Origin: Solirubrobacterales bacterium
GTDB taxonomy: Bacteria > Actinomycetota > Thermoleophilia > Solirubrobacterales > 70-9
Direction: 5' to 3'
NCBI GenBank assembly: GCA_020438445.1
Contig: JAGQUO010000006.1
Span: 1-47,388, forward strand
Length of the DNA stretch: 47,388 bases
In this document: one piece after another, positions 1 to 47,388 of the stretch
How the letters are laid out: each line of letters opens with the position of its first letter
Numbering within the stretch: the stretch's first letter is position 1
Made by a program: the position numbers and the translations under genes
The notes under the pieces: generated by a model
What the model saw: the letters and a program-made list of their open reading frames with translations, nothing else
Database searches by the model: none
What the model was told of the DNA's origin: nothing

Positions 1-1
1 C

Positions 2-1678
<1,677 letters not shown>

Positions 1679-1761
1679 CGATCCTCTTTGCCCGGGCCGG
1701 CCGAGACGGGGGTCCGGCCCGGGCGCCCGTCCAGAGAACGGGGTCAATAGGTTTCGAACCC

Positions 1762-2427
1762 GTGCAGGAAGAGCCCGCGGACAAAGCGAACGCCGGGGCC
1801 AAATCGCCCCTCCACGACAGGGTCGAACTGTTCGCGACGATCCTCCTCGCTGTCGCGGCCGTGGCGACCGCATGGAGCTCCTACCAGTCCGCACGCTGGA
1901 GCGGCGTACAGGCGATCGATTTCAGCAACGCGAACGCGGCCCGCGTCGAGTCGACCCGGGCCTCGACCGAGGCCGGCCAGCTCGCCCAGGTCGACGTGAT
2001 CACCTTCACCCAGTGGGTCGACGCCTACGCCGCCGAGGACGACAAGCTCGCAGACTTCTACTACGAGCGCTTCCGTGACGAGTTCAAGCCGGCCGTGAAG
2101 GCCTGGGTGGCACTGAAGCCGTTGAAGAACCCGAAGGCGCCGCCGACGCCTTTCGCGATGCCCGAGTACACGCTCGCCGCATCGAAGCAGGCGGACCGGC
2201 TCACCACGAAGGCCGAGGCCGCCGGAGCTGACGCTCGCGAGTCGAACCAGCGCTCGGACAACTACGTGCTGGCCGTCGTGCTGTTCGCCGCGGCTCTCTT
2301 CTTCGCCGGGATCAGCACGAAGATCACGTCCCCTCGCTACAAGCTCTGGATCATCTGCTTCGGCTACGTGATCTTCCTCGGGACGCTGGCCTGGGTCGCG
2401 ACTTTCCCGGTGACCGTCTCGGTTTGA
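1762..2427 (+). CDS. DUF4337-like membrane protein
   Basis: Predicted 221-residue inner-membrane protein. One hydrophobic segment lies near residues 18-38 (ELFATILLAVAAVATAWSSY) and two more near the C-terminus (YVLAVVLFAAALFFAGI and IICFGYVIFLGTLAWV). Between them is a charged, Ala/Glu/Lys-rich, probably helical domain. The order TM - YQS/WSG motif - long helical middle - two TMs resembles DUF4337 proteins, whose function is unknown. I chose the GTG start at 1762 because the frame upstream lacks a better start and runs into katG. No strong ribosome binding site is visible, so the start is uncertain. It follows katG by 83 bases on the same strand and could be cotranscribed. Confidence 0.75.
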   Translation: MQEEPADKANAGAKSPLHDRVELFATILLAVAAVATAWSSYQSARWSGVQAIDFSNANAARVESTRASTEAGQLAQVDVITFTQWVDAYAAEDDKLADFYYERFRDEFKPAVKAWVALKPLKNPKAPPTPFAMPEYTLAASKQADRLTTKAEAAGADARESNQRSDNYVLAVVLFAAALFFAGISTKITSPRYKLWIICFGYVIFLGTLAWVATFPVTVSV

Positions 2428-2458
2428 ATCCCGCCCGTCGTAGCACCGGCCCGGACGC

Positions 2459-2779
2459 CTAGGTCGAGCCGCCGCCCTCGAGCCGCTCCTCGACCGACCG
2501 GACCTTGTCGTCGAGGGTCTGGTCGGGACGGTCGCGGCGCTCGTCGAGCTTGAGGACCGTGTAGACGCGCGGGATGCCGAGCTCGAACGGCACCGCATGG
2601 AGCTCGGCGGCTACGGCGAGGATGTCCTCGGTCGAGCCCTCCAGTGACGTTCCCATCGCGTGCATCCGGTAGCCGACCCGATCCTGGGCCGCGAGCCGGC
2701 GCTGGATCTCGGCGACGTAGTCCCCGGCACTGGCGCCGGAGCGCCCGAGCGAGAGCACGGTGAGGTCGGCGGTGGCCAT
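2459..2779 (-). CDS. MTH1187-type thiamine-binding protein
   Basis: Small cytoplasmic protein (106 residues) of the MTH1187/YqgV (DUF77) family. These have a ferredoxin-like fold, form tetramers, and bind thiamine-related ligands. Family features seen are the opening beta strand (ADLTVLSLGR), SAGDYVAEIQRRL, YRMHAMGTSLEG and the late VYTVLKLDERRD. It is convergent with the DUF4337-like gene. A TAACCT hexamer 9 bases upstream of the ATG suggests a nearly leaderless transcript. The C-terminal tail is a little longer than usual. Whether it acts in salvage or regulation is not known from sequence. Confidence 0.85.
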   Translation of the reverse strand: MATADLTVLSLGRSGASAGDYVAEIQRRLAAQDRVGYRMHAMGTSLEGSTEDILAVAAELHAVPFELGIPRVYTVLKLDERRDRPDQTLDDKVRSVEERLEGGGST

Positions 2780-2788
2780 CCGCCGCCC

Positions 2789-2794
2789 AGGTTA
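2789..2794 (-). promoter_or_regulatory. candidate -10 box of the thiamine-binding protein gene
   Basis: TAACCT on the minus strand lies 9 bases before the ATG at 2779. It fits the actinobacterial TANNNT -10 pattern and implies transcription starting at or just before the start codon. No clear -35 box. Confidence 0.4.
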
Positions 2795-2825
2795 TCCGGG
2801 GCCGTTCGCGCCCGGACACCTGCGG

Positions 2826-3446
2826 CTAGCCGCGGCGTCGTCCGGCCGCCGCGACGAGGGCGGTCATCAGCTCCACCGCCTCCTCGGCCCCGAGGCCTTC
2901 GTCGCGGACGATCGAGCCCCAGGTCGAGAACGCGAGTGCGTGCCCGATTGCAGCCGCCGCTCGCGTGCGGGCCCGTCCCCGCTCGGCACGTCCCCTCATG
3001 AGCACGGCGGCCGCCTCCTCCCGGTAGGCGTCCATGGCGGCGACCGCGCGACCGACCGCCGGGACCCGCTCGGCGTCGCGGCCGGTGCTCTCCAGCATTC
3101 CGTGCGTCTCGTCGTAGAAGGCGTAGATCTCGTTCAACCCGAGGCGCAGGCGCTCGTCCGGGTCGCCGACCGCGGCCCAAGCCTCGAGATCGGGCGGCGG
3201 GTGCAACGCGTTGTAGTGCGAGGTGCAGGCGGCGTAGATCGCGTCCTCGTCCGGGAAGTGGCGATAGACCGTCGCGCGCTGCACCCCTGCCTCGCGGGCG
3301 ATCCCGCTCACGGTGGTCTTGGCCGGACCGATCGTCCCGTGGAGCTTCACGGCGGCCTCGGTGATGCGCCTGCGCGTCTCCTCTTCGCGCTCCGCGCGCC
3401 TCCGCTTCCGGTACTTCCGGGGCTTCTCGTCAATTTCGTTGCTCAT
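2826..3446 (-). CDS. TetR/AcrR family transcriptional regulator
   Basis: DNA-binding repressor of 206 residues. A basic N-terminal extension (KYRKRRRAEREEETRRRI) leads into the TetR helix-turn-helix at about residues 28-70: TTVSGIAREAGVQRATVYRHF with the recognition helix QRATVYRHFPDEDAIY. The C-terminal helical ligand-binding domain has no recognisable specificity. It is divergent from the cupin gene across an 88-base intergenic region that contains both promoters and palindromes. The usual arrangement would be self-repression plus control of the cupin gene. The ligand is unknown. Confidence 0.93.
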   Translation of the reverse strand: MSNEIDEKPRKYRKRRRAEREEETRRRITEAAVKLHGTIGPAKTTVSGIAREAGVQRATVYRHFPDEDAIYAACTSHYNALHPPPDLEAWAAVGDPDERLRLGLNEIYAFYDETHGMLESTGRDAERVPAVGRAVAAMDAYREEAAAVLMRGRAERGRARTRAAAAIGHALAFSTWGSIVRDEGLGAEEAVELMTALVAAAGRRRG

Positions 3447-3462
3447 GGCTGTTCAATCAATC

Positions 3463-3491
3463 TTGACAGATCGTGCGGTCGCCGTTATACA
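3463..3491 (+). promoter_or_regulatory. sigma70-type promoter of the cupin gene
   Basis: TTGACA (3463-3468), a 17-base spacer, and TATACA (3486-3491). The -35 is perfect and the spacing ideal. The expected start near 3498 leaves a leader of about 37 bases ending in AGGAGG (3521-3526) before the ATG at 3535. Confidence 0.75.
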
Positions 3492-3513
3492 TTCATCGCA
3501 CATTACTGTTCAA
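3484..3513 (-). promoter_or_regulatory. candidate promoter of the tetR gene
   Basis: Minus-strand TTGAAC (3513-3508), an 18-base spacer and TATAAC (3489-3484). It shares the AT-rich centre with the divergent cupin promoter, so one bound repressor could block both. Confidence 0.5.
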
Positions 3514-3534
3514 CGAACTGAGGAGGAACGACAG

Positions 3535-4089
3535 ATGGCGACCACGACCCCGCAGGAGCTGAGGCGCTTCGACGCAAGCCAGGGCCCCCGGATCATCGGC
3601 CCGAACGAGGGCAAGTCGGTGGACCTGGGCTCGGTCGGCGTGCGATTCCTGGCCTGGACCGAAGAGACGGGCGGCGGGTTCTCGCTCGTCGAGCACCCGA
3701 TCCCGCCGAAGGGCCTGGTGGCACCGATGCACATCCACGAGCGCGAGGACGAGTACAGCTTCGTCCTCGAGGGGAGGATGGGAGCGAAGCTCGGCGAGGA
3801 CACCGTCTACGCCGAGGCCGGTGACTTCGTGTTCAAGCCGCGCGACCAGTGGCACACCTTCTGGAATCCGGACGATGCACCGTGCCGGATCCTCGAGGTC
3901 ATCGCGCCGGGCGGGTTCGAGCACTTCTTCGACGAGTTCGCCGCGGCGCTCGCCGGGGAGTTCTCGCCGGACGACCTCGCCGAGCTCGGCGCCCGCTACG
4001 GGCACTACTTCAAGCCGGAGACGGTGCCCGAGCTCTGCGCCGAGCACGGCCTCACCCACCCGATGCTCGAGACGCTGGCCACCGCCTGA
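3535..4089 (+). CDS. cupin domain protein
   Basis: Cytoplasmic 184-residue protein with a single double-stranded beta-helix (cupin) fold. Motif 1 is seen as PMHIHEREDEYSFVLEG (two His and a Glu as metal ligands). Motif 2 includes AGDFVFKPRDQWHTFWN with its His. The C-terminal third is helical (FEHFFDEFAAALAG) with an H-Y-F-K-P segment. Similar proteins are often annotated as cupin or quercetin-dioxygenase-like with no proven substrate. The start is fixed by a strong AGGAGG 8 bases upstream of the ATG. Its divergence from a TetR gene suggests substrate-induced expression. Enzyme versus sensor role cannot be decided. Confidence 0.9.
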   Translation: MATTTPQELRRFDASQGPRIIGPNEGKSVDLGSVGVRFLAWTEETGGGFSLVEHPIPPKGLVAPMHIHEREDEYSFVLEGRMGAKLGEDTVYAEAGDFVFKPRDQWHTFWNPDDAPCRILEVIAPGGFEHFFDEFAAALAGEFSPDDLAELGARYGHYFKPETVPELCAEHGLTHPMLETLATA

Positions 4090-4095
4090 CCCACC

Positions 4096-4128
4096 GAGCC
4101 GAGCCGCCCGGTCCGGGCGGCTCGGCTC
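4096..4128. terminator. bidirectional hairpin between the cupin and STAS-like genes
   Basis: Perfect 16-base arms (GAGCCGAGCCGCCCGG, 4096-4111, and its complement at 4113-4128) around a single T. It sits between convergent genes, 7 bases after the cupin stop. No T tract follows, as is usual for high-GC actinobacterial terminators. Confidence 0.7.
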
Positions 4129-4186
4129 CGGGCCGTCGATGCCGGTGTCTTGTCGTCGAGGTGGTAGGAGGTCCAGTCGTCGCGGG

Positions 4187-4552
4187 TCAGCCTCCCTCGA
4201 CCCAGGCCTTCGCTTCCTCCAGCGCGGTGGTCGGGAACACGCGGACGTGGGCGGGAATGAGGAAGCCGAAGCCCTGCACCATCCGCCGGTATGCGTCGTG
4301 GTCGGTGACGAGCCCGATCCGCTCCCACGCGAACAGGTGGCCCATCCCGACCTTGGTGTCGTCCCACATCGCCGCGAGCTCGTAGCCCTCGAACCGGCTC
4401 CCGAGCACGTAGAGCAGATTCACCTTGTCGTGCTCGGCGAGCGCCGCCTCGACCGCGGGCACGATCACCTTCTCGTAGTCCGCGGCGGTGACCTCACCCT
4501 TCGCCTCGAAGCCGACGGCGCCGTTCGCCATTCCATCGATCAGTTCGACCAT
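4187..4552 (-). CDS. STAS/SEC14 (SpoIIAA-like) domain protein
   Basis: Predicted 121-residue cytoplasmic protein of the SpoIIAA-like (PF11964) type. It opens MVELIDGMANGAVGFEAKG, then EVTAADYEKVIVPAVEAAL, VNLLYVLGSRFEGYELAAMWDD and a C-terminal ALEEAKAWVE helix, as in this family. The frame stays open upstream to 4723, but the ATG at 4552 is preceded by AGGAG with 6-base spacing on the minus strand. The upstream stretch is Arg-rich shadow coding inside the opposite GNAT gene. The role of the family is unclear; membrane association or lipid binding has been suggested for relatives. Confidence 0.85.
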   Translation of the reverse strand: MVELIDGMANGAVGFEAKGEVTAADYEKVIVPAVEAALAEHDKVNLLYVLGSRFEGYELAAMWDDTKVGMGHLFAWERIGLVTDHDAYRRMVQGFGFLIPAHVRVFPTTALEEAKAWVEGG

Positions 4553-4617
4553 CTCGAGCTCCTGTCGACCTGCGGCCCGCAGCTGTGCGGCACCGCGACG
4601 TAGGCTCAGCTTCCCCG

Positions 4618-5118
4618 ATGAGGATCCGTGGCGCAACCGAGCAGGACGCACCCGCTCTCGCGGCGATCGTCGCCCGCTGCGACGCCGAGTACGCCGACTG
4701 GGCCCCGGCGGATTGGCAGCCACCGCCTGAGGGCTTCAACGACGAGCTGACGCGGATCGCTGCCCGGATCGCCGATCCGGCCGCCCGCACCATGCTGGCC
4801 GAGGAAGTCGTGCCGATCGGGTTCATCGACTGGCGCCGGCTGGATCGAGAGCCGCAGGTCGCTGAGCTTCGATCCCTCTATGTCGAGCCGCGCCGATGGG
4901 CTCGGGGAACGGGCCGAGCACTCCTGCGGTTCGCACAGGACGGGATGAGTAAGGCGGGTTTCGCCAGCTTCCGGCTCTGGGTGCCCGATGGGGATGACCG
5001 GGCGATGGCGCTCTACGCGAGCGAGGGATGGTCGCCCGCCGGGCGTCGCCGTCGACACGATCATCTCGGACTCGACCTCGTCGGTTACGAGCGATCGCGC
5101 GACCGACCCTGCGAATAG
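4618..5118 (+). CDS. GNAT family N-acetyltransferase
   Basis: Acetyl-CoA-dependent acetyltransferase of 166 residues. Seen are the N-terminal MRIRGATEQDAPALAAIVARC, the central strand ELRSLYVEP, the acetyl-CoA pyrophosphate loop RRWARGTGRALLRFA (R/Q-x-x-G-x-G/A type), and the late MALYASEGWSPAGRRR typical of small-molecule GNATs. The ATG at 4618 is chosen because homology begins there. A TAGGCT box lies 12 bases upstream, and the 5' neighbour is divergent. The acceptor substrate is unknown. Confidence 0.88.
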   Translation: MRIRGATEQDAPALAAIVARCDAEYADWAPADWQPPPEGFNDELTRIAARIADPAARTMLAEEVVPIGFIDWRRLDREPQVAELRSLYVEPRRWARGTGRALLRFAQDGMSKAGFASFRLWVPDGDDRAMALYASEGWSPAGRRRRHDHLGLDLVGYERSRDRPCE

Positions 5119-5161
5119 GGCCGGCCGCTCCGGGTAGGACCTCCTGGCGAGCCCGTCGGGA

Positions 5162-5213
5162 CCCGAGCAGCTTTCATCCCGCACTTCGTTCGGGAGCGGG
5201 GTTCCTGCTCGGG
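5162..5213. terminator. hairpin between the convergent GNAT and NUDIX genes
   Basis: CCCGAGCAG (5162-5170) pairs with CTGCTCGGG (5205-5213). An inner CCCGC/GCGGG pair (5178-5182, 5196-5200) extends the structure. It lies in the 155-base convergent gap (5119-5273), where I see no gene. It probably terminates one or both neighbours. Confidence 0.4.
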
Positions 5214-5273
5214 ACCGGCGACCAACCGCAACTGCGGCGAGGCGCTCGGCGGGCTCGCTTCTTCAAGCCGCCG

Positions 5274-6020
5274 TCAGCGCCAGGCGAAGACCGGCTCCTC
5301 GAAGCCGTCGACCCTCTCCCCCGCCCGCCCGAGCAGGGCGACCTCGCGGAACTGGAAGACCATGGCGCCGGTGGGCGCGTGGATGAGGTCGTTGCCGAGA
5401 GGCAGCTGCAGCACCGGCTTTGCGCTCTCGGGGATCTCGACGAGCCGCGGCGTCGTGTCGCGCAGCGCGTGCAGCCCGACCCTGTAGACGGCGAAGACCT
5501 CATCGGGGTCGAGCGCGAGCTCCGGGTCCCCACCGCCCCAGAGGACGACGGGCGAGATCACGAATCCCGATCGCGTCACGTAATCGTCGAGCCAGCCGAG
5601 GACCGCGTCCCGACCGAGGGCGAGCCCGACCTCCTCCTCGAGCTCGCGCAGCGCCGCTTCGAGCGGCTCCTCGCCGGCGTCGAGACGCCCGCCGGGGAGC
5701 GCCCACTGGCCGGCGTGCCGGCGCATGCCGAGGGAGCGGCGGCAGAGGAGCAGCGATGCCCCGCCGGCGACTCCGACCATCCTGCCGTCGAGCGTGCGGC
5801 CCGCCTCGACCGGCCCACCGGGGACGTCCGTCATGTCAACGGCCCCCTCGGGAACGGGCTCGACGTCGTCGCGATCGGGGTCGCTGTCGACGATGACCAG
5901 GGCCACCGCCGCATGCCGCCGGTCCCCGACCCGAATTCGCCGGCGGTCGTGAGCCAGCAGGTTGGCGGCCAGTCGCAGCCGCAGTTCCTCTCCGAACTCG
6001 ATCACGCGGCTACACATCAT
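5274..6020 (-). CDS. NUDIX hydrolase, CoA-pyrophosphatase-like
   Basis: Hydrolase of nucleoside diphosphates linked to another group, 248 residues. The Nudix box is complete: within GGRLDAGEEPLEAALRELEE and the following EVGL, G-x5-E-x7-RELxEExGL can be read, with the catalytic Glu cluster intact. Preceding strands (ASLLLCRRS) and the following GLHALRDTTPRLVEIP and LPLGNDLIHAPTGAM resemble CoA pyrophosphatase-type proteins. The start is one of two adjacent Met codons (6020 or 6017), just before the conserved CSRVIEFGEELRLRLAANLL. It is divergent from the aminotransferase, 71 bases away. The substrate is inferred from resemblance only. Confidence 0.85.
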   Translation of the reverse strand: MMCSRVIEFGEELRLRLAANLLAHDRRRIRVGDRRHAAVALVIVDSDPDRDDVEPVPEGAVDMTDVPGGPVEAGRTLDGRMVGVAGGASLLLCRRSLGMRRHAGQWALPGGRLDAGEEPLEAALRELEEEVGLALGRDAVLGWLDDYVTRSGFVISPVVLWGGGDPELALDPDEVFAVYRVGLHALRDTTPRLVEIPESAKPVLQLPLGNDLIHAPTGAMVFQFREVALLGRAGERVDGFEEPVFAWR

Positions 6021-6079
6021 GCACCCCGCTCGGCCGGATGCGACCGCCGCCCCCGAATCTGGATTCCGATGTCGTCCGC

Positions 6080-6085
6080 TAACTT
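6080..6085 (+). promoter_or_regulatory. candidate -10 box of the aminotransferase gene
   Basis: TAACTT ends 6 bases before the GTG at 6092, consistent with a leaderless transcript and supporting that start. Confidence 0.45.
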
Positions 6086-6091
6086 GGGCGG

Positions 6092-7357
6092 GTGCCCGTC
6101 GAAGGCGCAAGCACGGATGGCGGAGCCACGGGCGATGAGGTGGCCGAGATGGTCGAGCCCTATCCCGATCGCGCCGCGGCCATCGCCGGCTTCGCCGCGC
6201 ACGTGAACCGCGGCAAGACGCGGGCGCTGGAGGCGATCGGGGTCGACATCGTGATCGGCGACCGGAGCGGCGCCCGCTTCCAGGACGCCTACAACGGCCG
6301 CTGGTACTGGAACTGCCACTGCAACGGCGGCGTCTTCAACCTCGGCCATCGCAACCCCGCCGTCGTCGACGCCGTCAGACGCGGGCTCGAGCGTCTCGAC
6401 GTCGGCAACCACCACCTGATCAGCGGGCACCGGGCCCACCTGGCCGAGCAGCTCTCGGCCAGCACCGGGGGGCTGCTGCCGTTCGCCGTCTTCACTCCGT
6501 CGGGCACCGAGTCGGTCGACCTCGCCCTGCGTCTTGCGCGAGCGCATACCGGTCGCGCTGGAATCGTCGCCGCGACCGGCGCCTACCACGGGCTCAGCGG
6601 CTTCGCGCTCGCGGCCAGCGATCCGCGCTGGTTCGACCCGTTCGGCCCGGTGCCGGAGGGCTTCACGCACGTCGCCTACAACGACCCCGACGCCATCGAG
6701 GGCGCGATCGGTCCCGGCACGGCCGCGGTGATCCTCGAATCGATCCCGGCAACGCTGGGCTTCCCCGCCCCCGCCCCCGGCTACCTCGAGACCGTCGCCG
6801 GCGCCGCCCGCGACGCCGGCGCGCTGCTGATCCTCGACGAGGTGCAGACCGGTCTCGGCCGGACCGGCACCAACTGGTACTTCGAGCAGCAGGGCGTCGC
6901 GCCCGACATGGTGATCACGGGCAAAGGCCTCGGTGGCGGCGTCTATCCCGTCAGCGCCGTGCTGCTCCGGCCGGAGCTGGAGGACTTCTTCGACGCCAAT
7001 CCCTTCGCCTACGTCTCGACCTTCGGCGGCGCGGAGATCGGCTGCGTGGCGGCCTCCGCCGTCATGGATCAGATCTCGGAACTGGGCTTCCTCGAACGGG
7101 TTGAGCGACTCGGGCAGCGGTTCGAGGACGGCTTCGACGGAATGCCCTTCACGCTCCGGCGCTTCGGGCTGACGATGGGGCTCGCCTTCGACGAGGAGGG
7201 CGGCGGGGTGATCGCCGCGAAGAAGCTGATCGATGCCGGCGTGTTCGCCGTCTATGCCGAGCACGATCACTCGGTCACCCAGTTCAAGCCGCCGCTGATC
7301 GTCACCGAGGCGGAGGTGGACGAGATCGTCGCGACGGCCCGCGCAGCGCTCGGATGA
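6092..7357 (+). CDS. class III aminotransferase (PLP-dependent)
   Basis: Fold-type I PLP enzyme of 421 residues. Seen are the substrate loop YNGRWYWNCHCNGGVFNLGHRNP-type region, PSGTESVDLALRLAR, the phosphate-side ATGAYHGLSG, the PLP-nitrogen Asp in ILDEVQTGLGRTG (about D249), the Schiff-base Lys in ITGKGLGGGVYP (about K278), and the late VSTFGGAEIGC. These place it with class III aminotransferases (ornithine/acetylornithine, 4-aminobutyrate, and phospholyase-like members). The stop overlaps the start of the next gene by 4 bases (ATGA), so the two are translationally coupled. Substrate is not readable. The GTG start is supported by a TAACTT box 6 bases upstream; an ATG at 6149 is an alternative. 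Confidence 0.9.
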   Translation: MPVEGASTDGGATGDEVAEMVEPYPDRAAAIAGFAAHVNRGKTRALEAIGVDIVIGDRSGARFQDAYNGRWYWNCHCNGGVFNLGHRNPAVVDAVRRGLERLDVGNHHLISGHRAHLAEQLSASTGGLLPFAVFTPSGTESVDLALRLARAHTGRAGIVAATGAYHGLSGFALAASDPRWFDPFGPVPEGFTHVAYNDPDAIEGAIGPGTAAVILESIPATLGFPAPAPGYLETVAGAARDAGALLILDEVQTGLGRTGTNWYFEQQGVAPDMVITGKGLGGGVYPVSAVLLRPELEDFFDANPFAYVSTFGGAEIGCVAASAVMDQISELGFLERVERLGQRFEDGFDGMPFTLRRFGLTMGLAFDEEGGGVIAAKKLIDAGVFAVYAEHDHSVTQFKPPLIVTEAEVDEIVATARAALG

Positions 7358-8247
7358 GCGCCACCGCCGGCCTCGGCGACGACGACCTGCGGGCCCTCGA
7401 CGCGCTCGTCGACGACGCCCTCGCGGCCGGTCGTGAGGAGCGGCTGCCGACGCTCGGCTACGGCGAGATCTCGCTCGTGCTCGGCTGGCCGGAGGCGGAT
7501 CCGCGCTTCGCCTGCAAGCGGATGCCGGCCTTCCCCACGCGGCCGGCGTTCGAGTCCTACCGTCGCACGCTCCTCGACTACGTGTCCGCGCTCGAAGCCG
7601 CCGGCATCGCGGTCGTGGAGACGGAGATGCGTGGGGTCGACCGGGCCGACGGCAGCGTCGTCGGCTACGTGATCCAGCCGATCCTGGCGGCGGAGACGCT
7701 GGCACCCGGGATCCTCCACCGCAGCGATCCGGCCTCGGGCCACCCGCTGGTGGCCGCGATCGTCGTCGCCGCGGCGACGACGGTCTCTCCGCGGGTCGGG
7801 CTCGACGCGCAGCTCTCGAACTGGGCGTGGCAGGACGACCGGCTCGTCTACCTCGACGTCTCGACGCCGATGCTCTGGGACGCGGCCGGCAGATCCCTGC
7901 TCGATCTCGAACCGCTGGCGCAGGCATATCCGGCCGTCCTCCGCCCGCCGCTCCGGCGCTTCGTCGCGCCGCGGATCCTCGACGGGTACCGGCAGCTCCG
8001 GGAGGTCTATCTCGATCTGACCGGGAACCTGCTCAAGGAGCGGCTCGACCCGTGGCTGCCGTCGTTCCTACGGGAGATCGCGACCCGGCTTCCCGAGCCG
8101 CTGACCGAGAGCGACGTCCACGGCTACTACCGATCCGACGCCCGCCTCTGGGGCGTCCTGCTCCGCCTCCGGCGCCTGGACCGGGCCTGGCGCCTGCGGA
8201 CCGGGCGCACCTATCCGTTTCTTCTCCCCGGCCCGATCGATCGCTGA
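7354..8247 (+). CDS. protein-kinase/aminoglycoside-kinase-fold-like protein (DUF6206-like), function unknown
   Basis: 297-residue cytoplasmic protein coupled to the aminotransferase by an ATGA overlap. I do not recognise a named enzyme with certainty. Several segments recall a degenerate kinase fold: FACKRMPAFP (Lys in a strand), YVIQPILAAETLAPGIL (hinge-like), VGLDAQLSNWAW (a D-x4-N pattern like a catalytic loop), and RLVYLDVSTPML (a D where a DFG-type metal ligand would be). The C-terminal half is helical and Arg-rich. Class III enzymes are known to pair with kinases in hydroxylysine and ethanolamine-phosphate metabolism, which makes a kinase plus phospholyase pair one possibility. That link is inference. 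Confidence 0.65.
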   Translation: MSATAGLGDDDLRALDALVDDALAAGREERLPTLGYGEISLVLGWPEADPRFACKRMPAFPTRPAFESYRRTLLDYVSALEAAGIAVVETEMRGVDRADGSVVGYVIQPILAAETLAPGILHRSDPASGHPLVAAIVVAAATTVSPRVGLDAQLSNWAWQDDRLVYLDVSTPMLWDAAGRSLLDLEPLAQAYPAVLRPPLRRFVAPRILDGYRQLREVYLDLTGNLLKERLDPWLPSFLREIATRLPEPLTESDVHGYYRSDARLWGVLLRLRRLDRAWRLRTGRTYPFLLPGPIDR

Positions 8248-8259
8248 GGTGCCGGCCCC

Positions 8260-8820
8260 TCAGTGGTGGCCGCGATGGCCCACCTTGCTCGAGACGCACT
8301 TGCCGAACGCGTTGCCGCCGGGCTTGTACATCCACAGCGGATCGTCGTGGTCGGTCCCGTACTTCTCCTCGAAGGCCGCCCATGACTCGGGCGTGTCGCC
8401 GCGCTCGGCCCGGCATTCGCGAACCGCATTCCTGAACTTGGAGCGTTCGCCACGCCACGCGTCCTCGACGCCGCCGGAGACGCAGTTGCCGAAGGCATCG
8501 TTGCCGCCCCGGCGCGAGCGGTGCTCGTCCCGGAAGGCGTCGCGTGAGCGATCGCTGTGCCCGCGCTCCCGCCGGCACGACTGCGCGGCGTCTTGGATCA
8601 CGGACGTGGCCCCGCGACGCTCGGCGCGAACGCAGGACATGGGTCCACCCGCTCCGTAGACGGCCTCGAAGCCCTCTGCATCGGCGCCGGCGAGCGTGTC
8701 GCACAGCTCCGACGCGGCCTCCTTCGGGCCGGGTGCGGACTTCGGCTTGGCGGCGGCGAGGCTCGATGTGAGCAGCATCGAGCAGACGATTGCCGCCGTG
8801 ATGATCGCGAGCTTCTTCAT
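8260..8820 (-). CDS. secreted protein with two Cys-containing repeats
   Basis: 186-residue exported protein of unknown function. A clear signal peptide (MKKLAIITAAIVCSMLLTSSLAAA) is followed by a hydrophilic domain. Two repeated units can be seen. The first runs from AAQSCRRERGHSDRSRDAF to GGNDAFGNCVSGG; the second from AVRECRAERGDTPESWAAF to GGNAFGKCVSSK. Each unit has one early and one late Cys, and an extra Cys pair lies in the N-terminal part (ELCDTLAG, PMSCVRAE). Disulfides are likely. The C-terminus is His-rich (GHRGHH). The start is supported by GGAGAA upstream of the ATG. The leader folds (see 8840-8903). Confidence 0.85.
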   Translation of the reverse strand: MKKLAIITAAIVCSMLLTSSLAAAKPKSAPGPKEAASELCDTLAGADAEGFEAVYGAGGPMSCVRAERRGATSVIQDAAQSCRRERGHSDRSRDAFRDEHRSRRGGNDAFGNCVSGGVEDAWRGERSKFRNAVRECRAERGDTPESWAAFEEKYGTDHDDPLWMYKPGGNAFGKCVSSKVGHRGHH

Positions 8821-8839
8821 CTGACGTTCTCCGTGATCG

Positions 8840-8903
8840 GGTCGCTGGGGGGAAGCACCTACTGGACTGGGGGTGCAAGCCCCTATCGGCAACTCCCCCG
8901 ACC
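8840..8903 (-). ncRNA. structured 5' leader of the Cys-repeat protein, class unknown
   Basis: On the minus strand, GGTCG (8903-8899) pairs with CGACC (8844-8840). The adjacent GGGGGAG pairs with CTTCCCC, giving a closing helix of about 12 pairs interrupted by an AG bulge. Inside, GGGG and CCCC around CTTGCA form a hairpin, with GCACC/GGTGC as an alternative pairing. The element ends about 20 bases before the start codon at 8820. The GGGGGA segment and placement before a secreted protein recall c-di-AMP (ydaO) riboswitches, but the conserved 3' part of that class is absent. It could be a cis-regulatory RNA or only a hairpin. Confidence 0.35.
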
Positions 8904-8963
8904 ACTGGTCGCCCGAGCTCTCGGCTGGACGTTCGTATGAGCCGGCGGCAGCGGCGGTGACGG

Positions 8964-9422
8964 TCAGACCCGCACGAAGCGGCCGAGGATGTACGGCCAT
9001 CCCTGATCGGAGGCCATCGCGTCCCGATAACCCGCCGCACCCTCGCCGTAGCGCTCGAACCCGTGGTGTCTGAGCCCGACCCGCGTGTCCTTCTCGCCGC
9101 CGTCGAACCGCAGCTCGACGACCCCCGCCCGCTCGGCATCGGGCACCGGCTCACGCCCGGCGCCGATCTGCCAGGTGAAGCCGAGCTCCTCCGGCGGTTG
9201 CCAGTGCACGACGCGGCCCCAATCGCAGCGGAAGCCGTGAGGGCCGAGCTCGAAGCAGGATCCGTCGGGCCTGGCTTCGATGCCGATCCGCTCCAGCACC
9301 TCCCCCGACCACGTGTACTCCGGCGGCCACCACTCTCCGAGCTCGTCGACGAATCGCGAGAAGGCGGCCTCGGCGGGAAGCCCGATGTTCACCTCGTGCT
9401 CAACCGGTTCGAGTTCGTCCAT
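8964..9422 (-). CDS. SRPBCC (AHSA1-like) domain protein
   Basis: 152-residue START/Bet v 1-fold protein with a hydrophobic ligand pocket. It begins with the typical VEHEVNIGLPAEAAFSRFVDELGEWWP, continues with DWGRVVHWQPPEELGFTWQIG and VVELRFDGGEKDTRVGLRHHGFERYG, and ends in a C-terminal helix (GYRDAMASDQGWPYILGRF). This matches AHSA1-type SRPBCC proteins of unknown ligand. It stands alone between the Cys-repeat protein promoter region and the MFS gene, all on the minus strand. The start ATG is followed directly by the conserved region. Confidence 0.88.
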   Translation of the reverse strand: MDELEPVEHEVNIGLPAEAAFSRFVDELGEWWPPEYTWSGEVLERIGIEARPDGSCFELGPHGFRCDWGRVVHWQPPEELGFTWQIGAGREPVPDAERAGVVELRFDGGEKDTRVGLRHHGFERYGEGAAGYRDAMASDQGWPYILGRFVRV

Positions 9423-9501
9423 GTCCGTCGGCTACCCGGCGAGGGCGAGCGCACACACACTCCGGCCGCCCCGAAACGTCGAGTTGCGGTGAGCAACCGC
9501 C

Positions 9502-10767
9502 TCAGCCCGTCCTGCCGGCTCCCATTGCAGCCTTCAGATGCAGCGGCCGCCGCAGGTAGAAGCCGCCGGCGAACAGAAGCAGGATCGAGCAGACCAGGAG
9601 CCCACCGGCGATCTCGATCCGGTCGAAGAGCGCGCCGAGCAGGATCGCTCCGAGCGAGAGACCGCCCAGGGTGACGGTGAAGAAGAATCCGGTCATGACG
9701 CCCGAGAGCTCCTCGCGGGCGAGCTGGAGGCCGGTCAGGCAGACGACGAAGAGGATGTCCCAGGCGCTGCCGAGGAAGATCATCCCGAGCAGGATCAGCG
9801 CGAACTCGACCGACTGGGAGACGACGGTGAAGCTCGTCGGGGCGATCATCGCGACGAGTGCGAGGGAGGCCGCCGAGCCGATCAGTGCCGCTCCGAGCAA
9901 TCGCTGCTGGTCGATCCGCATCTCGTAACGGGTCCTGATCCAGTTGCCGGCCAGCCCTCCGACCGCGAGGGCGGCGAGCATGAACCCGAGCAGGTGCGCT
10001 CCGTCGCCCTGTGAGCGGGCGATCGCGGGCGCCAGCTCCTGGATCGGGGCGACGGTCAGCGAGAACGTGAGCGCGACGATGAGGAAGACGCGAAGCAGCG
10101 GATCCTCGAACGCGGTCTCGGCAGCGCTGCGCAGCGGGATCTTCCTGGTCGCATGGGAGCCGGCGGCGAGCGGGAGCGAGACGATCAGAAGGACGTAGAT
10201 CACGTCCGAGAGCGAGTTGAGCGCGAAACACGCACCGGCCCCCGCGGTCGCCACCACGACGCCGCCGATCGCCGGGCCGGCGAGGCGCGCGACGTTGTAG
10301 GAGACCGAAGCCATGCCCGTGGCTCGCTGGAGGAGCTCGTGGGGAACGGTGCCCATCACGAGCGCGGTCTGGGCCGGGCTCGCGAGCGAGTTGGCGATGC
10401 CCATTCCGAGGACCGGGAAGTAGATGGCCAGGACGCTGGTCTCGCCATCCCAGGCGAGCACCGCGAGCAATGCGGCGAATGCGGACTGGATCGACGACGA
10501 GATCACGACGATCCTGCGCCGGTCGTGGCGATCGGCGAGCTCGCCGCCCCAGCTCGACAGGAAGAGCCCCGGACCCTTCGACGCGATCGTCAGGACCCCG
10601 ACCGCTGCCGCGCTCTCGGTGATGTCGTAGACGAGCCAGCCGGCGGCGACGATCTGCATCCACGATCCCAGGCCCGAGACGACCCGGGACGCAAGCGCGG
10701 CCCGGAACGCCGGGTAATGCAGCGGGCCCGGGGTTGAGCCTGGAGCCTGATGCCACGGGGCCTTCAC
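9502..10767 (-). CDS. MFS transporter, EntS/MFS_3-like exporter
   Basis: 421-residue membrane protein with about 11-12 hydrophobic segments. The N-terminal FRAALASRVVSGLGSWMQIVAAGWLVYDIT and the loop GGELADRHDRRRIVV (MFS motif A: G-x-LaDrxxRr) identify the major facilitator superfamily. The helices NSLASPAQTALV and ATGMASVSYNVARLAGPAIGG are typical of the MFS_3 group that includes enterobactin exporter EntS and macrolide efflux proteins. The substrate is unknown. The cytoplasmic loop between the two halves contains RKIPLRSAAETAFEDPLLR. It is divergent from the HAD gene, with 136 bases between starts. Confidence 0.9.
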   Translation of the reverse strand: MKAPWHQAPGSTPGPLHYPAFRAALASRVVSGLGSWMQIVAAGWLVYDITESAAAVGVLTIASKGPGLFLSSWGGELADRHDRRRIVVISSSIQSAFAALLAVLAWDGETSVLAIYFPVLGMGIANSLASPAQTALVMGTVPHELLQRATGMASVSYNVARLAGPAIGGVVVATAGAGACFALNSLSDVIYVLLIVSLPLAAGSHATRKIPLRSAAETAFEDPLLRVFLIVALTFSLTVAPIQELAPAIARSQGDGAHLLGFMLAALAVGGLAGNWIRTRYEMRIDQQRLLGAALIGSAASLALVAMIAPTSFTVVSQSVEFALILLGMIFLGSAWDILFVVCLTGLQLAREELSGVMTGFFFTVTLGGLSLGAILLGALFDRIEIAGGLLVCSILLLFAGGFYLRRPLHLKAAMGAGRTG

Positions 10768-10890
10768 GAGCCTTCCGCCTCCATGCGGTCGGTTTTCCTC
10801 TCGTTCCGTGCCGCTCCTGCACGGGCACGCGTGTCAAGGGTACCGGCGCCACCCGGGCGACCGACTCGCCGGCCCACCGCCGCTGAGCCC

Positions 10891-10896
10891 TAGGGT
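10891..10896 (+). promoter_or_regulatory. candidate -10 box of the HAD phosphatase gene
   Basis: TAGGGT lies 7 bases before the GTG at 10904, implying a leaderless transcript and supporting that start. Confidence 0.45.
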
Positions 10897-10903
10897 TGGT
10901 CGG

Positions 10904-11689
10904 GTGCCCGACATCGGGACCGAGAAGCCGCGTCTGCTGCTGGACATCGACGGCGTCCTTCACGTCGGCGAGGCGCCGCTTCCGGGCGCTGTCGACGCTC
11001 TGGTTGCGCTGCGCGACTTGACCGCCGGGATTCGGTTGATCACCAACACCACGTCGAAGCCGCGCGCTGCGATCGTCGAGCGCCTCCGGAGGATGGGCTT
11101 CAGGATCGCCGAGGACGAGGTGATCACGCCTGCCGCGACGGCTTTAGCCCTCTGCAGCGAGCGCGGTTTCGAACGGGTTCTGCTGCTCGTCCCGGAGGGC
11201 CTCCGGGAGGATCTCGCCGGGCTCCTCGAGCCGGCACCGGACCGGCGGCCCGAAGCGGTGATCCTCGGCGACCTCGGCGAGTCGTTCACGGCCTCCGTCC
11301 TCAACGAGGCCTTCCGAGCACTGCTCGAAGGGGCCGAGCTCGTCGCGCTCCAGCACAACCGTTATTGGCGAAGCGGCGAAGGAATGGTCATGGACGTGGG
11401 CGCCTACGCGGCTGCCCTGGAGTACGCGGCGGACGTCGAGGCGATCGTCGTCGGCAAGCCGTCGCCGCAGCTCTTCGAGGCTGCGCTCTGCAGAATCCCG
11501 GGCACGGGCCGGGCCTTGATGGTCGGCGACGACATCGAGGGCGACATCGGCGGCGCGCTCGGTGCCGGGCTCGACGCGATTCTCGTTCGCACCGGCAAGT
11601 ACCGGAGCGAGGCCGTCGCGGCCTCTGGGATCGAGCCGACCGCGACGATCGATTCGATCGCCGCCCTTCCGCAGCTGCTCACCCAATAG
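10904..11689 (+). CDS. HAD superfamily (IIA) hydrolase, HDHD2/LHPP-like
   Basis: 261-residue phosphatase of the haloacid dehalogenase superfamily, subfamily IIA. Motif I is LLLDIDGVLHVG (nucleophile D14, acid D16), motif II is ITNTTSKPR, the Lys motif is VGKPSPQLF, and motif III/IV is MVGDDIEGDIGGALGAG. All catalytic residues are present. Length and motifs match HDHD2/LHPP-like proteins and 4-nitrophenylphosphatase-type enzymes. The natural substrate is unknown. The GTG start is preferred because conserved sequence begins there and a TAGGGT box is 7 bases upstream; the frame is open further upstream without homology. Confidence 0.9.
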   Translation: MPDIGTEKPRLLLDIDGVLHVGEAPLPGAVDALVALRDLTAGIRLITNTTSKPRAAIVERLRRMGFRIAEDEVITPAATALALCSERGFERVLLLVPEGLREDLAGLLEPAPDRRPEAVILGDLGESFTASVLNEAFRALLEGAELVALQHNRYWRSGEGMVMDVGAYAAALEYAADVEAIVVGKPSPQLFEAALCRIPGTGRALMVGDDIEGDIGGALGAGLDAILVRTGKYRSEAVAASGIEPTATIDSIAALPQLLTQ

Positions 11690-11721
11690 CCTGGGGCCGT
11701 GTCAACCCCGCCGGAGCCAGC

Positions 11722-12411
11722 ATGAAGGTCTGCGTCGTCGGCGCGTCGGGAAAGCTCGGCCGCTACATGGTCCAGCACTGCCTCGACCGGGACTACGAAG
11801 TCGTCTGCGTCTGCCGCGAGAAGAGCATCGACAAGCTCGCCGAGTTCGGCGACCGGATCACGATCGTCCCCGGGCAGACCGACGATCGCGAGGTCATCGG
11901 GCGCGCGGTCGCGGGCTGCGACGGCGTCCTGACGGTGCTGATGCCTCGCGGCGTCAAGGGCTACTCGACGGGGACCGCCGAGGCGGTGCTCGCGGCGGCC
12001 GAGCCGGGCGCGCGACTGATCTTCTCGTGCGGTTGGCACATCAGCCGCGACGGCAAGGACGTCTACCCGCGGATGCTCAAGCTCCAGGTCGCCGTCTTCG
12101 GCCCCATCGCCAGGCTCCTGCGGTTCGCCGACCTCGACGACCAGGTCGAGGCCTGCGACCGGATCTTCGCCAGCGACACCGAGTGGACCGTGGTCCGCGG
12201 CAGCGACCTCGAGGAGGGCCCGAGCGAGGGTCTGCCGGTCTGGAGCCGGCACGTCGGCGATCCGATCCTCGAGAGCAACCGGACCAGGCGGATCGACTTC
12301 GCCCTGTTCATGGTCGCGGCGCTGACCGGCGACGATCTGGTCCGAGAAGCGCCGGCGATCACGAGCCGTCAGAGCGAGTCGGCGAAGGCTCACCAACCGC
12401 CCGCGAGCTGA
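11722..12411 (+). CDS. NAD(P)-binding Rossmann-fold protein, NmrA/atypical SDR-like
   Basis: 229-residue protein starting directly with the dinucleotide-binding fold: MKVCVVGASGKLGRYMVQHCL (GxxGxxG variant), then VVCVCREKSIDKLAEFGDRITIVPGQTDD and GCDGVLTVLMPRG, as in NmrA-like and atypical short-chain dehydrogenases. FSCGWHIS replaces the usual Ser/Tyr region and no clear YxxxK is seen, so it may bind NAD(P) without classic SDR chemistry. The ATG follows GGAG by 5 bases. A TAGCCT box inside the preceding stop region (11687-11692) may give it its own promoter. It lies 32 bases after the HAD gene. Confidence 0.85.
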   Translation: MKVCVVGASGKLGRYMVQHCLDRDYEVVCVCREKSIDKLAEFGDRITIVPGQTDDREVIGRAVAGCDGVLTVLMPRGVKGYSTGTAEAVLAAAEPGARLIFSCGWHISRDGKDVYPRMLKLQVAVFGPIARLLRFADLDDQVEACDRIFASDTEWTVVRGSDLEEGPSEGLPVWSRHVGDPILESNRTRRIDFALFMVAALTGDDLVREAPAITSRQSESAKAHQPPAS

Positions 12412-12557
12412 GCGGATCGCGGTCCGCCGACGGGCGCCGGATCACGGGCGCAAGGCGAGTAGCGCCGGATGCCGGCCCAGCGCACGGTGTCCGGGGCGTA
12501 TCGAGACCACTCGGTGTCCCGCTGCGCGACGTTGCGCCATGGCGGGCATCGAGCATC

Positions 12558-12563
12558 TAACTT
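12558..12563 (+). promoter_or_regulatory. candidate -10 box of the GH31 gene
   Basis: TAACTT ends 7 bases before the ATG at 12571, again the leaderless pattern. The rest of the 159-base gap (12412-12570) holds only a weak GCGGA/TCCGC hairpin just after the upstream stop. Confidence 0.45.
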
Positions 12564-12570
12564 GCCAGCG

Positions 12571-14820
12571 ATGCGAAGCGGACCGACCAGAGCGCACCGC
12601 GCGGCAGTCGCAGCGCTCCTGATCGCATGCGCCCTGGCACTGCCGGGCTTGGCCGACGCGCGCAGCGCAGTCGGTGCGCGGTCCGCTGTCGTATCCAGCG
12701 CCGGCGCCTCGGCGCGGATCGCCTACGACCCGTTGCAGATCAGCTTCGAGGATGCCCGCGGCAGGACGGTGCTGCGGGGCCTGACCGGCCGCGCAGGTGC
12801 ATCGACCGAGCTTCCCGGTCTCCCCCGCTCGCAGTTCGGCGCACCGGGCCCGGTACCGCCGACGCTCTACGCGCCCCTCAGCCTTCTCGTCGGCTCGGTC
12901 GGGATCGACCAGTTCCCGACCTTCCAGTGGAACGGAAACCTCGATTCCGTCACGGAGGCCGGGACGGAGTACGGAGCAGTCGCGGTCGAGCGGGCACGGG
13001 TGCGGGGGCCCGGCGTGCGGCTGATCGTCTCGACCAGCGACCCGAGCGGTCGCAGCCTGATCGTCGACGTGATGCCGGGGCCGCTGGCGGGGACGATCGC
13101 CGTCGCCGCAAGGCCCGACGATCCGTCCGGCGTCGCGGCGATCTCCGATTCCTTCCGCTCTCCGGCCGGCGAGGCGTTCCGCGGCTTCGGGGGCCGTCAC
13201 GACTCGCTCGACCAGGGCGGCAGCGAGTTCTACAACTGGACGCAGCAGGAGAACCTGAGCGCCCCCGGCCTCGGGGGCCCGGCTCCGCCCGGTGTCGACC
13301 CCGACACCTATCTGTTCCCGAACGGGGAGCACGCGGCGTACTACGTGCAGTCGTCGTTCGTCTCACCCGGTCGCTACGGGTTCCTGCTCGACCGCGACGA
13401 GCTGTCGCATTGGCGGCTCGCGTCCGATCGCGCCGACGCCTGGCAGGTCCAGAGCGCATCCCGCCGGCTCGAGTACGTCGTGGCGCCGGGCGGTTCCCGC
13501 ACCGCGATCCGCAGGCTCACGGCGATCAGCGGCCGCCACCGGGTGCCGCCGCGCTGGGCGCTCGGGCCGGCGCTCGACCGGCTCGTCGAGTTCCCGTCGC
13601 AGTCGGCGGAGGACTACGCGGCGGCGGTCCGCGACGACCTGAGGCAGCTGCGCGCGACCGGCACCGCGATCGACTCCTACCGGATCGAGGGCTGGCAGTT
13701 CCTGCCGCGGCCGTTCCTGCGCAGGGTGATCGCCGAGCTCCGGAACCGCGGGATCCGGCCGGTCGTCTACTTCCGCTCCTTCGTCGGCGAGGACGAGATC
13801 GGAACCGACGATCCCGGCGCCTTCGGCGAGGCGATCGATCGCGGCTTCGTCGCGACCGACGGAGACGGCGACCCCTACGTCTTCGACTCGAACTTCAGCG
13901 CACCGGCAGCACAGATCGACTTCACCGATCCCGCCGCGGTCCGCTGGTGGAAGCGGCGGGTCCGTGACGCGCTCCGGCTCGGCGCCGAAGGCTTCATGCA
14001 GGACTTCGGCGAGCAGGTGCAGGTGGACATGCACTTCGCCGACGGCTCGACCGGTGCGACGATGCACAACCGCCTGCCGGTCCTCTTCCACCGCGCGACC
14101 TACGAGGCCGTTCGCTCCTTCGAGCGCCGCCACCCGCGGCGCCACATCTACTGGTTCACCCGCAGCGGCTATTCGGGCACGCCGGGCTCGGCGCGTTACG
14201 AGATGGCGAACTTCCCGGGCGACGAGACGACCGACTGGAGCCGCTCGGCCGGCCTCGCGTCGCTGGCGCCGGACATGCTCAACCGCGCGATCGGCGGTGC
14301 CTGGGGGTTCACGACCGACATCGGCGGCTTCTACGACGTCCCCTACGGGCCGACGGACAAGGAGCTGTTCGTGCGCTGGGCCGAGTGGGCCGCGCTCTCT
14401 CCGTTCTTCCGGATCCACGGCTCGGTCGACGCCGGAACCCACACGCCCTGGTCCTACGACCGCGGGACGCTGCGCATCTACAAGCGCCTCGCCCGCCTTC
14501 ACCGGCGGGCCGAGCCGCTGATCCTCCGCCTCTGGCGCCGTGCCCACCGCACCGGCGTCCCGGTCGTCCGCCCGCTCTGGCTGCAGTACCCGTCGGATCC
14601 GCGGGCGGCCGCCCAGGAGCAGCAGTGGATGCTGGGACCCCACCTGCTGGTCGCCCCGGTGGTCGAGGAGGGGGCGGGCTCCCGGAGCGTCTATCTGCCC
14701 CGCGGCTGCTGGCGCGCCGCCGACGGCCGCCGGTACCGGGGGGCTGCAACGGTCACGGTCCCCGCCCCGCTCGGCCGGCTTCCCTGGTTCAAACGCTGCG
14801 GCACCCGGCCCCTGGGCTGA
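12571..14820 (+). CDS. exported glycoside hydrolase family 31 (alpha-glucosidase/xylosidase type)
   Basis: 749-residue enzyme with an N-terminal signal peptide (RAAVAALLIACALALPGLADA). It has the GH31 order: beta-sandwich N-terminal domain with the GFGGRHDSLDQ-like turn, a (beta/alpha)8 barrel, and C-terminal sandwiches. The nucleophile is probably Asp about 478 (GFMQDFGEQ) and the acid/base Asp about 551 (NFPGDETTDWS). ALSPFFRIHGS and PVVRPLWLQYPSDP are conserved GH31 signatures. The MQDFGE form recalls YihQ-type enzymes, but the sulfonate-binding QDW-type motif of sulfoquinovosidases is not seen, so the glycan substrate is open. The start is fixed by the signal peptide and a TAACTT box 7 bases upstream. 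No sugar transporter is adjacent. Confidence 0.92.
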   Translation: MRSGPTRAHRAAVAALLIACALALPGLADARSAVGARSAVVSSAGASARIAYDPLQISFEDARGRTVLRGLTGRAGASTELPGLPRSQFGAPGPVPPTLYAPLSLLVGSVGIDQFPTFQWNGNLDSVTEAGTEYGAVAVERARVRGPGVRLIVSTSDPSGRSLIVDVMPGPLAGTIAVAARPDDPSGVAAISDSFRSPAGEAFRGFGGRHDSLDQGGSEFYNWTQQENLSAPGLGGPAPPGVDPDTYLFPNGEHAAYYVQSSFVSPGRYGFLLDRDELSHWRLASDRADAWQVQSASRRLEYVVAPGGSRTAIRRLTAISGRHRVPPRWALGPALDRLVEFPSQSAEDYAAAVRDDLRQLRATGTAIDSYRIEGWQFLPRPFLRRVIAELRNRGIRPVVYFRSFVGEDEIGTDDPGAFGEAIDRGFVATDGDGDPYVFDSNFSAPAAQIDFTDPAAVRWWKRRVRDALRLGAEGFMQDFGEQVQVDMHFADGSTGATMHNRLPVLFHRATYEAVRSFERRHPRRHIYWFTRSGYSGTPGSARYEMANFPGDETTDWSRSAGLASLAPDMLNRAIGGAWGFTTDIGGFYDVPYGPTDKELFVRWAEWAALSPFFRIHGSVDAGTHTPWSYDRGTLRIYKRLARLHRRAEPLILRLWRRAHRTGVPVVRPLWLQYPSDPRAAAQEQQWMLGPHLLVAPVVEEGAGSRSVYLPRGCWRAADGRRYRGAATVTVPAPLGRLPWFKRCGTRPLG

Positions 14821-14844
14821 GCCGCTCGAGCCGATCGAGGAGGG

Positions 14845-15096
14845 TCAGTCCTCCTCGTCCCCCGGGCAGACGAGATGGTGGATCAGCTCCGGGAGTTGGT
14901 CGAGCTTCTCGCTGAGCGCGAGCCAGGTCGTCGCTTCGTCGAAACCGGGCGCCGCCAGGATCGGCTCCCAGGCGCCGACGCTCTGTCCGCAGTGCCCGCA
15001 CGGCGGCGGGTGAGGGATCCTCTCCACCGGCCAAAAGCTAGAAGCGAAGCTCTTTCCATTTGTCGGTGGTCGGTACGGACCTGCAACCGTACCCAT
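14845..15096 (-). CDS. small hypothetical protein with a CxxC motif
   Basis: 83-residue protein, not recognised. It carries PPPCGHCGQS (one CxxC pair), an ATTWLALSEKLDQLPELIHHL helix and a late Cys in LVCPGDEED. Possibly a small metal-binding or redox protein. Amino-acid composition is normal rather than Arg/Ala-skewed as in shadow frames. The region upstream of residue 20 is less GC-rich than its surroundings. It lies convergent to the GH31 gene, 24 bases away, and is not close enough to the molybdoenzyme stop to infer a shared function. The start at 15096 is uncertain; a real gene is more likely than not. Confidence 0.5.
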   Translation of the reverse strand: MGTVAGPYRPPTNGKSFASSFWPVERIPHPPPCGHCGQSVGAWEPILAAPGFDEATTWLALSEKLDQLPELIHHLVCPGDEED

Positions 15097-15118
15097 GCCC
15101 GGATCGGCTGAGCCCGAG

Positions 15119-16183
15119 TCAGCGCACGAGGACGCCGACCTCCTGAACCAGGTTGTTGCTCATGCCCTGTAGGTTCCACGGCTGCACGAGGGGCTGACGA
15201 TCGCCGCTCGCATCGGTCGCACGGCAGGCCAGCACGTGTGGGCCCGGCGTGGCGTCCCACTCCCAGCTCCAGCCGCGCCATGCCCATTCGCCGATCGGCT
15301 CCGTCAGCGTGGCATCGCGCCAGACCCCGTCGCAGGAGACCTCGACCCGTTCGATCGGCGCCCGGCCGCTCCACGCCCGGCCCCTCACCGTCACCGCGCC
15401 TCGATCGAGGTGTCGCGTGCGCTCGGGGAAGTCCGGGAAGCCGGGCGGGATCATCAGCGCTCGCGGCCGCATGCGGCTCACCGGCTCGCCGGGCTCCTCG
15501 TCGTCGGTCTGGAAGTGGTACGCCACCGCCTGGTGGTATCCCTCGAACGGCTCCGTCACCGCTTCGATCCGAGTCAGCCACTTGACGCTCGTCATCCCGT
15601 ACCAGCCTGGGACCAGCAGGCGCAGCGGGAACCCGTGCTGCGGCTCGAGCGGCCGGCCGTTCATCTCGTACGCGAGCAGAACGGACGGGCGCAGGGCCTC
15701 GTCGACCGTCAGTGAACGCGCGTAGTCGAGTTCCTCGCCTCCCTCGATGCCGTGGTCGGCTCCGGTGAAGATCAGCTCCACGGTGTCCTCGCCGAGGCCG
15801 GCCTCGGCGAGGATCCCCCCGAGTGGGGTCCCGGTCCAGCGCGCGGTCCCGATCGCCTCGTTCAGCCAGGGCTGGGAGATCGGCCTCGGCTCGAGCCGCG
15901 CGCGGCCGTTGCCGGCGCACTCCATCGTCACCGTGATCGTCTCCGCGGGCCGGCTTCTTATGTCGTCGAGGCCGAGCTCGAGCTCGCGCTCGACGTTGCC
16001 GCCGATCCGCAGCCGCCACCCCCCCGGGTCCAGCGCCGGGATGTCGAAGTGGACGAGCAGGTAGTGCAGGCCGACCGGCGTCACGTCGTGTCGCATTCCC
16101 TCCAGCGGCATCCCCCGGTTCCGGGTCGCCAGCGCGAGCTCGGTGTGGGTGATGAGCTGTCCCGACTCGGCCAGATCGGTCAT
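15119..16183 (-). CDS. sulfite oxidase-family molybdopterin-dependent oxidoreductase
   Basis: 354-residue molybdenum enzyme. The Moco domain shows the ligand Cys in TVTMECAGNGRARL, then WTGTPLGGILAEAGL, FTGADHGIEGG, YEMNGRPLEPQHGFPLRLLVPGWYGM and SVKWLTRIE, which are diagnostic of the sulfite oxidase/YedY-like superfamily. The C-terminal dimerisation (Ig-like) domain includes VEVSCDGVWRDATL and GPHVLACRATDASG. There is no Tat signal, so it is predicted cytoplasmic, and no haem domain. The ATG at 16183 has GAGGAG about 11 bases upstream; the frame is open to 16219. The electron acceptor and true substrate (sulfite or an organic sulfoxide/N-oxide) are not determinable. Confidence 0.92.
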   Translation of the reverse strand: MTDLAESGQLITHTELALATRNRGMPLEGMRHDVTPVGLHYLLVHFDIPALDPGGWRLRIGGNVERELELGLDDIRSRPAETITVTMECAGNGRARLEPRPISQPWLNEAIGTARWTGTPLGGILAEAGLGEDTVELIFTGADHGIEGGEELDYARSLTVDEALRPSVLLAYEMNGRPLEPQHGFPLRLLVPGWYGMTSVKWLTRIEAVTEPFEGYHQAVAYHFQTDDEEPGEPVSRMRPRALMIPPGFPDFPERTRHLDRGAVTVRGRAWSGRAPIERVEVSCDGVWRDATLTEPIGEWAWRGWSWEWDATPGPHVLACRATDASGDRQPLVQPWNLQGMSNNLVQEVGVLVR

Positions 16184-16319
16184 GTCGCTGAGTCTCCTCG
16201 CCGCGGCCCGAACCGTCAACTCGTTTGCGCCGACGGCCGAGAACGACCGTTAACTGCCTCTCTCGATGCGCCGCCATGACGCCATCAGCAGGATCGACAG
16301 GCGGACATTCGGCGCTCGG

Positions 16320-16589
16320 TCAGGAATCCTGTGACCGGGGGATCGCGCCGCCCGCCGACGACTGGCGCCTCGTCCTGATCAAGCCCCAGGCCGAGATCAG
16401 GGCCCAGCAGCCCTCCAGCAGCAGGAAGCCCCACTGCGACTCCTCGAGCGCCAGCCCGGCGAGGAGCGCCGAGCCGGCGACGTTGAGCCAGAGGTAGCTG
16501 GGCGAGTCCTGCGACAGCCTGCCGAGCTGCGCCAGCGCATAGGCGGCGAGGATCGCGACAGCGCCGCCGAGTTGCAGAGCCTGAGCCAT
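16320..16589 (-). CDS. CBU_0592-like small membrane protein
   Basis: 89-residue membrane protein with three hydrophobic segments: LGGAVAILAAYALAQLG, SYLWLNVAGSALLAGLAL and WGFLLLEGCWALISAWGLI. The pattern Y-L-x-LN-x-x-G-A, then Q-WGF-x-x-LE-x-x-WALIS, is characteristic of CBU_0592-like domain proteins, whose function is unknown. A TACAGT hexamer 9 bases before the ATG suggests leaderless transcription. The gap 16184-16319 downstream, before the molybdoenzyme start, contains no gene that I can support. Confidence 0.8.
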   Translation of the reverse strand: MAQALQLGGAVAILAAYALAQLGRLSQDSPSYLWLNVAGSALLAGLALEESQWGFLLLEGCWALISAWGLIRTRRQSSAGGAIPRSQDS

Positions 16590-16641
16590 CGGGCGCCGAC
16601 TGTAACCAGCGGGGTGGCCGGCAGCGATGCCGCCGGCCGGG

Positions 16642-16951
16642 GGTAGGCCGGCGGCAGCGGGAATCGAGCCCGAGGTCCCGGTTCTATGTCGACGATCCGC
16701 CGAGCCCCGAGGAGCTCACCGAAGCCCTCCGGATGCTCGGCATGAAGCCGTGGGAGCTGGCGCGGACGAAGGAGCCGCTCGCCGGGGAGGCCGGGCTCGA
16801 TGCTCTGGCCCGCGAGCAATCAGCCTGCGGTGATTGGGTCCGAGTCATGTGCGCGAACCCGAAGCTGATCGAGCGCCCGGTCGTGATCAGCTCGGACGGA
16901 CGGGCCCGCCTCGGCCGCCCGCCTGAGTCCGTCGGAGCATTGCTCGACTGA
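16642..16951 (+). pseudogene. arsenate reductase (ArsC/Spx-like) remnant, truncated and frameshifted
   Basis: The 3' part reads as an ArsC C-terminal domain: FYVDDPPSPEELTEAL, LGMKPWELARTKEPL, CANPKLIERPVVISSDGRA and LGRPPESVGALL to the stop at 16949-16951. A short upstream piece, AAAGIEPEV (from about 16651), fits the preceding ArsC helix/strand but is in another frame. Removing one C from the CCC at 16677-16679 would join them. The N-terminal segment with the catalytic Cys (CxxxxxR) is absent. Hence a non-functional fragment. The single-base shift alone could be a sequencing error, but the missing N-terminus could not. Confidence 0.75.
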
Positions 16952-16979
16952 CTTCGCTGCTCAACTCATAGCGAAGTCA
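16949..16979 (+). terminator. perfect 10-bp inverted repeat after the arsC remnant
   Basis: TGACTTCGCT (16949-16958, starting in the remnant's stop codon) and AGCGAAGTCA (16970-16979) flank an 11-base loop. Unlike the GC-rich hairpins elsewhere it is AT-balanced and followed by an AT-rich stretch that leads to the GNAT gene. It may be a terminator of the old arsC or an operator of the 17059 gene. Confidence 0.45.
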
Positions 16980-17058
16980 TATGACGCTCTTACTTTGATA
17001 TAAGTGGTTGATAAGACCGACTTCTTAATTTTGCTAAGTAGAGACCAAGGCGGTGCGC

Positions 17059-17820
17059 ATGACCGAGAGTTCGCTGGAAGGCCTGGAAACCACGACGATG
17101 GCGGAGCGCCCGGAGTTGCTCGAGCTGATGGAACCCGCGCTCGAAGCCGCCTTCCCGGAGTTCCTCAACCACGATGCGGTCTGGTTCGAGTGCTGGCCGG
17201 CGCTGCTCGACAACTGGCCGGAGCTGCACGTGTTCGTGGTCGAGGAGGGTCGCGAGGCGCCACTGGCGATGGTGAGCGCCGTGCCGATCGCCTGGGACGG
17301 AACGCCGGAAGGGTTGCCCCCCGGTACGCACGCCACGATGCGTCAGTCCCTGGCGGAGCACGCGAAGGGCACTGAGCAGAACACGACCTGCGGCATCCAG
17401 GGGGTGATGGACCCCGAGGCACTCGGACGGGGACTCGGCACCGCGGTGATGGAGGCGTTCTTCACGAACTCCAAGCGCCTCGGCTACGAGCACCTTCTCT
17501 CTCCGATCAGGCCGACCGCGAAGCAGGACTACCCGACCATCCCGCTCGATCACTACGCCAACTGGACGCTTCCCGACGGCGAGCCGATGGATCCGTGGCT
17601 ACGGCTGCAGACCCGCGCGGGCGGGAAGGTGCTGGGCGTCTGCCACGACTCGCTGGTGATGGATGCCCCCGTTGCGGATTGGGAGGAGTGGACCGGGCTC
17701 GTCTTCCCCGAGGACGGCAGCTACGTGATCCCCGACGGGCACGAGCTCCTCGTGGTCGACCGTGCGGCGGACAACGGCCACTACTCCGAGGCTCACGTCT
17801 GGTTCTCCTACGTGCGCTGA
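17059..17820 (+). CDS. GNAT-like acetyltransferase
   Basis: 253-residue protein with one GNAT fold. The acetyl-CoA loop is seen in VMDPEALGRGLGTAVMEAFF (x-x-G-x-G-T), preceded by a strand with HVFVVEEGREAPLAMVSAVPIAWDG and followed by YEHLLSPIRPTAKQDYP. The C-terminal third (LRLQTRAGGKVLGVCHDSLVM) carries strands in a longer-than-usual tail. The ATG at 17059 has AAGG 8 bases upstream; a GTG at 17053 is an alternative. The upstream 100 bases are unusually AT-rich for this genome, with GATATAAG (-10-like) near 17000. It converges on the FAD oxidase of the amine island and may modify an intermediate, but no specificity can be read. Confidence 0.82.
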   Translation: MTESSLEGLETTTMAERPELLELMEPALEAAFPEFLNHDAVWFECWPALLDNWPELHVFVVEEGREAPLAMVSAVPIAWDGTPEGLPPGTHATMRQSLAEHAKGTEQNTTCGIQGVMDPEALGRGLGTAVMEAFFTNSKRLGYEHLLSPIRPTAKQDYPTIPLDHYANWTLPDGEPMDPWLRLQTRAGGKVLGVCHDSLVMDAPVADWEEWTGLVFPEDGSYVIPDGHELLVVDRAADNGHYSEAHVWFSYVR

Positions 17821-17843
17821 CAGCTCGCTCATCCGTCCGAGGA

Positions 17844-19199
17844 CTAGGCGAGGGGCGAGCCCCGGAGGCGACGCCGGTGCATCAGACGCTGGCCTCCGAT
17901 CAGTGGCCCGACGATGCGCCTCGCAGACCCCGCGGTCGGCCAGGGCAGGGACCGGCGCCGAGCGAACCACGGCCGCTTCACCTCGTCGCCGGCTCCGGTC
18001 ACCATCTCGGCGAGAAGCTTCCCGGTCAGCTGCGTGACCGACACGCCGTGCCCCCACCAGCCGAACGCGTACGCGAGCGAGCGGTCGGGCGTGATCCCGA
18101 TGTGAGGGACGAGGTCGAGCGTGAGCGACACCGGACCACCCCAGTGGTACTCGATGCGCACGTCCCGCAGCGGCGGGAACAGGGCGTGGAGCTGCCGTTC
18201 CGCCTCCCGTGCGAACTCCACGCGGAAGTCGCTCGCCGCACGAGCCGGCCAGTCGACATGGACCTCGTAGGCGAGGTGGATGCGCCCGTCGGGCATCGGA
18301 TGGAAGATGTGCGGCATCGACAGGACGGTCTTGATCGCGTCGCGTCGCTCCCAGCCGAGTTCGGCCCACAACTCGTCGCTCAGCGGCTCGGTCATCGCGC
18401 CGTAGACGTAGAGCGGCGCCTGGCCGAGCCGCAATCCGCGGTCGAGGCCGGCGATCGTCTGCGTGTACGCGTTGGTCGCGAGGACGACCTGCTTCGCGTC
18501 GACCGTCGCCGTCGGCGTCGTCAGCGTCCGGCACCCCGCCGCCTGCTCGATTCGCAAGACCGGCGATCGCTCGTGTAGCCGGACCCCGGCATCGCTCACC
18601 CGACGCTCCCACCCCTGAACGAGCCGCATCGGATCGAGGAGCGCACCCGCCGGCTCCCGGACCCCGGCGACGAGCAAGGGGCTTCCGTAATGAGCTCCGA
18701 CCTCCTCCGCGGGCAGCGGCTCGAGCTTGTCGCCGAGGCCGAGATCGCGATAAAGCTTCAGTGTCGCGTCGAGCTCCTCGCGGCCGGCCTCGTCCACCGC
18801 GACGAGGGTGTAGCCGTGACGGCGGTAATCGCAATCCAGCGCGAGCTCGCCGACGAGCTCCTCGACGTAGTCGCATGCCGCGTAGGCGAACTCCAGCGCC
18901 GCACGCGTGCGCTCCGCTCCGTAGACCAGCTTCAGCGCCGCCGGATCGAGGCCGAGATGCGGCATCACCCATCCCGAGTTGCGGCCGCTGGCGCCGTTGC
19001 CGACTGTCTCCGCTTCGAGCAGCACGACGTCGGCGTCCGGGCGAAGCTGCTTGAGGTGCCAGGCGGTCGAGAGGCCGGTGAGGCCGGCGCCCACGATCGC
19101 CACGTCCGCGGAGAGCGGGCCGGCGGCCGGTTCGGCCGGCTCCCGGTCCGGGGCCTTCAATGCCCAGTAGGAGCGGTTCGCCGTCGATGAGGCGATCAC
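17844..19199 (-). CDS. FAD-dependent amine/amino-acid oxidase (PuuB/DadA-like)
   Basis: 451-residue flavoenzyme of the DAO family. The N-terminal dinucleotide fold is VAIVGAGLTGLSTAWHL (G37-x-G-x-x-G), followed by VVLLEAETVGNGASGRNSGWV, the FAD-contact SGRNSG motif typical of gamma-glutamylputrescine oxidase, sarcosine oxidase and D-amino-acid dehydrogenase relatives. Near the C-terminus, VPHIGITPDRSLAYAFGWWGHGVSVTQLTGKLLAEMV is the second FAD-binding signature. It probably oxidises a C-N bond of an amine or N-substituted amino acid. The GTG start overlaps the stop of the ABC ATPase gene by 4 bases (GTGA), so it belongs to the transporter operon. The substrate is inferred from context only. 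Confidence 0.88.
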   Translation of the reverse strand: MIASSTANRSYWALKAPDREPAEPAAGPLSADVAIVGAGLTGLSTAWHLKQLRPDADVVLLEAETVGNGASGRNSGWVMPHLGLDPAALKLVYGAERTRAALEFAYAACDYVEELVGELALDCDYRRHGYTLVAVDEAGREELDATLKLYRDLGLGDKLEPLPAEEVGAHYGSPLLVAGVREPAGALLDPMRLVQGWERRVSDAGVRLHERSPVLRIEQAAGCRTLTTPTATVDAKQVVLATNAYTQTIAGLDRGLRLGQAPLYVYGAMTEPLSDELWAELGWERRDAIKTVLSMPHIFHPMPDGRIHLAYEVHVDWPARAASDFRVEFAREAERQLHALFPPLRDVRIEYHWGGPVSLTLDLVPHIGITPDRSLAYAFGWWGHGVSVTQLTGKLLAEMVTGAGDEVKRPWFARRRSLPWPTAGSARRIVGPLIGGQRLMHRRRLRGSPLA

Positions 19200-20332
19200 G
19201 GCGACGCCGCCTCTGCGCCTCGCGCCGAGTCTCCGGGAAGCAGGATCGAAGCCTCGAGGTCCCAGGACACGGTCACGGTGTTGCCCGGCTCCGCATCCGA
19301 CCACTGACCCGCGGGCTCGCGGATCATCATCGCCCCGCCACCGTCCAGCATCACTTCGATGCTGCGGGTCGATCCGAGGTAGAGGATCTGATCGATCCAG
19401 CCGGTGAGGACGTTGCCCTCGTCGGATTCCCGCCGCTCGCGGATTCGGACGTGCTCGGGCCGCACGACGAGCGCAGCGGCGTCGCCGCTTCGGAGGGACG
19501 ATCCCGCGGGCACGCCCAGGGACCGGTTCTCGCACTCGAGGCGGATCGCGCCCGAATCGCCGCGGACGATGCCCTCGAAGGTGTTGGACTCGCCGACGAA
19601 CTCCGCCACGAACAGGGTGCTCGGTCGCTCGTACAGGGTTTCCGGATCGGCGATCTGCTCGATGCGCCCGCGGTTGAACACTGCGATCCGGTCCGAGAGC
19701 GCGAGGGCCTCGTCCTGGTCGTGGGTGACGTAGACGAACGTGATCCCGAGCTCCTGGTGGAGGTGACGGATCTCGACCTGCAGGCTCTCGCGCAGCTTCT
19801 TGTCCAGTGCTCCGAGCGGCTCGTCCATGAGCAGCGCGACCGGCCGCGCGACGATCGCGCGGGCGATCGCAACTCGCTGGCGCTCACCTCCGGAGAGGTC
19901 GCGGGGCAGGCGCCCCCCATATCCCGGGAGCTCGACGAACTCGAGTGCCTCATCGACCCGCCGCTGCCGCTCGGCCTTGGGGACCTTGCGGTAGCGAAGC
20001 GGGAACTCGATGTTCTGAGCCGCCGTCATGTGGGGGAACAGCGCGTAGTCCTGGAAGACCATGCCGAGATCCCGCTTGTGCGGTGGAACGTCGTTGATCG
20101 CCCGGCCGTCGACCAGGATCTCGCCCTCGCTGGGGTCCGTGAAGCCGACGATCATGTTCAGCGTCGTCGACTTCCCCGAGCCGCTCGGCCCGAGCAGCGT
20201 CACGAACTCGCCGGGGGCGACGTCGAGCGAGACGTCCCCCACCGCCGGCCGGCCGTCGTGCGAGTAACGCTTCGTGACCCCCCGAAGCTGGATCGAGGCG
20301 CCGGTCGTTCGCTCAGATTGAGGCACGGGCAC
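19196..20332 (-). CDS. polyamine/opine-type ABC transporter ATP-binding protein (PotA-like)
   Basis: 378-residue ATPase. Walker A is GPSGSGKST (residues 48-56), the Q-loop is VFQDYALFPHMT, the signature LSGGERQRVAIARA, Walker B VALLMDEPLGALD, and the H-loop VTHDQDEAL. A C-terminal TOBE domain follows (VRPEHVRIRERRE to SWDLEASILL). The PHMTAAQNIEFPLR pattern and TOBE are typical of PotA-type spermidine/putrescine and related importers. The start is GTG at 20332, overlapping the permease 3' end by 20 bases. Second gene from the end of a four-gene operon: receptor, permease, ATPase, oxidase. Confidence 0.93.
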   Translation of the reverse strand: MPVPQSERTTGASIQLRGVTKRYSHDGRPAVGDVSLDVAPGEFVTLLGPSGSGKSTTLNMIVGFTDPSEGEILVDGRAINDVPPHKRDLGMVFQDYALFPHMTAAQNIEFPLRYRKVPKAERQRRVDEALEFVELPGYGGRLPRDLSGGERQRVAIARAIVARPVALLMDEPLGALDKKLRESLQVEIRHLHQELGITFVYVTHDQDEALALSDRIAVFNRGRIEQIADPETLYERPSTLFVAEFVGESNTFEGIVRGDSGAIRLECENRSLGVPAGSSLRSGDAAALVVRPEHVRIRERRESDEGNVLTGWIDQILYLGSTRSIEVMLDGGGAMMIREPAGQWSDAEPGNTVTVSWDLEASILLPGDSARGAEAASP

Positions 20333-22025
20333 CCCTTCGGCCTCCGACGATGAGAAGCAGCAGGATCATCGCGGTGGTGACGCCGAGGACGATCGTCGAA
20401 GACGCCGCCACGGTCGGGTCGACCGTACGCAGCGTCTCGAACATCTTCACCGGCAGCGTCTGAGTCAGCGGGTCGGACAGGAACAGCGCGACGACCAGCT
20501 CGTCGAAGGAAGCGATGAAGGCGAAGATCGCCGCCGTGAAGATGCCGGGCGCGATTGCCGGCAGCGTCACGGCCCTGAACGCAGCGAGCCTCGAGGCTCC
20601 GAGGCTCTGGGCCGCCTGCTCGAGGCGGCGGTCGAAGGCCGAGAGTGAGACGCCCACCGCGAAGACCACCAGCGGCAGGGCGAAGATCGTGTGCGCGATC
20701 ACGAAGCCGACCCTGCTGCCGACCAGTCCCCAGCCGAGAAACACGCGGTAGGCGCCGATCGCGAAGACCACCAGCGGCACGATGATCGGGAGGATCAGAA
20801 GTCCCCGCACGACCGACTTGCCCCGAAAATCGAACCGGTCCAGCGCCACCGCCGCGGGAACGCCGATCGCGAGGGAGGCGACGACGGTCAGTGCGGCCAC
20901 GATCAGCGAGTTGACCAGCGCATCACGCCACGCGGGATCGGTGAAGAACGTCGTGTACCACTCGGTCGACCAGCTCGGAGGGGGAAACGCGTAGGAGTTC
21001 TCACCGGTGAAGCTGAGCACCGTCATGACGACGACCGGAGCGAGGAGGAACAGGCACCCGACCGCCACCGACGCCGCGAGCACGATCCGCCCGGGGAGGC
21101 TCCCGGTCGAGGCGGACTCCTCCTGCTGGTCGCGGGCACCGGCCAGCATCGTTCCCGTGTCCGAGGCGGCTTCGAGATGGCCTCGCGTGAACCGGGAGGC
21201 GATCGCGATCGCGATGAGGGTCGCCGCGATCAGGACGATCGAGAGGACGCCGGCGTGACCGAAGGACTGAGCGGGATCGATCTGCAGGACGATCGACTGT
21301 GACAGCAGCGCGTTGGAGGGCGAGCCGAGGATCGCCGGGGCCGGGTAGAAGGCGAGGGCGAACACGAACACCAGGATCCCCCCGGCCATCATCCCCGGGA
21401 CCGAGAGCGGGACGTAGACCCGCGTGAAGGCTCGCCACGGCGGTGCGCCGAGGTTCCGGGCCGCCAAGAACAACCGGCGATCGATTGCGGTCAGGCTCGC
21501 GTAGACCGGCAGGATCATCGCCGGCAGCATCACCTGCGTCAGCGCGATGATCACGGCCGGCGTGTGGCCGAGGAGCTCCGGTCGGCCGAGTCCGAGCGCC
21601 GAGAGGGCGTCGTTGACGATGCCGCTCGGGCGCAGGATGACCAGGAATCCGAACAGCCGGGCGACGATGCTCTGCCAGAGCGAGATCACGACCAGGCCGA
21701 GCAGGACGATCCGCAACCGCCGGCCGGCGCGGGCGATCGCATACGCGAACGGGAATCCGAGCACCAGGCACGACGCGGTCACGACGAGCCCGGTGATCAG
21801 GGTGCGAAGGAGGACCTCGGCATTCGACGATTCGCGGAAGAACCAGGCGAAGTTCTCGAGCCAGTCCTGCCCCGGGGCGACATCCGTGAAGGTGCGCTTC
21901 AGGATCTCGAAGACGGGATAGGCGAAGAAGACCCCGAGCAGCACCAGCGCCGGTGCCAGCAGGACCACCGCACCGAGGTGCGTACTCGGGATCGAACCGC
22001 CTCTGATCGTCGCCGTCGACCGCAC
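20313..22025 (-). CDS. single-chain double permease of an ABC importer (PotB-PotC fusion)
   Basis: 570-residue membrane protein containing two complete permease halves. Each has about six TM segments and its own EAA loop: AARNLGAPPWRAFTRVYVPL about midway in the first half, and AAQSLGASRLAAFRAVTLPA in the second. A hydrophilic linker (SDTGTMLAGARDQQEESAST) joins them. Polyamine-type importers normally use two separate proteins (PotB, PotC); fused permeases are better known in Fe(III)-type systems, so iron cannot be excluded by permease form alone. The GTG start at 22025 lies 2 bases after the receptor gene stop; the frame is open further upstream inside that gene. Confidence 0.9.
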   Translation of the reverse strand: MRSTATIRGGSIPSTHLGAVVLLAPALVLLGVFFAYPVFEILKRTFTDVAPGQDWLENFAWFFRESSNAEVLLRTLITGLVVTASCLVLGFPFAYAIARAGRRLRIVLLGLVVISLWQSIVARLFGFLVILRPSGIVNDALSALGLGRPELLGHTPAVIIALTQVMLPAMILPVYASLTAIDRRLFLAARNLGAPPWRAFTRVYVPLSVPGMMAGGILVFVFALAFYPAPAILGSPSNALLSQSIVLQIDPAQSFGHAGVLSIVLIAATLIAIAIASRFTRGHLEAASDTGTMLAGARDQQEESASTGSLPGRIVLAASVAVGCLFLLAPVVVMTVLSFTGENSYAFPPPSWSTEWYTTFFTDPAWRDALVNSLIVAALTVVASLAIGVPAAVALDRFDFRGKSVVRGLLILPIIVPLVVFAIGAYRVFLGWGLVGSRVGFVIAHTIFALPLVVFAVGVSLSAFDRRLEQAAQSLGASRLAAFRAVTLPAIAPGIFTAAIFAFIASFDELVVALFLSDPLTQTLPVKMFETLRTVDPTVAASSTIVLGVTTAMILLLLIVGGRRGARASI

Positions 22026-22027
22026 GG

Positions 22028-23125
22028 CTACTGGGTCAGGAACTCGTTCCAGCGTGTGTTGATCTCGCGGTGGTTGTCGATCCACCACTGCTGATCGACG
22101 TCGATCGCATCAGGCTGGTCGGGAGCCCACTCGCGAACCGACTTCGGCAGCTTGTCGAGCTGATCGGAGTTGAATCCGGCGGCGATCCCGAACGGGAAGT
22201 CCGCCTCCTCCACGACCCGGCGGGCCACGTCCGGCTGGCTCACGTACTGGACGTATGCCTGGGCGGCCTCCGGGTATTCGGTGCCCTTGACGATGCCGAG
22301 CTCGGCGAACTGCCTCAGCACGAAGCCGAAGTCGGAGGTGAACGGGGCGCCCTGCTTGGTTGCGGTTGCCACCGTGTCGTTGTACATCAGGCCCATCTGG
22401 ACGTCCTGGTTGGCCATCGCATCGACCTGCTGACCCGGCAGGTCCGCGAAGACGATGTCGTCCTTGATCTCCTCCAGCTTCGCGAAGGCGGCGTCGAGAT
22501 CGATCGGGTAGGGGTCCGACGGATCGCCGCCGGCCGCGATCGCCGCGCACTCGAGCGCCGCCGAGGCCGGGACGTAGCTCGAGATCAGTCGCTTACCGGG
22601 GTACTTGTCCGTGTCGAAGAAGTCGGCGCAGCTCGACGGGCCTCCATCCGGAAAGGCGTCCTCGTCGTACGCCAGCAGGGTGCTGTAGACCCCCGTGGGC
22701 ACCCCGCAGTCGGAGAACGGCTGCAGCGAATCGGGGAAGACGCTGAGGTCGACGTCGGCCTCCTCGTAGTAGGTCCCGCAGTTGGCATCGATCTCGGCCG
22801 GCTCACCGAGGATCACGTCGTCGACGACGTGCCCGGCATCGACCTGCTCGTGGATCTTGGCGTAGGTCAGACCGCCGGCGGTGGTCACCTTGGCGCCGGT
22901 CGCCTGCGCGAACGGCTCGTTCCAGACCTCTCCGATGATCTTGTCGACGGCCTCGCCGAATCCCATGTACGTCAGTGCCTGACCAGACAGATCCGGCAGG
23001 TCGCTCTCGGCCTTCCCGGGCGTGGCCGAGGTCTCATCGCTGTTCGAGCATCCTGCTGCCAATGCCACCATCAGCCCGGCCAGGACCGTCATCGACCCGA
23101 GTCTTAGCGCCTTCAACGAGATCAC
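22028..23125 (-). CDS. lipoprotein substrate-binding protein of the ABC importer (PotD-like)
   Basis: 365-residue receptor. The signal peptide ends in a lipobox (VALAAGCSNS), so it is anchored to the outer leaflet of the membrane. The mature part begins with a Ser/Asp-rich linker, then LTYMGFGEAVDKIIGEVWNEPFAQATGAKV and continues with motifs of family-1/PotD-like periplasmic binding proteins (VDAMANQDVQMGLMYNDTVA, EAAQAYVQYVSQPDVARRV). Several acidic and aromatic residues fit a cationic ligand. The GTG start is supported by GGAGAGGAGA upstream on the minus strand. First gene of the operon; divergent from the Lrp gene. Confidence 0.9.
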   Translation of the reverse strand: MISLKALRLGSMTVLAGLMVALAAGCSNSDETSATPGKAESDLPDLSGQALTYMGFGEAVDKIIGEVWNEPFAQATGAKVTTAGGLTYAKIHEQVDAGHVVDDVILGEPAEIDANCGTYYEEADVDLSVFPDSLQPFSDCGVPTGVYSTLLAYDEDAFPDGGPSSCADFFDTDKYPGKRLISSYVPASAALECAAIAAGGDPSDPYPIDLDAAFAKLEEIKDDIVFADLPGQQVDAMANQDVQMGLMYNDTVATATKQGAPFTSDFGFVLRQFAELGIVKGTEYPEAAQAYVQYVSQPDVARRVVEEADFPFGIAAGFNSDQLDKLPKSVREWAPDQPDAIDVDQQWWIDNHREINTRWNEFLTQ

Positions 23126-23390
23126 GGTGTCTCCTCTCCTATCTGGTCCAGGTGCAGAGCGATCGCCCCGCACCCCCGGTTCCTGTCGGGATTCATATCA
23201 GCTTATATCGTAGCTTGTAGCGACGTTGACGATTGTTTGCGTTGTCAAGCCTCGTGCTTGCTACGGTATTCGTAACCGAACACCTGCCGGATGCCGGCCC
23301 TTGCAGTTGCGATCCGGGTCCGCGCCGGGAATCAGTCCGAACCCCTTGGCAACCTCGCCCGACCGAGGCGGAGAAAGATCCGGAACCGAC
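23126..23390. promoter_or_regulatory. divergent control region between the receptor gene and the Lrp gene
   Basis: This 265-base gap contains an AT-rich core (23190-23280) with TTATATCG, TGTAGCGA, TTGAC (23226-23230) inverted against GTCAA (23245-23249), and a GATATAAG box on the minus strand (a possible -10 for the transporter operon). The Lrp side ends in GGAGAA before the ATG at 23391. No coding frame is credible. The inverted repeats and location suggest binding by the adjacent Lrp protein (inference). Confidence 0.45.
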
Positions 23391-23900
23391 ATGGCAACCC
23401 GTAAGAAGCGCCAGCGGCCGACCCAGGCCGGCAAGAACCGCTCCAACCTGAAGCCGTACGACTTCGACGAGATCGACCGTCAGCTCGTTGCGATGCTGCA
23501 GGAGGACGGTCGCCGCACCTACGCGGAGATGGCCAAGGCCGTCGGCCTCTCCGAGCCGGCGGCCAGACAGCGGGTCAACCGCATGCGGGAGGCCGGCGCG
23601 CTGCAGATCGTCGCCGTCACCGACCCCCTGCGGATGGGCTTCCGCCGGATGGGAATGATCGGTATCCGCACGCAGGGCGACCTCGAGAAGATCGCCGACC
23701 AGCTCGGCGAGCTCGGTGCGGTCGAGTACATAATCTTCGCGACGGGGACCTACGACCTCCTCGTCGAGGTCGTCTCCAAGGACGAGGAGGAGCTCGTCGA
23801 GATCCTCCGCACGATTCGCGAGATCCCCGGAGTGACGAGCACCGAGACCTTCGTCTATCTCCGGATCCACAAGCAGACCTTCGCCTGGGGCGCCCGCTAG
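23391..23900 (+). CDS. Lrp/AsnC family transcriptional regulator
   Basis: 169-residue regulator. A basic N-terminal extension (MATRKKRQRPTQAGKNRSN) precedes the AsnC helix-turn-helix: DFDEIDRQLVAMLQEDGRRT, YAEMAKAVGLSEPAARQRVNRM. The C-terminal RAM/ligand-binding domain runs from IGIRTQGDLEKIADQLGELG to DLLVEVVSKDEEELVEIL and IPGVTSTETFVYLRI. Such proteins sense amino acids or amines. It is divergent from the transporter operon and convergent with the flavin amine oxidase, whose stop codon shares a CTAG with its own (23897-23900). It is the only regulator in the island and most likely controls it. Confidence 0.93.
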   Translation: MATRKKRQRPTQAGKNRSNLKPYDFDEIDRQLVAMLQEDGRRTYAEMAKAVGLSEPAARQRVNRMREAGALQIVAVTDPLRMGFRRMGMIGIRTQGDLEKIADQLGELGAVEYIIFATGTYDLLVEVVSKDEEELVEILRTIREIPGVTSTETFVYLRIHKQTFAWGAR

Positions 23901-25234
23901 GCGACCCTCGTGTTCGCCAGCAGTTCGTCGGCCTCCAGAGCCGCGCGGAAGCCGGTTTCGATCGCTCCGTCGACATAGCCGGGGCGCAGCAGGCTCGTCT
24001 CCGAGCCGGCGAAGACGGTACGTGCGTGGGGACTGGTCAGCAGCTCCTGGAAGCTCGTCACTTCGCCAGGGCGATAGAACGGGCCGCTTCCGCGGGTCCA
24101 CGGGTCTCGAGCCCAGTCATGGCCGGCAACGGCCAGCACGGTCGCTTCGGGTGCGAGCTGCCCGATTGCCGCTTCCATCGCGTCGGTGTCGCCGAGATCG
24201 AAGTCCGGGTTGCCGGGATCGAAGCCCACGACCAACGTGCCGCCCTCGGGTGCAGGCCCGAGGGCAGCGAGGAACAGGAGGTCGGTGCCGGCGCCGACCG
24301 CCAGGAAGTCGTCAGGCAGACCCTCGGCGAGCGCCCACAGCTTCGCCCCCTCCCCTCCGATGCGTGATCTGGCGAGCTCGACGCGGCGCGGATCGAGTGC
24401 CGGCTCCCACTCGATGTCGGGGGTGACCGCGAGCGGGACGGCGCAGACGGCGACCGACGCCCCGACGTCGCCGCCGTCGACCGTCACCGTCACACCGTTG
24501 GGCCCGGCACGGATTCGGCGGACCGGCGAGCCCAAGTGGATCCGGTCATCACCGAGCTCCGAGGCGATTCGGTTCGCGAGATCGCTGGTCCCGTCGGCGA
24601 GGAGGTAGTCCTCGCCTCCGAGATAGCCGGTCAATCCACCGTTCACCGCCGCCAGCGCGGCAAGATGCAGCATCGATCGCTCGGCCAGTGAATCGGTGAC
24701 CAGATGCGCGCCGAGCAGCAATCCGAGCGTCTCGACGACGTTGGGAGCGATGCCGGCCTCGGTCAGGTGGGTCCGGATCGACGCGTCGAGCGAGCTCGCC
24801 TCCTCCGGCGTCAGCCCCTCCAGCCAGGGGCGACCCGGCTCGACCTTCGCCGCAGCCTCGCGTACGACCACGATCAGATCCTCGATCGCGGCTGCATCGG
24901 TCGGTCCGATGTCGGGTCCGTTGCTCGAGCGAAACCCGGCATCGGTCACCCAGCGGGTCGGCAGCAACTCGGCGGCATCGAAATCCTCGGTGTCCACGCC
25001 ATGGCGCCGAACCTCGGCACTCGTGTACCGATGACTCCAGGAGAAGAACTGAGCACCCATCTCGAGATCCGCTCCCGCGAGACGACCGGGGGCGGTCCAG
25101 GCCCGCCCGCCGACGCGGTCGCGCGCCTCGAGGACGATCACCTCCCGTCCCCGCGCGGCAAGCTCGCGAGCGGCGACGAGCCCGGCGAAGCCCGCCCCGA
25201 CGACCACGGCGTCACAGGTTCTCGCCCTCATCAC
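23897..25234 (-). CDS. flavin-containing monoamine oxidase family protein
   Basis: 445-residue FAD enzyme. The N-terminal signature is CDAVVVGAGFAGLVAARELA then VIVLEARDRVGGRAW, followed by LEMGAQFFSW, as in MAO/PAO-type amine oxidases. Near the C-terminus VFAGSETSLLRPGYVDGAIETGFRAALEADELL is the conserved FAD/substrate-cavity signature. No covalent-flavin Cys is obvious. It should oxidise a primary, secondary or polyamine to an imine and then an aldehyde. The ATG overlaps the stop of the upstream MBL gene by 4 bases (25231-25234), so these two are coupled. No signal peptide, hence cytoplasmic. Confidence 0.92.
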   Translation of the reverse strand: MMRARTCDAVVVGAGFAGLVAARELAARGREVIVLEARDRVGGRAWTAPGRLAGADLEMGAQFFSWSHRYTSAEVRRHGVDTEDFDAAELLPTRWVTDAGFRSSNGPDIGPTDAAAIEDLIVVVREAAAKVEPGRPWLEGLTPEEASSLDASIRTHLTEAGIAPNVVETLGLLLGAHLVTDSLAERSMLHLAALAAVNGGLTGYLGGEDYLLADGTSDLANRIASELGDDRIHLGSPVRRIRAGPNGVTVTVDGGDVGASVAVCAVPLAVTPDIEWEPALDPRRVELARSRIGGEGAKLWALAEGLPDDFLAVGAGTDLLFLAALGPAPEGGTLVVGFDPGNPDFDLGDTDAMEAAIGQLAPEATVLAVAGHDWARDPWTRGSGPFYRPGEVTSFQELLTSPHARTVFAGSETSLLRPGYVDGAIETGFRAALEADELLANTRVA

Positions 25235-26022
25235 CCACCCCCGGCCAGGTAGCGCTCGGCGAGCGCAATCAGCTCGTCGCGGCCGAAGCTCGGATCGTGA
25301 CCGGCGTGGACGACCGTGACCGGGAGTTCGAGCAGCCGCCGCATCGTCTCACGGTATTTCGTGACGTCTGAGCCGGGAAGATCGTCGAGCAGCGGCTGGT
25401 CCCGGTAGATGGCATCGCCGGCGAACAGGATCCCGTCCCGCTCGCTCCACAATCCGATCCCACCCGGCGAATGCCCCGGAAGGTGGAGCACCTCGAATCG
25501 ACGGTCGCCGAGGTCGATGACGTCGCCCTCCTCCACGAGCTCGGTCGCTGAACGGGCCGGCGGCGAGAATGCGACGGGATCGAAACTCTCGTCCGGCCTC
25601 GCATCGATCAGGAAGCGGCCACGGGGGCGCCAGGGCTCCGGAAGCTCGTCGCCGATGTCGCCTAGAAGCTCCGCCGTGAGGAGGGTCGGCTTGTCGGCGG
25701 CGAGCTCGAGGTCCTTTGCCTCGAGCGGATGGATCGCCCGCCGGTCGAACTCGGCGAGTCCACCCACGTGGTCGAAATGGCTGTGGGTGGCCACCGCGAG
25801 AAGGGGATGCCCGTCCAGCGGGCCGATGACGTCGGAGATCGGGGCGATGCCGAGGCCCGCGTCGACGAGCAGGTCGGTTCGGCGCCCGCGCACGTACCAG
25901 GCGTTGGCGCGCACGACCGGCTCGACGTGCGGCTCGGTTATCCGCACCACTCCATGATCGAGCTCGGTCACCTCGAACCAGTCGGCGACGACCGGAAGCG
26001 GCCCTTCGGGCGGGCCGGTCAT
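25231..26022 (-). CDS. MBL-fold metallo-hydrolase
   Basis: 263-residue metallo-beta-lactamase-fold protein. The metal site HxHxDH is THSHFDHVGG (residues 80-85). A further His lies in VLHLPGHSPGGIGLW, an Asp in ILFAGDAIY, and a final His in VVHAGHDPSFG. Glyoxalase II-type thioesterases and lactonases share this layout, and quorum lactonases differ in detail. Coupling to an amine oxidase suggests hydrolysis of an ester, lactone or thioester formed downstream, but this is inference. The ATG at 26022 is chosen over upstream open frame because homology begins near WFEVTELDHGVVRITEP. Confidence 0.9.
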   Translation of the reverse strand: MTGPPEGPLPVVADWFEVTELDHGVVRITEPHVEPVVRANAWYVRGRRTDLLVDAGLGIAPISDVIGPLDGHPLLAVATHSHFDHVGGLAEFDRRAIHPLEAKDLELAADKPTLLTAELLGDIGDELPEPWRPRGRFLIDARPDESFDPVAFSPPARSATELVEEGDVIDLGDRRFEVLHLPGHSPGGIGLWSERDGILFAGDAIYRDQPLLDDLPGSDVTKYRETMRRLLELPVTVVHAGHDPSFGRDELIALAERYLAGGG

Positions 26023-26085
26023 CGGGATCCGGCATCGCCGGACAGAGGAGAGGACGGCGGAACTGACACGTTGACCACCGTATCA

Positions 26086-26109
26086 GTCGCAAAATGTGTT
26101 TGCTGCGAC
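26086..26109. promoter_or_regulatory. nested palindrome upstream of the MBL/amine oxidase operon
   Basis: GTCGCA (26086-26091) and TGCGAC (26104-26109) flank an AT-rich core that itself contains GCAAA/TTTGC. It lies 64 bases before the MBL start in a 114-base gap, a plausible operator. Nothing else is seen in this gap. Confidence 0.4.
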
Positions 26110-26136
26110 GTATTTGGTTGTGTTCTGCCCATGCAC

Positions 26137-27234
26137 CTAGTCATCCGAACCGCCGGCGCCTGCAAGCGAGTCCCTGAGCTTCACCTGCAGGTCACGGATC
26201 GCCGACTCGCTGTCGAGCAGGATCGGCCCTTGCTCGAATGCCCCCGCCACCAGGCTTCGCTGGACGGCGCTGCAGACGGCGCCGTCCTCCTCGTAGGTGG
26301 CGAACCACCATCCGGCCAGCTCCCGCTCGATCGTCGCTTCCCGCACGTCATCGCCGGCGAAGACATGGGTGATCACCCGTGTCCTCCCGACCGCCTCCGG
26401 GGCGAGGGTCGTCGCGAAGACGACGGACGGATCGTCTCCCCGCGCCAGCGACCATCCGGGCCAGGCGGCGAAGCCCTCCCAGGCGTCCACTGCATCCGGC
26501 TCGCGGCGGGGGCTTCGCGAGTGGATGAATCGGTCGTGGATCTCGACCTCGTACTCGTGGGGCTCGACCCCATGCACCGCCGCGAAGGCCGGGTGCACCG
26601 TGGCGCAGTGATAGCACTCGGCGAAGTTCTCGTAGAGCAGCTTCCAGTTGCACTGGATCACCCGGCTCTCGGTCGCGCGGCACCGCAGCGAATCGAGCTG
26701 CAGACCCGATCGCCCGGCGATCTCGATCAGGCTCGCGAAGGCAGCGTCGAAAGCCGGAGCCGATGGATCGGGGTTGACGAGTTTCAGCGGCCCCCACTCC
26801 GCGGCACCGACCTCCGGCAGGCAGAGTCCCGACCGGTCGAACTCCGGCTCCCGATCCCCCCGTGGCGCGTCGACGAGCGCACCGTTCGGATCGTATGTCC
26901 ATCCGTGATAGCGGCAGCGGAACGAGTCCGCTCTGCCCCGCCCTTCCGCCACCGGGTGCCCGCGGTGGCGGCATGCGTTCAGAAACGCACGCACCCTGCC
27001 GCGCGAGCGGGTCATCAGCACCGGCACCCCGCTGACGAGGTCGGTCGCATAGTCGCCGTCCTCGTCGAGCCCGTGCTGGATGCCGAAGGGAGTCCAGGTC
27101 CGCCCGAAGATCTCGCGGAGCTCGAGATCGAAGACGGCCGGGGCCGTGTACCAGCGCGCGGGCAGCGTTCGGCCCGCCCCGATTGCGGCGTCCGCCTCGG
27201 CCAGCAGGCCTTCGGCGAACGCCGGCCCGTTCAA
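26137..27234 (-). CDS. Rieske [2Fe-2S] non-haem iron oxygenase, alpha subunit
   Basis: 365-residue oxygenase. The Rieske cluster is C88-x-H90 ... C107-x2-H110 (NACRHRGHP and RCRYHGW). The mononuclear iron site is in NWKLLYENFAECYHCATVHP, with His about 209 and 214. The residue that normally bridges the two sites as Asp is Glu (about 206), as described for carnitine oxygenase CntA. This points towards the CntA/glycine-betaine type rather than aromatic dioxygenases. The start is taken as TTG at 27234, overlapping the SnoaL stop (TTGA); the frame is open further upstream without homology. No dedicated reductase or ferredoxin is in the window, so it must borrow one. Confidence 0.88.
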   Translation of the reverse strand: MNGPAFAEGLLAEADAAIGAGRTLPARWYTAPAVFDLELREIFGRTWTPFGIQHGLDEDGDYATDLVSGVPVLMTRSRGRVRAFLNACRHRGHPVAEGRGRADSFRCRYHGWTYDPNGALVDAPRGDREPEFDRSGLCLPEVGAAEWGPLKLVNPDPSAPAFDAAFASLIEIAGRSGLQLDSLRCRATESRVIQCNWKLLYENFAECYHCATVHPAFAAVHGVEPHEYEVEIHDRFIHSRSPRREPDAVDAWEGFAAWPGWSLARGDDPSVVFATTLAPEAVGRTRVITHVFAGDDVREATIERELAGWWFATYEEDGAVCSAVQRSLVAGAFEQGPILLDSESAIRDLQVKLRDSLAGAGGSDD

Positions 27235-27671
27235 GACGCTTCGATCCCCAGCTGCCGCAGGTGATCGAGTTGGTCGTAATAGGCCTCGGCCTCGATCACC
27301 TTTCCGCTCGGGCCGACCCTCCAGACGTTGCAGAAGCGCCACTCGACGGTTCTGCCGGTGGGTTCGAGCATCCCATCAGGACCCTCGAACGGCCCGGTGT
27401 GAGTTCCGCGCTCGACGAACTCGGAGGCGACACGGTCACCTTCGGTGATCAGCCGGATGTCCTCGAGCCGGGCATCGGGGAAGGGAACGAAGCCGTCACG
27501 GCACCAGTCCACCACCTCCTGCGGTGAGCGCAGCACGGTGGCGAGTGGCCGGTCCCGGTATTCGACGTCCTCGTCGAGAGAATCCGCCATGGCCTCCCAG
27601 TCGCGATCGTTGAATGCACGAAGTAGCCGCTCGACAGCCAGCGCCGTCGGGTTACTGCTTTGAGTCTCCAT
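27231..27671 (-). CDS. SnoaL-like (NTF2-fold) protein
   Basis: 146-residue cone-shaped NTF2-fold protein. It begins ALAVERLLRAFNDRDWEAMADSLDEDVEYRDRP, the hallmark N-terminal helix pair of SnoaL-like proteins, then VVDWCRDGFVPFPDARLEDIRLITEGDRVASEFVERGTHTG and a C-terminal WRFCNVWRVGPSGKVIEAEAYYDQ. It could be a small isomerase/cyclase or a partner of the Rieske enzyme, whose small beta subunits share this fold. The ATG at 27671 is preferred. The downstream Rieske gene starts inside its stop codon, so the pair is coupled and may form a complex (inference). Confidence 0.88.
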   Translation of the reverse strand: METQSSNPTALAVERLLRAFNDRDWEAMADSLDEDVEYRDRPLATVLRSPQEVVDWCRDGFVPFPDARLEDIRLITEGDRVASEFVERGTHTGPFEGPDGMLEPTGRTVEWRFCNVWRVGPSGKVIEAEAYYDQLDHLRQLGIEAS

Positions 27672-27743
27672 GCGACTCAACCTATCACAAAGTAATTGAT
27701 GATATTTCGACGGTCTCCGAGCTTGCAGAGCGCTGAGTTGACG

Positions 27744-27759
27744 TATATCGTTGTAGCGA
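27744..27759. promoter_or_regulatory. AT-rich motif shared with the receptor/Lrp control region
   Basis: TATATCG (27744-27750) then TGTAGCGA (27752-27759) recur from 23204-23223, where 5 bases rather than 1 separate the halves. It lies in the 125-base divergent gap (27672-27796) between the SnoaL/Rieske operon and the tandem SnoaL gene. It is possibly a regulator-binding element. Confidence 0.35.
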
Positions 27760-27796
27760 TCCTGTTGCTGGGCCCGTCAACCCCGGAGGTAACGCT

Positions 27797-28732
27797 TTGA
27801 ACCCCACCGAAGAGCTCGCCGCGCAGCTCAGGGAGGCCTACGAGAACCTCGGCGGCGAGGAGCTCGCCGAGGCCATCCATTCGCTCTGCTCGCCCGACGT
27901 CCAGGCCACTGCATTCACCGGTGGCGACGACGCCTGGTCGGGGCGTGACCAGCTGCTCGAGGGCTGGCTCAAGCCCGAGTTCACGCGCCATCCGGGCTAT
28001 CGGAAGGAGCTCGGGCGGATCTGGGTCTCGGGCCGCCACGTCGCGTTCATCCACGAGGTCCGTTGCTCGCCCGAGCCCGACGTCAGCGCGGACTGGCTCG
28101 GACTGGACATCTTCCGGCTCGCCGAAGGTGGGGACGCGATCGCCCAGGCCCGGTTCTACGGCGACACGATCGCCCGCGCCGAGCTCGATCGCGTCGTCGA
28201 TGCCGAGGAGCTCTGGGCTGCGATCGACCGCTGCTGGTCCCCCGTCACCACCGCCGCCAACCGGATCGGGATGAAACAGGTGACCGAGCTGAAGAGCATC
28301 GCCCGCCCATCGTCGGCGGAGCGTTACGGGCACGTCTCCTCGCTGATCGAGCCCGATGCGGAGCTCTGGTCGTGGGAGGCGGAGGGTCTTATTCATCTCG
28401 AGGGGAGCGAGGCGATCGACACCGAGTTCATCGCGCCCCTGTTGCCGCTGCTGCCCGACTTCTACGAAGCGGTCGAGGAGACGATCGTCTTCGGAAACGC
28501 GCTGGTGATGATCCAGAACCCGAGCGGGACCTTCACGACCGACGATGGCCGCAGCACGTTCAGTGCCTGGTACAACTGCGACATCTACGTCTTCAGGGAG
28601 CAGCGCATCAGCTGTCTCCTCTTCGGGCGGGACACGCTCAAGGACCGGCGGCAGATGCTCGCCGCCTTCGATGACGAGGTCCCCGACGTCGCGGATTCGG
28701 TTCATCTAGCACCGTTCGCGACGGACGACTGA
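27797..28732 (+). CDS. tandem SnoaL-like (double NTF2-fold) protein
   Basis: 311-residue protein that looks like two NTF2-fold domains in one chain. Domain 1 spans about residues 1-150 (LAEAIHSLCSPDVQATAFTGGDDAWSGRDQLLEGWL, VAFIHEVRCSPEPD). Domain 2 spans about 165-300 (RYGHVSSLIEPDAELWSWEAEGLIHLEGSEAID, SAWYNCDIYVFREQRISCLLFGRD). Catalytic residues cannot be assigned. The start is TTG with a strong CGGAGGT 6 bases upstream, which decides it. It is divergent from the SnoaL/Rieske operon and closes the island; a perfect hairpin follows. Possibly an isomerase or dehydratase acting on an island intermediate, but unproven. Confidence 0.82.
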   Translation: MNPTEELAAQLREAYENLGGEELAEAIHSLCSPDVQATAFTGGDDAWSGRDQLLEGWLKPEFTRHPGYRKELGRIWVSGRHVAFIHEVRCSPEPDVSADWLGLDIFRLAEGGDAIAQARFYGDTIARAELDRVVDAEELWAAIDRCWSPVTTAANRIGMKQVTELKSIARPSSAERYGHVSSLIEPDAELWSWEAEGLIHLEGSEAIDTEFIAPLLPLLPDFYEAVEETIVFGNALVMIQNPSGTFTTDDGRSTFSAWYNCDIYVFREQRISCLLFGRDTLKDRRQMLAAFDDEVPDVADSVHLAPFATDD

Positions 28733-28782
28733 CGGTCGGCGCGAAACCTCGACCGATCGATGGGACGGCTCTGATCGCCAAA

Positions 28783-28824
28783 GCACGCGAACACCCGGCC
28801 GAGTGGCCCTGGGTGTTCGCGTGC
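28783..28824. terminator. bidirectional hairpin between the tandem SnoaL and DUF3237 genes
   Basis: Perfect 14-base arms (GCACGCGAACACCC, 28783-28796, and its complement, 28811-28824), extended inward by GGCC/GGCC with a GAGT loop and a 2-base bulge. It lies between convergent genes and marks the edge of the amine island. Confidence 0.7.
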
Positions 28825-28865
28825 GAGGCCGAGGGACGAGCGCCTTACCGTCTCTCGGCGGTGCG

Positions 28866-29381
28866 TTAGGCAGTCGCCGCCCGCTCGACCCCGGGGCCGA
28901 GCGCCACGGCAGCTGCACCTTCGACGGCCGCTGCATGGCCCTCGAGCACGAGCTCGCCGGTCCCATTGTTGACCCACCCGTCGACCTTGACGAGCGTCCG
29001 ATTCAGGTGCTCGAACTCGGGAGATCCCGTCGAGCACAACGCGTACGCGTGGATCAGCATGCGCACGTCGGGCGGCTCGAAGCCCGGATCGAGCATCGCC
29101 TCGATCGAGGGCATCGCGACGCCTTCCGGCGGGAGGACGAATCCCTTCGCCTTGGCGTGCAACACACCGCCCCCCGGAATCTCGAACGTGTCACGGGCAT
29201 CGATCTGTCCTACGCCGTCGCTGCGCTGGAGGAGGTACTCCGACCCCCATCCGCTGCCGCCGGCGAGGATCCCCGCCGTCAGCTCGCCGTGGAACTCGAT
29301 GTCGATCCTGATCCCGCCCGGAACCGGCCCAACCGGGGTCGGCTCCGCCAGCTTGGCTTCGTAGCGGTAGAGCAGCTCCAT
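28866..29381 (-). CDS. DUF3237 family protein
   Basis: 171-residue protein of the DUF3237 beta-barrel family (function unknown). It begins MELLYRYEAKLAEPTPVGPVPGG, followed by RIDIEFHGELTAGILAGGSGWGSEYLLQRSDGVGQIDARDTFEIPGGGV, typical of the family, and a later FEHLNRTLVKVDGWV. The ATG at 29381 is preferred because GAGGTG lies 9 bases upstream; a GTG 12 bases earlier is possible. It lies 13 bases after yidC on the same strand and is probably cotranscribed. Confidence 0.85.
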   Translation of the reverse strand: MELLYRYEAKLAEPTPVGPVPGGIRIDIEFHGELTAGILAGGSGWGSEYLLQRSDGVGQIDARDTFEIPGGGVLHAKAKGFVLPPEGVAMPSIEAMLDPGFEPPDVRMLIHAYALCSTGSPEFEHLNRTLVKVDGWVNNGTGELVLEGHAAAVEGAAAVALGPGVERAATA

Positions 29382-29394
29382 GCTGTCCACCACC

Positions 29395-30165
29395 TCAAGC
29401 GGCCGCCGCGGCCTCGGCCTCGATCTCGTGCTCGATCGCTGCCTCGAACCGGGAGTCCTCGCCGGCCTCGGCGACGTCCTCGGCCTCGGCGGCGAGCGCG
29501 GCGGTGCCGGAGGGCACAGCCGGCGACAGCCGCCAGAAGGTGATCTGCTGGCCGAGGCTCCAGAGGCTGGTCGTGATCGAGTAGATCGCGAGGCCGGCAG
29601 GGAAGCGCATGATCACCGTCGCGAAGAGGAGCGGCAGCCCCATCGCGATCTTGCGATGGGTGCTCTGCAGCGTCCTGGTCGCGATCGCGCTGGAGGCGAA
29701 CTGCGAGCAGACGTAGATCAGGAGCATCACCGCCAGCACGGCGCCCTGCGGCTTCTCGGTCAGGTCGGGGATGAACAGGAAGCCGCCGTCGCCGAACAGG
29801 CCGCTGGTCGCGTCCTGGCGCAACAGCATGTAGAGCGAGATGAAGATCGGGATCTGGATCAGCAGCGGCCCGACGGAGGCGAGCGGGTTGATCCCGTGCT
29901 CGCGGTAGTAGGCGGTCATCTCCTGCTGGAGCTTCTGCTTGTCGTCCTTGTACCGCTCCTGCATCCGCTTCAGCTCCGGCATGTGGAGCTTCATCTCGCG
30001 CTGCGAGCGGAACTGGCGGACGACGAGCGGCAGGGTCAGCATCCGCGTCAGGAGCGTCAGTCCGACGATCGCGAGACCCCAGGTCAGCCCGGCCGAATGC
30101 AGGGTCTCGAGGACCCACTCCTCGACGTCGTTGAGCGGCTGGAGGATGTTCGCGACCACCGGCAC
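29395..30165 (-). CDS. yidC: YidC/Oxa1 membrane protein insertase
   Basis: 256-residue polytopic membrane protein that inserts proteins into the inner membrane. It lacks the large periplasmic domain of Gram-negative YidC, as in Gram-positive YidC. Seen are LTWGLAIVGLTLLTRMLTLPLVVRQFRSQREMKLHMPELKRMQERY (first TM, conserved Arg in the groove, coiled-coil hairpin), HGINPLASVGPLLIQIPIFISLYMLLR and the closing FPAGLAIYSITTSLWSLGQQ. The C-terminus is Ala/Glu-rich. The GTG at 30165 is chosen because a TAGCCT box lies 8 bases upstream; ATG 30201 and GTG 30159 are alternatives. The neighbours are not the usual rpmH-rnpA-jag set. Confidence 0.92.
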   Translation of the reverse strand: MPVVANILQPLNDVEEWVLETLHSAGLTWGLAIVGLTLLTRMLTLPLVVRQFRSQREMKLHMPELKRMQERYKDDKQKLQQEMTAYYREHGINPLASVGPLLIQIPIFISLYMLLRQDATSGLFGDGGFLFIPDLTEKPQGAVLAVMLLIYVCSQFASSAIATRTLQSTHRKIAMGLPLLFATVIMRFPAGLAIYSITTSLWSLGQQITFWRLSPAVPSGTAALAAEAEDVAEAGEDSRFEAAIEHEIEAEAAAAA

Positions 30166-30173
30166 GGTCCGGG

Positions 30174-30193
30174 AGGCTACCGCCCCATAGGAT
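30174..30193. promoter_or_regulatory. back-to-back -10 boxes of yidC and the CFA-type gene
   Basis: Minus-strand TAGCCT (30179-30174) serves yidC, and plus-strand TAGGAT (30188-30193) lies 6 bases before the ATG at 30200. Both fit leaderless promoters. Confidence 0.45.
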
Positions 30194-30199
30194 CGGGCC

Positions 30200-31411
30200 A
30201 TGGCGCTCGCATACACCGGCCCGCTCCGGCGGGAGCTCGCGGCCGCGTTCCCGCACCGGCCGTTCACGGTCGAGTTCTGGGACGGAAGCAGGGTCGAGTC
30301 GACCGACGGCACCGGGCCGGCGTTCCGGGTCCGCTCCCCGCGCGCGGTCGCCCAGGCCCTGCGGGCCCCGGGGCAGCTCGGGATCGGCCGCGCTTACGTG
30401 AGCGGCGACCTCGAGGTCGACGACATCGACCTGGTCATGGACCTGCTCGAGCAGTGGAGGCCGCCGCCGATCCCGGCGTCGACGCGGATCCGGCTGGTCG
30501 GCGCTGCGCTCGCCGCCAACGGCCTCACCCTCCCTCCCGCTCCGCCCCGGGCCGAGCTCCGGCCGCGTGGCGAGCGGCGGACGAAGGCGCGGGACGCACG
30601 CTCGGTCCGTCACCACTACGACCTGCCCCCGGAGTTCTTCTCGCTCTTCCTCGACGACTCGATGACCTACAGCTGCGCGATCTTCTCCCGCGGGGCCGGA
30701 ACGCTCGAAGAGGCCCAGGAGGCCAAGCTCGAGATGGTCTGCACCAAGCTCGCGCTCGAGCCCGGGGAGCGGATCCTCGACATCGGCTGCGGCTGGGGCA
30801 GCTTCGCCGCCCACGCCGCGAGCCGCCACGGCGTCGAGGTCGTCGGCATCACGCTCTCGGAGCCGCAGGCCCGGGTCGCCCGCCGGCGCGCCGAGGAGGC
30901 CGGCGTCGGCGACCGGGTCGAGATCAGGGTGATGGACTACCGCGACCTCGCCGGCGGCGACGGTCCCTTCGACGCGATCGCGAGCATCGGGATGGTCGAG
31001 CACGTCGGCGCCGAGCGGATCGACCTCTACGCCGAGCGCCTCGCCGCCCTCCTCCCCTCCGGCGGGCGCCTGCTCAACCACGGGATCGCCCGCCTCCGCC
31101 ACACCGACCCCGAAGCCGGGCCGTTCTCCGAGCGGTACGTCTTCCCCGACGCAGACCCCCTCCACCTCTCCCGGGTGCTCCTCGCGCTCGAGCGGGCCGG
31201 CTTCGCGACCGAGCACGTCGAGGGGTTCGCAGCCGACTACGCCGAGACCCTCCGCCACTGGGCCCGCCGTCTCGACGAGAACCTCGACCGCGCCATCGAG
31301 CTCGCCGGGCCCGAGCGGGTACGAGTCTGGCGCCTCTACCTCCGCGCCGCCAGGAACGGCTTCGAGTCCGGGTTCACCTCGATCTTCCAGGTCCGCACGC
31401 GGCTCGCCTGA
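30200..31411 (+). CDS. cyclopropane-fatty-acyl-phospholipid synthase family methyltransferase
   Basis: 403-residue SAM-dependent enzyme that adds a methylene or methyl group to lipid acyl chains at the membrane. The N-terminal domain has GIGRAYVSGDLEVDDIDLVMDLLE, then SVRHHYDLPPEFFSLFLDDSMTYSCAIF, the diagnostic CFA synthase segment. SAM motif I is ERILDIGCGWGSFAAHAA. IASIGMVEHVGAERIDLYAERLAALLPSGGRLLNHGI and WARRLDENLDRAIEL follow. Full length for the family. It may make branched/cyclopropane lipids; relatives include mycolic acid and fatty acid methyltransferases. The ATG is supported by a TAGGAT box 6 bases upstream. It is convergent with the Xaa-Pro peptidase gene. Confidence 0.93.
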   Translation: MALAYTGPLRRELAAAFPHRPFTVEFWDGSRVESTDGTGPAFRVRSPRAVAQALRAPGQLGIGRAYVSGDLEVDDIDLVMDLLEQWRPPPIPASTRIRLVGAALAANGLTLPPAPPRAELRPRGERRTKARDARSVRHHYDLPPEFFSLFLDDSMTYSCAIFSRGAGTLEEAQEAKLEMVCTKLALEPGERILDIGCGWGSFAAHAASRHGVEVVGITLSEPQARVARRRAEEAGVGDRVEIRVMDYRDLAGGDGPFDAIASIGMVEHVGAERIDLYAERLAALLPSGGRLLNHGIARLRHTDPEAGPFSERYVFPDADPLHLSRVLLALERAGFATEHVEGFAADYAETLRHWARRLDENLDRAIELAGPERVRVWRLYLRAARNGFESGFTSIFQVRTRLA

Positions 31412-31453
31412 TCGGCGCGCGCCCGCCAGGGCCGTGGCCGGATATGGCCTTGC

Positions 31454-32536
31454 CTATTTCGGGCGGGTGCTCAGGTTCCGGTGGCCGTCCTCGGTGACGA
31501 CGACCAGGTCCTCGATCCGGATCCCGAACTCGCCGGGGACGTAGACGCCGGGCTCGACGGTCACCACGTCGCCGGCGAGGAGCGTGTCCTCGGAGCGCTT
31601 CGAGAGGCGCGGCGGCTCGTGGACCTCGATGCCGACGCCGTGGCCGAGGCCGTGGCCGTAGTTGCCGGCGTGCCCGGCCTCGGCGATCGGCCCGCGGGAG
31701 ATGGCGTCGACCTCGCGTCCGTCGGCGCCGGCGCGGATCGCCTCGAGCGCGGCGAGCTGTGCGGCCAGGACCAGGTCGTAGACGTCCTTCCGGCCCGCAT
31801 CGGGCTCGCCCTCGACCAGCGTCCGGGTGCAGTCGGAGCAGTAGCCGTCGACGATCGCGCCCATGTCGATCGTCACGTACTCCCCGGCGGTGATGACGTG
31901 CTCGCCGGGCACGGCGTGGGGCTGGGAGCCGGTCGGCCCCGCCGCCACGATCGTCGGGAAGGCGGGATCCTCGGCGCCGAGCTCGCGCATCTTGGCCTCG
32001 GCGGTGAGCGCGACCTCGCGCTCGCTCCTGCCGACCAGGCCGCGCTCCTCGACGAACGCGTAGACCTCGTCGGTCAGCGCCGCCGCGGCGGCGATCGCCT
32101 CGATCTCGGCGTCGTCCTTGACGCGCCGGAGGTCGGTCACGAGGTTCTCGGCGGTGACGATCTCGACGTCCTCGCCGACCGCGCCGAGCAGCTTCCCGTG
32201 GGTCTCGACGCTCGTCTTCGACGGCTCGATCCCGACCCGGCCGGAGAGCTGACCGGCGATCTCCTTGACGATCTCGGCGGCCGCGTCGACGATCCGGAAC
32301 GACTCGGGGACGATCGAGGCGGCGAGCGTCGTGTAGCGGAAGTCGGTGATGAAGACCCGGGTTTCGGGCCCGATCACGACCGTGCCGCTCGTGCCCGCGA
32401 AGCCGGTCAGCCAGGTCACGTCGGCGATCGAGTCCCGGCTCGAGTCGCCGGGCCGGACGAGGTCGCCGACGACGGCGGCGTCCAGCCCCGCCTCGCCGAC
32501 GATCTCGGCGAGGCGGTCGCCGCGGCTGTCCGGCAC
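31454..32536 (-). CDS. Xaa-Pro aminopeptidase/dipeptidase family protein
   Basis: 360-residue M24 metallopeptidase that cleaves N-terminal residues before proline. The C-terminal pita-bread domain holds the dinuclear metal ligands: two Asp in VTIDMGAIVDGYCSDCTRT, His in GHGLGHGVGIEVHEPP, Glu in VVTVEPGVYVPGEFGIRIEDLVVV. The N-terminal creatinase-like domain begins VPDSRGDRLAEIVGEAGLDAAVVG. The start is taken as GTG at 32536. An upstream TTG at 32545, overlapping the aroQ stop as TTGA and preceded by GGGAG, is equally possible. Last gene of the aro operon; the family is commonly found beside aroQ and efp. Confidence 0.92.
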   Translation of the reverse strand: MPDSRGDRLAEIVGEAGLDAAVVGDLVRPGDSSRDSIADVTWLTGFAGTSGTVVIGPETRVFITDFRYTTLAASIVPESFRIVDAAAEIVKEIAGQLSGRVGIEPSKTSVETHGKLLGAVGEDVEIVTAENLVTDLRRVKDDAEIEAIAAAAALTDEVYAFVEERGLVGRSEREVALTAEAKMRELGAEDPAFPTIVAAGPTGSQPHAVPGEHVITAGEYVTIDMGAIVDGYCSDCTRTLVEGEPDAGRKDVYDLVLAAQLAALEAIRAGADGREVDAISRGPIAEAGHAGNYGHGLGHGVGIEVHEPPRLSKRSEDTLLAGDVVTVEPGVYVPGEFGIRIEDLVVVTEDGHRNLSTRPK

Positions 32537-32541
32537 CCTCC

Positions 32542-32991
32542 TCAAACGCCGAGCTCCCGCGCGAGCACCTCGAGACCCTCGCGGTAGCCGTCGAGCCCCT
32601 TGCCCGAGATCTTCGCCGCGACGAGGCCGTCGAAGACGGAGATCGAGCGCCAGTCCTCGCGCGCGGAGACGTCGCTGATGTGAACCTCGACGGCGGGCTT
32701 GGCGGCGACCTCGAGCGCGTCGCGGATCGCCCACGAGTAGTGCGTCCAGGCACCGGCGTTGATCAGGACGGCGTCGGCGGTCCCGGGCACACGGTGCAGG
32801 TACTCGCAGAACTCACCCTCGTGGTTCGTCTGGAAGAAGGACATCTCGAGGTCGAGGTCCCGTCCGAACCCGTGGATCCGGTACTCGTACTGCGACAGGC
32901 TCTCGGTGCCGTAGACCTCGGGGTCGCGCTTGCCGAGCATGTCGAGGTTGACGCCGTGCATCACGGCGACCCGGTTGTGCGCGGTGCTCAT
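32542..32991 (-). CDS. aroQ: type II 3-dehydroquinate dehydratase
   Basis: 149-residue shikimate pathway enzyme converting 3-dehydroquinate to 3-dehydroshikimate, normally a dodecamer. Catalytic features are present: Arg and Tyr of the lid in DMLGKRDPEVYG, Asn in LINAGAWTHYSWAIRDAL, His in VEVHISDVSAREDWR with its Arg. It departs from the classic type II pattern: HGVNLDML replaces NGPNLNLL, NAGA replaces NPGA, and HISD replaces HISN. A divergent but probably active subfamily. The ATG overlaps the aroKB stop by 4 bases (32988-32991). Confidence 0.92.
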   Translation of the reverse strand: MSTAHNRVAVMHGVNLDMLGKRDPEVYGTESLSQYEYRIHGFGRDLDLEMSFFQTNHEGEFCEYLHRVPGTADAVLINAGAWTHYSWAIRDALEVAAKPAVEVHISDVSAREDWRSISVFDGLVAAKISGKGLDGYREGLEVLARELGV

Positions 32992-34541
32992 CTCGCCAGC
33001 TCCTCGACCACGCGCCGGAGGCTAGCGGCATCGATCCGCTGCCCGAACCTGACCTCGCCGGGAGCGGAGATCGTGACGAAGCCGATCCCCTCGGCGGTCC
33101 GCTTCTTGTCGCGGCCGACGGCGTCGAGGACCGCCTCGGCGTCGACGGCGGCGTCGAGCGACGTCGGCAGGCCGGCGCGGTCGAGCAGCGCGGCCACCTC
33201 CTGTCCGAGCCCCTCGGCGCCCGAGAGGCGCAGCGCCGCGACGAGGCCGATCGAGATCGCCTCCCCGTGGCGGTACCGCTCGTATCCGGTGGCCGCCTCG
33301 ATCCCGTGCCCGACGGTGTGACCGAGGTTGAGGACCGCGCGCAGGCCGGAATCGCGCTCGTCCGCGCCGACGACGCCGAGCTTGGTGGCGGCGCAATCGA
33401 AGACGAGCGGGGCGACCGAGTCGGCGTCCACGACCTCCAGATCGCGGACCCGCTCCCAGAGTGGCCCGCCGGCGATCAGCGCGGTCTTGACGACCTCGGC
33501 GAAGCCCGCGGCGAGCTCGGCCGCCGGCAGCGTCCGCAGTGCCTCGGGATCGGTGAGCACCGCCGCCGGCTGGTGGAAGCAGCCGACGTAGTTCTTGCCC
33601 TCCGGGAGGTCGACCCCGGTCTTCCCCCCGTACGCCGAGTCGACCTGCGCGACGAGGGTCGTCGGCACCTGGACGACCGGGATGCCGCGCTGGTAGACGG
33701 CGGCGCAGAAGCCGGCGAGGTCGCCGGCGACGCCGCCGCCGAACGCGAGCAGCGCATCCTCGCGGCGGACCCCGGCGCGGGCGAGCTCGCGGAGCAGCGC
33801 TTCGGCTCCACCGACCGTCTTCGCAGTCTCGCCGCCCGCGAACAGGACGGGCTCACCCTCGACGGCGGGCATGAGCCCGCCGGCGGCGGCGTACGCGTCG
33901 CGGTCGGCCATCCCGAAGAGGCGGACGCCGGGCCGGAGCGCGGGCGCATCGTCGAACAGGCGCGTCGCGCCGGGGCCGACCACGGCGGGCGCATCGCCCG
34001 AGGGCGTTCGCGACCAGTACATGCGGACCTCGGGGCGGTCGCGAAGCGCATCGAGCCAGGGGGCGGCCGCGAAGCCGATCTGCTCGCCCCCGGAAGGCAG
34101 CACGACCCGGCCGCAATCCTCGTAGAGGGGGCGACGGGCGCTCCAACGGCGCCGGAAGCCGTCGCGGTCGCGCGCAAGCGGGCGGTCGGTGCCGCTGGAG
34201 CGCTCCCAGGCGACCTCCTCCTCCACCCGGCACCAGGCGGTCACGTGGCCGGCCAGCGCCGCGCGGATACGCTCGCTCTCGACCGCACCGCCCCCGAGCG
34301 CGACGATCTCGCCGAAGCGGTCGAGGGCCTCGAGGACGACGCGCTCCTCGAGCTCGCGGAAGGCGGGCTCGCCGTGCTCGCGGAAGTAGCCGGAGATCGA
34401 GCCGCCCGGGATCTGCTCGGCGATCAACCGGTCGGTGTCGACGAAGCCCGTCCCGAGCGCGCGGGCGGCCCCGCGGGCCGCGGCGGACTTGCCGGCTCCC
34501 ATGAAGCCGATGAAGACGATCGAGGCGCGCTCAGCCGGCAA
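32988..34541 (-). CDS. aroKB: fused shikimate kinase / 3-dehydroquinate synthase
   Basis: 517-residue bifunctional protein. Residues 1-165 are shikimate kinase: Walker A GFMGAGKS (12-19), FVDTDRLIAEQIPGGSISGYF, FRELEERVVLEAL, and the lid with DRPLARDRDGFRRRW. From about residue 170 to the end is NAD- and zinc-dependent 3-dehydroquinate synthase: FGGGVAGDLAGFCAAVYQRGIPVVQVPTTLVAQVDSAYGGKTGVDLPEGKNYVG, ELAAGFAEVVKTALI, NLGHTVGHGIEAATGY, HGEAISIGLVAA, RDKKRT. Both active sites look intact. The start is TTG at 34541, 11 bases inside the aroC 3' end. It provides two non-consecutive pathway steps in one chain. Confidence 0.93.
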   Translation of the reverse strand: MPAERASIVFIGFMGAGKSAAARGAARALGTGFVDTDRLIAEQIPGGSISGYFREHGEPAFRELEERVVLEALDRFGEIVALGGGAVESERIRAALAGHVTAWCRVEEEVAWERSSGTDRPLARDRDGFRRRWSARRPLYEDCGRVVLPSGGEQIGFAAAPWLDALRDRPEVRMYWSRTPSGDAPAVVGPGATRLFDDAPALRPGVRLFGMADRDAYAAAGGLMPAVEGEPVLFAGGETAKTVGGAEALLRELARAGVRREDALLAFGGGVAGDLAGFCAAVYQRGIPVVQVPTTLVAQVDSAYGGKTGVDLPEGKNYVGCFHQPAAVLTDPEALRTLPAAELAAGFAEVVKTALIAGGPLWERVRDLEVVDADSVAPLVFDCAATKLGVVGADERDSGLRAVLNLGHTVGHGIEAATGYERYRHGEAISIGLVAALRLSGAEGLGQEVAALLDRAGLPTSLDAAVDAEAVLDAVGRDKKRTAEGIGFVTISAPGEVRFGQRIDAASLRRVVEELAR

Positions 34542-35691
34542 TGCGCTGGCGGTAGGCGTCGATGGCGGCGCGCACGTCGTCGATGTGGTCGCCGCCGAAT
34601 TTCTCCCGGTAGGCGCGGGCGAGGGTGAGCGCCAGCATCGCCTCGCCGACGACGCCGGCGGCGGGGACGACGGTCGAATCGGTGCGCTCCTTGTGCGCCG
34701 CCTTGGGCTCCTTCGTGTGGACGTCGACCGAGCGCAGCGGCTTCGTCAGGGTCGAGATCGGCTTGATCGCGACCTGGACGATCAGGGTCTCGCCGTTGGT
34801 CATCCCGCCCTCGAGCCCGCCGGCGCGGTTCGTCTCGCGGTGGTAGCCGCGCTCGGGCGAGTGGAAGATCTCGTCGTGGGCCTCCGAGCCGGGACTCGCC
34901 GCGACCTCCCAGGCCGGGCCGATGCTGACGCCCTTGACCGACTGGATCGAGACCATCGCCTGCGCGATCCGGCCGTCGAGCCGCTCGTTCCAGGCGATGT
35001 GAGAGCCGAGCCCGGGAACGAGGCCCCAGGCGCGAGCCTCGAACGTGCCGCCGAGGCTCTCGTTCTCCTTGCGGAGCCGGTTGATCTCCTCGACCATGGC
35101 CGCCGACGCGTCCGCGTCGAGGCAGCGGACCGGGTCGTCGTCGACGCCGTCGAAGTCGGCGGGCTCGAGGTCGGCCGGCGCGGGAGCGTCGACCCCGGCG
35201 ATCCGGGTGACGTGGCTGCGGACGGTCACCCCGACCGCCGCGAGGAACTGGCGGGCGAGTGCGCCGGCGGCGACGCGAGCCGCAGTCTCGCGGGCGCTCG
35301 CCCGCTCGAGCACGTTCCGCGCGTCCTCGAAGCCGTACTTGAGCAGTCCCGGCAGGTCGGCGTGGCCGGGCCGCGGCAGATGGACCTGCTGGACGCCCTC
35401 GCCGCTCTCCCACGGCCCCATCCGCTCGACCCAGTTCTCGTAGTCGCGGTTGGCGACCAGAAGGGCGATCGGGCTTCCCAGGGTCTTTCCGTGGCGAACG
35501 CCGGAGCGGACCTCCGCGGTGTCCTTCTCGATCTTCATCCGCCCGCCGCGGCCATGACCGAGCTGACGGCGTGCCATGTCCCGATCGAGCCCCTCGCGAT
35601 CGAGCTCGAGGCCCGCGGGCATGCCCTCGACGATCGTCGTCAGTCCCGGGCCGTGGGACTCACCGGCGGTTACGAAATCGAAACGGGCCAT
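34531..35691 (-). CDS. aroC: chorismate synthase
   Basis: 386-residue FMN-dependent enzyme turning EPSP into chorismate, the last common step of aromatic biosynthesis. Signatures seen are FDFVTAGESHGPGLTTIVEGMPAG, MARRQLGHGRGGRMKIEKDTAEVRSGVRHGKTLGSPIAL, RPGHADLPGLLKYGFEDARNVLERASARETAARVAAGA, SVKGVSIG, and NRAGGLEGGMTNGETLIVQVAIKPISTL. Full length. First gene of the aroC-aroKB-aroQ-peptidase run. The 81-base gap to the upstream pilus gene has no recognisable terminator, so read-through from the pilus locus is possible. Confidence 0.96.
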   Translation of the reverse strand: MARFDFVTAGESHGPGLTTIVEGMPAGLELDREGLDRDMARRQLGHGRGGRMKIEKDTAEVRSGVRHGKTLGSPIALLVANRDYENWVERMGPWESGEGVQQVHLPRPGHADLPGLLKYGFEDARNVLERASARETAARVAAGALARQFLAAVGVTVRSHVTRIAGVDAPAPADLEPADFDGVDDDPVRCLDADASAAMVEEINRLRKENESLGGTFEARAWGLVPGLGSHIAWNERLDGRIAQAMVSIQSVKGVSIGPAWEVAASPGSEAHDEIFHSPERGYHRETNRAGGLEGGMTNGETLIVQVAIKPISTLTKPLRSVDVHTKEPKAAHKERTDSTVVPAAGVVGEAMLALTLARAYREKFGGDHIDDVRAAIDAYRQRIAG

Positions 35692-35772
35692 CGCGGGTTA
35701 AGGCTAGCCGCGCGGGAAGGGCCAAGCCGCGTGGTCGCCATCGCGCGCAAGCCGGGCTCCCGGCGCGGGGGC

Positions 35773-36609
35773 TCAGCCGTTCGGCGCGTCGAAGGGGACC
35801 ACCGTCTTGTTGATGGCCAGCAGCTCGAGGCGGTACACGTCCAGGTTCTTGCCGTAGTAGAGCTTCTGGAGGTCGCCGACCTCCATGGTCAGGTACTGAC
35901 AGTCGTCGTGGCTGGGCATGCACTCACCATCACCCTGCGTGCCCTCCGTGTCGGGCGAGAAGGCGAAGCTGGCCCGTGTCTCGTCACTGCCGACGAACTG
36001 CACGACCGGGCTCTTCTTGCCGGGAAGGAGCGCCAGCGGCTCGACGTCCTTGAGGACCTTGGTCTTGCCGGAGCGGCCGACCCGGACGTCGATGGTGAAC
36101 TTGACCTGCTTCTCCTTGGGCGGTTTGGTGCCACCGCCGGGGGACCCGCCGCCGGAGCTGTCCGGGGCCGGCGTCGAGGAAGAGGACGAGGACGAGCTCG
36201 AGGATGTGCCGGAGGTACTGGTCGAAGCCGAGGTCGTCGCCGTGGACGAGCCGCCGCCGCCGGAGCCGCCGCCGCTCCCGTCGCCGCCGCCCTTGCCCTT
36301 GCCGTTGTCCACCGACTGCTGGATGAACGGGTTGCGCCCGTTCTTGCCGTTCAGGCGCTTGCGGTAGTTGCGAAGGCCGGGAACGTCGGCGAGGACGACG
36401 GGCTGGACCTCCTCGGCCCCGCTCATCGAGGCCGGAGCGGTCGGCACCGGTGCCGCCGAGGAACCGGAGCCGGAATCGGAGGAGCCGCCGGAACCGAGCA
36501 GGATCGGGACCGCGACGATCGCGGCGAGCAGAGCGATCGCGGGGATCAGCAGGTTGCGGTCCCGGAGGTCCTGGGCCAGGTTCCTGCCGAGCTCGGACAC
36601 GCGGTTCAC
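35773..36609 (-). CDS. PilP-position membrane protein with a Ser/Gly-rich linker
   Basis: 278-residue protein at the place of PilP in a pilMNOP operon; sequence resemblance to PilP is weak. One N-terminal TM (LLIPAIALLAAIVAVPILLG) is followed by a Ser/Gly region, a short NPF-containing segment (KNGRNPFIQQSVD), a long Gly/Ser/Thr tract (about residues 95-160, including ten Ser in a row), and a C-terminal beta domain (VKFTIDVRVGRSGKTKVLKDVEPLALLPGKKSPVVQFVGSDETRASF) with a likely disulfide (CMPSHDDCQ). It probably sits in the cell envelope and links the PilNO complex outward. The ATG overlaps the pilO stop by 4 bases. Confidence 0.75.
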   Translation of the reverse strand: MNRVSELGRNLAQDLRDRNLLIPAIALLAAIVAVPILLGSGGSSDSGSGSSAAPVPTAPASMSGAEEVQPVVLADVPGLRNYRKRLNGKNGRNPFIQQSVDNGKGKGGGDGSGGGSGGGGSSTATTSASTSTSGTSSSSSSSSSSTPAPDSSGGGSPGGGTKPPKEKQVKFTIDVRVGRSGKTKVLKDVEPLALLPGKKSPVVQFVGSDETRASFAFSPDTEGTQGDGECMPSHDDCQYLTMEVGDLQKLYYGKNLDVYRLELLAINKTVVPFDAPNG

Positions 36610-37487
36610 GGCGACACCGCCGCGGTGCTCGGGACCGACGAAGAGGACGTGGAGGTCGAGGTCACGGTGCTCGAGGAGTCGCCGACCGGGGACGGGCCCG
36701 CCGGGGTGGCGCCGTTCTCGAGGCCCTGGTCACCCGGGACCACGTACGTGTTGACCGACATGCTCGACTGCACCAGCGGGAACCCGTGGATCGGATCGCC
36801 GACCATCGCGAACCCGTTGATCGTCATCAGCCGGCCGTCGACCTTCGGGTCCCCCTGACCGTCGTTGACCACGTCGACGCTCTTGTCGAGCTCGGCGAAG
36901 AAGTCCGCCATGTCGAAGAAGCTGCCGCTGAACCGGAGCTTGTACGGCATGACCGGCAGACCGGCCGAGCCGACCGTCGCGCCGATCGGCAGCGTCGCCG
37001 CCTCGGTCTCGGTCGCCGTCACCGGCGCCGTCGTGGTCGTCGTGGTCGTGGTCGAGTCCGTCGCGGTGTCGCCGGACGAGCCCGAGTCGGTGGACGAGGA
37101 GTCCGTCGTGGTGGTGCCGGTGCTCGCCGGGGGGGCGGCGGCCTCAGCCGCGGCCCCATCGTCGGCGACCTCGAAGGAGCGGAAATGCACGTCGGTCGCG
37201 TCGCCCGCCTGCGTCAGGTCGTAGATCAGCGTCGCCTGATCGCTGTCCTCGGGGACGGCGCTGCCCATCGAGACGATCTGCGCGTAGTTGCGCGGGAACG
37301 ACTTCCGGGCGGCCTCGGCGGTCGCGACCTGCGCCTCCGCGTCGGAGACGCGCGACTCCAGCGTCGCGATCTCGTCGTCGAGCTCACCGATCTGCTTCTG
37401 CTTGGGGGAGATCGCGAGCAGGTAGAAGCCGACCACCAGCGCGATCACCGGGAGCACGAGCAGGATCATGCGGTCGCTCTTCTTCAC
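36606..37487 (-). CDS. pilO: type IV pilus alignment protein PilO-like
   Basis: 293-residue bitopic membrane protein. A short cytoplasmic start (VKKSDR) precedes one TM (MILLVLPVIALVVGFYLLAI). A coiled coil (QIGELDDEIATLESRVSDAEAQVATAEAARKSF) and a PilO-like alpha/beta domain follow, with the second half around LPVMPYKLRFSGSFFDMADFFAELDKSV. The two halves are separated by an unusual Thr/Ser-rich insert (about residues 120-155, with eight Thr in a row), and the C-terminus is Ser/Thr-rich too. The start is GTG at 37487, one base after the pilN stop and preceded by GGAGG; the longer upstream frame is shadow coding. Confidence 0.85.
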   Translation of the reverse strand: MKKSDRMILLVLPVIALVVGFYLLAISPKQKQIGELDDEIATLESRVSDAEAQVATAEAARKSFPRNYAQIVSMGSAVPEDSDQATLIYDLTQAGDATDVHFRSFEVADDGAAAEAAAPPASTGTTTTDSSSTDSGSSGDTATDSTTTTTTTTAPVTATETEAATLPIGATVGSAGLPVMPYKLRFSGSFFDMADFFAELDKSVDVVNDGQGDPKVDGRLMTINGFAMVGDPIHGFPLVQSSMSVNTYVVPGDQGLENGATPAGPSPVGDSSSTVTSTSTSSSSVPSTAAVSP

Positions 37488-37488
37488 C

Positions 37489-38319
37489 TCAGCCTCCGGG
37501 CACCAGGTTCGTGGCCTTCTCGGCCTTGGCCTTCGCGTCGTCGACCGACTGCTGCTCGCTCGTCGTCGTCTCCGACGAAGAGGAGGTCGAAGCGGAGGCC
37601 GGCGCGGTGCCGTCCGCCGGCGGGACGGCCGGCGGCACGTCGGCGCCGACCGCCGGGACGGCGTCGAAGGCGGCGACGGCCTGGAAGCCCGGCGCCGAGC
37701 GCGGGCAGTCGCCACCCGTGTCGACGGAATCGGAGCTGTCGCTCGATGCCGTCGAGTCGCTGGTCGTGTCGGACTTGATGCCGTTGGCCGCCGTCACCCG
37801 CGTCACGCCGTCGATGTCGTGCAGTGCCGCGATCAGCTTCGCGATCGCCGGCTGGGAGCGCGCGCACCCGACGAGCTCGAGCGCCGGTCCGGGGACGGAC
37901 GTCCGCAGGCCGATCGCCGCGCCGTCATCGATCTGGACCTCCGGGGAGACGGTGCCGGTCAGGTTCGAGAGCCAGACCTGCTTGGGGATGACGAGCGAGA
38001 GCTCGCGGATGACCCGCTCCCAGTCGAAGCGGCTCTTGGCGAGCGAGTCGATCGTCGCCGCACGCGACTCCCGCATCTGCTGGAAGCTCACGTAGGAGGC
38101 CAGGCCCTCGGCCCGCGCCTCGGCCTCGACCGCCTGCGCTTCGAGGCTGTCGACCTCTGCCTGCTTGTCGTCGACCTTGTTGCCGAGCAGGACGATCGCG
38201 CTGACAGCGACCAGGACGACGGCGAGCACGCCGACGACGAGGTAGGAGAGCACCCCGGTCCGGCTGGGCGCCGTACTGCCGCGGCGCTCCTCGGGCGGAA
38301 TCAGGTTGACCGGGCGCAT
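37489..38319 (-). CDS. pilN: type IV pilus assembly protein PilN-like
   Basis: 276-residue bitopic protein. The N-terminal cytoplasmic PilM-binding peptide is seen as MRPVNLIPPEERRG (the conserved NLLP-type motif). One TM follows (LVVGVLAVVLVAVSAIVLL), then a coiled coil (VDDKQAEVDSLEAQAVEAEARAEGL) and a fimbrial assembly domain (FDWERVIRELSLVIPKQVWLSNLTG). The C-terminal third is Ser/Thr/Ala-rich (about residues 185-265) with two Cys flanking. It couples cytoplasmic PilM to PilO at the membrane. The start is 3 bases after the pilM stop. Confidence 0.9.
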   Translation of the reverse strand: MRPVNLIPPEERRGSTAPSRTGVLSYLVVGVLAVVLVAVSAIVLLGNKVDDKQAEVDSLEAQAVEAEARAEGLASYVSFQQMRESRAATIDSLAKSRFDWERVIRELSLVIPKQVWLSNLTGTVSPEVQIDDGAAIGLRTSVPGPALELVGCARSQPAIAKLIAALHDIDGVTRVTAANGIKSDTTSDSTASSDSSDSVDTGGDCPRSAPGFQAVAAFDAVPAVGADVPPAVPPADGTAPASASTSSSSETTTSEQQSVDDAKAKAEKATNLVPGG

Positions 38320-38322
38320 CGG

Positions 38323-39441
38323 CTACTCCTCCAGCCCCAGCCCGAACGGAAGCGTGAGCCGCGCGGCGTCGGCCGCGTCGAGGCCGGCGAGCGCGGGCGG
38401 GCGACCGACTCGGATCGCGTAGCCGAGCAGCTGCTCGAGGCGAGCCGGGACCCCGGCGATCACGGCACCGGGCCCGCAGACCACGATCTCCTCGATCGAC
38501 ACGGCGCCCTCCTGGGTGCCGTAGTAGTCGAGCGAAAGGCGCATCTCGTCGGCGAGCTTGGCGACGCCGTCCTCGAGCGACTCGCGGGTCGCCTGGACGA
38601 TCGCGGGATCGCCCTCGACAGTCTCGACCGGCGCCTCGACGCCGACGTGGCCGAGCCACTGACGGGCGTGCTCGAGCGTCAGCTCGCGGCGCTCGGCGAG
38701 GCGCTGAGCAATGCCCTCGATCCCGAACGTCGAGACCCGGGTGAACAGGCAGTCGCCCTCGCGGGCCACCGCGAGGTTCGTGTTGTCGCCGAGGGAGCAG
38801 AAGAGCTTCGCCTGGCTGACCGGGGCCGGCGCCGTCGCGTCGGCGTCCGCCGCAGCTGCGGGATCGGACGCGACCGGCTGGATCCCGTCGGTGTCCTTGC
38901 TGAGCGCGCGGATCAGGCCGAAGGCGGAGACGTCGAGGCCGACCGGCCGCAGCCCGGCGTCGCGGACGACCCGAACCAGGTCGCCGACCATCTCGCGGCG
39001 CGCGGCGACGACGACCACGTCCATCTTCCCCTCGGCGCGCAACTCCGGGTTCGGCCGCAGGCGCTGCCAGTCGAAAACGGACTGCTCCAGCGGCATCGCC
39101 AGGTCCTCCTGCGCCTGGAAGCGAACGGCGGCGTCGAGCTCCTTGTCGTCGTCGATGAAGGGAAGGCGAAGGGTGCGGACGACGACGCGCTGGTTCGCGA
39201 TCCCGACCCGGACGTTGCGGGGCAGCTTGTGCTCGGCGAAGAGCTCCTTGATCGCCCCGGAGAGCGCCTCGCTGTCGCTGACCTCACCCTCCCGGGTGGC
39301 GCCGGGCGGGATCGCCGCCACGCCCGAGCGCCCGAGGCTGATGTCGCCGTTGGTGACGACCTCGGTCGCGGCGACGGTCGCGGCTTCGATATCGAGGCCG
39401 ACGATCGAGTTGATCTTGCGGGCGCCCAGCGACAGTGCCAT
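38323..39441 (-). CDS. pilM: type IV pilus assembly ATPase-like protein PilM
   Basis: 372-residue actin-fold cytoplasmic protein that binds the PilN N-terminus. It starts IVGLDIEAATVAATEVV (phosphate-1 strand), with RVGIANQRVVVRTLRLPFIDDDKELDAAVRFQAQEDLAMPLEQSVFDWQ, VVVVAARREMVGDLVRVVRDAGLRPVGLDVSAFGLIRAL, TNLAVAREGDCLFTRVSTFGIEGI, and the late EEIVVCGPGAVIAGVPARLEQLLG as in PilM. A short Ala/Asp-rich insert (SDPAAAADADATAPAP) interrupts the middle. First of the pilM-N-O-P set; 77 bases separate it from pilD. Confidence 0.93.
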   Translation of the reverse strand: MALSLGARKINSIVGLDIEAATVAATEVVTNGDISLGRSGVAAIPPGATREGEVSDSEALSGAIKELFAEHKLPRNVRVGIANQRVVVRTLRLPFIDDDKELDAAVRFQAQEDLAMPLEQSVFDWQRLRPNPELRAEGKMDVVVVAARREMVGDLVRVVRDAGLRPVGLDVSAFGLIRALSKDTDGIQPVASDPAAAADADATAPAPVSQAKLFCSLGDNTNLAVAREGDCLFTRVSTFGIEGIAQRLAERRELTLEHARQWLGHVGVEAPVETVEGDPAIVQATRESLEDGVAKLADEMRLSLDYYGTQEGAVSIEEIVVCGPGAVIAGVPARLEQLLGYAIRVGRPPALAGLDAADAARLTLPFGLGLEE

Positions 39442-39518
39442 GCCCGGAACTCATCGGCCGCTGCCGCCACTCCCTTGAATCGCGGGCGCGGCGCGGCAAA
39501 CGCATTTCATCCGGCGTC

Positions 39519-40283
39519 TCAGCCGCTGAAGAACGAATCCACGTACCAGTCGACCATCGCGTCGCCCGCGAACAGCGCGAGGACGCCGCCGAAGGCGAGA
39601 AACGGCCCGAACGGAACCGCCCGCTTGCGCGCCTCCGAGCCGTGCCTGGCGATCAACGCAACCCCGTACAGGGCGCCGGCCGCGAAGCCGATCAGAAGCG
39701 CCGGCGCGACCGCGCGACCGAGGAAGAGCCCCATCACGAAGGCGAGCTTGACGTCGCCCATCCCCATCCCCCGCGGGTAGGCCAGCGAGACGATCAGCAG
39801 CGCCCCGCCCGCTATCGCGGCGGCGAGCAGGTGCGGGCCGAGCTCGCCGGTGTCCCAGAGTGCGACCAGGGCGATCGCCGCAATCGCCGCGGGCCCGAGG
39901 ACTACGTTGGGGATGATCCGGTGCTCGAGGTCGGTCAGGGTGATGATCGCGAGCACGAACAGGAACGTGCAGGCGAGCGCCACCGCCGCTGCACCGTCGT
40001 CCTCGTAGGTGAGCCAGGAGGCGAGAAAGCCGAGCCCGAGGGCCGCCTCGGTCAGCGGATAGAGCGCGGGGATCCGTGCTCGGCAGTCGCGGCAGCGGCC
40101 GCGAAGCACGAGCCAGGAGAGGACCGGGACGTTGTCGCGGGCCGCGACCACCGCTCCGCAGGACTCGCAGTGCGAGCGACCGCCGAACGGCGACTCGTCG
40201 CGCGGGACGCGATAGGCGATGACCCCGGCGAAGCTGCCGAGCAGGAGCCCGAGCAGGGTGATGAGCACGGCGGCGACGATCAC
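39519..40283 (-). CDS. pilD: prepilin peptidase/N-methyltransferase PilD
   Basis: 254-residue polytopic membrane aspartyl protease that cleaves class III signal peptides and methylates the new N-terminus. The methyltransferase part carries two Cys pairs (HCESCG and GRCRDC). Catalytic Asp motifs are TDLEHRIIPN and GMGMGDVKL. The typical opening LLGLLLGSFAGVIAYRVPRDESPFGGRSHC and RARIPALYPLTEAALGLGFLA are present. The GTG start at 40283 fits the first TM. It processes the pilins encoded upstream in the same direction. Confidence 0.95.
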   Translation of the reverse strand: MIVAAVLITLLGLLLGSFAGVIAYRVPRDESPFGGRSHCESCGAVVAARDNVPVLSWLVLRGRCRDCRARIPALYPLTEAALGLGFLASWLTYEDDGAAAVALACTFLFVLAIITLTDLEHRIIPNVVLGPAAIAAIALVALWDTGELGPHLLAAAIAGGALLIVSLAYPRGMGMGDVKLAFVMGLFLGRAVAPALLIGFAAGALYGVALIARHGSEARKRAVPFGPFLAFGGVLALFAGDAMVDWYVDSFFSG

Positions 40284-40323
40284 GGGCCGGGGAAGCTATC
40301 CGCGGGGTCGGCGGCTGCCCCGT

Positions 40324-41922
40324 TCAGGGATCGATCGTCTGCCGCTGCATGTGCCAGGCCGACTCGACCGGATCGAGGAAGTGCGGCGGCGAGAGGTAGC
40401 GGAGGCGGTCGTCGTAGGTGTAGACCTTGTTGTAGCCCGAGTTGCCGACCGTGCCGACCGGCCCGCGGAACTTCTGCGAGATCGCGCCGTTGACGGTCAG
40501 GTTGCCCAGCTGGTTGCCGCAGTTGTAGTGGTCGACGATGAACGAGTGCTGGATCGAGAGCATCGCGGCGTCGATCCTCAGGTTCGACTGCGAGCCTGAT
40601 CCGTTGCTCGTGCCGTTGCAGTTGCTCGCCGACGTCGAGGAGTTCGACGGGCTGAGCGGGTGATAGACGCGGATGAAGTTGTTGGCGATCAGGCCGAGCA
40701 GCCCGTTTCCACTCGGGCTGCCGGAGCAGCTGCCGCGGCAGAGGTCGTTGTTGACGATGATGTCGTTCTCGGCCGCGATCGTGAGCTGGCCCGAGTAGTT
40801 GCCGGAGATGTAGACGTTCCCGCAAGCCGAGTTGCTCGGGTACATCGAGTTCGTGCTCACATAGGGCGAGTACGCGCTCGAACAGGCGCTCGAGGTGCTG
40901 TTCGCGATGTAGACGACGCCGCTGCTCGGGATCGGAACGGTGCTGGTCGATCCCGAATTGGTCGTCACCGTCATCTGCGTGCCGCTGAGGGCGATCCGCG
41001 TCTGGCCGGTGTAGACGGCGGCCCCGTCGACCGTCTTCAGGCTGTCGTTGGTGCTCGGCGGCGTCAGCACCGGGGCGTTCGTCAGATAGGTGCCGCGGAA
41101 GTTCGGGTTCGTGCTGCCGCAACCGCCCGAGCCGCGGTAGCCGGTGGGCGGCGAGCTGACCTCGATCAGGTCGCTCGGGCCGCGGCCGAAGGTCGGCGAA
41201 CCGCAGATGTTGAGCTCGTCGTTGGTGTGCAGCGGCCCGTTGATGTACTCGCCGCTCGCGAACACGATCTCGACGCACGGCAGGGTGCTGAACCGGCGGC
41301 CGTCGCGCCAGGTCTTCACGCACTGCTGGTAGGCCTGGTTGATCTGCGAGGAGGACCCGTAGGCGACCGGGTCGAGCGTCTCGTACTGCGTGAAGTAGAT
41401 GTAGTCGAGGAACGAGGCCCGCTTGAACGAGGCGACGATGCTCTGCTCGGTGTCGCCGGAGTATCCGGTCGAGCGGATCCGGAAGGTCCCGTTGGTGATC
41501 CCCCCGGACTGCTCGATCATGCTGTTGACCGGGTCGCTGGGGTTGCAGACGCTCTTGCCGGTCGCGGGAATCAGCTCGAGGGCGTAGCTGGCTCCGGTGT
41601 TGCCGGGCACGTTGCGGCGGTTCGCGGTCGAGCCGATGTTGTTGACCGCGTTCGGCGCCGGCACGTTGGTGCACTTCGCCCAGTAGCTGTTGTCCTTGTT
41701 GAGGTGGAACGAGTAGTCGGCGAGGCCGGCGCGGGCGGCCTCGTATGCCTTCTTCTGGTCGAGGTCGCGGCCGGTGATGTTGATGTCGCCGTTGACGGCG
41801 GTGACCGTCGCCGCCATCGCCAGGGTGACGACGAGCAGCGCGAGCATCGCCGTCGCCATCGTGAAGCCGTCCTCGGCTGCGGCCCGGCGACGTAATCCGG
41901 CGGCGAGATTCCTCAGGTGCAT
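40324..41922 (-). CDS. PilX-like large minor pilin
   Basis: 532-residue pilus-associated protein. The class III signal AAAEDGFTMATAMLALLVVTLAMAATVTAV has the Gly/Phe cleavage site but no Glu at +5, as in PilX/GspK-like subunits. KKAYEAARAGLADYSFHL is the conserved segment of PilX-type proteins. The large distal part is Ser/Asn/Thr-rich with about a dozen Cys and segments such as EIVFASGEYINGPLHTNDELNICG and LTIAAENDIIVNNDL, reminiscent of beta-helix-like pilus-tip proteins. It overlaps the preceding pilin gene by 10 bases. Probably part of the tip initiation complex. Confidence 0.82.
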   Translation of the reverse strand: MHLRNLAAGLRRRAAAEDGFTMATAMLALLVVTLAMAATVTAVNGDINITGRDLDQKKAYEAARAGLADYSFHLNKDNSYWAKCTNVPAPNAVNNIGSTANRRNVPGNTGASYALELIPATGKSVCNPSDPVNSMIEQSGGITNGTFRIRSTGYSGDTEQSIVASFKRASFLDYIYFTQYETLDPVAYGSSSQINQAYQQCVKTWRDGRRFSTLPCVEIVFASGEYINGPLHTNDELNICGSPTFGRGPSDLIEVSSPPTGYRGSGGCGSTNPNFRGTYLTNAPVLTPPSTNDSLKTVDGAAVYTGQTRIALSGTQMTVTTNSGSTSTVPIPSSGVVYIANSTSSACSSAYSPYVSTNSMYPSNSACGNVYISGNYSGQLTIAAENDIIVNNDLCRGSCSGSPSGNGLLGLIANNFIRVYHPLSPSNSSTSASNCNGTSNGSGSQSNLRIDAAMLSIQHSFIVDHYNCGNQLGNLTVNGAISQKFRGPVGTVGNSGYNKVYTYDDRLRYLSPPHFLDPVESAWHMQRQTIDP

Positions 41923-42611
41923 GGCAGACCAGCCTGTTCGGTGTCTTCGTTGCTCGGCGAGAAGCGCAGGAGCGCCGAGTTGGTCAGCTCGATCGGCGCC
42001 CCCTCCTCGTCGGAGGTGCCGCTCTTGGTCGGGGCGACGGCGAGCGAGATCGTCACCTGCACGGTCCGCGCCGCGTCGTCGGTGCTCAGCGGGACCGGGA
42101 GCGGCGTGTCGGAGATCACCCCGTTCTCGTAGGCGAAGTAGCTGAAGATCGGCGTCGTGCCGCCGATCTGCCCGACGTGCTCGAGCAGGCGGTACGTCGA
42201 GCTCGGCGTCGACGAGAACGTCCAGTCGGGCGCGGTCCCGCCCGTCTTCGCGAACGTCTGATCGGTCAGATACCCGTTGCTGCTGTTCCAGGCGATCGTC
42301 CGCTTGACCGGGGTCGGCGAGACGTCCGGGCCGGTGCCGTGGATGAACGAGATCGCGTCGCTGTTGCTGCCGGACTGGATCGGCGCGAGCCCGGGCGAGA
42401 TGCAGGCGGAGTGCATCTCGTTCATGACCCGCTGCATCATCGGCCGCGCGAGCTGGTTGGCGGCGACGCGCTCGGTGATCCGGCCGCTGCTCTTGGCGGT
42501 GACGGTCACGAGCGTCACGATCGCGCCGAGGACGATCATCCCGACCAGCATCGCGACCAGGAGCTCGGTCATCGTCAGCCCCCGCTCGTCGTGGATCAGG
42601 CGCCGGCTCAC
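41913..42611 (-). CDS. PilW-like minor pilin
   Basis: 232-residue prepilin. The signal HDERGLTMTELLVAMLVGMIVLGAIVTL has the Gly cleavage site and Glu at +5 of the mature N-terminus. After the helix (AANQLARPMMQRVMNEMHSACISPGLAPIQSGSNSDAISF) comes a beta-rich head similar to PilW/PulJ-type subunits. The GTG start at 42611 overlaps the upstream stop as GTGA, which decides the start; the long open frame further upstream is shadow coding inside the neighbouring gene. Confidence 0.88.
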   Translation of the reverse strand: MSRRLIHDERGLTMTELLVAMLVGMIVLGAIVTLVTVTAKSSGRITERVAANQLARPMMQRVMNEMHSACISPGLAPIQSGSNSDAISFIHGTGPDVSPTPVKRTIAWNSSNGYLTDQTFAKTGGTAPDWTFSSTPSSTYRLLEHVGQIGGTTPIFSYFAYENGVISDTPLPVPLSTDDAARTVQVTISLAVAPTKSGTSDEEGAPIELTNSALLRFSPSNEDTEQAGLPCT

Positions 42612-43966
42612 GGACAGCTCCCGCTGCTGCTGCCGGAGGCGAAGCTGCCGACGTAGATCGTCAGGTTCGTGTCCGTCGCGGTCGTCTTCACCTCGATGTT
42701 CGAAGCGGTGTTCTTGCGGTTCGTGCTGGGCCGGTAAGCGCAGACGTCGTAGGTGCCGTAGGGCAGCCCCGGCGTGTCGAGCTTGCCGGAGGAGTTGGTC
42801 GTCAGCGTCCGCTTGACCGGGTTGCCGCCGACCGTGCACTCGGTGTCGGTGACCTTGACGGTGGCGCCGTTCACCGGCGAGCCCGGGTTGCCGCTCGAGT
42901 TGCCGCTCATCACCGTCAGGTTCAGCGCCGGAAGCTGGATCGTCGCGTTCGCCGTCTGCCCCGCCACGACGCTGACGTCTGCCATCGCCGCGGCCGCGGG
43001 CGGGTTGGTCAGGTCGTCGGGATTGGGGTTGTTGGCGGCGCAGTTCCCGGCGTAGACCGCGTACGGCGAGGAGAACGGGAACACCGGCGTCGCGGTGACG
43101 TCGGTCGCCCGGCTGCCGACGGTCCCGAACGCCTTCTCCTGGGTCATGCCGGTGTTGAAGATCGTGATCGTGTCCTGGGTCGTGTTCTGGACGCTGCCGT
43201 TGATCCGCGTCCGGAAGTCGACCTTGATCGAGCCGGGGGTGTCGTAGCGAAGGACGAGCGTGTTCGTGCTCTGGCCGACGACGCTCGTGTCTATCGGCGC
43301 CGGCGGATTGCCGTCGGCATCGACGACGCCCGCCGCCGTGCTCGGGGTGAGCGTGTAGTTGCCCTCGGGCAGGTCGGTGAAGAGGATGCATCCGGTCGGT
43401 CCCGTCGAGCCGCTGAAGGACCCGGCGCCCGAGCCGGAGAGCGGAACGCCCTCGATGCCGTTGCCCTGGCCGTCGCGGATCACGACCGCGAGCGCACCGG
43501 TGTCCTCGGAGCGCGAGCCCGCCGGCGGTGCGACGATGCTCTTGATCACCGTCGCCGGGCGATTGCCGATCGACGGCCAGGTGACGACCGAGGTGATGCT
43601 GATGTAGTCGGAGGAGTTCGTCCCCTCCTCGCAGGAGGCGGTCCCGGTGATGTCGTTGACGAACTGTCCCGTCGAGTGGACGTCGTAGTCGGTGCCGCCG
43701 GCGCTGATGGTGGTCGTCTCGTCGAGCCCGTCGAGCTGAGAGACCTGCAGGGACCGCAGCCGCGCCTGGTCCTTCTGGGCGATCGCGTAGGACTCGGCGT
43801 GATGCCGCTGCTCGGAGCCCGCCCGGCCGGCGGCCTGGAGCGCTCCGAAAGTCGCCCCCATCACGACCGCGATCACGACCGCGGTGACGAGCACCTCGAT
43901 GATCGTGAACCCATCCTCCGACGAGACGCCGGGACGGGAAGCAGTCGTTGCTTCCTCAGTATTCAT
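42608..43966 (-). CDS. PilV-like minor pilin with two carboxypeptidase-regulatory-like domains
   Basis: 452-residue prepilin, far longer than ordinary PilV/GspI. The signal SSEDGFTIIEVLVTAVVIAVVMG has the Gly/Phe site and Glu at +5. After the pilin head come repeated beta-sandwich-like units: ALAVVIRDGQGNGIEGVPLSG ... GCILFTDLPEGNYTLTPST, and later LNLTVMSGNSSG ... GATVKVTDTECTV ... GKLDTPGLPYGTYDVCA. Both follow the pattern of carboxypeptidase regulatory/CNA-B-like folds. Likely displayed at the pilus tip for adhesion or stability. The ATG at 43966 is preferred; an upstream ATG at 44029 is in frame. Confidence 0.83.
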   Translation of the reverse strand: MNTEEATTASRPGVSSEDGFTIIEVLVTAVVIAVVMGATFGALQAAGRAGSEQRHHAESYAIAQKDQARLRSLQVSQLDGLDETTTISAGGTDYDVHSTGQFVNDITGTASCEEGTNSSDYISITSVVTWPSIGNRPATVIKSIVAPPAGSRSEDTGALAVVIRDGQGNGIEGVPLSGSGAGSFSGSTGPTGCILFTDLPEGNYTLTPSTAAGVVDADGNPPAPIDTSVVGQSTNTLVLRYDTPGSIKVDFRTRINGSVQNTTQDTITIFNTGMTQEKAFGTVGSRATDVTATPVFPFSSPYAVYAGNCAANNPNPDDLTNPPAAAAMADVSVVAGQTANATIQLPALNLTVMSGNSSGNPGSPVNGATVKVTDTECTVGGNPVKRTLTTNSSGKLDTPGLPYGTYDVCAYRPSTNRKNTASNIEVKTTATDTNLTIYVGSFASGSSSGSCP

Positions 43967-44055
43967 GCGCGCATGAACCCATCGGCTCGCGGGGACGCCA
44001 CCTTGAGTTATGAACCCGTTTTCCGTCATCGAGCCCGAATCAGCGCCGAAAGCAG

Positions 44056-44083
44056 AAGAGGCGGGCCCGGAGGCCCGCCTCTT
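44056..44083 (-). terminator. terminator after pilA
   Basis: Perfect 12-base arms (AAGAGGCGGGCC, 44056-44067, and its complement, 44072-44083) with a 4-base loop. It lies 35 bases downstream of the pilA stop. It should raise pilA mRNA stability or level relative to the minor pilins, with partial read-through possible. Confidence 0.75.
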
Positions 44084-44118
44084 CGAGATCCTTCAGGGCA
44101 TCGTGCCCTCAGCGGGGA

Positions 44119-44553
44119 CTAGCCCCAGTTGCCGCTACTCGGACAACCACCGTCACCGGTCGTGGTGCAGGTGTAGTCGAGCGAGCCGTTGGCGTTCCGG
44201 GTCAGCGTGAACGCATTCCCCGAGTCGGAGTCGCCGACGATCGTGTAGGTGTCGGCGGCGCCGGTGATCGTGACGTCGCCCGAGAAATCGTTGATCGATC
44301 CCTCGATCGCGGCGAGGTCGGCGATCGCGCTCGTGTTGTAGGAGCCGTTGTTGTCGACGGCGTAGGTCTCGTAGGCCGTCTGCACGGTCCGGACGTTGGC
44401 CTTCGCGTCGGAGTCGTAGCCCTTGTCACGCTGGCTGAAGAAAGCGGGGATCGCGATCGCAGCCAGGATGCCAAGGATGAGCATGACGACCAGGAGCTCG
44501 ACCAGCGTGAAACCGGCTTCCTCTCTGCGCCGTGCGCGGTACATCTCCAGCAT
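44119..44553 (-). CDS. pilA: type IV major pilin PilA
   Basis: 144-residue prepilin. A short leader (MLEMYRARRREEAG) is cleaved before FTLVELLVVMLILGILAAIAIPAFF, with Glu at +5 and the proline kink. The mature protein then has SQRDKGYDSDAKANVRTVQTAYETYAVDNNGSY and a short beta sheet ending in TCTTTGDGGCPSSGNW, a two-Cys D-region. The mature size (about 130 residues) is typical of a major pilin. The ATG at 44553 is set by GAGGAGGG 6 bases upstream. Its roughly 150-base leader carries a c-di-GMP-I riboswitch candidate, and a terminator follows, so it is a separately regulated unit ahead of the minor pilin operon. Confidence 0.95.
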   Translation of the reverse strand: MLEMYRARRREEAGFTLVELLVVMLILGILAAIAIPAFFSQRDKGYDSDAKANVRTVQTAYETYAVDNNGSYNTSAIADLAAIEGSINDFSGDVTITGAADTYTIVGDSDSGNAFTLTRNANGSLDYTCTTTGDGGCPSSGNWG

Positions 44554-44623
44554 AGTTACCCTCCTCGGGTCTACTAAGTGGAGCCGGAGCCTGTCGCCAA
44601 GCCATTCGGAGTTCGAACCCCAG

Positions 44624-44702
44624 TGGTAGCCCGGCTTGCTTCCCGTGAAGGAAGCCCCGTGGCTTTGCGCCCCCATCTCGCAATGAGTTTGCCTCCGCAC
44701 CA
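44624..44702 (-). promoter_or_regulatory. c-di-GMP-I (GEMM) riboswitch candidate in the pilA leader
   Basis: On the minus strand the order of GEMM-I landmarks can be read. The outer helix TGGTG/TACCA (44702-44698 with 44628-44624) is followed by GGAGGCAAAC, a CTCATT/GATGGG helix capped by a GCGA tetraloop (GNRA, the docking loop of the class), the core GGCGCAAAGCCACGGG, a GCTTCC/GGAAGC hairpin, and the closing AAGCCGGGCTACC. About 79 nt, the size of known aptamers. The distance to the start codon is about 70 bases and contains no U-tract terminator, so control is more likely at translation or RNA stability. I judge the class from memory of its conserved core. Confidence 0.75.
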
Positions 44703-44852
44703 GAGCCCCAGCTCTATTTCCGTTTCCCGCGCTCTATCGGCTCGTGGGATGGTCACCTTTAGCCCTGCTGATGGATTTTTCGTACGTTCGCTGAGCGCCC
44801 GGCCCCAGAATCACCTGGGTGCTGGCCCCCAGAGCGGCGACGAGGAGCGCTG

Positions 44853-45374
44853 ATGGCGGCACGCAGGCTGATCATCGTCCTCCTGGTCCTGTTCGCGGTG
44901 TCGATCGTCGCCGCGATGATCGCCCCGGAGCGCAAGGGGCCGCTGCTCGGCGATCGCACCTCGTCGAGCACGACCAACACGAGCTCGACGACCACCGACA
45001 CGACGGCCGCGCGCACCGATTCGACGGCCGCGAAGGAGCCGACGACGCGCGACACGCTGCCGTCCGGCGAGGCGCTGACGGTGCGGATAGACGCATCCGA
45101 GAAGAGCCCGGAGACGGTCGAGGCCTTCGTCGGCGACCAGCTCGAGCTCAACGTCGGCAGCGAGCGCGCCCGGGAGGTCGAGATCCCGGCATTCGGCGTC
45201 ACCGAGGACGCCGCTCCCGACGCCCCCGCCAACTTCAACCTGCTCCTGCGCGAGCCCGGCAAGCTGCCGATCATCGACGCCGACACCGGCGTGCTGCTCG
45301 GCCGCCTCGACGTCGAGGAGCGGCGGGGAAAGGGCCAGCGCGGCGGGAAGGGCGCCGGCTCGCCGGGGGATTAG
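44853..45374 (+). CDS. membrane-anchored protein with Thr/Ser-rich linker
   Basis: 173-residue protein of unknown function. One N-terminal TM (LIIVLLVLFAVSIVAAMIA) is followed by a Thr/Ser linker (about residues 36-65) that crosses the cell wall, and an extracytoplasmic beta-rich domain (ALTVRIDASEKSPETVEAFVGDQLELNVGSERAREVEIPAFG ... NFNLLLREPGKLPIID). This resembles a cupredoxin-like fold but lacks Cys/His copper ligands. The C-terminus is Lys/Gly/Arg-rich. The ATG is supported by GAGGAG upstream. It is divergent from pilA and ends 24 bases before marR, so it may be expressed apart from it. Confidence 0.75.
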   Translation: MAARRLIIVLLVLFAVSIVAAMIAPERKGPLLGDRTSSSTTNTSSTTTDTTAARTDSTAAKEPTTRDTLPSGEALTVRIDASEKSPETVEAFVGDQLELNVGSERAREVEIPAFGVTEDAAPDAPANFNLLLREPGKLPIIDADTGVLLGRLDVEERRGKGQRGGKGAGSPGD

Positions 45375-45390
45375 TTAGCTTGCTAATAAT
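45375..45390 (+). promoter_or_regulatory. MarR operator and -10 box of the marR-MFS operon
   Basis: TTAGC-TT-GCTAA (45375-45386) is a palindrome of the type bound by MarR proteins. It overlaps TAATAAT (45384-45390), a good -10 box 8 bases before the GTG at 45399. A repressor on the palindrome would block RNA polymerase directly, and the transcript would be leaderless. Confidence 0.6.
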
Positions 45391-45398
45391 TGTCGTGC

Positions 45399-45860
45399 GT
45401 GACAACCGCGCGGCCGACATCCCCCTCCACCGACTCGCTCGAGGCCCTCAACGGCGCCTGGGATGAGTTCTTCGGCGCGGTCCGCCGCGCCCGGGGCCGC
45501 GCCTCCCAGCAGCACGGCAGCGAGCTCACCCTCCCCCAGGTCCACCTGCTGGAGCCCCTCGCCGACGGCGCCTCGGCGCGCCTCGGCGAGCTCGCCGAAG
45601 CCGCCGGGGTCGCCGCGCCGACCGCCAGCCGGATGATCGACTCGCTCGAGCGCGAGGGCCTCGTCGCCCGCGGCAGCGCCGATGACGATCGCCGCGCGAT
45701 CGCGGTCGCCCTGACGCCGGCGGGCGAGGACCTGTACGCACGCAAGCGGGCGGAGATCCAGCGCAAGCGGAACGAGGTCTTCGGGTCGCTGTCGGAGACC
45801 GAGCGCGAGCAGGCCACGCACCTGCTCGGCCGCATGGCGGAGCTGATCGACGAGCTGTGA
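45399..45860 (+). CDS. MarR family transcriptional regulator
   Basis: 153-residue winged-helix repressor. LTLPQVHLLEPLADGASARLGELAEAAGVAAPTASRMIDSLEREGLVARG is the MarR helix-turn-helix, and DDDRRAIAVALTPAGEDLYARKRAEI is the wing with the conserved D-x-R-R motif. The N- and C-terminal helices form the dimer interface. The start is GTG at 45399 (the earlier TTG at 45390 would overlap the -10 box). Its stop overlaps the MFS gene start by 4 bases (GTGA). It likely represses itself and the exporter, with release by a toxic ligand. Confidence 0.93.
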   Translation: MTTARPTSPSTDSLEALNGAWDEFFGAVRRARGRASQQHGSELTLPQVHLLEPLADGASARLGELAEAAGVAAPTASRMIDSLEREGLVARGSADDDRRAIAVALTPAGEDLYARKRAEIQRKRNEVFGSLSETEREQATHLLGRMAELIDEL

Positions 45861-47296
45861 ACGCCGCCGCCGAGAGCCCCGCCCGCCAGCATTACAACGT
45901 CACCCTCGCGGTGCTCGTGACCGGCGCCCTCGCCTACGCGCTCTCGCAGACGATGATTGCCCCGGCCCTGCCGGAGATCCAGGCCGATCTCGGCACCACG
46001 ACGACGCTCGTCACCTTCGCGCTGACCGGGTACCTGCTCACCGCCTCGATCGCGACGCCGGTGGTCGGGCGCCTCGGCGACATGTTCGGCAAGGAGCGGC
46101 TGCTGGTGATAACGCTGATGATCTTCGGCCTCGGCTCGCTCGTCTGCGCGCTCTCCCACTCGATCGCGCTGCTGATCGCCGGCCGCGCCATCCAGGGTGT
46201 CGGCGGCGCGATCTTCCCGCTCTCGTTCGGGATCATCCGCGACGAGTTCCCGCGCGAGAAGGTCGCCACGGGAATCGGCCTGATCAGCGCCACCTTCGGG
46301 ATCGGCGGCGGCGCCGGGCTGGTGATCAGCGGCCTGATCGTCGACCACGTCGCCTACGAGTGGATCTTCTGGCTGGCGCTGATCGTCGTCATCCCGGCCA
46401 CGATCGCCACGCACCGCTTCGTGCCCGAGTCGCCGGTCAAGACGCCCGCGAAGATCGACTGGGGCGGCGCCGCCCTGCTCTCGAGCGGGCTCGCGGCGCT
46501 TCTGATCGCAGTCAGCGAGGGCAACAACTGGGGCTGGAGCTCGGCGACGTTCATCGGACTGATCGCGGTCGCCGCGATCCTGCTCGCGAGCTGGGTCCGC
46601 TTCGAGGCGGGGCACCCCGAGCCGCTGGTCGACATGCGGATGATGCGGGACCGCCCGGTGCTGACGACGAACCTGACGGCGCTCCTGATCGGCTTCGGGA
46701 TGTTCGGCTCCTACATCCTCGTTCCCCAGTTCGTCCAGGTGCCGGCGTCGACCGGCTACGGCTTCGGCGCCTCGGTGACCACGGCCGGGCTCTTCATGCT
46801 GCCCTCGGCGCTCGTGATGCTGGTCGCCGGACCGATCTCGGGGCTGATGGGCACCCGCTACGGGTCGAAGCTGCCGCTGGTGATCGGCACGGTGCTCGCC
46901 TGCGCGAGCTTCCTGATGCTCGCCGTCTGGCACGAGAGCCATCTCGCGATCTACGTGGCGACGGCGCTGATGGGCCTCGGGATCGGCTTCTCGTTCGCGG
47001 CGATGGCGAACCTGATCGTCGAGGCGGTCGACCAGAGCCAGACCGGCGTCGCCACCGGGATGAACACGATCATGAGGACGATCGGCGGCGCGATCGGGGG
47101 CCAGGTCGCGGCGTCCATCGTCGCCGGCCACATCGCGGCCGACGGCCTGCCCGCCGAGAGCGGCTACACGACCGCGTTCGCCGTCTCGGCGTTCGGCGTC
47201 GCCCTGGCGGTGCTCGCCGCACTCGCAATTCCCGGCAAGCTCCGGTCGCGACCGAACGTGCCGCTCCGGCCCGGCGAGCCGGCCCTCGACGCCTAG
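45857..47296 (+). CDS. MFS drug exporter of the DHA2 (14-TM) type
   Basis: 479-residue membrane protein with about 14 TM segments. VVGRLGDMFGKERLLVITLMIFGLGSLVCALS is motif A, LLIAGRAIQGVGGAIFPLSFGIIRDEFP is the motif B region, and LISATFGIGGGAGLVISGLIVD (G-rich, G-x-x-x-G-P-like) is the antiporter motif C region, typical of EmrB/QacA-type proton-coupled exporters. The start is GTG, coupled to marR. Substrates are unknown; a MarR partner suggests toxic organic compounds. The stop codon shares a CTAG with the convergent gene after it. Confidence 0.93.
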   Translation: MNAAAESPARQHYNVTLAVLVTGALAYALSQTMIAPALPEIQADLGTTTTLVTFALTGYLLTASIATPVVGRLGDMFGKERLLVITLMIFGLGSLVCALSHSIALLIAGRAIQGVGGAIFPLSFGIIRDEFPREKVATGIGLISATFGIGGGAGLVISGLIVDHVAYEWIFWLALIVVIPATIATHRFVPESPVKTPAKIDWGGAALLSSGLAALLIAVSEGNNWGWSSATFIGLIAVAAILLASWVRFEAGHPEPLVDMRMMRDRPVLTTNLTALLIGFGMFGSYILVPQFVQVPASTGYGFGASVTTAGLFMLPSALVMLVAGPISGLMGTRYGSKLPLVIGTVLACASFLMLAVWHESHLAIYVATALMGLGIGFSFAAMANLIVEAVDQSQTGVATGMNTIMRTIGGAIGGQVAASIVAGHIAADGLPAESGYTTAFAVSAFGVALAVLAALAIPGKLRSRPNVPLRPGEPALDA

Positions 47297-47388
47297 ACGA
47301 GCTCCGCGACCAGCACCGCGCTGCCGAAGAGGAAGGCGGCGGCGGTGACCGCTCCGACGAGCCACGGCGAGGGCCCGCCGTGGATGCC
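47293..47388 (-). CDS. C-terminal end of a membrane protein, cut by the window
   Basis: The last 31 codons of a minus-strand gene run in from the window edge and stop at TAG (47293-47295), sharing CTAG with the MFS stop. The visible end reads GIHGGPSPWLVGAVTAAAFL then FGSAVLVAELV, a final TM helix as found at the end of transporters. The product cannot be named from this fragment. Confidence 0.6.
   Translation of the reverse strand, partial: GIHGGPSPWLVGAVTAAAFLFGSAVLVAELV

What the first reader, a model, noticed from the sequence alone, without database searches (positions are those of the whole stretch)
44624..44702. c-di-GMP-I riboswitch controlling the major pilin gene
The pilA leader contains the GEMM-I core in order: GGCAAAC, a helix with a GNRA loop, GCGCAAAGCCACGGG, a variable hairpin and AGCCGGGCTACC, closed by TGGTG/TACCA. 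Control of pili by c-di-GMP is known in other phyla. Here the switch would act on the major pilin alone, since a strong terminator (44056-44083) follows pilA. A related GEMM variant senses 3',5'-cGAMP; the base just before GGCAAAC decides, and I cannot align it reliably by eye.
Basis: partly seen in the sequence, partly recalled or inferred. Interest (0 to 1): 0.62.

Follow-up and report, generated by a model that had tools for sequence, protein, structure and literature searches.

The report
c-di-GMP riboswitch on WhiG-driven pilin gene
The message for this actinobacterium's main pilus protein starts at a promoter whose sigma factor is probably blocked by the signal molecule c-di-GMP, and the same message carries an RNA sensor for c-di-GMP, so one gene appears to be read out by two sensors of one signal that differ about a thousand-fold in sensitivity.

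Summary
In detail: 44703-44622 (minus strand) is a full-length c-di-GMP-I (GEMM-I, RF01051) aptamer (53.7 bits, gathering score 35, E 7.8e-8), ending 68 nt before the ATG of the pilin gene. The deciding base, G20 (Vc2 numbering), is the first G of GGCAAAC and is G here and in all 54 class aptamers read, so the ligand should be c-di-GMP, not cGAMP. The arrangement is conserved: 14 genomes in 9 genera of the family have the aptamer 57-80 nt before this pilin.

The genome encodes WhiG and a single-motif RsiG, the anti-sigma that holds WhiG when c-di-GMP is bound. So pilA is probably under two c-di-GMP sensors; I found no report of this pairing. The aptamer sits inside an outer stem-loop (P0); a congener lacks just the aptamer but keeps promoter and P0. 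Folding predicts no intrinsic terminator and no SD-sequestering switch in the window, so the output step and its sign (ON or OFF) are unknown. Every element is known; the combination is a new variant.

The parts
44734..44761 (-). sigma28/WhiG-type promoter: -35 TAAA (44761-44758), 16-nt spacer, -10 GCCGATAG (44741-44734); predicted start of transcription about 44728
   Evidence: only match to TAAA-N12..18-CCGAT in the window, 0.17 expected; 11 of 12 consensus positions; 13 of 14 orthologous leaders score 9 or more of 12 at the same place, against 13% of shuffles
44704..44714 (-). P0 5' strand GAGCUGGGGCU (outer stem around the aptamer)
   Evidence: predicted in MFE and centroid folds, recovered by RNAalifold, 2 of 6 pairs with changes on both sides, kept in leaders without aptamer
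44622..44703 (-). c-di-GMP-I riboswitch aptamer; ligand contacts G20=44693, A47=44666, C92=44626
   Evidence: RF01051 53.7 bits, E 7.8e-8; only copy in the genome
44698..44708 (-). P1 5' strand GGGCUCUGGUG
   Evidence: pairs with 44625-44615; P1 is 5-11 bp in all 14 leaders, 94.6% of cells paired
44615..44625 (-). P1 3' strand CACUGGGGUUC, which contains C93
44602..44626 (-). P4, an alternative hairpin (CCA...UGG lower stem) that takes up C92, C93 and the P1 3' strand; mutually exclusive with the closed aptamer
   Evidence: MFE of the free leader; 74% of cells paired, 4 of 8 pairs with changes on both sides
44581..44591 (-). P0 3' strand GGCUCCGGCUC
44558..44570 (-). Shine-Dalgarno AGGAGGG (44565-44559) in a 4-bp mini-hairpin ACCC-GAGGA-GGGU
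   Evidence: predicted; a similar mini-hairpin in 12 of 14 leaders by a permissive search without a shuffle control
44119..44553 (-). pilA, major type IV pilin, 144 aa (GFTLVELLVVMLILGILAAIAI)
   Evidence: Pfam N_methyl 34.9 bits; P0001
44056..44083 (-). strong GC hairpin after pilA, terminator-like with a weak T tail
   Evidence: z -5.5; not listed by the terminator scan
37489..44029 (-). rest of the pilus cluster downstream: pilin-like genes, prepilin peptidase, PilM, PilN-like
   Evidence: Pfam N_methyl, Peptidase_A24, PilM_2, and PilN just below its cut-off

Best explanation
The pilA transcript starts at a WhiG-type promoter and carries a canonical c-di-GMP-I riboswitch, so c-di-GMP acts on the gene twice. 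First, through RsiG: at micromolar c-di-GMP the anti-sigma should hold WhiG and stop initiation. This is inferred from the pair being encoded here and from biochemistry in relatives. Second, through the leader: at much lower c-di-GMP the ligand locks P1 and the P2/P3 core. That excludes the P4 hairpin and the extended pairing of the P1 5' strand into the outer stem P0. Shown by sequence, covariation or homology: aptamer, ligand-contact bases, P1/P4 exclusivity, P0, promoter match, WhiG, RsiG, DGCs and PDEs in the genome. Inferred: ligand binding, WhiG dependence, any effect on expression. In the window no intrinsic terminator and no Shine-Dalgarno sequestration is predicted, so the output is most likely leader stability, Rho-dependent termination or ribosome loading. 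I lean weakly (about 55%) to an ON switch: if the nanomolar sensor switched pilA off, the micromolar RsiG sensor would have nothing left to do at this gene, whereas an ON switch gives each sensor its own job and makes pilA highest at intermediate c-di-GMP.
For: Aptamer. Conservation 57-80 nt before the pilin ATG in 14 genomes, 9 genera. G20 in all 54 aptamers read: with the numbering taken from PMC7288161. P0 and P1 covariation; P4. Promoter. WhiG: 358 bits to NCBIfam WhiG, cut-off 343. RsiG: 86 aa with ERDVSYRRRMLHGKID, i.e. E(X)3S(X)2R(X)3H(X)3D, matching solved RsiG chains at 4e-12 to 3e-8. In the literature, single-motif RsiG from Conexibacter woesei, which also has His in the motif, binds c-di-GMP with WhiG at 1.7 uM, and WhiG promoters serve pilus genes in Rubrobacter (PMC8325347). 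c-di-GMP-I aptamers bind at about 1 nM (PMC3627812). No flagellin in the genome; 10 GGDEF and 3 EAL matches over cut-off; PilB/PilT-type ATPases. WhiG-type promoter plus aptamer plus pilin recurs in other Actinomycetota, including the named genome Paraconexibacter antarcticus.
Against: No binding, transcript-start or expression data. Several relatives make pilA without the aptamer, so it is dispensable. The aptamer-competent fold is 2.6-10.8 kcal/mol less stable than the free fold before ligand and tertiary contacts are counted. The Shine-Dalgarno is about equally open in both states in the window and most leaders, so no output step is visible. WhiG-type sites also precede many non-pilin aptamers, so that pairing is not specific to pilA.
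Confidence: 0.72

Rival explanations
1. The aptamer senses 3',5'-cGAMP (GEMM-Ib) rather than c-di-GMP.
For: Same fold family; cGAMP GEMM-I aptamers are known in Geobacter (PMC8835794).
Against: The discriminating position is G20 here, while the cGAMP-binding form has A20 (a G20A mutant binds cGAMP, PMC7288161). All 54 class aptamers read have G20. The GGDEF domains whose motif could be read carry no serine at the Hypr position, but only about half of the ten were readable.
Confidence: 0.05
2. The riboswitch works, but the promoter belongs to another sigma factor and RsiG/WhiG do not act on pilA, so there is a single c-di-GMP input.
For: Promoter calls from sequence are weak evidence; three leaders (L042, L046, L054) have only TTAA/TCAA and GTCGAT.
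Against: Match of 11 of 12 in the window and its closest relative, constant position, and also kept at 10-11 of 12 in 6 of 7 leaders without the aptamer; no sigma70-like promoter in the stretch; WhiG promoters serve pilus genes in Rubrobacter.
Confidence: 0.15
3. OFF switch acting with RsiG: c-di-GMP lowers both initiation and leader output, giving a tight shut-off.
For: Both sensors would then act in the same direction; no result here excludes it.
Against: With sensors about 1000-fold apart in affinity (literature values) the RsiG layer would be redundant at pilA. The pilin riboswitch of C. difficile is an ON switch (PMC4744006).
Confidence: 0.4
4. The aptamer is a relic on its way out.
For: Aptamer-free pilA leaders in genera g1, g5 and g10.
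Against: All ligand contacts intact, compensatory changes in P1 and P2, full-length model match.
Confidence: 0.05

Closest known systems
c-di-GMP-I (GEMM-I) riboswitch, Rfam RF01051; type example Vc2 of Vibrio cholerae
   Same: Full model match, G20/A47/C92, GNRA tetraloop helix, P1/P2/P3 layout
   Different: P1 extended to 11 bp; aptamer enclosed in an outer stem P0; WhiG-type promoter; no visible terminator or anti-SD
c-di-GMP-II riboswitch of a pilin gene in Clostridioides difficile
   Same: c-di-GMP riboswitch upstream of a type IV pilin gene
   Different: Unrelated aptamer class; there an ON switch shown in vivo; no sigma/anti-sigma layer known to me
[quoted passage not shown]
   Same: WhiG promoter consensus on pilus genes, single-motif RsiG, c-di-GMP
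   Different: That paper does not mention a riboswitch; here the same transcript also carries one
merRNA of Bdellovibrio (PMC3627812)
   Same: c-di-GMP riboswitch RNA, specific to the attack phase, whose genes are largely under a FliA/sigma28-like promoter
   Different: No downstream gene; proposed as a c-di-GMP store; the paper's table does not mark merRNA itself as having a FliA promoter
cGAMP GEMM-Ib riboswitches of Geobacter
   Same: Same fold
   Different: A20 instead of G20; cGAMP ligand

Membership tests
RF01051 c-di-GMP-I riboswitch | Covariance model score over the curated threshold | tested here: met
   53.7 against 35 bits, positions 1-87
RF01051 c-di-GMP-I riboswitch | Ligand-contact bases G20, A47, C92 | tested here: met
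   G44693, A44666, C44626; numbering from PMC7288161 and PMC4744006, matched to the Vc2 sequence as I remember it
RF01051 c-di-GMP-I riboswitch | P1/P2/P3 helices with compensatory change | tested here: met
RF01051 c-di-GMP-I riboswitch | Binds c-di-GMP and changes expression of the downstream gene | not testable with these tools
   Needs in-line probing and a reporter
GEMM-Ib (cGAMP) riboswitch | A at position 20 | tested here: not met
   G in the window and in all 54 class aptamers read
RF03167 c-di-GMP-I-GGC | Score over threshold 59 and the consensus base G at Vc2 position 47 (CGCGAA) | tested here: not met
   48.0 bits; CGCAAA here. In small searches this model wins the clan overlap by E-value only
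WhiG/sigma28 promoter | TAAA - about 16 - GCCGATAA at conserved distance | tested here: met
   11 of 12; 0.17 expected in the window
WhiG/sigma28 promoter | Transcription start at the predicted place, dependent on WhiG | not testable with these tools
   No transcript data
WhiG sigma factor | NCBIfam WhiG equivalog score over cut-off | tested here: met
   358.3 against 343
RsiG single-motif anti-sigma | Small protein with one E(X)3S(X)2R(X)3[QH](X)3D motif, homologous to solved RsiG | tested here: met
   86 aa, ERDVSYRRRMLHGKID; PDB 6pfj 4.1e-12, 7lq2-7lq4 about 3e-8
RsiG single-motif anti-sigma | Binds WhiG in a c-di-GMP-dependent way | not testable with these tools
   Shown for C. woesei and R. 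radiotolerans (PMC8325347), not for this protein

The most novel reading that the evidence does not exclude
A two-threshold c-di-GMP readout on one pilin transcript. The leader riboswitch turns pilA ON at nanomolar c-di-GMP and RsiG/WhiG turns it OFF at micromolar c-di-GMP, so pili are made only in a middle window of the signal. This would be an old cassette of deep-branching Actinomycetota, with the aptamer as a removable insert in an outer 5' stem-loop.
Probability: 0.35. Interest if true: 0.75.

Novelty: new variant of a known kind. Interest (0 to 1): 0.56.

Why it matters
RsiG/WhiG is a structurally characterised c-di-GMP switch of Actinomycetota, reported to control type IV pili in unicellular members. 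If the main pilin transcript also carries a c-di-GMP riboswitch, the pilus is read out at two signal thresholds, and earlier work on the WhiG regulon missed a layer. Natural leaders with and without the aptamer, in one genus, make the contribution of each sensor directly testable.

Tried and rejected
The primary GEMM-Ib paper is not held; the position-20 rule rests on reviews and related papers. A first bound-state fold enforced a wrong pair (G21-C93), giving infinite energies or an inflated cost; it was redone with G21-C46, C22-G45 and P1. Looked for an intrinsic terminator in the leader: none on the minus strand. Looked for a Shine-Dalgarno switch: mean accessibility of the Shine-Dalgarno is unchanged in the window and most leaders. 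c-di-GMP-I-GGC (RF03167) rejected: below threshold, A47 not G. Phage origin: no similar DNA in phage records. Genome-wide WhiG sites by strict pattern: 3 in the genome against 2 for the reversed control, so the count alone proves nothing; support comes from conservation at pilA. A Pfam call on non-pilin targets failed on wrong frames and was not repeated. PilB carries an MshEN domain, but by eye its first c-di-GMP half-motif lacks the RLG and the final Gln, so I do not claim a third sensor.

Full report
1. The observation. A scan of the window against all Rfam families gives a single match over threshold: RF01051, c-di-GMP-I, 44703-44622 on the minus strand, 53.7 bits (threshold 35), E 7.8e-8, complete over the 87-position model. 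It is the only RF01051 match in the 2.69-Mb genome. The aptamer ends 68 nt before the ATG of a 144-aa type IV pilin, followed by pilin-like genes, prepilin peptidase, PilM and a PilN-like gene.

2. Ligand. In PMC7288161 the contacts of the Vc2 aptamer are listed as G14 C15 A16 C17 A18 G19 G21 and C46 A47 A48 A49 G50. Matched to the Vc2 sequence (from memory), GGCAAAC is G20 G21 C22 A23 A24 A25 C26. All 54 class aptamers read from loci have G there. A47 and C92 are also present (A44666, C44626). A second Rfam family, c-di-GMP-I-GGC, scores 48 bits, below its threshold of 59, and its consensus G at position 47 is A here. c-di-GMP is the expected ligand; binding was not tested.

3. Distribution. 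RF01051 is found in 164 of 399 genomes of the class and in 69 of 128 genera, so the aptamer as such is ordinary in this class. In the window's family 17 of 41 genomes have it, and in 14 of them, in 9 genera, it lies 57-80 nt before an orthologous pilin. Most aptamers elsewhere in the class precede other genes, many of them apparently secreted proteins.

4. The promoter. Upstream of the 14 aptamer-pilin leaders is a sequence like the flagellar/WhiG promoter: in the window TAAAGGTGACCATCCCACGAGCCGATAG. It is the only such match in the window (0.17 expected). Scored against TAAA-N13..17-GCCGATAA, 13 of 14 leaders reach 9 of 12 or more, against 13% of shuffles, always at the same place. Many non-pilin aptamers in the class have it too, so WhiG-driven aptamer transcripts may be general there. 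The genome encodes one clear WhiG and an 86-aa protein with the single RsiG motif, similar to solved RsiG chains. [quoted passage not shown]). That paper contains no occurrence of the word riboswitch. No flagellin was found in this genome, so WhiG is not expected to serve flagella here.

5. Leader anatomy. On an alignment of the 14 leaders, RNAalifold recovers P0 + P1 + P2 + P3 without being told. P1 is 5-11 bp in every leader. Counted on the alignment, 94.8% of cells pair, 18 cells show changes on both sides (shuffles 5.5 +/- 1.9), and sliding the partners destroys it. An alternative hairpin P4 uses C92, C93 and the P1 3' strand, and also shows two-sided changes. P1 and P4 cannot coexist. In the window and most relatives the free fold prefers P4 with P0 extended into the P1 5' strand; the aptamer-competent fold costs 2.6-10.8 kcal/mol before ligand and tertiary contacts.

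6. Natural deletion. In the congener G029 (pilin 83% identical) the promoter, both P0 strands and the Shine-Dalgarno region are kept and the aptamer with its P4 segment is missing, leaving a 13-bp hairpin. Other relatives (G065, G220, G398, G286, G262, G369) also lack it and mostly keep the promoter and a stem. The aptamer thus looks like a removable insert in a 5' stem-loop that has a role of its own.

7. Output. In the window there is no intrinsic terminator in the leader, and the Shine-Dalgarno is equally accessible in free and aptamer folds. The output step is therefore open: mRNA stability, Rho or ribosome loading. In a more distant actinobacterial leader with the same promoter-aptamer-pilin order (L154) a stable hairpin with a run of U follows the aptamer (z -4.0), though the simple terminator scan did not list it; other lineages may use termination.

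8. Spread of the cassette. An exact-pattern scan for promoter plus aptamer in named genomes stopped at 118 stretches. By motif and by eye about 15 precede pilins, and those carry actinobacterial titles, including Paraconexibacter antarcticus, Solirubrobacteraceae, Thermoleophilaceae and Egibacteraceae. In other phyla the same pair precedes other genes, some of which look flagellar.

9. Verdict. The riboswitch is real and an ordinary member of its family. The new part is its place on a WhiG-type pilin transcript in an organism with RsiG, which puts one gene under two c-di-GMP sensors of very different affinity. The affinities come from literature on other sequences, and the sign of the riboswitch is unknown.

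Noticed in passing
L209:2198-2279 and 3068-3149 (Paraconexibacter antarcticus, NZ_CP098502.1): Two neighbouring pilin genes each have their own c-di-GMP-I aptamer; the cassette seems duplicated.
   Followed up: partly
L110-L227: A sigma28-type promoter followed by a c-di-GMP-I aptamer recurs in Armatimonadota, Desulfobacterota, Thiobacillus and others; some downstream proteins look like FlgK or FlgM by eye.
   Followed up: partly
G000:C210:14925-14950 (L298): A second strict WhiG-type site lies inside aroE, 200 nt upstream of pilB; similar sites recur in G029, G182 and perhaps G093, but conservation is confounded by coding sequence.
   Followed up: partly
G000:C210 pilB (L298:6429-8225): PilB has an MshEN domain (59 bits), but its first c-di-GMP half-motif looks degenerate.
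   Followed up: partly
L154:580-680: In another actinobacterial aptamer-pilin leader a hairpin with a U tract lies between aptamer and pilin, suggesting control by termination there.
   Followed up: partly
window 42608-44029: Pilin-like protein of 473 aa with a SpaA/prealbumin-like domain near its end.
   Followed up: no
window 32988-34541 and 34531-35691: Apparent fused shikimate kinase/dehydroquinate synthase and chorismate synthase directly downstream of the pilus genes, read by eye from the translations.
   Followed up: no
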